Below, one piece after another: positions 1 through 33,316 of a stretch of DNA of 33,316 bases. The translations under genes were made by a program, and so were the position numbers. The DNA is from Geminicoccaceae bacterium (GTDB lineage Bacteria; Pseudomonadota; Alphaproteobacteria; Geminicoccales; Geminicoccaceae), in the NCBI GenBank assembly GCA_023512415.1, contig JAILZQ010000014.1:1-33316 (forward strand), given 5' to 3'. Within the stretch, counting starts at the first letter, position 1; every line of letters starts with the position of its first letter. The notes under the pieces are model-generated. The model saw only the letters and a list, made by a program, of their open reading frames with translations. It was not told the DNA's origin and did no database searches.

Positions 1-2
1 GC

Positions 3-356
3 TTCGTCCTGGTCCACGCGGGCATGCTCGAGGATGCGAGCGAGGCGGGCTTCGCGCGTTGGTGGGCGGCGCTCGCGCGGCTTTCGGCCGAGCCCAACCT
101 CGCCTGCAAGCTTTCGGGGCTGAACACCTTCGTGCGCCGGCTCGACCGTGAGCTCGTGGGCCGGATCTGTGCTGCCGCGCTCGAGGCGTTCGGGCCGAAG
201 CGCTGCCTGTTCGGTTCGAACTTCCCGATCGAGAAGCTCTGGTGCGGCTACGCCGACCTGCTCGAGGCCTATCGAGCCGGGATCGCGCATCTCTCGGAGC
301 CCGACCGCCGCGCCGTGCTCGGGGACAACGCTCGTCGCATCTACCGGCTGGATTGA
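3..356 (+). CDS. Amidohydrolase-2 family TIM-barrel hydrolase, C-terminal part only
   Basis: The reading frame enters from the left edge, so only the last 117 residues are present. The stretch GSNFPIEKLW matches the strand-8 motif of amidohydrolase-2 family proteins. In many members this reads GSDWP with a metal-binding Asp; here it is Asn, as in the subgroup with ASNFP or GSNFP. The ending DNARRIYRLD is the usual family terminus (N-A-x-R-x-Y). An earlier segment, NLACKLSGL, fits the strand before the last metal site. Family members hydrolyse lactones or decarboxylate aromatic and dicarboxylic acids; the substrate cannot be read from this fragment. The next gene starts 14 bases after its stop, so the two are probably cotranscribed, and the neighbours suggest a lactone or sugar-acid pathway. 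Confidence 0.85.
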   Translation, partial: FVLVHAGMLEDASEAGFARWWAALARLSAEPNLACKLSGLNTFVRRLDRELVGRICAAALEAFGPKRCLFGSNFPIEKLWCGYADLLEAYRAGIAHLSEPDRRAVLGDNARRIYRLD

Positions 357-370
357 AGGGAGGCCTGCCC

Positions 371-1219
371 GTGCCGCTCGAGATCAAGATCTTGGACTAT
401 GGCGACATCGAGCTCGAATCGAGCTTTCTCGTGCTCGGCCGCGATTGCGGCCGGACCCGCCGGGTCCCCACGCTCGGCTTTCTGATCCTGGGCGGGCCTT
501 GGCCCGTGCTGGTCGACACGGGCTACCGTTCGAACGCGATCATGGAGACCCTCGGGATGCGCGGGCTCCAGTTCCACGAGAACCTGATCGAGAACCAGCT
601 CGCCCGACACGGCCTCAAGCTCGGCGACATCCGCTACGTCCTCCACACCCACCTGCACATCGACCACGCCGGCAAGGACGACCTCTTCCCGATGAACACG
701 ACGGTCGTGGTCAACCGCCGCGAACTCGAATATTCCGTCTCGGGCCTCATGCACCCGCAATATCCTGCCCCCGACATCAAGCATCTGGTGGATCGGCTGC
801 ACACCAAGAACGCGCTGCGCTTTTTGGATCTCGAGATCAGCGGGCCGATCGAGATCTTCCCGGGGCTCTATTGCGAAGCGGCGGGGGCGCACACCGAGGG
901 CTCGATGAACGTGCACGTCCACACCGCCGACGGGGTCGCGACGATCTGCGGCGACGTGATCTACGACTTCAACGACCAGATCATCGAGCCGTTCCGCATC
1001 ACCCAGGAGATGGAGCCGCAGGTCACCGGCAATCACGGCACGACCAAGCGGCAGGAAAAGGCGGCGATCAAGAAGCTCCTCGCCAACGCGCGCTACCTCC
1101 TCCCGGTCCACGACCGGCCGGCCAAGGTCGAGGGCGGGCGGATCGTCGGCCGGCTGTTCGACCAGGTGCCGGGGCCGATCGTCTCCTCCTTGCCTTCGCG
1201 CCCCTGGTTCCCGGCCTGA
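371..1219 (+). CDS. Metallo-beta-lactamase-fold hydrolase, N-acyl-homoserine-lactonase-like
   Basis: A predicted 282-residue cytoplasmic Zn hydrolase. The GTG at 371 is chosen because AGGGAGG lies just upstream and the open frame before it would run into the amidohydrolase gene. The metal motif HTHLHIDHAG (residues 92-101) contains the HxHxDH signature. Further ligand candidates are His174 in GAHTEG, Asp195 in CGDVIYD and His247 in LLPVHDRP, together the full dinuclear set of the superfamily. Length and motif spacing match the branch that includes AHL lactonases. Many proteins of this branch open lactones or esters other than quorum signals. It sits 14 bases after an amidohydrolase gene and 12 bases before a gluconolactonase-like gene, so lactone catabolism is a better contextual guess than quorum quenching. 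Fold confident; substrate unknown. Confidence 0.88.
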   Translation: MPLEIKILDYGDIELESSFLVLGRDCGRTRRVPTLGFLILGGPWPVLVDTGYRSNAIMETLGMRGLQFHENLIENQLARHGLKLGDIRYVLHTHLHIDHAGKDDLFPMNTTVVVNRRELEYSVSGLMHPQYPAPDIKHLVDRLHTKNALRFLDLEISGPIEIFPGLYCEAAGAHTEGSMNVHVHTADGVATICGDVIYDFNDQIIEPFRITQEMEPQVTGNHGTTKRQEKAAIKKLLANARYLLPVHDRPAKVEGGRIVGRLFDQVPGPIVSSLPSRPWFPA

Positions 1220-1231
1220 GCGGGGTCGGCC

Positions 1232-2851
1232 GTGGCGCACGAGATCCTCCGGCCCGAGGCGCGCGAGCTGATCGACCCGGACGCGCCGGTCGAGCAGCTC
1301 GCCACGGGCTTCACCTTCACCGAGGGCCCGGTCTGGCACCCGGTCGAGCACCATCTCCTCTTCTCCGACATGCCGGCGGACGTGCGCCGGCGCTGGACGC
1401 CGGGGGTCGGGATCGAGGAGGTGATGCGGCCGTCGAACAAGGCGAACGGCCTCACCTACGACGCCCGGCTGAACCTCCTCGCTTGCGAGCACGCGACCTC
1501 CTCCGTCGTCCGCTTCACCGCGGACGGAAGGCGCGAGGTGCTCGCGAGCCATTTCGAGGGCAAGGAGCTCAACAGCCCGAACGATCTCTGCGTCCGCTCG
1601 GACGGCTCGATCTACTTCTCCGATCCGTGGTACGGGCGGATGCCGGTCTACGGGGTCGAGCGGCCGCGCGAGCTCGGCTTCCAAGGGGTCTACCGGATCC
1701 CGCCCCAGGGTGGGCCGCCGCAGCTTTTGGTCGAGCGCTACCTGTTCGACCAGCCGAACGGGCTCTGCTTCTCGCCCGACGAGAAGCTCCTTTATGTCAA
1801 CGACACCGTCCAGGCGCTGATCCGTGCTTTCGAGGTCAAGTCCGACGGCTCGCTCGGCGCGGGATGGATCCTCGCCTCGGGCATCCGCTCCGAACTCGAG
1901 CCCGGCGTGCCCGACGGGATGAAATGCGACGAGCGCGGCAACATCTGGTGCACGGGCCCGGGCGGGGTGTGGATCCTCGATCCCGCCGGGCGGCACCTCG
2001 CCACGGTCCGCGTGCCCGAGCTCGTCGCCAACCTCGCCTGGGGTGGCGAGGACTGGCGCACGCTCTTCTTGACCGCCTCGCGCTCGCTCTATGCGGTGCG
2101 CACCAAGGTCGGCCCGCGGATCGAGCCCTACATGCGGGCCGCGGCGCGTCCATCGAGCGCTGCCGCGACCGGGCGCAGCGGTGCCACGCGGCCGAGCGCC
2201 GGTGGGGCACGCGAGCCGGCCCGGGCGGTCGACCCGGTCGAGGGCTTCCGGCTCGATCCCGGCCGGTGCGCGCTTCTGATCCAGGACATGCAGAACGACG
2301 TCGTCATGGAGGGCGGCGCCTTCGCGGCGAGCGGCTCGCCACGGCACTGCAAGGAGCAGAACGCGATCGCCAACATCGCCCGGCTCGCCGCCCATTGCCG
2401 GCGGCTGGGCGTGCCGGTGATCCACATCTGGTTCGTGGTCGAGCCGGGGGCGCCCGGGGTCACGCTCAACTGCCCGCTCTTCGAGGGCCTCGTGGAATCG
2501 AAGGGGCTCGTGCGTGGGACCTGGGGAGTGGCGCCCGTGCCGGGGCTCGAGCCGCAGCCGGGCGATCTCGTGGTCGAGAAGATGCGGATGAGCGCCTGGG
2601 AGGGGACCAAGCTCGAGATCGTCTTGAAAGCCCTCGGCCGCGACATCCTGATCGACACCGGGGCGTGGACCAACATGTCGATCGAGCACACCGCCCGGAC
2701 CGGCGCCGACAAGGGCTACGTGATGATCGTGCCCGAGGATGCCTGCTCGACCATGAACGCCGACTGGCACCGCGCCTCGATCGACTACGCGATGCGCAAC
2801 GTCGCCGCGGTCACCACGACGGATGCGGTGATCCGGGCCCTCGGCGGCTGA
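1232..2851 (+). CDS. SMP-30/gluconolactonase domain fused to isochorismatase-family hydrolase domain
   Basis: A 539-residue two-domain protein starting at GTG 1232. Residues about 15-300 are an SMP-30/gluconolactonase/LRE beta-propeller: FTEGPVW carries the metal ligand Glu31, and NSPNDL (114-119), QPNGLCFSPD (174-183) and GVPDGMKCD (225-233, Asp228) give the other metal and active-site positions. An Ala/Ser/Arg-rich linker spans about 302-333. Residues about 338-539 are an isochorismatase-like cysteine hydrolase domain with QDMQND (Asp352) and the lysine of VVEKMRMSAW (Lys450). The nucleophile position, usually TNVCVESTAR, reads TNMSIEHTAR, so the Cys is Ser483. The second domain may therefore be non-hydrolytic or work by the Cys-independent isochorismatase chemistry. 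The fusion suggests lactone opening coupled to a second hydrolysis. No frameshift is visible at the junction. Confidence 0.9.
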   Translation: MAHEILRPEARELIDPDAPVEQLATGFTFTEGPVWHPVEHHLLFSDMPADVRRRWTPGVGIEEVMRPSNKANGLTYDARLNLLACEHATSSVVRFTADGRREVLASHFEGKELNSPNDLCVRSDGSIYFSDPWYGRMPVYGVERPRELGFQGVYRIPPQGGPPQLLVERYLFDQPNGLCFSPDEKLLYVNDTVQALIRAFEVKSDGSLGAGWILASGIRSELEPGVPDGMKCDERGNIWCTGPGGVWILDPAGRHLATVRVPELVANLAWGGEDWRTLFLTASRSLYAVRTKVGPRIEPYMRAAARPSSAAATGRSGATRPSAGGAREPARAVDPVEGFRLDPGRCALLIQDMQNDVVMEGGAFAASGSPRHCKEQNAIANIARLAAHCRRLGVPVIHIWFVVEPGAPGVTLNCPLFEGLVESKGLVRGTWGVAPVPGLEPQPGDLVVEKMRMSAWEGTKLEIVLKALGRDILIDTGAWTNMSIEHTARTGADKGYVMIVPEDACSTMNADWHRASIDYAMRNVAAVTTTDAVIRALGG

Positions 2852-2879
2852 ACGGCGGGTGCCACCGGCTCACGGGGGC

Positions 2880-3932
2880 TCAGGGCCGGGCCGTGGGCCG
2901 GGCCGGATCGAAGGGGCGCGGATCGAACTTCGGCGTGGCGCCCAGCAGCAGATCGGCCAAGAGCTCGCCCGAGGCCGGTCCCTCGAGGATGCCCCAGGGC
3001 CCGTGGCCGGTCGCGAGCCAGAGGCCCGGCCTGCCGGGCACGGGACCCAGAAGCGGCGTGCCGTCGGCGCTCACGGGCCTGAGGCAGGCGCGCGGCTCGA
3101 CCCGCCGGGCGTGGGAAAGCGCCGGCAGGACCGCCCGGGCAGCCGCCAGGAGCCGCTCCGCCGCGCCGGGATCGGGGCCGACCGCGGTCGGCTCAGCGGG
3201 CGGGCGGGCCGGGCGGGAAAGACCCGCGACCACGACGCTGCCGTCGGCTCTCGGGTAGATCTCGAGCTCGTCGAGCCCGTGGCGGACGGGGTCGAGCCGG
3301 GCGAACAGCACCCGCGGCGGCAGCGGCTCGGCGAGCTCGAAGCGCAGGCTGTGGCCGAGCAGCGCGAAGACGGGCGGCAGCTTCACCCGAATTCGGGCCA
3401 GGTTCGTCCAGGGGCCGAGGGCGAGCACGACCGCTTCCGCCCGGAGCGTCGTGCCCGCGAGGCGGAGGCGCCAGCCCCGCCCCTCGGGCTCGAGCCCCTC
3501 GGGCGTGCCGGTCAGGAGGCGCGCGCCGGCTCCGACCGCCCGCTCGACGAGCCAGCAGGTGAGCCGGGCCGGGTCGACGAGGGCGGTGGTCGTGGGCTCG
3601 CCGAGCCGCTCCACCAGGTGGAAGCCGGGTCCGAGCCAGGCCGCGGGCTCGCCCCCGCCGCTCGCGGTGACGAGCCAGGTCTCGACCGGGCGGTGGCCGA
3701 GCGCGTCGGCCGCGTCGCGGGCGAGCTCGCCGTGGAGGCCGAAGCTTCGTCGGGAAAGGGGGGCGCGCGGCAGGCCGTCGCACCAATCGAGGGCGAGGAA
3801 GCCGCCGGCCTTGCCCGAGGCGGCGCAGGCCGGGGCGGCGCGCTCGACGATCGCGACCGCGGCACCCCGGCGGGCGAGGAAGAAGGCGGTGGCCGCGCCG
3901 ATCACCCCCGCGCCCAGGACGAGGACCTTCAT
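2880..3932 (-). CDS. FAD-dependent oxidoreductase of the D-amino-acid oxidase/dehydrogenase family
   Basis: A 350-residue flavoprotein. The N-terminal dinucleotide fold is clear: VLGAGVIGAATAFFLARRG (residues 4-22) contains GxGxxG, followed by VAIVER with the ribose-binding acidic residue. The C-terminal motif TGHGPWGILEGPASGELLA is the second FAD-contact segment of the DAO superfamily (glycine oxidase, DadA, sarcosine oxidase type). A middle segment, EAVVLALGPWTN, is the usual GG-like flavin motif region. The ATG is preceded by AAGGGAA at good spacing. Expected to oxidise an amine or amino acid, with electrons to oxygen or a quinone; the substrate is not predictable. It converges on the lactonase-isochorismatase fusion (29-base gap) and diverges from the HpaI aldolase gene. 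At 350 residues it is a little shorter than DadA (about 420), closer to glycine oxidase. Confidence 0.88.
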   Translation of the reverse strand: MKVLVLGAGVIGAATAFFLARRGAAVAIVERAAPACAASGKAGGFLALDWCDGLPRAPLSRRSFGLHGELARDAADALGHRPVETWLVTASGGGEPAAWLGPGFHLVERLGEPTTTALVDPARLTCWLVERAVGAGARLLTGTPEGLEPEGRGWRLRLAGTTLRAEAVVLALGPWTNLARIRVKLPPVFALLGHSLRFELAEPLPPRVLFARLDPVRHGLDELEIYPRADGSVVVAGLSRPARPPAEPTAVGPDPGAAERLLAAARAVLPALSHARRVEPRACLRPVSADGTPLLGPVPGRPGLWLATGHGPWGILEGPASGELLADLLLGATPKFDPRPFDPARPTARP

Positions 3933-4123
3933 CCCGTGTTCCCTTGCCGGGCGGTGCGCCGCTACGACCTGGCCCCGCCCCTTCGCATCCTAACGAGCGG
4001 ACGGCCGCCGAGCGACCGGCGGACGGCTCGCGCGAGGGGTGCCGCCATGCGCGTCGGGCACTCGACAGGCGGCTGCAGCTGGTCGCAGCCTGCCCCCGAG
4101 GGACCGATCGGGGAGGGAGAGAA
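3933..4123. promoter_or_regulatory. Divergent intergenic region with an inverted repeat
   Basis: 191 bases between two divergently transcribed genes, so it should hold promoters for both. No convincing -35/-10 pair was found by eye. A perfect 6-base inverted repeat, GGCTGC and GCAGCC around 8 bases, lies at 4071-4090, 33 bases before the aldolase start. The 8-mer CGGACGGC occurs at about 3998 and 4019 as a direct repeat. Either could be a regulator site or a leader hairpin; this is inference only. Confidence 0.3.
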
Positions 4124-4900
4124 ATGGACGGGCGGCCTTGCGTGCGCGAGCGGATCCTGCGCGGCGAGCCGGTCTACGGGACGATGGTCTTCGAGCTGTT
4201 CACGCCCGGGCTGCCGGCGATCCTCGCGGCCGCGGGCTTCGACTTCGTGGTGCTCGACACCGAGCACAGCGGGGTCGGTATCGAGACCTTGAAGACGGTG
4301 ATCGCCTGTGCGCGCGGCCTGCCGATCGAGGTCTACGTGCGGGTGCCCGAGAAGTCCTACGCGGCCGTGGCGACCGTGCTGGATGCGGGGGCGCAGGGCA
4401 TCATGGTGCCGATGCTCGAGACGCCTGAGCAGGCCAGGGATCTCGTCGAGTGGGTGCGCTACCGGCCGGAGGGCAAGCGCGGCTGCGCCTTCGGCATGGC
4501 GCACGACGGCTACCGGGCGCGGGACGTGGTCGCCTACATGGCCGAGGCCAACCGCAAGAACCTCGTGATCGGCCTGATCGAGACCCGCAAGGGCATCGAA
4601 AACGCCGAGGCGATCTGCGCCACGCCCGGCTTCGACGTCGCCTGGCTCGGCCATTTCGACCTCACCAACGACATGGGGATCACCGCGCAATTCGAGCATC
4701 CCGAGTTCTGGGCGGCGGTCGACCGGCTCGTGGCGGCGGCCAGGAAGCACGGCACGGCACTCGGCGGGCTCGACGGCGACCTCGCCTATCTGGCGAAGCT
4801 CCGGGCCAAAGGCTTCAAGGTCTTGGGCTACGGGATGGACATCGCGGTCCTGCGCAACGCCTGGGCGCAGGGGCTCGCCGGCCTCAAGGCGCTGGGCTGA
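4124..4900 (+). CDS. HpcH/HpaI family class II aldolase/citrate-lyase-like protein
   Basis: 258 residues, starting at ATG 4124 after a clear GGGAGG. The open frame extends upstream, but that part is Arg/Pro-rich and not family-like. The fold is the phosphoenolpyruvate/pyruvate TIM barrel. VVLDTEHSGVG holds the catalytic His, VYVRVPE the pyruvate-carboxylate Arg segment, QGIMVPMLETPEQA the central strand, and GLIETRKGIEN the metal-binding Glu. Members such as HpaI, GarL and RhmA split 2-keto-3-deoxy acids or 4-hydroxy-2-oxo acids to pyruvate plus an aldehyde, using a divalent metal. With lactonase-like genes just upstream, a sugar-acid or aromatic-acid pathway is plausible. This is the last metabolic gene before the Cmr operon (106-base gap). 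Confidence 0.9.
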   Translation: MDGRPCVRERILRGEPVYGTMVFELFTPGLPAILAAAGFDFVVLDTEHSGVGIETLKTVIACARGLPIEVYVRVPEKSYAAVATVLDAGAQGIMVPMLETPEQARDLVEWVRYRPEGKRGCAFGMAHDGYRARDVVAYMAEANRKNLVIGLIETRKGIENAEAICATPGFDVAWLGHFDLTNDMGITAQFEHPEFWAAVDRLVAAARKHGTALGGLDGDLAYLAKLRAKGFKVLGYGMDIAVLRNAWAQGLAGLKALG

Positions 4901-4951
4901 GGCGGCGCGATAACGGGCGGGCCGGCCTTTTCGCACGGAACAGCGAAAGCG

Positions 4952-5006
4952 TTGCGCGTGGGCACAACCGGCGGTAGGCAATGTCGGTCGAAGCCAGGGA
5001 GGCCGT
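4952..5006 (+). promoter_or_regulatory. Possible promoter and strong ribosome binding site of the cmr operon
   Basis: TTGCGC at 4952-4957 and TAGGCA at 4975-4980 are 17 bases apart and could be a weak sigma-70 type promoter; the -10 match is poor. AGGGAGG at 4996-5002 is a strong Shine-Dalgarno sequence four bases before the cmr1 ATG. No CRISPR-like repeat is present in the 106 bases upstream of the operon. The ribosome site is solid; the promoter is a guess. Confidence 0.35.
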
Positions 5007-6392
5007 ATGTCGCTCTCCGTGGTGAAACCGCCCGAGGCGTTGCCGGAACCGCGCCGGCGCGCGGTCCGCGGCGGGCCGGTGCTCGAGACGGTCCGGCTCG
5101 ACCTCGAGCTCGTGACCCCCGTGCTCGGTGGGGCCGCGGTGCCGCGGACGATCGACGCGGTCGACATCGTCCGGGTTCCCTCGATCCGCGGTCAGCTCCG
5201 CTTCTGGTGGCGGGCGCTCAACGTCCAACGGTATGTGAGCGCGAAAAAGCTCTACGAGGCTGAGAGCGCGCTGTTCGGCCGGGCGGCGGACGAGGGCGGC
5301 GGCCGATCGCCGGTCGAGCTGCGGGTCGTGAGCGTCGCGCCGGGCCAAAAAGACGAGTCCGAAGTTCGGCTGACGAGCGGCAAACGTGGCCCCGCAACGC
5401 CCGGAGCCTATGCGCTCTTTCCTGCGCGAGCCGAGGCCGGCGGTACCCCCACGGCACCGCGTCGGAAGCCGGGGACGGGGTTCACGCTCGAGCTGCGCGC
5501 GCCGAAGGAGCGGCTCGAGGAGCTGCGCCACGTGCTGCGGGCGTGGATCCTGTTCGGCGGCTACGGCAGCCGGACGCGGCGGGGGCTCGGCGGCCTCGCT
5601 CTCGTGCGCGATCGCGAGCTTTGGCTGCCGAGGGAGGCGAGCCTCGCCGAGTTCGGGAGGCTCTTCGGCCGCGACGTCTTCGCGCCGCAGGCCGTTCCGG
5701 CCGAGCTCGCCCAGACCCCGCGGCTCGCGGGCGCCTCGTTGCTCGTGGGCAAAGCTTTGAGCCCTGCGGACTTGGACTTCAAAGATCGGGTGATGACAGA
5801 GGCCGAGCGCGCCTGGCTCACGGCGCTGCATTGGCTGCGCGACTTCCGGCAGGAGACGGACACCGGGGCACGCGAGCCGGGGGCCGGAAACCGACCTTCG
5901 ATCTCGAACTGGCCCGAAGCGGACAAGATCCGCCACCTCACCGGCAAGACACGAAGTCACGAGCCGCGCTACGGGCCCGATCCGGCTTGGCCGCGGGCCG
6001 CTTTCGGCCTCCCGATCGTCGGGCAGTTCCAGAAAAAGGCGCGAGACGGTGGCACCTACGACGAGCCCGACCCGTTCGAGCTCACCTGGAAGGATCGGGA
6101 AGGCCTGCACAACCGCCTCGCGAGCCCGTTGATCGTCAAGGCGATGCCGCTCGCCGACGGGCAGTTCGTGCCGATCGCGCTCTGGCTCGCGCGCGACTGG
6201 CCGCCGCATGGTCGAGTCGTCCTGCGGAAGAACAAGACGGAGGACGTGCCCAAGTCGGCGGCACCGTTCGACAAGCTCCTCAGCGAGAAGGATCCGGTCC
6301 TTTTCCCGCCGCTCCGCGGCAAGACGAGCCTGCGCGCGGCGTTCCTCGACTGGCTCGCGAGCGAGAAGAAAGCGACGAGGATCGCCGGATGA
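5007..6392 (+). CDS. cmr1: Type III-B CRISPR RAMP protein Cmr1 (Cas7-like)
   Basis: 461 residues. Cmr1 caps the 3' crRNA end of the Cmr effector filament and contacts target RNA entry. The family motif is plain: LVTPVLGGA (36-44) followed by SIRGQLRFWWRAL (59-71), matching the TPxxGG and IRGxLRFWWRA block of Cmr1. A glycine-rich RAMP loop, GGYGSRTRRGLGGL, is at 184-197. A C-terminal half of about 230 residues, including PLIVKAMPLADG, corresponds to the second ferredoxin-like repeat. Length is normal for Cmr1. The start ATG has an ideal AGGGAGG. It is the first gene of the operon, and its stop overlaps the cmr2 start (ATGA). Two inserts, about 96-155 and 285-345, are charged and may be loops. 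Confidence 0.93.
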   Translation: MSLSVVKPPEALPEPRRRAVRGGPVLETVRLDLELVTPVLGGAAVPRTIDAVDIVRVPSIRGQLRFWWRALNVQRYVSAKKLYEAESALFGRAADEGGGRSPVELRVVSVAPGQKDESEVRLTSGKRGPATPGAYALFPARAEAGGTPTAPRRKPGTGFTLELRAPKERLEELRHVLRAWILFGGYGSRTRRGLGGLALVRDRELWLPREASLAEFGRLFGRDVFAPQAVPAELAQTPRLAGASLLVGKALSPADLDFKDRVMTEAERAWLTALHWLRDFRQETDTGAREPGAGNRPSISNWPEADKIRHLTGKTRSHEPRYGPDPAWPRAAFGLPIVGQFQKKARDGGTYDEPDPFELTWKDREGLHNRLASPLIVKAMPLADGQFVPIALWLARDWPPHGRVVLRKNKTEDVPKSAAPFDKLLSEKDPVLFPPLRGKTSLRAAFLDWLASEKKATRIAG

Positions 6393-8137
6393 GCGGGCAC
6401 CTGCTGCTTCTCACGATCGGTCCGGTCCAGGAGTTCATCGCCCAGGCCCGGCGCACCCGCGACCTCTGGTACGGCAGCCACCTGCTCTCCGAGCTCGCGC
6501 GTGCCGCGGCCCGCGCGCTCGTGCAGGAAGGCGCCGAACTCGTCCTGCCCGCGCTCGGAGCTCACGATCCCGAGCTCGAGCCCTGCCCCGGTTTCTTGCG
6601 CGAGAACCGGACGCCGCCTGCCTCCATCGCCAACAAGCTCCTGGCGATCGTCCCGCAGGGACGCAACCCGGCCGCGACCGCCAGAGCGGTGCGCGCGGCC
6701 GTGCTGGCGTTCTGGCGCGACGAGCTCGCGGCACCCGTCAAAGAGAAGTGCCGGGCCTTGCTCGCACACGATGTGGACGAGATCTGGGACGAGCAGATCG
6801 AAAGCTTCGTCGAGTTCTACGCGAGCTGGGCGCCCCTCGACGGCGACTACGCGGAGGCGCGCCGGAAGCTCGAACGGACCGTCGCCGGGCGCAAGATGCT
6901 GCGCGAGTTCGCGCCCTGGAAGCACGATCGCGCGGGCGCGCCGAAATCGAGCCTCGACGGCGCCCGGGTCTCGGTCCTCGCCGAGGTGCGATCGAAGGAC
7001 CTCGTCAAGAAGTACCGTTTGAACCCGGGCGAGCAGCTCGACGCGGTGGGGCTCGTCAAACGCGCGGGCGGGGAGCCCGACCAGTTCGTGCCGCTCGTGA
7101 ACGTGGCGCTCGCCGGGTGGATCGTCGAAGCGGAGCAGCTCGCAGGGGACGAGCTCGCGCGATTGCGCGAGCGGGCCCGCGAGCTCGACCTCTCGCGGGT
7201 GAACCGCGGCGATCTCGCGTGGACGAAGGCCTTCCCGTTCGATGCGAGCGCGCTGATCGAAAGCCGTGTGGCACCGACCTTCGAGGAGCTCGGGATCGCG
7301 GGCGATCCGCAAGCTTTCGTCCGCCGCGAGCTGCGCCCACTCTACCGCAAGATCGCGGAGCCTTCGCCTTACGTCGCCTGCCTCGTGGCCGACGGCGACA
7401 AGATGGGCGAGCGGCTGGACCAGCTCCGAGATCCCGACGCCCACCGAGACTTTTCATCGAAACTCGCGGGCTTCGCGGCCAAAGTACGGAAAATGGTCGA
7501 GCTGGAGCACCGGGGCTCGCTCGTCTACGCTGGTGGCGACGACGTCTTGGCGTTCTTGCCGGTGGTCGATGCCGTGTCCTGTGCCGACCGGCTACGCCGC
7601 AGCTTCGAGGATGTCGTAGGCGGCACGCTCTCGGTCGGGATCGGCATCGGCCACGTGATGGAGGGGATGGGCGATCTCTTGGAGCTCGGCCGCCGAGCCG
7701 AACGGCTCGCCAAGACCCTGCGGAAGGCGCTCGGCGTGATCCTCGACAAGCGCTCGGGCGAGAGGCGGGAGTGGAAGGCGTCCTGGTGCATCGACCCGGC
7801 GAACCGGTTGCGCGAGGACGCGAAGCTCGTCGACGAGAAGCTTTCGACCAAGAAGATCCACGAGATCGCCGCGGTGCTGCGCCGCCTGCCCGAGCCCGGG
7901 ACGGTCGAGGGCGACGGGGTGGCGTGGCAAAGGGTGCTCGAGGGCGAGGTGCGCCGCGCGCTCGCCCGCAACGAGCCCGAGGCCCTCACGGCCGAAGAGG
8001 TCGGGCTCGAGCTGCCCGCGAGCTACGCGCAGGCTCACGAGGCGGTCGGGCGTTGGGTCGATCGGCTGTTGATCGCCCGGGCGATCGCCGAGGCGCAGCC
8101 GCGGCCGCGGCGGCCGAGCGTGGCGGAGGCGGCATGA
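6389..8137 (+). CDS. cmr2: Type III-B Cas10 subunit Cmr2, HD-less, with intact GGDD
   Basis: 582 residues, starting at the ATGA overlap with cmr1. The protein opens directly with LLLLTIGPVQEFIAQARRTR (residues 5-24) and LWYGSHLLSELARAA, the standard start of the first Cmr2 palm-like domain, so the HD nuclease domain found ahead of it in many Cas10 proteins is absent. The first palm-type motif, LVADGDKMGERLD, has Asp335 and Asp337. The cyclase motif GGDDVLAFLP has GGDD at 382-385. A helical C-terminal domain (about 460-582) follows. Only five scattered cysteines are seen and no CxxC pairs, so the zinc knuckle of archaeal Cmr2 appears missing. Known role: large subunit, and ATP-dependent cyclic oligoadenylate synthesis on target RNA binding. 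Predicted here: signalling without DNA cleavage. Confidence 0.95.
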   Translation: MSGHLLLLTIGPVQEFIAQARRTRDLWYGSHLLSELARAAARALVQEGAELVLPALGAHDPELEPCPGFLRENRTPPASIANKLLAIVPQGRNPAATARAVRAAVLAFWRDELAAPVKEKCRALLAHDVDEIWDEQIESFVEFYASWAPLDGDYAEARRKLERTVAGRKMLREFAPWKHDRAGAPKSSLDGARVSVLAEVRSKDLVKKYRLNPGEQLDAVGLVKRAGGEPDQFVPLVNVALAGWIVEAEQLAGDELARLRERARELDLSRVNRGDLAWTKAFPFDASALIESRVAPTFEELGIAGDPQAFVRRELRPLYRKIAEPSPYVACLVADGDKMGERLDQLRDPDAHRDFSSKLAGFAAKVRKMVELEHRGSLVYAGGDDVLAFLPVVDAVSCADRLRRSFEDVVGGTLSVGIGIGHVMEGMGDLLELGRRAERLAKTLRKALGVILDKRSGERREWKASWCIDPANRLREDAKLVDEKLSTKKIHEIAAVLRRLPEPGTVEGDGVAWQRVLEGEVRRALARNEPEALTAEEVGLELPASYAQAHEAVGRWVDRLLIARAIAEAQPRPRRPSVAEAA

Positions 8138-9294
8138 GCACCGGCCGGCATCTGGCCCTCGTCCCGCGCGACGGGCTCGCCTGCCGGGACGGGCGGGGTT
8201 GGGCACCCGTGGGCGCCGGTCGGGCCCACGCCCTCGATTGGCCCTGGCCCTCGACGATCCTGGGGGCGCTGCGCACCGCCTGGGGGCGGGGTGTCGAGGC
8301 GCGCGAGGGGCGGCGCTTCGGCCCGCAGGATTGGCTCGATCGGACGCGCGAGGTCCGCCTCGGCCGGCTCCTCGTGCTCAAGAGCCGCTCCGGGGAGGTC
8401 GGCTGGCAGAGCGTCTGGCCGCGGCCGCTCGATGCCACGGCGTTCGAAGGCGCAACCGAGATCGTCCGGCTCGACCCCGTGCCGCCGGCGCTTCCGACCC
8501 TCGGCCGGGACGAGGACCCGGCGCGTGGGGCCCTGTGGCGGCCGGCGATGGACGACCTGCGCAAGCCCGCGACGCTCCCCGCCTGGTGGCCGGACGAGGC
8601 CTTTTGCGCTTGGCTCCAGGGCGCGGCCGTGTCGACCCGCGAGCTCACCCTCGGCGCTCCCGAGCGGCGCGTGCAGATCCACGTCGGCATCCGGGCCGAA
8701 ACGCTCACCGCCGAGGAGGGCCGGCTCTTCTCCGAGGACGTGCTCGAGACGGTCGATCGTTCGGGCCGGTGGGCGATCGGCGCCGAGCTCGAGGCGCCGG
8801 ACCCGCCACCGTGCGGGGTCGCCACACTCGGGGCCGACAAGCGCTTGGCCGCGATCGAGCCCTTGGGTGAACAGCTCTTCGCCCCGCCCGAGGATCTGCT
8901 GGCCGCCTTCCGCCCGGGTAGCCGCGGACTTCGCCTCCTGGTCGTGACCCCCGCCTGCTTCGCGGGCGGCTGGCTCGTGGACGGCTTCCGCGCCGAGGAC
9001 GCGGTCTACCGCGGCAGCCTCCCCGGGGTCGACGGCGAGGTGGTCCTGCGCGCGGCCTTCGTCGGCCGGCCGCTCGCCGTCTCGGGGTGGGATCTGGTGA
9101 CCGGCCGGCCCAAGCGGACCGATCGGATGGTTCCGCCGGGCTCCGTGTTCTTCGTCGAGCGCGCCGACGGCCGCCCGTTCGACGCCGAGGACGCCCGCAA
9201 GCTCTGGCTCTCAGCGATCGGCGGGCGGACGGAGGAAGGCTTCGGCCGCATCGTTCCCGGCATTTGGCACCCCTCGAGGCCCGACCCATGCTGA
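8134..9294 (+). CDS. cmr3: Type III-B CRISPR RAMP protein Cmr3 (Cas5-like)
   Basis: 386 residues; ATG 8134 overlaps the cmr2 stop (ATGA). Cmr3 is the Cas5-like subunit that grips the 5' handle of crRNA and joins it to Cas10. DWPWPSTILGALRTAWGR (residues 29-46) is the diagnostic proline-rich start of the Cmr3 RAMP fold, usually PxPSTxxGALR. VSTRELTLGAPERRVQIHVG and GRIVPGIW near the end, with GGRTEEGFGRI, give the second half and the terminal glycine-rich loop. Length matches the family (320-390). Its last seven bases overlap cmr4. Since Cmr3 reads the crRNA 5' tag, the complex should need crRNAs with a matching handle, which must come from an array outside this window. Confidence 0.92.
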   Translation: MSTGRHLALVPRDGLACRDGRGWAPVGAGRAHALDWPWPSTILGALRTAWGRGVEAREGRRFGPQDWLDRTREVRLGRLLVLKSRSGEVGWQSVWPRPLDATAFEGATEIVRLDPVPPALPTLGRDEDPARGALWRPAMDDLRKPATLPAWWPDEAFCAWLQGAAVSTRELTLGAPERRVQIHVGIRAETLTAEEGRLFSEDVLETVDRSGRWAIGAELEAPDPPPCGVATLGADKRLAAIEPLGEQLFAPPEDLLAAFRPGSRGLRLLVVTPACFAGGWLVDGFRAEDAVYRGSLPGVDGEVVLRAAFVGRPLAVSGWDLVTGRPKRTDRMVPPGSVFFVERADGRPFDAEDARKLWLSAIGGRTEEGFGRIVPGIWHPSRPDPC

Positions 9295-10160
9295 CCCGAC
9301 CGTTCCTCCTTCACGCGCTCTCGCCCCTGCACGCCGGCACGGGCCAGGCGGCCGGGATCGTCGATCTGCCGATCGCCCGCTACCGTTCGACTGGGATCCC
9401 CTTCGTCCCCGGCTCCTCGATCAAGGGTGTGCTGCGCGACACTCGGCGCCCGGGCGGCGAGGAGAAGGATCCGAAGCTCCTCGCGGTCTTCGGGCCCGAC
9501 ACGGGCAACGCCGCAGAGCACGGCGGGGCGCTCGTCGTGGGCGACGCGCGGCTCCTGGCGCTGCCGGTGCGCAGTTTCCGCGGCACCTTCGCCTGGGTGA
9601 GCTCGCCGCTTTTGCTCGAGCTCGCCCGGCGGGATCTCGGCGAGGTGGCGTCCGGGCTGAAGCTGCCGAGCCTCACCGGCCGTGCCGCGCGGGTGGCCAA
9701 CGACTCGGTCTGCTTGTTCGAGAAGAAGATCTACCTCGAGGACTTGGACCTGCCGGCCCAGGCGGATCCGGTCTGCGAGGGTTGGGCGAGGTTCCTCGCG
9801 CCGCGCGTCTCGCCGGGCGAGGACATCTTCTCCAAGCGCTTCGTCGTGGTCGACGACGACACGATGAGCTTCTTGATGGAAACGGCCACCCAGCTCGATG
9901 CGCGCGTGCGGCTCGATCCCTCGACCCGCACCGTGGCGAAGGGTGCGCTCTGGCTCGAGGAGAGCCTGCCGCCCGAGAGCCTGCTCGTGGGGCTCCTGGC
10001 CGCCGACCGCAGCCGCCGCAACGGGCTCGCCATGAGCCCTGCCGAGGTCCTCGATTTCGCGCTCGCGAACGAGACCGTGCTGCAGCTCGGCGGCAAGGCC
10101 ACGGTCGGCCGCGGCCGCTGCCGGATGGTGCCGATCGCCGCTGCGGGAGCCCAGCGATGA
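9288..10160 (+). CDS. cmr4: Type III-B CRISPR RAMP protein Cmr4, target-RNA endonuclease subunit (Cas7)
   Basis: 290 residues; ATG 9288 overlaps cmr3 by seven bases. Cmr4 forms the filament backbone and cuts target RNA every six bases. The N-terminal signature is nearly canonical: LHAGTGQAAGIVDLPIARYR (14-33), then GIPFVPGSSIKGVLRD. The catalytic Asp of the IVDLPI motif falls exactly at residue 26, the number used for the active-site Asp in Pyrococcus furiosus Cmr4. GALVVGDARLLALPVRSFRG and FAWVSSPLLLE match the conserved middle. ETVLQLGGKATVGRGRCRM is the C-terminal glycine-rich loop. All features of an active RNA backbone nuclease are kept. Its stop overlaps the cmr5 start (ATGA). Confidence 0.95.
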   Translation: MLTRPFLLHALSPLHAGTGQAAGIVDLPIARYRSTGIPFVPGSSIKGVLRDTRRPGGEEKDPKLLAVFGPDTGNAAEHGGALVVGDARLLALPVRSFRGTFAWVSSPLLLELARRDLGEVASGLKLPSLTGRAARVANDSVCLFEKKIYLEDLDLPAQADPVCEGWARFLAPRVSPGEDIFSKRFVVVDDDTMSFLMETATQLDARVRLDPSTRTVAKGALWLEESLPPESLLVGLLAADRSRRNGLAMSPAEVLDFALANETVLQLGGKATVGRGRCRMVPIAAAGAQR

Positions 10161-10522
10161 GTGCCGTCCTGCGCGATCAGGAGCGCGCCCGCTTCGCCTA
10201 CGAGCGGGTGGCTGCGGTGCCGCCGGCCGAGCGCGACGATTACGAGAACGCCGTCTTGGGCCTCGGCGCCGACATCCTACGTGTCGGACTTGTGGCGGCA
10301 CTCGCCGCCGTTCAGCGGCTGGAGAAGCGCGGCGCGCGGCTGCTCGACGATCTCGCGGCGGCGAAGATCCCGGGGCTCGAGGCGGCGGACGGCAAGGCGC
10401 TCGTCGCGAAAGCGCGCACGCTCGACGCCGATCGTTACATGATCGCCACCCGCGAGACCTTGGCCGTCGTCTCCTGGCTCAGGCGCGCCTGCCAAGCGCA
10501 GTCCACGGACAGGAAGGGCTGA
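10157..10522 (+). CDS. cmr5: Type III-B CRISPR small subunit Cmr5 (Cas11)
   Basis: 121 residues, predicted all alpha-helical, as expected for the small subunit that stacks along the target strand beside the Cmr4 filament. The ATG is embedded in the cmr4 stop (ATGA). Sequence hallmarks are modest: an N-terminal helix RDQERARFAYERVAAV, a long central helix VAALAAVQRLEKRGARLLDD, and a C-terminal IATRETLAVVSWLRRAC, which resembles the Cmr5 end segment (ETLxxLxWLRRxA). Position between cmr4 and cmr6 and the size fit Cmr5 and nothing else. The next gene starts four bases after the stop. Confidence 0.88.
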   Translation: MSAVLRDQERARFAYERVAAVPPAERDDYENAVLGLGADILRVGLVAALAAVQRLEKRGARLLDDLAAAKIPGLEAADGKALVAKARTLDADRYMIATRETLAVVSWLRRACQAQSTDRKG

Positions 10523-10526
10523 TCCC

Positions 10527-11657
10527 GTGCGCGCGGCGCTTCCGAAGCGGAAACTACCCGACCATGCCGGGCTCGCTTACGAGGTCTGGGCGCCGTTCGC
10601 CTCGGAAAATGGCAAGATCCCCGACGATCTCCGCTCAAGATGGCTCGAGGCGATCGCCGAACTCGCGCCGCCCGCGGACTATCTCGCAGCCTACGTCCGG
10701 TGGAAGGCGAGCTTCGGCCAGCCCGGCGATCGCGTGGTCGAGGTCGAGGCCGTCTCGCGGCTGCTCGTGGGGCACGGCAACGGCAGCGCCACCGACGTCG
10801 GCCTCACGCTGCACCGGACCTGGGGCGTGCCCGTGATCCCCGGCTCGGCCTTGAAGGGCCTCCTGGCCCACTGGGTCGAGGCCACCCTCGGGCCCGATCC
10901 GGGCGAGGCCGCCCCGGACCGCTTGCCCTTCGCCGGGGTCGAATGGGAGGGCCGGCGGATCGTCCACGGCCCGGGTGCCGTGTACCGGGCGCTGTTCGGT
11001 GCGCCCGAGGCCGACGAGCCCGTGCCCGGCCGGCCGAACCTCGCCGCGCGCGGGCTCGTCACCTTCCACGATGCGCTCTGGGTCCACGGCACGCCGAGCG
11101 CGGGCTCGCCGCTCGCGGTCGACGTGCTGACGGTCCACCAGAAACGCTACTACGATTCGACCGGGACGACGCCGCCGGTCGACTGGGACGATCCGAACCC
11201 GGTGTCCTTCCTCTCGGTGCGGCCGGGGGTGCGGTTCCTGCTCGCCCTCTCGGGCCCGCCGGAATGGACCGCGCTCGCCGGGGACCTCCTGCTCGAGGCG
11301 CTCGCCGACTGGGGCGTGGGCGGCAAGACCGCCGCCGGCTACGGGCGGCTCGTGCCGCCCGGAACAACGGCCGCGCCGGCCGGGACCGCCGCGACCCGCG
11401 CCACCGGCGCCGCGGCCACGCCGGCACCGACGCGGGCATTCGCTCCCCCACCCAAGCCGGGCGAGACCGTCGAGTGCGTCCTCCTCGCGGAAAAAACGAA
11501 GAAGGGCGGCTGGAAGGCGCGGCACGAGGCGTCGGGGATCGAGGGACCGATCCAAAACAGCGCCGAGGTTCCGCCAGCCGAACCCGGCGATCGCCTCCGG
11601 CTCGAGGTGCGGATCGCGAAGGGGACCCAGAGCGGGTTCCGCTACGTGAAAGGCTAG
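10527..11657 (+). CDS. cmr6: Type III-B CRISPR RAMP protein Cmr6 with extra C-terminal domain
   Basis: 376 residues from GTG 10527, preceded by AGGAAGGG. Cmr6 is a Cas7-like subunit near the 3' crRNA end. SRLLVGHGNGSATDVGLTLH (77-96) and GVPVIPGSALKGLLAHW (100-116) are the Cmr6 RAMP core, followed by PGVRFLLALSG and the glycine-rich loop GVGGKTAAGYGRL (263-275), where most Cmr6 proteins end. Beyond this is an Ala/Thr/Pro linker (about 278-309) and a further domain (310-376) with GETVECVLLAEKTKKGGWKA and GPIQNSAEVPPAEPGDRLRL. It is predicted beta-rich, possibly a small OB-like or S1-like barrel; the assignment is inference. The stop codon is one base from that of the convergent nucleoside hydrolase gene. 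Confidence 0.93.
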   Translation: MRAALPKRKLPDHAGLAYEVWAPFASENGKIPDDLRSRWLEAIAELAPPADYLAAYVRWKASFGQPGDRVVEVEAVSRLLVGHGNGSATDVGLTLHRTWGVPVIPGSALKGLLAHWVEATLGPDPGEAAPDRLPFAGVEWEGRRIVHGPGAVYRALFGAPEADEPVPGRPNLAARGLVTFHDALWVHGTPSAGSPLAVDVLTVHQKRYYDSTGTTPPVDWDDPNPVSFLSVRPGVRFLLALSGPPEWTALAGDLLLEALADWGVGGKTAAGYGRLVPPGTTAAPAGTAATRATGAAATPAPTRAFAPPPKPGETVECVLLAEKTKKGGWKARHEASGIEGPIQNSAEVPPAEPGDRLRLEVRIAKGTQSGFRYVKG

Positions 11658-11658
11658 C

Positions 11659-12624
11659 TCAGGGATAGGACGAGAGCGCCGCCACGACCGCGTCCACCGC
11701 CGCGGCGCGGTCGACCTCGACCGCCCAGACGACGTTCGGCCTTGCGGGCCTCCGGTCGACCGGGAGCTCCTCGGGGGCACGGATGCCGCGCCGGTCGACG
11801 ATCGTCATCCCGCGCGCGGGCCCGTGATCGCACACGACCTCGAGCGTCGCGGGCTCGTGGCGCACGATCCCGGGCGGCACGCGCTCGGGCCGGGCGACCG
11901 GGAGGAGCGCGAGCGCGTCGTGCACGGGTGCCCCGTCGAGCCCGTAGATGCGCCGGTAACGGTCCCGATAATGCCTGAGCGCCGGGGCCAAGGCGCGTGC
12001 GACCTTCCCGCCCGCCTCGAGCCGGGCGAGGTCCGCTTCGCCCAAGAGCACGGTGCGGCTGAGCTCGAAGCCGATCCAGAAGAGCGGCAGGCCCGAGCCC
12101 GCGACGATCGCCGCCGCCTCGGGGTCGGCCAGGATGTTGGTGCAGGCCATCGGCCGGGCGTTGCCCGGGCCGGCCGTGCCGCCCATGACCGTGACCGCCC
12201 GAAGCCAGGAGGAAAGGCGCGGCTCGAGCCGGAGGGCGAGCGCCAAATCGGTGTGGGCACCCGTGACCGCCACGACGAGCTCGCCCGCGTGCGCGCGGGC
12301 GAGGTCGATCAGGAGGTCGACGCCGCGGCGCGGGTCGAGCGGCCGGCTCGGCTCGGGCAAGGCCCCGCCTTCGATCCCCGAACCCCCGTGCAGCGCCGCA
12401 CCCGAGACGGGTGAGGGGCCCAGGATCGGGCGCGGGCAGCCGCGCGCGACGGGGACGTCGAGCCCGGCGAGCTCGACCAGAGCGAGCGCGTTGCGCGCGG
12501 TCACCTCGGCCGGCGCGTTGCCGTGGCCGGCGACGACGCCCACGAGATCGCACCAGTGCCCGGCGCAGAGGATCGCGACCGCATCGTCGATGCCGGGATC
12601 ACCCAGGAAAAGGAGCTTCGTCAT
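11659..12624 (-). CDS. Inosine-uridine preferring nucleoside hydrolase family protein
   Basis: 321 residues. The family splits the N-glycosidic bond of ribonucleosides with a Ca2+ site. The N-terminal motif usually reads DTDPGIDDA; here it is LGDPGIDDA (7-15), so the first Asp is Leu7, while Asp9, Asp13 and Asp14 are kept. TGAHTDLALAL (121-131), CTNILADPEAAAI (161-173) and PVHDALAL (233-240, His235 and Asp236) supply the remaining metal and ribose contacts. Activity is probable, but the lost first Asp may alter metal or proton handling. The gene converges on cmr6 with one base between stops and is divergent from the ABC importer (108-base gap). Its link is more likely to sugar or nucleoside uptake than to CRISPR. 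Confidence 0.9.
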   Translation of the reverse strand: MTKLLFLGDPGIDDAVAILCAGHWCDLVGVVAGHGNAPAEVTARNALALVELAGLDVPVARGCPRPILGPSPVSGAALHGGSGIEGGALPEPSRPLDPRRGVDLLIDLARAHAGELVVAVTGAHTDLALALRLEPRLSSWLRAVTVMGGTAGPGNARPMACTNILADPEAAAIVAGSGLPLFWIGFELSRTVLLGEADLARLEAGGKVARALAPALRHYRDRYRRIYGLDGAPVHDALALLPVARPERVPPGIVRHEPATLEVVCDHGPARGMTIVDRRGIRAPEELPVDRRPARPNVVWAVEVDRAAAVDAVVAALSSYP

Positions 12625-12732
12625 CGTTCTGCCACCGAGCGGGGTCCAAGAGGCGGCGGTCGAACGTCGGGAGCGTCGCGGCTAGGCTCGCCCCCGTCGG
12701 CCGACCGGACGGCAAAAGGAGGAGGAGGACCG
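12625..12732. promoter_or_regulatory. Divergent promoter region of nucleoside hydrolase and ABC importer
   Basis: 108 bases between divergent genes. It contains the perfect 10-base palindrome GTCGGCCGAC at 12696-12705, a possible repressor half-site pair, and AAAAGGAGGAGGAGG at 12714-12728, a very strong ribosome binding site for the binding-protein gene. No clear -35/-10 elements were identified. Regulation by a LacI- or GntR-type protein would be usual for such importers, but none is encoded in the window. Confidence 0.4.
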
Positions 12733-13998
12733 ATGACCCGTCTCACCCGTCGTGCGGGCCTCGCCGGTGCCGCGGCGACGGCCGCGCTCGCCTCGCTGCG
12801 CCCGCGCGCCGCGCACGCCAAGACCAAGCTCCAGGTGATCTGGATGGGCTGGCCCGAGGGGCAGGTGAAGCCCTTGATGGACAGTTTCCGGGCCGCCGCC
12901 CCGGAGGTCGAGCTGCAGGTCGAGACCATTCCCTTCGTCCAGATCTTCCAGACCCTCGAAGTCCGGCTCGTGGCGCGCACGCCCGACCCGGACATCTTCA
13001 TCTGCGACTCGCCGCTCACGGCATCCTACGCGGCGCGCGGCCATCTCTTGGACCTCACCCCGCACCTCGATGCGAGCCGGTTCACCAAGTCGGCGATCGA
13101 GGCGGCGAGCTGGCAGGGGAAGATCTATTCCGCCCCGTTCGGCAGCTCCTGCCCGGTCCTGTTCTACAACAAGAAGCTCCTGCGCGAGGCCGGGATCGAG
13201 CCGCCGCCGGCCGATGTCGAGAAGCGCTGGACCTGGGAGCGGCTGGTCGAGGCGGCCCGCAAGCTCTCGAAGCCCGAAGAGAACCGCTGGGGCTTCAGCT
13301 TCGAGCAGCAGGAGCGGCCCTACATGCTGCTGCCGCTCGCCCAGTCGCTCGGCGGGGTGGCGCTCTCGCCCGACGGCTTCAAGGCCACGGGCTACATCGA
13401 CGGGCCGGCCTTCCTCGAGGCCTACGGCTTCATGCAGAAGCTCTACACCGAGTGGAAGGTGAGCCCGCAGGGCCTCTTCGACCCCAACCTGCCGGTCGAG
13501 CAGTTCGGCAACGGCAGGATCGCCATGCTGGTGGCCGGCACCTTCAACGAGGCCACGATCAAGACCCGGTACCCCGAGATCGAACTCGGCGTCGCTCCTT
13601 ATCCGCGCTTCGAGAAGGGCAAGGCCGTGACGCCGACCGGGGCTTGGCACGTCGGCGTCAATCCGCGCACCCGGAACCGCAAGGAGGCGCTGGCTCTAAT
13701 CGACCATTTCATGAGCCACGATCTGCAGGTGCTGTGGTTCGAGCTGCGGCCCTACCCGCCGGTCTTGAAGTCGGTCTGGGAGAAGGAAGCCAAGCGCTTC
13801 GAGACCGACATGTGGAAGATCGTCCGCTACGAGCTCGAGCACACCGCCGTGCCGCGGCCGGCGACGCCGGGCTTCCGCGAGTACGAGGACATCCTGCGCA
13901 CCGCCCTGCGCGACATCACCACCGGTGCGGACGTGAAGGCGACGCTCACGGCCGCGGCGCAGAAGATCGACCGCGAGCTCGAGAAGTACAAAGGCTGA
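12733..13998 (+). CDS. ABC transporter extracellular sugar-binding protein (family 1)
   Basis: 421 residues with an export signal: MTRLTRRAGLAGAAATAALA, then SLRPRAAHA with likely cleavage after residue 29. The TRRAGL stretch resembles a twin-arginine motif, so Tat export is possible. The mature part has the family-1 binding-protein pattern: LQVIWMGWPEGQ, an early strand-helix unit, PDIFICDSP, YSAPFGSSCPVLFYNKKLL (about 136-154), WTWERLVEAARKL, and GRIAMLVAGTF. This architecture belongs to carbohydrate and glycerol-phosphate importers (MalE/UgpB-like). The start is fixed by an exceptional purine-rich ribosome site. Two permease genes follow. The ligand cannot be read from sequence; the nearby lactonase, aldolase and nucleoside hydrolase genes suggest a sugar or sugar acid. 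Confidence 0.93.
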   Translation: MTRLTRRAGLAGAAATAALASLRPRAAHAKTKLQVIWMGWPEGQVKPLMDSFRAAAPEVELQVETIPFVQIFQTLEVRLVARTPDPDIFICDSPLTASYAARGHLLDLTPHLDASRFTKSAIEAASWQGKIYSAPFGSSCPVLFYNKKLLREAGIEPPPADVEKRWTWERLVEAARKLSKPEENRWGFSFEQQERPYMLLPLAQSLGGVALSPDGFKATGYIDGPAFLEAYGFMQKLYTEWKVSPQGLFDPNLPVEQFGNGRIAMLVAGTFNEATIKTRYPEIELGVAPYPRFEKGKAVTPTGAWHVGVNPRTRNRKEALALIDHFMSHDLQVLWFELRPYPPVLKSVWEKEAKRFETDMWKIVRYELEHTAVPRPATPGFREYEDILRTALRDITTGADVKATLTAAAQKIDRELEKYKG

Positions 13999-14006
13999 GA
14001 CCCACC

Positions 14007-14035
14007 GCGCGGCCGGGCCCCGCACCCGGCCGCGC
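14007..14035 (+). terminator. Perfect 11-bp hairpin between binding-protein and permease genes
   Basis: GCGCGGCCGGG at 14007-14017 and CCCGGCCGCGC at 14025-14035 are perfect inverted complements around a 7-base loop, eight bases after the binding-protein stop. No T-run follows, so it is not a classic intrinsic terminator. Hairpins at this place in binding-protein operons are known to protect the upstream message or dampen downstream expression, giving binding protein in excess over permease. Confidence 0.6.
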
Positions 14036-14073
14036 CTTCCCGCCCTATCGCCGCCCCCTTACTCTCGAGGCCC

Positions 14074-14946
14074 ATGAAGCACGGCTTCCGCGAGCCCTGG
14101 TCGATCGTGGCCTGGTTCCTCGCGCCCGCGCTTTTGGGGCTCGCGCTGTTCCGCCTCGCCCCCATCGCGATCGCGCTCGTGGGCGGCTTCACCGGCACGC
14201 GGCTCACGGGCGAGACGGTCTGGGTCGGCCTGCGCAACTATCGCCGCCTCGTCGAGGATCCCTCGTTCTGGAACGCGGTCGAGGTCACCCTCCTCTTCAA
14301 TCTGATCGTCAATCCCTTGCAGATCGTGATCTCGTTCGGGCTCGCGCTCCTCGTCTTGCGGCCGACGCCGCTCGTCCCTTTCTTCCGCGCCGCCTACATG
14401 GCGCCGATGACGGTTTCGCTCTCCTTGACCTCGATCCTCTGGGCCATCCTGCTCGAGCCGACGATGGGCCCGGTCAACGGGTTGCTCCGCAGCCTGGGCC
14501 TGCCGCCCCAGCCTTTCTGGCGCGGCGAGGACCAGGCACTCGCCACTTTGATCGGTGTCGCCTCGTGGAAGGGTGTGGGCTATTGGATGGTCTTCCTGTT
14601 GGCCGGCCTGTTGCTCGTGCCCAAGGAGCTGCACGAGGCGGCGATGATCGACGGGGCCGGTGCCGCGGCGCGCTTCCGGCACGTCACCCTGCCGCTCATG
14701 CGCCGGCCGCTCGCCTTCGTGCTCGTGGCCGACACCGCCGCCAACTTCCTTCTCTTCGCGCCCGTCTATCTGATCACCCAGGGCGGACCCGCCGGGGCCA
14801 CGGCGCTCTTGATGTTCGAGGCCTACCAGGCGGCCTTCACCTATCTCGACAAGGGCCGAGCCCTCGCGATCTCGAGCGTGATCCTCTTCGTGATCGGCGT
14901 GCTCGCCCTGCTCGAGCTCCGGCTCTTGCGCGAGCGCGGCGGATGA
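14074..14946 (+). CDS. ABC sugar transporter permease, MalF/UgpA type
   Basis: 290 residues with six predicted membrane segments, for example IVAWFLAPALLGLALF (11-26), VTLLFNLIVNPLQIVISFGL (71-90), VFLLAGLLLV (173-182) and the terminal VILFVIGVLALLEL. The cytoplasmic EAA loop is present, EAAMIDGAGAAARFRHVTLP (188-207), ending in the Leu-Pro typical of binding-protein-dependent permeases; it docks to the ATPase subunit. Start ATG 14074 is 75 bases after the binding-protein stop, with the hairpin between. Its stop overlaps the next permease start (ATGA), implying translational coupling and equal amounts of the two subunits. Confidence 0.93.
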   Translation: MKHGFREPWSIVAWFLAPALLGLALFRLAPIAIALVGGFTGTRLTGETVWVGLRNYRRLVEDPSFWNAVEVTLLFNLIVNPLQIVISFGLALLVLRPTPLVPFFRAAYMAPMTVSLSLTSILWAILLEPTMGPVNGLLRSLGLPPQPFWRGEDQALATLIGVASWKGVGYWMVFLLAGLLLVPKELHEAAMIDGAGAAARFRHVTLPLMRRPLAFVLVADTAANFLLFAPVYLITQGGPAGATALLMFEAYQAAFTYLDKGRALAISSVILFVIGVLALLELRLLRERGG

Positions 14947-15788
14947 GCGGATCGCCCGCCCGCCGGCTCGCACTCGCGACCTTGCGCTACGCCGCGCTCG
15001 TGGCCGTCGCCACGCTCCTGCTCTTGCCCATCTACTGGCTCGTCACGGCGTCGTTCCGGCCGTCCGCCGACATCTTCGCGACCTCGAGCAGCTTCGGCTG
15101 GGCGACGCTGGTCCCCGAGCGGCTGACCCTCGCACACTGGCGCGAGGCCTGGTCGGGGGAACTCCCGCGTGCCGTCGCCAACTCCCTCTTCGTGGCACTC
15201 GCCACCGTGGCGCTGGGTGTCACCGTCAACTCGCTCGCCGGCTTCGCCTTCGCCGTCTTCGACTTTCCCTTCAAGCGGGTCCTGTTCGCGATCGTGCTCG
15301 CCACCTTCATGATGCCGTTCGAATCGATCGTGATCCCGCTCTACGTGCTGGTCCGCGGCCTCGGCCTGACCGACACCTTCGCCGCCTTGATCCTGCCCGA
15401 GGTCGCGAGCGGGCTCGTCATCTTCCTGTTCCGCCAGTTCTTCGCGGCGGTGCCCAAGGAGCTCTACGAGGCCGCTCGGGTCGACGGGGCTTCCTGGCTG
15501 CAGATCTGGTGGAAGCTCACCCTCCCGCTTTCCGGCCCGACGATCGCCACCGCGAGCTTGATGCTGTTCGTCCACCAGTGGGACGCTTTCTTCTGGCCGC
15601 TCGTCGCCGCCCCGGGCCCGGAGCGGGTGGTGGTCCAGGTCGCGGTCGCGCGCAACGTCACCCTCGAGGTCGCCAATTGGGGCGGGCTCTTCGCTGCGGC
15701 CTCGACCGCGATCCTCGTGGCCCTCGTCCCCTTCCTCCTTCTCCAACGTTTCTATCTGCGCACCGTCACCGCGGCGAGCGAACGCTGA
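14943..15788 (+). CDS. ABC sugar transporter permease, MalG/UgpE type
   Basis: 281 residues, starting at the ATGA overlap with the first permease. Membrane segments include LRYAALVAVATLLLLPIYWL (14-33), NSLFVALATVALGVTVNSLA (80-99), VLFAIVLATFMMPFESIVIP (113-132) and a C-terminal ILVALVPFLLL. The EAA loop EAARVDGASW (176-185) leads to KLTLPLSGP. ASFRPSADIF after the first segment is typical of MalG-type subunits. It forms the heterodimeric pore with the previous gene product. No ABC ATPase gene follows; the next gene is on the opposite strand. The importer must use an ATPase encoded elsewhere, for example a shared MsmX/UgpC-like subunit. Confidence 0.93.
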   Translation: MSGSPARRLALATLRYAALVAVATLLLLPIYWLVTASFRPSADIFATSSSFGWATLVPERLTLAHWREAWSGELPRAVANSLFVALATVALGVTVNSLAGFAFAVFDFPFKRVLFAIVLATFMMPFESIVIPLYVLVRGLGLTDTFAALILPEVASGLVIFLFRQFFAAVPKELYEAARVDGASWLQIWWKLTLPLSGPTIATASLMLFVHQWDAFFWPLVAAPGPERVVVQVAVARNVTLEVANWGGLFAAASTAILVALVPFLLLQRFYLRTVTAASER

Positions 15789-15853
15789 GGCGCAGGGGGC
15801 GCAGCCTGCCGCCGGGGTGCGGATGCGTGCGCGGCCGAGGGCGGGTCGCGGTC

Positions 15854-15872
15854 GAGCGGCGCCCGACCGCTC
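15854..15872. terminator. Possible bidirectional hairpin between convergent genes
   Basis: GAGCGG and CCGCTC form a perfect 6-bp stem with a 7-base loop in the 82-base gap between the permease gene and the convergent transglutaminase gene; its right arm covers the first two bases of the latter's stop codon. No T-run is present on either strand, so function as a terminator is uncertain. Confidence 0.3.
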
Positions 15873-16746
15873 ATTCCGCCGGCACGACGTCGACCGCGAC
15901 CTCGACCGTGTGCCGGCCGCCGCCGAACAGCGTGCCGCTCACCGGGGCCACGTCGCCGTAGTCGCGGCCCCAGGCGACCGTGACGTGCTCCTCGCCCACG
16001 ACGAGATCGTTGGTCGGGTCGAGGTCGAACCAGCCGAGCTCGGGGATCCACACCGCGAGCCAGGCGTGCGAGGCGTCGGCGCCGGTGAGCCGCGTGCCGC
16101 CGTCGCGCGGGCGGGTCCGCAGATAGCCCGAGACGTAGCGGGCCGGCAGGCCGAGCGCCCGCAGGCAGGCGATCGCGAGATGCGCGAAGTCCTGGCACAC
16201 CCCGCGACGCAGGCGGAAGGCCTCGGCGACCGGGGTGGCGACCGTGGTCGCGCGCGGGTCGTAGCGGAACTCGCGGTGGATGCGTGCGGAGAGCTCGGCC
16301 GCGGCCTCGAGGAACGGCCGTTCGGGCGGGAAGCTCGGCGCCGCCCAGGCGGCGAGTGCCGGCTCGAAGGGGGCATAGAGCGAGGGGAAGGTGAACTCGA
16401 GGGCGGAGAGCGCGTCGTTCTCGCGGGCCCGGGCGAGCCGCTCGCGGATCTCGCCCACCGTGGGGGTACGGCCCGGGTCGACCGGCTCGGGCCGGCGGAC
16501 CTCGACCGAGCTCGAGGCGTGCAGCACCAGCTCCCGGTGGCTCTGCTGGATCGTGAGGAAGGTCACGGGGTTGCCGAAATAGTCGCGATCGTCGCGCCGG
16601 ACGCTCGGCGGCGGGTCGATCTCGAGCGCCCAGTCGCGGCAGCGCTGCCAGGCCCCGCCGCGCGGCGCGAGGTGGAGGAGATGGTGCGAGATCGCGACCG
16701 GATCGGCGTAGCGGTAGGTCGTGCGGTGGCTCACCGTGTAGATCAT
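15871..16746 (-). CDS. Transglutaminase-like cysteine peptidase family protein
   Basis: 291 residues, cytoplasmic (no signal). The start ATG overlaps the stop of the upstream ATP-grasp/alpha-E gene (ATGA); the longer open frame upstream is Arg-rich shadow. The N-terminal domain (1-90), MIYTVSHRTTYRYADPVAIS, is the bacterial transglutaminase N-terminal region. The catalytic triad is Cys184 in RRGVCQDFAHL, His227 in DASHAWLAVW and Asp243 in FDLDPTND, complete and canonically spaced. Family members with this architecture cluster with circularly permuted ATP-grasp and alpha-E proteins. They are thought to act as peptidases or amide-transferring enzymes on a ligase-made peptide. Substrate unknown. 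It is the last gene of a three-gene minus-strand set. Confidence 0.93.
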   Translation of the reverse strand: MIYTVSHRTTYRYADPVAISHHLLHLAPRGGAWQRCRDWALEIDPPPSVRRDDRDYFGNPVTFLTIQQSHRELVLHASSSVEVRRPEPVDPGRTPTVGEIRERLARARENDALSALEFTFPSLYAPFEPALAAWAAPSFPPERPFLEAAAELSARIHREFRYDPRATTVATPVAEAFRLRRGVCQDFAHLAIACLRALGLPARYVSGYLRTRPRDGGTRLTGADASHAWLAVWIPELGWFDLDPTNDLVVGEEHVTVAWGRDYGDVAPVSGTLFGGGRHTVEVAVDVVPAE

Positions 16747-19283
16747 GCGCCCTCCCGCCGCTGCAGGGCGATCGTCACGACCGCCGCCTCGGCGTGGGCG
16801 AAGTAGGTCCGGCCGATCACGTCCGAGATCGCCGGCAGGCCCCGGCCGAGCCGGTCGAGCAGGGCGGCGAGCTCGGCGCGCCGGCCGCTCGCGTCGGCGG
16901 TCGCGAGGAGCAGCGGATCGGCGAGCTGGACGGCGGTCGACAGCTCGAGCACGAGCCGCTGCTCGGCGGTCCGATAGGGCTGCTCGCTCGGCAGGAGCCG
17001 GCAATGGCGGGCCAGCTCCTCGAGCTGGAAGGCGGCCGAGCGGGGATTGGTCTCGTCGAGCAGCAACAGGTCGAGGACCGGGGCGGTGAGCGGGGTGGTG
17101 AGGTAGCGGGAGCGGTAGGTCATGAAGCTGTCGCCGAGCTCCAACAAGAGGCGCAGCGAACCGTCGCTCTCGGGGTCGGCGCGCTCGAGCGCCAGCACGC
17201 GGACCAGGTCGACGAGCTGGATGGCGCGCTCGATCCGCCGGCCCATCTCCAAAAAGCGCCAGACCCAGTTACGGGTCATGTTCTCGGCCTCGGTGCCGGC
17301 GAAGGCGGAAAGCGCGCGGATCCCGTCGTCGAGCAGCTCGAGCGTCGGCCGCGCGCGCAGCACGCCCTCGACCGCGCGCCAGCGCCGGTCGACGTGCAGC
17401 GCGGCGAGCATCCGCCAGGCGTCGTGGCTGATCTGGTCGCGCACGAGCGTGGCGGTGCGGTGGACGTGGTCGAGGGTCTCGCGCAGGCCGTAGGCGCGCG
17501 GCTCGAACAGCAAGATCGCCACGAGCCGCTCGAGCGAGCCCGCGTCGGTCCCGGCCGGGGCCGGGCCCTTGGCCAAGACGAGGTCGAGCAGGCGGTGGAG
17601 GATCGCGGGCTCGACGTCGACCCGGCCGTCCTCGCCGAGCCGCGTGAGGACGCTGCGGGCGAGCCGCATCACGGCCTCGGCCCGCTCGGCGTAGCGGCCG
17701 AGCCAGAACAGATTGTCGGCGCTGCGCGAGAGCAGATCGCGCCCGGTGCGCCGCAGATGGACCTCGCGCAGCCGCGCCTGCAGCAGGCTCGGGACCTGCG
17801 GCGGCGGCCGCTCGCCGGTGATCCACAGATCCTTGCTGCCGAAGCCGTTGGGCAGCGCCACGCCGGTCGGCGCGCCGGCGAGGCGGACGAGCCCGCCGGG
17901 CATGACCGCGTAGTCCTCGCCGGCGAGCGCCACGAAGCAGCGGACCGCCCAGGGCACCGGCACGAGCCGGTCGCCGTCGAGGCTCGGGGCGGTGGCGAAG
18001 GTGACCGGCCGCTGGGCGACCCAGCGATGGCCCTCCCGCTCGAGCCGCTCGGCGAGGGCGGCGCGCTCGGCGGCGGCGAGCGCGGCCGGCTCGATCGGCA
18101 CGACCGGGGCGCCCGGATCGTTGCGGGCGGTGGCCGGCAGGACCGGCAGGCCGAGCTCGAGGGCCCGGCGCCGTTCGGCCGGATCGCCGAGCCAGAAGGT
18201 GGGTGCCTCCTCGATCACGAGGTCCTCGCCCAAAAGGCGGCGGCAGAGCACCGCCGTGAAGGGCGCCATCGCCCGGCCCTGGGCGAGGCCCGAGCCGAGC
18301 CGGTTGGCGATCGCCACCCGGCCGCTGCGCACCGCCTGGACCAGGCCCGAGACCCCGGCGAGGCCGCTGCCCGGCAGCCAGAGCGGGTCGGCCAGACGAC
18401 CCGGGGTCTTGCGGATCACGAGATCGACCCGCTGCAGCCCGTCGAGCGTCTTCAGGTAGAGGAGGTCGTCGCGGACGGTGAGGTCGGCCGCCTGGACGAG
18501 CGAGTAGCCCAGATAGCGGGCGAGGTAGGCGTGGCTGAACCAAGTGGGCGCCTCGGGACCGCCCGCCAGCACGACGACCCGCCCGTCGTCGCGGCCGCTC
18601 GTGGCGAGCAGCATCTCCTGCAGGCGCTGATAGTAGCCCGCGAGGCGCCGGGTGTGGGTGAGCGCGAAGAGCTCGGCCAGGCCGTGGCTCGCGGCCACCC
18701 GGCTGGCCAAGGCGTAGCCGTTGCCGATCGGTGCGTCACACTGATCGCCGAGCACGACCCACGTGCCGTCGGCGGTCCGCGCGAGATCGCAGGCGTAGAG
18801 CGAGAGGAATCGGCGCTCGGGCTGGTCGGGGCGGACCTCGGGCCGGACATACTCGGGCGAACCGAGCACGAGGGCCGCCGGCAGGGTCCCGTCGCGCAAC
18901 AGCGACCGCGGCCCGTAGAGGTCGGCGAGGGTGCGGTCCAACAGCCGGGCGCGCTGGACGAGGCCGCGCTCCAGGCGCCGCCACTCCTCCTCGGCGAGGA
19001 GCACGGGCAACAGGTCGAGCCGCCAGGCGTGGCGACGATCGTCGGGGTCGGCGTAGACGTTGAACGCGATGCCGCTCTCGCGCAGCGCGCGGCGGGTGCT
19101 CTCGGCGGCGGCCTCGCGGCCCGCACGGCCCATCGCCGCGAGGCCGTCGAGGAAGGCCCGCCAAGCCGGCCGCACCGTACCGTCGGCGGCCAGCATCTCG
19201 TCGAAGCCGCCGCGCGGATAATCGCGCAGCAGGGCGAGGCGCTCGCGCTCGGCGGCGGGGTCGGTCGACAAGGGCGCCGGCAC
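16743..19283 (-). CDS. Fused circularly permuted ATP-grasp (DUF404/407) and alpha-E (DUF403) protein
   Basis: 846 residues from GTG 19283. Residues about 1-490 are the circularly permuted ATP-grasp ligase type 2: FDEMLAADGTVRPAW, RDYPRGG, GIAFNVYADPDD, the strand VVLGDQCDAPIGNGYALASR and ANRLGSGLAQGRAMAPF are hallmark segments. Residues about 510-846 are the all-helical alpha-E domain, starting near LLSRSADNLFWLGRYAERAE and including GDSFMTYRSRYL and LLLLDETNPRSAAFQ. In many bacteria these are separate genes; here they are one polypeptide with no visible frameshift. Such ligases are predicted to build short peptides or amide tags. The gene starts 46 bases after the DUF2126 transglutaminase and overlaps the following transglutaminase by four bases, so all three are likely one operon. 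Confidence 0.94.
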   Translation of the reverse strand: MPAPLSTDPAAERERLALLRDYPRGGFDEMLAADGTVRPAWRAFLDGLAAMGRAGREAAAESTRRALRESGIAFNVYADPDDRRHAWRLDLLPVLLAEEEWRRLERGLVQRARLLDRTLADLYGPRSLLRDGTLPAALVLGSPEYVRPEVRPDQPERRFLSLYACDLARTADGTWVVLGDQCDAPIGNGYALASRVAASHGLAELFALTHTRRLAGYYQRLQEMLLATSGRDDGRVVVLAGGPEAPTWFSHAYLARYLGYSLVQAADLTVRDDLLYLKTLDGLQRVDLVIRKTPGRLADPLWLPGSGLAGVSGLVQAVRSGRVAIANRLGSGLAQGRAMAPFTAVLCRRLLGEDLVIEEAPTFWLGDPAERRRALELGLPVLPATARNDPGAPVVPIEPAALAAAERAALAERLEREGHRWVAQRPVTFATAPSLDGDRLVPVPWAVRCFVALAGEDYAVMPGGLVRLAGAPTGVALPNGFGSKDLWITGERPPPQVPSLLQARLREVHLRRTGRDLLSRSADNLFWLGRYAERAEAVMRLARSVLTRLGEDGRVDVEPAILHRLLDLVLAKGPAPAGTDAGSLERLVAILLFEPRAYGLRETLDHVHRTATLVRDQISHDAWRMLAALHVDRRWRAVEGVLRARPTLELLDDGIRALSAFAGTEAENMTRNWVWRFLEMGRRIERAIQLVDLVRVLALERADPESDGSLRLLLELGDSFMTYRSRYLTTPLTAPVLDLLLLDETNPRSAAFQLEELARHCRLLPSEQPYRTAEQRLVLELSTAVQLADPLLLATADASGRRAELAALLDRLGRGLPAISDVIGRTYFAHAEAAVVTIALQRREGA

Positions 19284-19329
19284 TCCGTGCGGGGCGGGCG
19301 GGAGGATGCCGCCGGGCGGCCTCGCCTGT

Positions 19330-22300
19330 CTACCGCCGCAGATCGAGGGTGTGCGGGAACTCGGGGTCGATCACCGGTGCCGGCGGGTCGATCTCGCCCA
19401 TGCTGTGGCCGAGCCGCTCGAAGCGGGCGAGCCGGCGGCCCTCGGCCTCGAGCTCGTTGACCGGCAGGCTGTCGTAGTTGCGCCCGGCCGGGTGCATCAC
19501 GTGGTAGGTGCAGCCGCCGAGCGAGCGGCGGTTCCAGCGATCGACGAGTTCGATGATCAAGGGGCTGTGCACCGGGATCGTCGGGTGCAGGCAGAAGGGC
19601 GGCTGCCAGGCGCGGAAGCGGACGCCCGCGACCTCGACCCCGCGGATCGCGGTCTCCTGCAAGGGCAGCGCACGGCGGTTGCAGCAAACGAGGAAGCGCT
19701 CGCCCTCGCGGCCGCGGACCTCGACCTGCAGCCGCTCGAGCGAGCTGTCGACGTAGCGGGCGGTGCCCCCGACCACCGCCTCCTCGCCGAGCACGTGCCA
19801 GGGCTCGAGGGCGGCGCGCAGCTCGATCTCGACGTCGCGGACCCGGACCTGGCCGTAGAGCGGGAAGCGGAACTCGAAATGCGGCAGGAACCAGGCCGGG
19901 TCCAAGGGGAAGCCGGCCTCGGCCAGGTCCTCGAGCACCCGCTCGAAGTCCTGCCAGACGTAATGCGGCAGCATGAAGCGGTCGTGCAGCGCGGTGCCCC
20001 AGCGCACCAGGCGGTGCCGGTAGGGCCGCTCCCAGAACCAGGCGATCAACGCGCGCAAGAGCAGCTGCTGGGCGAGGCTCATCCGGGCGTGCGGCGGCAT
20101 CTCGAAGGCGCGGAACTCGACCAGCCCCAGGCGGCCGGTCGGGCTTCCCGGATCGTACAGCTTGTCGATGCAGATCTCGCTCCGGTGGGTGTTGCCGGTG
20201 ACGTCGATCAAGAGGTTGCGGAACAGCCGATCGACGAGCCAGGGCGGCGGCGGCGGGCCGTCGCCCGGCAGGGGCACCTGGCGGAGTGCCACCTCGAGCT
20301 CGTAGAGCTGATCGTGGCGGGCCTCGTCGATCCGCGGGGCCTGCGAGGTCGGGCCGATGAAGAGCGAGGAGAACAGGTAGCTGAGCGAGGGGTGGTGCTG
20401 CCAGTAGGTGACGAGCGAGGCCAACAGGTCGGGCCGGCGCAGGAACGGGCTCTCGGCCGCGGACGGACCGCCCACCACGATGTGATTGCCGCCGCCGGTG
20501 CCGACCAGCCTGCCGTCGATCAGGAACTTGCAGCTGTCGAGCCGGGCCCGGCGGGCCTCCTCGTAGAGCGCTTCGGTGATCGCCACCTGCTCGCGCCAGC
20601 TCCGCGCCGGGTGGATGTTGACCTCGATCACCCCCGGGTCCGGGGTGACCTTGATCACGTTCAACCTCGGGTCCGGCGGCGGGGTGTAGCCCTCGATCCG
20701 GACCGGCTGGCCGAGCTCGGCCGCGGTCGTCTCGATCGTCGTGACGAGGTCGACGAAATCGTCGGCGCCGGTGAGCGGCGGCAAGAACACGTGGAGCATC
20801 CCCTCGCGCGGCTCGACCACGAGCGCGGTCCGCACCGGCGGGCCGCCGCCCGCGGCACCGAGCGGGGCCGGCTGCGGCCGGGCGAGGCGATCTTGCTGGA
20901 CGGGGGGGCGGGCCGGCAGCGCGGCATGGGCGGCGAACGGGTCGAGCGGCACGACGTGCGGCCATTCCTCGGGCTCGAGCCAGGGCAGCGAGCCCAGGGG
21001 CAGGCGCAGGCCCGCGGGCGAGTCGCCGGGGATCAAGAACAGCCGGCCGCGGCGGGTGGTCCAGCGCTCGCTCTTCCAGCGGATCCGGCCGTCGCGGGCC
21101 TGCCAGGGCTGGAGCGGCAGGACGAAGGAGGTCGGCACGTCGAGGCCGCGGTCGAAGACCCGGGCGAGCCGCTGGCGCTCCATCGGATCGTCGAGCCGGT
21201 TGTCGAGCGGGTCGAGGTTCTCGGGGAGCTGGTGCTCGCGCAGGAGGAAATGGGCCGGGTCCTCGAAGGCCGGCAGGGCCGCCGCGGGATCGACCCCGAG
21301 CCGCTCGGCGAGGCCCCGGGCGAACCGCTCGGCCGCGGCGAGGTCGGCGCCGGTTCCCGCCCCTTCGCGGGCGATCAGCTCCGGCCGGCGCCACAAGGAC
21401 ACCCCGTCGGTCCGCCAATAGAGCGAGAAGGCCCAGCGCGGCAGCTGCTCGCCCGGGTACCATTTGCCCTGGCCGTGGTGGAGGAGCCCGCCCGGGGCGA
21501 AGCGCGCCATCAGCCGCCGGACGAGATCGTCGGCGCGGGCCCGCTTGGCGGGGCCGGTCGCCGCGGTGTTCCACTCCGGCGCGTCGCGCGCGTCGATGCC
21601 GACGAAGGTCGGCTCGCCGCCCATGGTGAGGCGGACGTCGCCGCGGTCGAGCGCGGCATCGACCCGCTCGCCGGCCGCCAGGATCGCCTGCCACTGCTCC
21701 TCGCCGTAGGGCTTGGTGACCCGCGGCTGCTCCCGGATCCGCCGCACCGCCATCGAGAAGGAGAACGCGACCTCGCACCGGTCGACGAAGCCGCTGATCG
21801 GCGCCGCGGTCTCCGGGTCGGGGGTGCAGGCGAGCGGCAGGTGCCCTTCACCGGCGAGCAGGCCCGAGGTCGGGTCGAAGCCGATCCAGCCGGCGCCGGG
21901 CAGATAGACCTCGGCCCAGGCGTGCAGGTCGGTGAAGTCGGCCTCGGGCCCCGAGGGACCGTCGAGCGCCTTCACGTCGGGGGCGAGCTGGATCAGGTAG
22001 CCCGAGACGAAGCGGGCGGCGAGCCCCAGATGGCGCAGGATCTGCACGAGCAGCCAGCTCGAGTCGCGGCAGGAGCCGGAGCCGAGGCCGAGCGTCTCCT
22101 CGGGGGTCTGCACGCCCGGCTCCATCCGGATGAGGTAGCGGATCTCGCGCGCGATCTGCCGGTTGAGCTCGACCAGGAAGGCGACCGTGCCGGTCCGCGC
22201 CCGCGGGATCGCGGCGATCCGCTCGCGCAAGAGCGGTCCCGCCGGGATCGTCTCGAGGTAGGGCTCGAGGTCCTTGTGCAGCTTGGGCTCGTAGACGAAC

Positions 22301-22608
22301 GGCCAGTGCTCGGCGTTCGGCTCGACGAAGAAGTCGAAGGGGTTGAGTGCGGCCATCTCGACCACGAGGTCGACCTCGACCTCGAAATGGTCGGTCTTGT
22401 CGGGGAAGACGAAGCGCGCCTGCCAGTTGGCGTGCGGGTCCTGCTGCCAGTTGACGAAATGGCGGGTCGGGCGGACGGCGAGCGCGTAAGCGAGGACGCG
22501 GGTGCGGCAGTGCGGAGCGGGACGCAGCCGGACGAGTTGCGGCCCGAGGGTGACGAGCCGGTCGTAGCGATAGCTCGTCCGGTGGTGGAGGGCGACGTGC
22601 ATGACCAT
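19330..22608 (-). CDS. Large transglutaminase-DUF2126 protein
   Basis: 1092 residues from ATG 22608. Another ATG lies 21 bases upstream and one 6 bases downstream; 22608 is preferred because GGAG sits 11 bases before it, and families start near MHVALHHRTSYRYD. Residues 1-270 are a transglutaminase unit with Cys180 in GSGSCRDSSWLL, His229 in DLHAWAEVYL and Asp245 in GFDPTSG. The remaining ~800 residues are DUF2126, proposed to be an amidoligase-type (glutamine-synthetase-like fold) region: LTMGGEPTFVGID, GGGNHIVVGG, EVNIHPARSW, and VTGNTHRSEICIDKLYDP are characteristic. It is first of the minus-strand cluster and combines potential ligation and cleavage of amide bonds in one chain. The biological product of such clusters is unknown. 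Confidence 0.93.
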   Translation of the reverse strand: MVMHVALHHRTSYRYDRLVTLGPQLVRLRPAPHCRTRVLAYALAVRPTRHFVNWQQDPHANWQARFVFPDKTDHFEVEVDLVVEMAALNPFDFFVEPNAEHWPFVYEPKLHKDLEPYLETIPAGPLLRERIAAIPRARTGTVAFLVELNRQIAREIRYLIRMEPGVQTPEETLGLGSGSCRDSSWLLVQILRHLGLAARFVSGYLIQLAPDVKALDGPSGPEADFTDLHAWAEVYLPGAGWIGFDPTSGLLAGEGHLPLACTPDPETAAPISGFVDRCEVAFSFSMAVRRIREQPRVTKPYGEEQWQAILAAGERVDAALDRGDVRLTMGGEPTFVGIDARDAPEWNTAATGPAKRARADDLVRRLMARFAPGGLLHHGQGKWYPGEQLPRWAFSLYWRTDGVSLWRRPELIAREGAGTGADLAAAERFARGLAERLGVDPAAALPAFEDPAHFLLREHQLPENLDPLDNRLDDPMERQRLARVFDRGLDVPTSFVLPLQPWQARDGRIRWKSERWTTRRGRLFLIPGDSPAGLRLPLGSLPWLEPEEWPHVVPLDPFAAHAALPARPPVQQDRLARPQPAPLGAAGGGPPVRTALVVEPREGMLHVFLPPLTGADDFVDLVTTIETTAAELGQPVRIEGYTPPPDPRLNVIKVTPDPGVIEVNIHPARSWREQVAITEALYEEARRARLDSCKFLIDGRLVGTGGGNHIVVGGPSAAESPFLRRPDLLASLVTYWQHHPSLSYLFSSLFIGPTSQAPRIDEARHDQLYELEVALRQVPLPGDGPPPPPWLVDRLFRNLLIDVTGNTHRSEICIDKLYDPGSPTGRLGLVEFRAFEMPPHARMSLAQQLLLRALIAWFWERPYRHRLVRWGTALHDRFMLPHYVWQDFERVLEDLAEAGFPLDPAWFLPHFEFRFPLYGQVRVRDVEIELRAALEPWHVLGEEAVVGGTARYVDSSLERLQVEVRGREGERFLVCCNRRALPLQETAIRGVEVAGVRFRAWQPPFCLHPTIPVHSPLIIELVDRWNRRSLGGCTYHVMHPAGRNYDSLPVNELEAEGRRLARFERLGHSMGEIDPPAPVIDPEFPHTLDLRR

Positions 22609-22801
22609 GGGGCGGTGCGCTCCGTGCACGCTCGAGAGGCGGGACCAGCCCGGGAATTGGGCGGGCGCCGGGAGGGCCGCCGCGGGGAGGCGGCGGTGTC
22701 GTTCGGACCCGTACGCCCGCGAGCCCGGCGATGCAAAGAGCGCGCCGAACCTTCGCCGATCGGCTTCCGCGACGCGCCGGTCCGACGATCCGCGATGCGG
22801 C

Positions 22802-22877
22802 TGGTGCTGCCGACTGGAATCGAACCAGCGACCCCGTCCTTACCAAGGACGTGCTCTACCGACTGAGCTACGGCAGC
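22802..22877 (-). tRNA. tRNA-Thr (anticodon GGU)
   Basis: A 76-base cloverleaf on the minus strand. The acceptor stem GCTGCCG pairs with CGGCAGC, discriminator A, and CCA is encoded. The D-loop region is GCTCAGTCGGTAGAGC. The anticodon stem CGTCC/GGACG encloses the 7-base loop TTGGTAA, so the anticodon is GGT, reading ACC/ACT threonine codons. The T-arm GGTTCGATTCC is canonical. It lies about 190 bases upstream of the DUF2126 gene on the same strand. An imperfectly placed GC hairpin at 22677-22696 could end transcription, but it lacks a T-run. Confidence 0.96.
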
Positions 22878-22949
22878 GCGCGCGGCACGGGGGCCGCTTG
22901 TCGGCGGCGCAGCCATGCCATAAGCGGCTGGCCGTCGCAAGCGGCAGGG

Positions 22950-23171
22950 GTGAGCGAGGTGGCGGCGCCGGAGGAGCGGGACGGACCGGAAGCAGAGCCG
23001 GGCGAGGCGCGGCGATCCCCGCCGGGCCCGGCGGCCGAGCGGGCCGAACGCCTCGCTCGCGCGCTCCGCCAGAACCTGCGGCGGCGCAAGGAGCAGGCCC
23101 GCGCCCGCCGGGCGGCCGAACCCGAGGATTCGCCGCCCGCGCCGCCCGATCGTCCCTCGGGCCGCGGTTGA
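22950..23171 (+). CDS. Small basic hypothetical protein, Arg/Glu-rich helix
   Basis: 73 residues from GTG 22950. The middle, AERAERLARALRQNLRRRKE, continues into QARARR and should form a strongly basic amphipathic helix; both ends are Pro/Glu-rich and disordered. Small proteins with a NLRRRKxQARAR-like helix are common in alphaproteobacteria, often next to housekeeping genes, and have no assigned function. The frame lies between tRNA-Thr and dcd. The ribosome site is weak (AGGGG is immediately adjacent to the start), so the exact start is unsure. It could bind nucleic acid, but this is inference from charge only. Confidence 0.6.
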   Translation: MSEVAAPEERDGPEAEPGEARRSPPGPAAERAERLARALRQNLRRRKEQARARRAAEPEDSPPAPPDRPSGRG

Positions 23172-23195
23172 GGGGGACCTCTCGGCTGCTTACAT
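23168..23195 (+). promoter_or_regulatory. Candidate promoter for dcd-murA block
   Basis: TTGAGG at 23168-23173 and TTACAT at 23190-23195 are separated by 16 bases and lie 33 bases before the dcd start. The -35 box overlaps the stop codon of the small upstream gene. The AT-richer TTACAT stands out in a very GC-rich region. Candidate only. Confidence 0.35.
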
Positions 23196-23227
23196 GAGGA
23201 TCGAGCGAAGCGAGGCGCCCGCCGACC

Positions 23228-23782
23228 ATGGCCATCATGCCCGATCATTGGATCCGCCGGATGGCGGTCGACCACGGCATGATCGAGCCGTTCGTCGACC
23301 GCCAGACCCGTGAGGGCTGCATCAGCTTCGGCCTCTCCTCCTACGGCTACGACGCGCGCCTCGCCCCCGAGTTCAAGATCTTCACCAACGTCGACAACGC
23401 GCTCGTCGACCCCAAGGCGTTCTCCGCGCAGAGCTTCGTCGAGCGCGAGGGCCCCTCCTGCGTGGTCCCGCCGAACAGCTTCGCGCTCGCCCGGACGATC
23501 GAATATTTCCGCATCCCGCGCGACGTGCTCGTGATCTGCCTCGGCAAGAGCACCTATGCCCGCTGCGGGATCATCGTGAACGTCACCCCGCTCGAGCCCG
23601 AATGGGAAGGTCACGTGACCCTGGAGATCTCCAACACGACACCTTTGCCGGCCCGGGTCTACGCCAACGAGGGCATCTGCCAATTCCTCTTCTTGAAGGG
23701 TGACAGCCCGCCCGAGGTCTCCTACGCCGACCGCGGCGGCAAATACATGCGCCAGCGCGGCGTGACCCTGCCGCGCCTTTGA
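23228..23782 (+). CDS. dcd: dCTP deaminase
   Basis: 184 residues, the usual length for the alphaproteobacterial enzyme. It deaminates dCTP to dUTP, feeding dUTPase and thymidylate synthesis. The trimeric dUTPase-like fold is recognised by [18 protein letters not shown] (38-55), the nucleotide-binding [19 protein letters not shown] with the conserved S-T-Y-A-R and [20 protein letters not shown] containing the catalytic Glu, and QFLFLKG. The start ATG at 23228 gives [12 protein letters not shown], matching the family N-terminus (MSIMPDxWI). murA follows after 13 bases, so the two are likely cotranscribed. Confidence 0.97.
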
Positions 23783-23795
23783 GCGGACCCCTGCG

Positions 23796-25061
<1,266 letters not shown>

Positions 25062-25077
25062 GCAGCGGGAGGAACCG

Positions 25078-25566
25078 ATGAGCCACGAACGGCTGCGCCT
25101 CAAGGCGGCCGATCCGCAGGACCTCGCGGTGATCGCCGCCTGCCTGCAGGACGCCCGGATCCCGCTCCGGGAGATGGCCTTCATGCCGGGCGAGCGGCGT
25201 TTCGCGGCCGCCTTCGTCCGCTACCGGCGCGAGCTGTTGGCCGATCCCACGAGCTGCGTGGGCCTCACCGAATGCCCCTCGGCGCTGGTCTTCGAAGGAG
25301 TCGCGGAGGTCAAGTATCGCGGGCTCGACCCGAACGATCTCGACCGCGAGCTCTGCCTCCTCACGATCGCCACCGAACCCGGCCGCCGGCACCTCATCCA
25401 CATCGACCTGGTCTTCGAGGGCGACGTGTGGATCCAGCTCAGGACCGACGCGATCCGGTGCCGGCTCGAGGATTTCGGCGAGGCGGTACCCTGCCGGCGC
25501 ACGCCCTGCGACCATTTCGCCCAGGCGAGTTACGCCGAGCTGGCCGGCGATGCCGCTCCGGCTTGA
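25078..25566 (+). CDS. DUF2948 family protein
   Basis: 162 residues, soluble, function unknown. The sequence LKAADPQDLAVIAACLQDA at the N-terminus, FMPGERRFAAAFVRYRRE, VEVKYRGLDPNDLDRELCLL-like middle (seen here as AEVKYRGLDPNDLDRELCL) and WIQLRTDAIRCRLEDFGEA are typical of this alphaproteobacterial family. Members are nearly always found between murA and hisD, as here, but no biochemical role is established. A strong ribosome site precedes the ATG. The last 17 bases overlap hisD, suggesting translational coupling. Confidence 0.9.
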   Translation: MSHERLRLKAADPQDLAVIAACLQDARIPLREMAFMPGERRFAAAFVRYRRELLADPTSCVGLTECPSALVFEGVAEVKYRGLDPNDLDRELCLLTIATEPGRRHLIHIDLVFEGDVWIQLRTDAIRCRLEDFGEAVPCRRTPCDHFAQASYAELAGDAAPA

Positions 25567-26851
25567 CGCGCGCTCGCCGGACTTCGCCGAGGCGTTCGCC
25601 CGGCTGGTCGAGGCGCGCCGCGAGGAGACCGCCGACGTCCGGGCGGCGGTCGGCGAGATCCTGACTCGGGTGCGCGAAGAGGGCGATCGGGCGCTGCTCG
25701 AGCTCACCCGGCGCTTCGACCGACTCGAGGCGCCGAACGTCGCCGCCCTCGCCCTCGACCGGGCGACGCTCGAGCGGGCCCGCGCCGGCATCGCGCCCGA
25801 GCTGCGCGCCGCCCTCGAGCTCGCCGCCGAGCGGATCCGCGCCTTCCACGCCCGGCAGATGCCGGCCGACCTCGCTTGGACCGACCCGCTCGGTGTGCGG
25901 CTCGGCCTGCGCTGGCAGCCGATCGACTCGGTCGGCCTCTACGTGCCGGGCGGCACCGCCGCCTACCCCTCTTCGGTCCTCATGAACGCGATCCCGGCCA
26001 AGGTCGCGGGCTGCCGACGGCTCGTGGTGACCGTGCCGACCCCCGAGGGGCGGCCGAACGAGGCGGTCCTCGCCGCCGCGGCGATCGCGGGCGTCGACGA
26101 GGTCTGGCGGATCGGCGGGGCGCAGGCGATCGCAGCGCTCGCCTGGGGCACGGCGACGATCGCCCCGGTCGACAAGATCGTGGGCCCGGGCAATGTCTGG
26201 GTGGCGGAAGCGAAGCGGCAGGTCTACGGCCGGGTCGGCATCGACATGATCGCCGGTCCCTCCGAGGTCGTGATCGTCGCCGATCGGACCGCCGAGCCGC
26301 GCTGGGTCGCAGCCGATCTGTTGGCCCAGGCCGAGCACGACGAGCGGGCGCAGTCGATCCTGATCACCGACGATACCGAGCTCGCCGCCGCCGTCGAGCG
26401 GGCGGTCGAGGAGCTGCTCGCGGGCGCGCCGCGCGATGCGATCGCCCGGGCCTCCTGGCGCGAGCAGGGTGCGATCCTGCTGCTGCCCGACCTCGAGGAG
26501 GCGCCGGCCTTGGTGGACCGGCTCGCCCCCGAGCATCTCCAGCTCGTGGTCGCGGATCCTGCGGCCATGGCCGCGCGGATCCGCCGCGCGGGGGCGATCT
26601 TCTTGGGCGGCCACACGCCCGAGGTGATCGGCGATTACGTGGGCGGGCCGAACCACGTCCTGCCGACGGGGCGGACCGCCCGGTTCGCCTCGGGCCTCTC
26701 GGTGTTCGACTTCCTCACCCGCACGACGATCCTCGGCTGCGACGCCCGCTCGCTCTCCGCCCTCGGTCCCGCGGCGGTGGCGCTCGCCCGCGCCGAGGGC
26801 CTGGCGGCGCACGCCGCGGCGGTCGAGCTCCGGCTCGGAGCCGCGGGTTGA
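25550..26851 (+). CDS. hisD: Histidinol dehydrogenase
   Basis: 433 residues, full length. It catalyses the last two oxidations of histidine synthesis, L-histidinol to L-histidine, with NAD+ and Zn2+. YVPGGTAAYPSSVLMNAIPA, DKIVGPGNVWVAEAKRQVYG and IDMIAGPSEVVIVAD are signature segments. The Zn ligands Gln260 and His263 sit in AQAEHDERAQS, and the catalytic Glu/His pair is in APEHLQLV. GPNHVLPTGRTARFASGLSV gives the late Asp/His region. The gene overlaps DUF2948 upstream and ends in the TTGA overlap that starts UPF0262. No other his genes are in the window, as usual for this split locus. Confidence 0.97.
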   Translation: MPLRLDARSPDFAEAFARLVEARREETADVRAAVGEILTRVREEGDRALLELTRRFDRLEAPNVAALALDRATLERARAGIAPELRAALELAAERIRAFHARQMPADLAWTDPLGVRLGLRWQPIDSVGLYVPGGTAAYPSSVLMNAIPAKVAGCRRLVVTVPTPEGRPNEAVLAAAAIAGVDEVWRIGGAQAIAALAWGTATIAPVDKIVGPGNVWVAEAKRQVYGRVGIDMIAGPSEVVIVADRTAEPRWVAADLLAQAEHDERAQSILITDDTELAAAVERAVEELLAGAPRDAIARASWREQGAILLLPDLEEAPALVDRLAPEHLQLVVADPAAMAARIRRAGAIFLGGHTPEVIGDYVGGPNHVLPTGRTARFASGLSVFDFLTRTTILGCDARSLSALGPAAVALARAEGLAAHAAAVELRLGAAG

Positions 26852-27321
26852 CGCGGCCGCGCGACATCGTCGCGATCGAGCTCGACGCCAAGAGCATCGT
26901 CCGCTGGTCGCCCGAGGTCGAGCACGAGCGGGCGGTGGCGGTCTTCGACCTGCTCGAGGGCAACCGGTTCCGGCTGCGCGAGGGACCGGCCGGGCCCTAT
27001 CGCCTCGTCCTCGGCCTGCGCGACGGCACGCTCGTGTTCACGCTCGCGCCGGAGGGATCCGGCGAGCGGCTCGAGATCGAGCTTCCGGTGCGCCCGCTGC
27101 GGCGTGTCATCAAAGATTATTTCTTGATCTGCGACAGCTATTTCCAGGCCATCAAGGGGGCCACGCCGTCGAAGATCGAGACGATCGACATGGCGCGGCG
27201 CGGGGTCCACGACGAGGGAGCCGGGCTGTTGCGCGAGGCGCTCGAGGCGCGGGTCGAGCTCGACCACGAGACCGCCCGGCGGCTCTTCACCCTCGTCTGC
27301 GTCCTGCACATCCGTGGCTGA
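26848..27321 (+). CDS. UPF0262 family protein
   Basis: 157 residues starting at TTG 26848, overlapping the hisD stop (TTGA); no ATG or GTG is available at the family N-terminus. The protein opens TRPRDIVAIELDAKSIVRWS and includes PEVEHERAVAVFDLLEGN, RRVIKDYFLICDSYFQAIKG and IDMARRGVHDEG, all highly typical of UPF0262, a conserved alphaproteobacterial family without known activity. RRLFTLVCVLHIRG near the end is also diagnostic. Its invariable place between hisD and a phosphatase gene suggests cotranscription rather than functional linkage. Confidence 0.93.
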   Translation: MTRPRDIVAIELDAKSIVRWSPEVEHERAVAVFDLLEGNRFRLREGPAGPYRLVLGLRDGTLVFTLAPEGSGERLEIELPVRPLRRVIKDYFLICDSYFQAIKGATPSKIETIDMARRGVHDEGAGLLREALEARVELDHETARRLFTLVCVLHIRG

Positions 27322-27336
27322 GTCCGGCCCCTCGCG

Positions 27337-27780
27337 ATGGCCGAGCTCCCGGGTAGCGTGTTGTTCGCCTGCTCGATGAACGCGATCCGCTCGCCGATGG
27401 CGGAGGCGATCCTCAAGTCCCTGCACGTCAAGCGGATGTTCGTCGACAGCGTGGGCGTGCGCAAGGGCGAGGTCGACCCGCTCGCGGTCGAGGTGCTCGA
27501 CGAGATCGGGATCGACCTCTCGCGGCATCGGCCCAAGACCTTCGAGCAGCTCGAGGACGGCTTTTTCGATCTCATCGTCACCCTCTCGCCCGAGGCGCAC
27601 CACCGGGCCCTCGAGCTCACCCGCGAGATGGCCTGCGAGGTCGAGTTCTGGCGGGTGCCCGACCCGAGCCTCGTCGAGGGCAGCCGCGAGCAGCGGCTCG
27701 AGGCCTACCGAGCGCTGCGCGATCTGCTCGTCGAGCGGATCCGCGCCCGCTTCCCGCCGCCCGCGGGGCCGAGCCTATGA
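27337..27780 (+). CDS. Low-molecular-weight phosphotyrosine phosphatase-like protein
   Basis: 147 residues. The P-loop CSMNAIRSPMAEA has the C-x5-R signature (Cys12, Arg18) of low-molecular-weight phosphatases and arsenate reductases, immediately after a short first strand as in the family. VPDPSLVEGSREQRLEAYR holds the DP general-acid loop. The family marker CSMNAIRSPMAE (rather than CTGNxCRSP) is specific to the alphaproteobacterial group found between UPF0262 and infA. Substrate unknown; phosphoprotein or small-molecule phosphate are possible. The gene overlaps the convergent lipoprotein-like gene by six bases at the stops. Confidence 0.92.
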   Translation: MAELPGSVLFACSMNAIRSPMAEAILKSLHVKRMFVDSVGVRKGEVDPLAVEVLDEIGIDLSRHRPKTFEQLEDGFFDLIVTLSPEAHHRALELTREMACEVEFWRVPDPSLVEGSREQRLEAYRALRDLLVERIRARFPPPAGPSL

Positions 27781-28335
27781 GGCGCGCACGCTCGGCCGCC
27801 GGTCACGGCCGGACCCGCCCGGGGAACGGTCGACGGGCTGGCCCGCGAGCCAGCGGCCGACCGTCTCGGCCACGGTCACCCCGAACAACCGGGCGAGGTC
27901 GATCAGGCCTTGGGCGCTGAAGGCGGCCACGCCGGGCCCGCCGACGTAGCGCTGGCGGCCGACGAAGCGCTGCAGCACGCTGCCGTCCGGGCCCACGAGT
28001 TCGAACCGGCCGGCGATCGTCCGCGCCGCCTCGGCGGCCACCGGCACGAAGGGATCGCTGTCGTCGGTGAGCTCGCCCCTCAAGAGGAGGGCGTCGGCGG
28101 GTCGCGGCTCGGGGACCCCGTCGAGCGCCTCGACCACGCCCGGAAGCGTCCGCAGCCGGTCGACCAGGGCGGCGCGGAAGATCGGCAGGACCGGATCGAG
28201 GTTGCGGCTGCGCGTCGGGGTCGGGCCCAGATGGACCCGGCGGAACCGGTCGCCGGGCCGCGGGGCAGGCGGTGGCGGGCCGGCGCAGCCGATCGGCTGG
28301 GCGAGCAGGCCGGCGAGCAGCAGACGGCGGCCGAT
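27775..28335 (-). CDS. Putative lipoprotein (DUF4410-like), start codon unclear
   Basis: An open frame of about 187 residues reads as a genuine protein from near 28335 downwards. A signal-like stretch [17 protein letters not shown] contains a Cys in a lipobox-like site (I-G-C). The mature part, [33 protein letters not shown] and [20 protein letters not shown], resembles small lipoproteins of the DUF4410 kind that compute a regulated level of an outer-membrane factor; this is a weak match by eye. No ATG, GTG or TTG occurs in frame near the signal; the frame stays open to 28608, opposite infA. ATG codons lie just upstream in another frame (28398-28403). A frameshift or an unusual start is therefore likely. 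The coordinate 28335 is provisional. Confidence 0.5.
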
Positions 28336-28372
28336 GGCCGCGCCGGAAGGGGCCTCGGCGGCACCTTCCCGC

Positions 28373-28402
28373 CTTGACCTGTGGCCGCGGCATCCCCATG
28401 AA
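28373..28402 (+). promoter_or_regulatory. Candidate infA promoter
   Basis: CTTGACC (28373-28379) matches the alphaproteobacterial -35 element, with CATGAA at 28397-28402 about 17 bases downstream as a weak -10. It lies 45 bases before the infA ATG, in the divergent gap between the lipoprotein-like gene and infA. The ribosome site CGGGAG lies before the start. Confidence 0.4.
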
Positions 28403-28447
28403 CTGAGTGCCGCCGTGCCCGGCGGCGCGTTTCTTTCGGGAGCCCGA

Positions 28448-28666
28448 ATGGCGAAAGAGGACCTGATCGAGTTCAGTGGCACCGTGACCGAGGTCCTGCC
28501 CAACGCGATGTTCCGCGTCAAGCTCGACAACGACCACGAGATCCTGGCGCACACCTCGGGGCGGATGCGCAAGAATCGGATCCGCGTGCTCGCCGGTGAC
28601 AAGGTCACCGTCGAAATGACTCCTTACGATCTCAGCCGCGGACGGATCACCTATCGCTTCAAGTGA
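28448..28666 (+). CDS. infA: Translation initiation factor IF-1
   Basis: 72 residues, exactly the normal length. [60 protein letters not shown] and [11 protein letters not shown] cover the whole OB-fold of IF-1 almost unchanged from other alphaproteobacteria. It binds the 30S A site and assists IF-2 and IF-3 in initiation. maf, rng and yacG follow closely and are probably cotranscribed. Confidence 0.98.
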
Positions 28667-28694
28667 GCCCAGCGAGCCGGGCGGCCGCCCGCCC

Positions 28695-29270
28695 TTGGTG
28701 CTCGCCTCCTCCTCGCCCCGGCGCCTGGCGCTCCTGCGGCAGGTCGGCATCGAGCCCGACCTCGTCGAAGCCCCCGAGGTCGACGAGACGCCGCGGCCGC
28801 GCGAGCTGCCGCGCGGCTACGCGCTGCGCTTGGCCCGCGCCAAGGCCGAGGCGGTCCGCGACCGACTCGCCGGGCGACCGGCCTGGATCCTCGCCGCCGA
28901 CACGGTGGTCGCCTGCGGCCGGCGGATCCTGCCCAAGCCCGAGGACCGGGCGACCGCCGCCGCTTGCCTCGATCTCTTGTCGGGCCGGCGCCACCGGGTG
29001 CTGGGCGGGGTCTGCGTGCTCGCCCCGGACGGCCGCTCGGCCGAGCGGCTCGTCACCACGATCGTGCGGGTGAAGCGGCTGTCGTCCGAGGAGCGCGAGC
29101 GCTACCTCGCGAGCGGGGAGTGGCGGGGCAAGGCCGGCGGCTACGCGATCCAGGGCCGGGCCGCGCTCTTCGTGCCGGCGATCAACGGCTCCTATGCGAA
29201 CGTCGTGGGCCTGCCGCTGGTCGAGGCGATGGCCCTCCTCCAGGGACTCGGTTGGCGATGGCCCGCGTGA
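28695..29270 (+). CDS. maf: Maf family nucleotide pyrophosphatase
   Basis: 191 residues from TTG 28695; no ATG or GTG in frame occurs after the infA stop except GTG three bases further on. LVLASSSPRRLALLRQVGI is the Maf N-terminal strand and P-loop-like SxSPRR motif. ILAADTVVACGRRILPKP holds the catalytic Asp region, and GKAGGYAIQGRAALFVPAIN and GSYANVVGLPLVE the C-terminal motifs. Members hydrolyse modified or dTTP/UTP-type nucleotides (YhdE/YceF group). The protein may lack a few N-terminal residues relative to homologues, so the start is somewhat uncertain. Its end overlaps rng by 13 bases. Confidence 0.93.
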   Translation: MVLASSSPRRLALLRQVGIEPDLVEAPEVDETPRPRELPRGYALRLARAKAEAVRDRLAGRPAWILAADTVVACGRRILPKPEDRATAAACLDLLSGRRHRVLGGVCVLAPDGRSAERLVTTIVRVKRLSSEERERYLASGEWRGKAGGYAIQGRAALFVPAINGSYANVVGLPLVEAMALLQGLGWRWPA

Positions 29271-30661
29271 ACCGGCTCGTGATCGAGGCCACCGGCTTCG
29301 GGGTGCGCGGCGCGCTCCTCGACGGCGACCGGCTGATCGAGGTCCAGGACGTCGACGCGGTCGGCGAGCAGGTCGCCGAAAGCTTCTTCCTCGGCCGGGT
29401 GAGCGCGGTCGACCGGCAGCTCAACGCGGCGTTCCTCGACATCGGCCTCGACCGGCCGGCGATGCTCGCCGCCAAGGATGCACGCTTCGGCGCCGGTGTG
29501 GCCGAGCGCCTGCCGATCGGTCGGCTCGTGCGCGAGGGCGAGCGACTCCTCGTCCAGGGCGTGCGCGAGGCGGCCGAGGACAAGGGCGCCCGGGTCACGA
29601 CCGACCTCAAGCTCCTGGGGTTTCATCTGCTCTGGCGGCCGCACGGGCTCGCCCCCGAGACCGGGCCCGCGCGGGGGGCCGAGCGGGAGGCGCTGCGGCT
29701 GCGGGGCGAGACCTTGTTTCACGGCCGCGGCGTGACCTTGCGGCGCCACGCGGCGCGGGTCGAAGATTCGGTGTTGCGGGCCGAGCTCGAGCGCCTCGAG
29801 GCACGTTGGCGGGCGCTCCGCGCGGAAGCCGAGGCGCGGCGGCGGCCCGGTCGGCTCGCGGTCGACGAGCACCCGCTCGAGCGGCTCCTGCGCAACCTGC
29901 TCGACCCCGAGCTGCGCCGGGTCGAGGTGGCCGACCCCGAGCTCGCCGCCCGTGCCCGCGCTCTGCTCGAGGGCCCGCTCGCGGCGCACGGGATCGAGCT
30001 CGTCCGGCTCGACCCGAAGGAGAGCGCCTTCGCCCAGACCGGGGTCGAGGGCGAGCTCGAACGGGCGCTCGGCCGCGAGATCGCGCTGCCCGGCGGCGGC
30101 CGGCTGATCGTCGAGCCGACCGCTGCACTCGTGGCGATCGACGTCGACGGCGGCGGCCGCGCCCCGCTCGAGGTCGATCTCGCCGCCGCTGCCGAGATCG
30201 CCCGCATCCTGCGGCTGCGCAATCTGGGCGGGACGATCGTCGTCGACTTCGTCGATCTCCTCGACCGGCGCGAGCGGCAGCGGCTCGAACAGGCCCTCGC
30301 CAAGGCCTTCCGCGACGATCCCGCCCCCGTCCAGATCCACCCGATGACCGCCTCGGGACTGGTCGAGATCGGCCGGGCGCGGCGCGGCCGCCCGCTCGAT
30401 CAGCTGCTCTTGCGCCCCTGCCCCGCCTGCGCCGGCAGCGGCCGGGTCCGCTCGCTCCGCGCCGCCGCCGAGGCGCTCTTGGGTGCGCTCCGCCGGCGAC
30501 CGGCCGCGGGGGTACGCCTCGCCCCCGACCTCGCCCGCTGGCTCGAGGGCGAAGGGGCCGAGGCTTGGCGCCCGGCCGCGGCCGCACTCGCGGTCCGGGT
30601 CGACCCGACGCTCGAGCCCGGCGCGTTCCTGCTCGAGGGGAGCGATGGACGGCCCGCTTGA
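29258..30661 (+). CDS. rng: Ribonuclease E/G family protein
   Basis: 467 residues, RNase G-like (no long C-terminal scaffold). An S1-type N-terminal domain contains FFLGRVSAVDRQLNAAFLDI (43-62). The catalytic Mg sites are Asp295 in ALVAIDVDGG and Asp333 in VVDFVDLLDRRER. The Zn-link is CPACAGSGRV with Cys388 and Cys391, which joins dimers into tetramers. The conserved Gly-Gly-Gly-Arg insert precedes TAALVAID. In alphaproteobacteria this gene between maf and yacG encodes a protein shorter than E. coli RNase G (489). Expected to process rRNA and turn over mRNA with 5'-monophosphate preference. It ends in an overlap with yacG. Confidence 0.94.
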   Translation: MARVNRLVIEATGFGVRGALLDGDRLIEVQDVDAVGEQVAESFFLGRVSAVDRQLNAAFLDIGLDRPAMLAAKDARFGAGVAERLPIGRLVREGERLLVQGVREAAEDKGARVTTDLKLLGFHLLWRPHGLAPETGPARGAEREALRLRGETLFHGRGVTLRRHAARVEDSVLRAELERLEARWRALRAEAEARRRPGRLAVDEHPLERLLRNLLDPELRRVEVADPELAARARALLEGPLAAHGIELVRLDPKESAFAQTGVEGELERALGREIALPGGGRLIVEPTAALVAIDVDGGGRAPLEVDLAAAAEIARILRLRNLGGTIVVDFVDLLDRRERQRLEQALAKAFRDDPAPVQIHPMTASGLVEIGRARRGRPLDQLLLRPCPACAGSGRVRSLRAAAEALLGALRRRPAAGVRLAPDLARWLEGEGAEAWRPAAAALAVRVDPTLEPGAFLLEGSDGRPA

Positions 30662-30875
30662 GCCGCGGCCCGCGCGGCCGCGTCGCTGCCCCCGCTGCGG
30701 CCGACCGAGCGTCGAGCGGTTTCGGCCGTTCTGCTCCGCCAGCTGCCGCGACCGCGACCTCCTCGACTGGCTCGACGGGCGCTACGCCCTCCCGGCGGTC
30801 GAGAGCGAGCAGGAGGAGGCAGCCGAGCCGAGAAGGGGCGGGCCGTCCCGGGAAACCGCGACCGGCGAAGATTGA
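30645..30875 (+). CDS. yacG: DNA gyrase inhibitor YacG, zinc-binding
   Basis: 76 residues. RRCPRCGRP (Cys15, Cys18) and RFRPFCSASCRDRDLLDWLD (Cys30, Cys34) form the treble-clef zinc site characteristic of YacG, with the usual WLDGRYALP extension. YacG binds the GyrB C-terminal region and inhibits gyrase in E. coli. The start overlaps rng by 17 bases. The acidic C-terminal tail VESEQEEAAE is normal for the family. Next gene converges 18 bases after the stop. Confidence 0.94.
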   Translation: MDGPLEPRPARPRRCPRCGRPSVERFRPFCSASCRDRDLLDWLDGRYALPAVESEQEEAAEPRRGGPSRETATGED

Positions 30876-30893
30876 GGGCCGCGCGCAACCGGC

Positions 30894-31547
30894 TCAGGGC
30901 CGGAAGGCGCCCGCGAGGGCTCGGAAATGGCGCAGCCGCTGCTCGTTCATGGTCCTGAGCGCCAGGGCCCAGCGCTCGTCGCCGCCGCCCAGGAGCTGCA
31001 GCTCGAGCAGCAGGCCGAAGCCGCCGGCGGTGAACCGGCAGCTCATGACGTGGCGGCCATCGGGGCGGAGCTGCGGGTTCTCGCACGCGGCGAGGGCCAG
31101 TTTGCCGAGCCGATCGACGGCGCCCAGCAAGGTTTCGACCGCAGCCCGCACCGTCTCGCCGGCCAAGGGGCTGTCCGGATCGTCGACCAGCCGGCGCAGA
31201 GCCGCGGCGAAGCCCGCGGTGTCGAGCGTCATCTGCCGCTCGAGCCAGGCCGCGGGGTCGCTCCAGGCGAGCGCGTCCGCGGGCGCGGCGCGGTCGAGCC
31301 TGCGCAGGGTGAGCCGGCTCAGTGTACCGAAGCCACCTTCCGCCGGGCGGATCACCACCCCAACCGTCTCGCCCCCGGCCGGCTCGCAGACCAAGCCGAG
31401 CTCGGGCGGGATCGAGAAGGCGGCGCAGAGGGCCGCCGGGTCGGTCGACCGCTGGGCCGCGGCCTCGGCCGCGAGCGCGACCGCCGCGAGCAGCCCGAGC
31501 GCCACGGCCCACGCGCCGCCGATCCGCCCGCCCCGTCGCTCCGCCAC
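30894..31547 (-). CDS. Secreted hypothetical protein
   Basis: 217 residues from GTG 31547, chosen for a good GGGAGG seven bases upstream; the longer open frame overlaps the upstream gene. The N-terminus is RRGGRIGGAWAVALGLLAAV followed by ALAAEAAAQ, a clear Sec signal with a likely cleavage after AAA-Q or AEAAA. Mature region: STDPAALCAAFSIPPELGLV, a middle MTLDTAGFAAALRRLVDDPD and three Cys (LCAAF, VCEP, ACEN, plus SCRF) that could form disulfides. No enzyme motif was recognised. It is the last gene of the pepA-thioesterase-winged-helix run on the minus strand, 11 bases after its neighbour. Function unknown; periplasmic location likely. Confidence 0.75.
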   Translation of the reverse strand: MAERRGGRIGGAWAVALGLLAAVALAAEAAAQRSTDPAALCAAFSIPPELGLVCEPAGGETVGVVIRPAEGGFGTLSRLTLRRLDRAAPADALAWSDPAAWLERQMTLDTAGFAAALRRLVDDPDSPLAGETVRAAVETLLGAVDRLGKLALAACENPQLRPDGRHVMSCRFTAGGFGLLLELQLLGGGDERWALALRTMNEQRLRHFRALAGAFRP

Positions 31548-31558
31548 GGCCGCCTCCC

Positions 31559-32014
31559 TCACGCCTCGACCACCCGGCCCATCAGCTGGCGCAGATATTG
31601 GCGCCCCTGCTGGGAGACCCGGTAGCGGCCCCGCTGGTGGACGAACACGCGCTTGGCGAGCTGGGCCTGCTTCACGCACTGCGACGGGTTGCCGACCTTG
31701 AAGCCGTGCTCGACCAGCCGGCGGCTCGCCTCGGCGGTGGCGAAGCACTCGTCACCGCTGCGTCGCTGCACCCAATAGCCGGCGGCGAGCATCCGGTCGA
31801 CGTCGGTGGCACTCGCCGGGAGGTGGCTGATGAAGGCACCGAAACTGTCCTCGGGCGAATCGGCGGGGGAGCTCGCCGCCGCGGGTGCCGGGCCGCCGAG
31901 TGCGGCCAACAGGCGCTCGAGCCGCTCGCCGTAGCTTTCGACGAAGTCGCGCGGGCCCTCGATCTCGAGCTCGCGTTGAGCGAGATTGATGCGGATGCGC
32001 GCGCGCTCGTCCAT
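31559..32014 (-). CDS. Hypothetical protein, N-terminal IEGPEEFV-type module plus winged-helix-like domain
   Basis: 151 residues. The N-terminus, IRINLAQRELEIEGPRDFVE (7-26), matches a short module seen in scattered bacterial and archaeal proteins with I-x-x-E-G-x-x-x-F-V. After a Pro/Ala/Ser linker (41-58), residues 70-145, with ATDVDRMLAAGYWVQRRSGD, ASRRLVEHGFKVGNPSQCVK, and FVHQRGRYRVSQQGRQYLRQ, have the three-helix plus wing pattern of a helix-turn-helix domain. This is judged by eye. A DNA-binding or protein-binding role is inference; no ligand known. It lies between a thioesterase gene and a secreted-protein gene in a tight minus-strand run. Confidence 0.78.
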   Translation of the reverse strand: MDERARIRINLAQRELEIEGPRDFVESYGERLERLLAALGGPAPAAASSPADSPEDSFGAFISHLPASATDVDRMLAAGYWVQRRSGDECFATAEASRRLVEHGFKVGNPSQCVKQAQLAKRVFVHQRGRYRVSQQGRQYLRQLMGRVVEA

Positions 32015-32073
32015 CCTCGCCGCCCGACGGGACCGGGAGCGAGGCTAATCCTGGGCGGGCGGATCAGCAACCA

Positions 32074-32523
32074 TCAGCGCTCGGCGGGCTCGGCGAGCAG
32101 CCGGGCGAGTGCGGCGCGCAAGGCCGTGGGGATCGGCACCGGCCGCTGGCTCGCCCGGTCGACGAAGACGTGGACGAAATGACCGTCGGCCGCGGCCGAG
32201 TCCTCGCCCGCGCGGAAGATCCCGATCTCGTAGCGACACGAGCTCGTGCCGAGATGGGCGACCACGAGCCCGGCCTCGAGCCGGTCGGGGAAGGCCAAGG
32301 CGCGGTGGAAGCGGCAGCCCGTGTCGACCGCGAAGCCCACCACCGGCGAGCGCCAGGGGTCGAGCCCGCCCTCGCGCATCAAATAATGGGCGATCGCCGT
32401 GTCGAAATAGCTGTAATAGACCACGTTGTTGACGTGGCCGTAGACGTCCATGTCCATCCAGCGCGTCTCGAGCGGGACGTGCCAGCGGTAAGCGCTGCGC
32501 GTGGTCGGGGGGCGACGGCTCAA
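32074..32523 (-). CDS. Acyl-CoA thioesterase, 4-hydroxybenzoyl-CoA-thioesterase-type hotdog fold
   Basis: 149 residues from TTG 32523, with GGAG at good spacing. WMDMDVYGHVNNVVYYSYFD (22-41) is the hotdog signature, in which the Asp before YGHVNN is catalytic; the following central helix and strands fit the fold. HFVHVFVDRASQRPVPIP is the conserved C-terminal strand. Members hydrolyse acyl-CoA esters or act in cell-envelope steps (YbgC-like); specificity is not clear. It starts 31 bases after leucyl aminopeptidase on the same strand. Confidence 0.9.
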   Translation of the reverse strand: MSRRPPTTRSAYRWHVPLETRWMDMDVYGHVNNVVYYSYFDTAIAHYLMREGGLDPWRSPVVGFAVDTGCRFHRALAFPDRLEAGLVVAHLGTSSCRYEIGIFRAGEDSAAADGHFVHVFVDRASQRPVPIPTALRAALARLLAEPAER

Positions 32524-32554
32524 GGGGGAGGCCTCCGCGAGGGTCGGGAGCGGC

Positions 32555-33316
32555 TCAGCCGGCGAAACGACGTTCGATCGCCGCGAGCAGCGGCCGGAGC
32601 GCCGTGGCCTCACCGCCGCGCGGCCGACCCGGCCGGCTCTCGTCGTTCCAGCCGAAAATGTCGAGATGCGCCCAGGCGCGGGTCTCGACCACGAACTCTT
32701 TGAGGAAAAGGGCCGCGGTGATCGCGCCGGCGAAGTTCTTCTGGCCGGTGTTGTTGATGTCGGCGAGCGGGCTCTTGAGGTAGCTGCGGTAGGGGCCGTG
32801 CAGGGGCAGCCGCCAGAGCGGCTCGGCGGTCCGCTCGCCGGCCTCGAGCAGCTCACGGGCGAGCCCGTCGTCGGGGGTGAAGAGCGCCGGCAGCTCCGGG
32901 CCGAGCGCCACCCGCGCCGCCCCCGTCAAGGTGGCGGCGTCGATCAGCAGGTCGGGCCGCTCGCGGTCCGCCTCGACCAGGGCGTCGGCCAGGATCAACC
33001 GGCCCTCGGCGTCGGTGTTGCCGATCTCGACGGTGAGGCCCTTGCGCGAGCGGAGCACGTCGCCGGGCCGGAAGGCGCGGCCGCCGACCGCGTTCTCCAC
33101 GGCCGGGATCAGCACCCGCAGGCGCACCGACAAGCCGAGGCCGGTGATCGCCTTGGCCAGCCCGAGCATCAACGCCGCGCCGGCCATGTCCTTCTTCATG
33201 AGCAGCATGGCCGAGGAGGGCTTGATGTCGAGCCCGCCCGTGTCGAAGCAGACGCCCTTGCCGACGAGCGTGAGCTTGGGGGCCCCGGGCTCGCCCCACA
33301 CGAGCTCGATCAGTCG
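32555..33316 (-). CDS. Leucyl aminopeptidase family M17, C-terminal part
   Basis: The frame continues off the right edge; 253 residues are visible, about the C-terminal half or more of the enzyme. VGKGVCFDTGGLDIKPSSAM contains the first metal Lys/Asp, MKKDMAGAAL the second, and NTDAEGRLILADAL is the M17 signature with the metal-binding Asp and Glu and catalytic Arg. PLADINNTGQKNFAGAITAA and WAHLDIFGWNDESRP are the conserved end. The Zn/Mn hexameric peptidase removes N-terminal residues from peptides; this branch (PepA-like) includes alphaproteobacterial forms with N-terminal extensions not seen here. Likely first of the minus-strand run. Confidence 0.95.
   Translation of the reverse strand, partial: RLIELVWGEPGAPKLTLVGKGVCFDTGGLDIKPSSAMLLMKKDMAGAALMLGLAKAITGLGLSVRLRVLIPAVENAVGGRAFRPGDVLRSRKGLTVEIGNTDAEGRLILADALVEADRERPDLLIDAATLTGAARVALGPELPALFTPDDGLARELLEAGERTAEPLWRLPLHGPYRSYLKSPLADINNTGQKNFAGAITAALFLKEFVVETRAWAHLDIFGWNDESRPGRPRGGEATALRPLLAAIERRFAG

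What the first reader, a model, noticed from the sequence alone, without database searches (positions are those of the whole stretch)
1232..2851. Lactonase-isochorismatase fusion with Ser in place of Cys
A beta-propeller SMP-30 domain and an isochorismatase-fold domain are fused by a low-complexity linker. The usual nucleophile in TNVCVE is Ser (TNMSIE, residue 483), while Asp352 and Lys450 stay. The second half may be a pseudo-enzyme, a Cys-independent hydrolase, or bind a metabolite made by the first half.
Basis: partly seen in the sequence, partly recalled or inferred. Interest (0 to 1): 0.55.

Follow-up and report, generated by a model that had tools for sequence, protein, structure and literature searches.

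The report
Lactonase fused to Cys-less isochorismatase domain
This is a real two-domain protein, conserved in many alphaproteobacteria, in which a ring-opening lactonase is joined to an isochorismatase-type domain that lacks the usual cysteine but keeps its two other active-site residues, and it sits in an operon that looks made for breaking down an unknown compound.

Summary
ORF 1232-2851 (539 aa) joins an SMP-30 lactonase domain with its presumed metal ligands to an isochorismatase domain with Ser483 where cysteine hydrolases have Cys. It is no artefact: all 80 related loci kept by the scan carry the fusion. Position 483 is Ser in 80 of 81 sequences, Ala in one, never Cys; Asp352 and Lys450 are invariant. 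In another order the two parts are adjacent separate genes (16 of 16 examined pairs, 6-13 nt apart), all with Ser, so Cys was missing before or independently of the fusion. Four nearer paralogues have Ala (3) or Ser (1). Both domains are under purifying selection. The fusion closes a conserved block: xanthine-dehydrogenase-type molybdenum hydroxylase, CoxD/CoxE-like proteins, Amidohydro_2 and MBL lactonase-like enzymes. Best reading: a tandem catabolic hydrolase whose second domain works without a covalent Cys or Ser, by Asp-Lys acid-base chemistry as in true isochorismatases, on the lactonase product or a related intermediate. Activity and substrate are not shown; a pseudo-enzyme remains possible, a Ser nucleophile unlikely. 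The paper searches made found no description of it.

The parts
1..356 (+). C-terminal part of an Amidohydro_2 (L-fuconolactonase-like, below the equivalog cut-off) gene, cut by the contig edge
   Evidence: Pfam PF04909 E 6.1e-23; orthologue in 78 of 80 related loci; the 5' part lies on contig C49 of the same genome, whose end overlaps the window start by 130 bases at 98% identity
371..1219 (+). metallo-beta-lactamase-fold lactonase-like gene (AiiA / 4-pyridoxolactonase-like), upstream neighbour; start chosen by comparison with relatives (the mechanical ORF begins at 242)
   Evidence: Pfam PF00753 E 9.9e-13; NCBIfam AiiA 52 bits against a cut-off of 375; orthologue in 80 of 80 related loci
1232..2851 (+). 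SMP-30 lactonase / Cys-less isochorismatase fusion, 539 aa
   Evidence: one frame in 80 of 80 related loci
1316..2080 (+). SMP-30 / gluconolactonase beta-propeller domain (residues 29-283); presumed metal ligands Glu31, Asn176, Asp228
   Evidence: the three residues 81 of 81; Foldseek best match 3e5z, E 1.6e-25. Metal-ligand roles recalled from human SMP30, mapped by the alignments
2135..2251 (+). low-complexity linker (residues about 302-340)
   Evidence: 20-52 aa between fixed columns and variable among 81 members; dN/dS 0.41 against 0.10 and 0.08 in the domains; pLDDT under 50 at 306-337
2267..2824 (+). isochorismatase-fold domain (residues 346-531)
   Evidence: VIA-align Z 27.6 to 3kl2 (rmsd 1.9, 190 aligned), 24.3-24.6 to RutB, 23.3 to VibB, 22.5 to PhzD
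2285..2287 (+). Asp352, catalytic Asp position
   Evidence: 81 of 81
2579..2581 (+). Lys450, catalytic Lys position
   Evidence: 81 of 81
2678..2680 (+). Ser483 (TCG) at the position of the cysteine nucleophile of RutB-type enzymes
   Evidence: 80 Ser, 1 Ala of 81; aligned with the RutB Cys

Best explanation
A bifunctional catabolic hydrolase. Shown: an SMP-30 lactonase fold with its presumed metal ligands is joined by a variable linker to an isochorismatase-fold domain that keeps Asp352 and Lys450 but has a small non-thiol residue (Ser, rarely Ala) instead of Cys; the same pair exists as adjacent genes; the fusion follows a molybdenum hydroxylase and two more lactonase-like hydrolases in a conserved block. 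Inferred: the molybdenum hydroxylase oxidises a ring compound, the lactonase-type enzymes open lactone or enol-lactone rings, and the isochorismatase domain then cleaves a bond in the SMP-30 product or a related intermediate by Asp/Lys acid-base catalysis, as EntB, VibB and PhzD do with vinyl ethers, without a covalent acyl-enzyme. Ser483 would be a small pocket or oxyanion-loop residue rather than the nucleophile. The fusion keeps two consecutive enzymes together.
For: Continuous fusion in 80 of 80 kept loci. Asp352 81/81, Lys450 81/81, position 483 Ser 80/81 and Ala 1/81. Separate adjacent genes in another order: 16 of 16 with Ser, Asp and Lys, spacing 6-13 nt, 8 of 16 in the same frame. Fused and unfused rows each form one group in the tree (98/98 and 97/99); near-paralogues have Ala (3) or Ser (1); in these 46 rows Asp and Lys are always kept and Cys is never present. 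Median dN/dS 0.10 (SMP-30), 0.076 (isochorismatase), 0.41 (linker) over pairs of 23 Bradyrhizobium sequences. BiuH Cys175Ser is inactive as an amidase (PMC5806882, passages seen), which argues against Ser simply replacing Cys. EntB, PhzD and VibB hydrolyse vinyl ethers with a conserved Asp and Lys (PMC12210187, passages seen; that Gly156 there sits at the Cys position is recalled). Block: MBL 80, Amidohydro_2 78, CoxE 77, CoxD 70, Mo-subunit C part 70, N part 67 of 80 loci, contig ends counted as misses. Precedent for Mo-dehydrogenase then lactonase: deoxyribose pathway (PMC6365646, passages seen).
Against: No activity, substrate or ligand is known. The closest solved relatives by sequence and fold are not the true isochorismatases but 3kl2 (uncharacterised; Cys in the aligned sequence) and the Cys amidases RutB and BiuH, so descent from a Cys amidase with loss of function is possible. 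Asp and Lys are also kept in the distant Cys, Gly and Val rows of the tree (Asp 57 of 58 rows, Lys 58 of 58), so their conservation is not special to this clade, and the group that joins fused, unfused and near-paralogous rows has weak support (92/50) under a midpoint root. The residue is Ser or Ala, not Gly. The single Ala in a fused protein (L008; L140 is by its coordinates the same record) comes from a metagenome assembly and could be one wrong base. The Ala paralogues are about 45% identical and may do something else.
Confidence: 0.55

Rival explanations
1. Pseudo-enzyme: the second domain descends from a Cys amidase, lost its nucleophile, and now serves as a ligand-binding, oligomerising or allosteric module for the lactonase.
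For: The nearest characterised solved homologues are Cys enzymes; the Cys-to-Ser form of BiuH is inactive yet binds biuret (PMC5806882 passages), and the RutB entry 8bll shows the same Cys-to-Ser change in its sequence.
Against: Asp352 and Lys450 invariant in 81 of 81 and in 46 of 46 rows with unfused and near-paralogous members; the domain is at least as constrained as the lactonase (dN/dS 0.076 against 0.10). Binding alone could still hold these residues.
Confidence: 0.27
2. Serine hydrolase: Ser483 has become a nucleophile activated by Asp352 and Lys450, giving an amidase or esterase with Ser chemistry.
For: Ser is conserved in 80 of 81 fused and 16 of 16 unfused members.
Against: Ala in one fused lineage and in three of four near-paralogues; Cys-to-Ser abolishes activity in BiuH (PMC5806882 passages). 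Both points are indirect.
Confidence: 0.13
3. Annotation or assembly artefact: two genes read together, or a misread Cys codon.
For: The window comes from an assembly in 263 contigs.
Against: The same continuous fusion in 80 other records, complete genomes among them, with Ser in 79 and Ala in 1; Ser codons TCG 75, TCC 4, Ala GCG 1 of 80 loci.
Confidence: 0.02

Closest known systems
RutB, ureidoacrylate amidohydrolase, and BiuH, biuret hydrolase (Cys amidases of the isochorismatase-like fold)
   Same: Fold (VIA-align Z about 24) and the Asp and Lys positions; RutB is the second-nearest solved sequence after 3kl2 (E 5.6e-24 for 8bll).
   Different: Ser or Ala instead of the catalytic Cys; 63 bits against the RutB cut-off of 378 and 60 against the BiuH cut-off of 370; fused to a lactonase.
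EntB / PhzD / VibB true isochorismatases (vinyl-ether hydrolases)
   Same: Same fold (Z about 22-23); conserved Asp and Lys (PMC12210187 passages).
   Different: They have Gly at the Cys position (recalled); 24-27% identity over the aligned residues; siderophore or phenazine synthesis; their substrate contacts Gln79 and Arg88 were not tested here.
Bacterial gluconolactonases of the SMP-30 family (3e5z, 3dr2 XC5397, RPA3624)
   Same: Propeller fold and presumed metal ligands; 34% identity to 3e5z.
   Different: Those chains are single-domain lactonases; the substrate here is unknown.
Deinococcus radiodurans Cu/Zn-SOD fused to a beta-propeller lactonase (PMC12362111; listing and start of abstract seen)
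   Same: A beta-propeller lactonase domain naturally fused to another enzyme.
   Different: Unrelated partner domain.
HqiA, an isochorismatase-like AHL lactonase (PMC5430456; passages seen)
   Same: Isochorismatase fold linked to lactone chemistry.
   Different: Keeps the Asp-Lys-Cys triad; a 237-aa stand-alone protein.

Membership tests
Isochorismatase-like superfamily (PF00857) | profile match over gathering score | tested here: met
   150 bits against 27
Isochorismatase-like superfamily (PF00857) | fold | tested here: met
   AlphaFold2 model pLDDT 82, Z 27.6 to 3kl2
Cysteine hydrolases of this fold (RutB, BiuH type) | Asp-Lys-Cys triad | tested here: not met
   Asp and Lys 81 of 81, Cys 0 of 81
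Cysteine hydrolases of this fold (RutB, BiuH type) | NCBIfam equivalog cut-off | tested here: not met
   RutB 63 of 378, BiuH 60 of 370, PRK11440 72 of 195 bits
True isochorismatases (EntB/PhzD/VibB) | Asp and Lys present, no Cys | tested here: met
   Asp and Lys of the family from PMC12210187 passages, absence of Cys there recalled
True isochorismatases (EntB/PhzD/VibB) | Gly at the Cys position (recalled as a family feature) | tested here: not met
   Ser or Ala
True isochorismatases (EntB/PhzD/VibB) | Gln79 and Arg88 substrate contacts | not tested
   no residue-level structural alignment was made
SMP-30 / gluconolactonase family (PF08450) | profile match and presumed metal ligands | tested here: met
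   164 bits against 26.3; Glu31, Asn176, Asp228 81 of 81; ligand roles recalled
SMP-30 / gluconolactonase family (PF08450) | lactonase activity | not testable with these tools
   needs protein

The most novel reading that the evidence does not exclude
A new tandem enzyme of an undescribed alphaproteobacterial catabolic pathway: the SMP-30 half opens a lactone formed after oxidation by a four-part molybdenum hydroxylase, and the isochorismatase half performs a Cys-independent bond cleavage (enol ether, enol-lactone or similar) on the product, a chemistry that arose inside the Cys-amidase branch of the fold independently of EntB and PhzD.
Probability: 0.35. Interest if true: 0.65.

Novelty: new variant of a known kind. 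Interest (0 to 1): 0.46.

Why it matters
It marks a group within the isochorismatase-like fold in which the textbook nucleophile is absent while the Asp-Lys pair stays, and it gives the gene context (molybdenum hydroxylase, three lactonase-type hydrolases) needed to find the substrate. Annotation as a cysteine hydrolase would be wrong about the chemistry. If the second domain is active, it shows how a Cys amidase scaffold becomes a non-covalent hydrolase; if not, it is a clean, conserved pseudo-enzyme fused to its partner.

Tried and rejected
Artefact or frameshift: rejected. Private Cys-to-Ser mutation: rejected. Rut-like pyrimidine pathway: considered because the unfused clusters hold RidA- and alpha/beta-hydrolase genes as the rut operon does; rejected as an identity because all scores lie far below the Rut equivalog cut-offs (RutC 56 of 169, RutD 61 of 238, RutB 91 of 378) and the best hydrolase match is PcaD; hits to that RidA, hydrolase or decarboxylase at E 1e-20 are found in 0 of 83 fused stretches (80 loci of mostly 6 kb either side plus three longer stretches of genomes already among the 80), while the SDR query, a large family, hits 7 of 83. 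CO dehydrogenase: rejected, since the Mo subunit shows an RGFG loop of xanthine-dehydrogenase type in the 65 of 83 stretches where the pattern was found (several stretches begin behind it); the loop types are recalled. The substrate could not be narrowed: paper searches (listings; passages only of the papers named) gave no paper on this fusion; subscription journals are mostly not held. The first structure model (full fusion) had pTM 0.63, so no domain interface is claimed. Model coordinates are not among the files of the Python box, so active-site distances were not measured. A first pattern for the Mo loop was wrong and found nothing; it was corrected. Counting how often the Mo subunit is split was inconclusive: 13 of 83 stretches countable, 12 separate, 1 a spurious motif. 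L003 gave no usable hit and was left out of the tree; L002 and L148 there are the same gene. In one search the motif was not printed for L097, L115, L127, L129 and L143 because the pattern caught another stretch; L127 and L129 were read, the other three fused rows were not read at position 483.

Not counted as separate witnesses: L004, G002 and G134 are one genome; L023 and G003 likewise; L008 and G655 by their coordinates. Counts of 80 loci contain many Bradyrhizobium.

Full report
What is there. The window is a whole contig, C24 (33316 bases), of a genome of 3.58 Mb in 263 contigs; its nearest named relatives are Geminicoccaceae assemblies, the closest 92% identical in this protein and of the same genus. 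ORF 1232-2851 on the + strand gives 539 residues from a GTG start. Residues 29-283 match SMP-30/gluconolactonase and 346-531 match isochorismatase in Pfam, with no other family. Between them lies a variable linker rich in Ala, Ser, Arg and Gly.

Is the fusion real? A scan of genome contigs found 345 stretches encoding a relative; the best 80 were kept. In all 80 a single open frame covers both domains (L053 is cut at residue 525 by its own end). They include Geminicoccaceae, Elioraea, Bradyrhizobium (most of them), Bosea, Microvirga, Methylobacterium, Pseudorhodoplanes and Aquamicrobium; window and loci fall into 20 clusters at under 86% identity. The linker is 20-52 residues between fixed columns. 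The fusion is not common: in a sample of 240 genomes of the class, 4 (own genome and one of its genus included) hold the fusion and 2 hold the two parts as neighbours; with the isochorismatase profile 11 of 398 genomes of the phylum match at E 1e-45.

Is the Ser real? In the alignment of window plus 80 loci, position 483 is Ser in 80 and Ala in 1 (L008), never Cys; the codons in the 80 loci are TCG 75, TCC 4, GCG 1. Asp352 and Lys450 are 81 of 81; so are Trp479, Asn481, Met482, Glu485 and His486. The SMP-30 residues Glu31, Asn176 and Asp228 are 81 of 81 and Asn114 at least 80 of 81; that the first three correspond to metal ligands of human SMP30 is recalled, with positions mapped through the alignments to 3e5z and 3dr2.

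Outside the fusion. In the order to which genome G084 belongs, 16 of 22 genomes have a close isochorismatase homologue. In all 16 it is a separate gene lying 6-13 nt behind a separate SMP-30 gene, in 8 of 16 in the same frame. All 16 have Ser at the nucleophile position. Four further paralogues in that order, about 45% identical, have Ala (3) or Ser (1) and no SMP-30 match in the stretch fetched around them. A tree of 58 isochorismatase domains puts the 26 fused rows in one group (98/98) and the 16 unfused rows in one group (97/99). The group joining these with the four near-paralogues has only 92/50, the root is at the midpoint, and long branches meet among the distant rows. In those 46 rows Asp and Lys are always kept and Cys is never present. 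In the distant rows the position is Cys (5), Gly (5, one gene counted twice) or Val (2); Asp is kept in all but one of these and Lys in all, so the pair is not special to the Cys-less rows. The non-Cys state is thus shared with unfused relatives and is not a late decay after the fusion.

Selection. Over 253 pairs of 23 Bradyrhizobium sequences the median dN/dS (Nei-Gojobori, my script) is 0.10 for the SMP-30 domain and 0.076 for the isochorismatase domain; for the linker 0.41 over the 213 pairs not saturated. Strictly invariant columns among the 81 sequences: 102 of 301, 74 of 199, and 0 of 39 in the linker. The second domain is at least as constrained as the first.

Structure. AlphaFold2 on the fusion (21 sequences) gives pLDDT 76 and pTM 0.63, with the linker and parts of the second domain poor; best Foldseek match 3e5z, then XC5397 and RPA3624. 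The isochorismatase domain alone (49 sequences) gives pLDDT 82, model residues 71-90 poor, and matches 3kl2 (Z 27.6), then YecD, RutB, maleamate amidase, BiuH, VibB and PhzD at Z 22-25. By sequence the nearest are 3kl2 and RutB. Ser483 aligns with the RutB Cys; the RutB entry 8bll reads Ser there, presumably an engineered form.

Context. Upstream of the fusion the order is conserved: MBL lactonase-like 80, Amidohydro_2 78, CoxE-like VWA 77, CoxD-like AAA 70, C-terminal Mo part 70 and N-terminal Mo part 67 of 80 loci, contig ends counted as misses. For Amidohydro_2 the misses are L042, with sequence present, and L006, cut by its contig end. Behind the fusion a Flavodoxin_2-type gene follows in 55 of 80 loci; other downstream genes vary. 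Longer stretches from three genomes (Bradyrhizobium BTAi1, KatS3mg117, Elioraea thermophila) add FeS and FAD subunits, two SRPBCC (CoxG-like) proteins, a flotillin-like protein and a Tm-1/PEP-hydrolase-like protein in the same order; in Elioraea ABC-transporter and UPF0261 genes lie further up. The Mo subunit carries NRTPxxAMRGFG, a loop of xanthine-dehydrogenase type (type recalled). The window begins inside the Amidohydro_2 gene; CoxD and CoxE of the same genome lie on contig C49, whose end overlaps the window start by 130 bases at 98% identity, so the operon continues there. In 6 of 11 unfused loci looked at, the order is Amidohydro_2, RidA, SMP-30, isochorismatase, with a PcaD-like hydrolase behind; an SDR gene lies near in all 6, an acetoacetate-decarboxylase-like gene in 4 (the other two stretches end at the SDR gene) and a PotD-type transporter gene in 2; in the other 5 none of the Amidohydro_2, RidA or hydrolase genes is found. 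The trio Amidohydro_2, SMP-30 and isochorismatase is thus shared by two quite different clusters.

Mechanism. In cysteine hydrolases of this fold Asp and Lys activate a Cys; in BiuH, Cys175Ser abolishes activity (PMC5806882, passages seen). True isochorismatases use a conserved Asp, with Lys and water near the substrate, on a vinyl ether (PMC12210187, passages seen); that they have Gly at the Cys place is recalled. The domain here keeps Asp and Lys, has Ser or Ala, and is strongly constrained. I therefore favour a non-covalent Asp-Lys acid-base hydrolase acting on a product or neighbour intermediate of the lactonase (0.55), with a pseudo-enzyme (0.27) and a Ser nucleophile (0.13) as rivals. 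A molybdenum dehydrogenase feeding a lactonase is proposed for deoxyribose catabolism (PMC6365646, passages seen; in vitro the lactonase was not needed there, and the word isochorismatase does not occur), which makes oxidation followed by lactone opening plausible. The substrate is not determined.

Known or new. The domains are known families; the fusion with a Cys-less isochorismatase domain, its unfused counterpart and the operon were not found in the papers searched. I file it as a new variant of known kinds: member of PF00857 and PF08450, not a cysteine hydrolase (Cys tested and absent), not shown to be a true isochorismatase.

Noticed in passing
window 5007-8137: Type III-B CRISPR genes (Cmr1 RAMP, Cas10/Cmr2) start about 2.2 kb downstream of the fusion.
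   Followed up: no
window 2880-3932 (-) and 3944-4900 (+): A DAO-family oxidoreductase and an HpcH/HpaI aldolase follow the fusion; matches near it in only 3 and 4 of 80 relatives, all close kin, so a local addition.
   Followed up: partly
L092 10945-13540, L094 9271-12000: The molybdopterin-binding subunit of the hydroxylase is encoded in two consecutive genes (hammerhead plus MoCoBD_1, then MoCoBD_2), the first ending in a low-complexity tail closing with RRR; a four-part molybdenum hydroxylase.
   Followed up: partly
L092 15324-19590, L093 3440-8500, L094 659-7983: Flotillin-like, two CoxG-like SRPBCC and Tm-1/PEP-hydrolase-like genes travel with the molybdenum hydroxylase in the three genomes read; their role is unknown.
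   Followed up: partly
L148 (own genome, contig C221): A second Cys-less isochorismatase-fold protein in the same genome, with Gly (TNGGVAST) at the nucleophile place and Asp and Lys kept.
   Followed up: partly
L163, L164: Divergent isochorismatase-fold proteins with Val at the nucleophile place and Asp and Lys kept.
   Followed up: no
L152-L156, L161: A catabolic cluster Amidohydro_2, RidA, SMP-30, isochorismatase (Ser) with SDR and PcaD-like genes in 6 of 6, acetoacetate-decarboxylase-like in 4 and PotD-type transporter gene in 2; an undescribed pathway candidate.
   Followed up: partly
L053: The operon on a contig filed under Terriglobia (Acidobacteriota) branches among alphaproteobacterial sequences; misbinning or recent transfer.
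   Followed up: no
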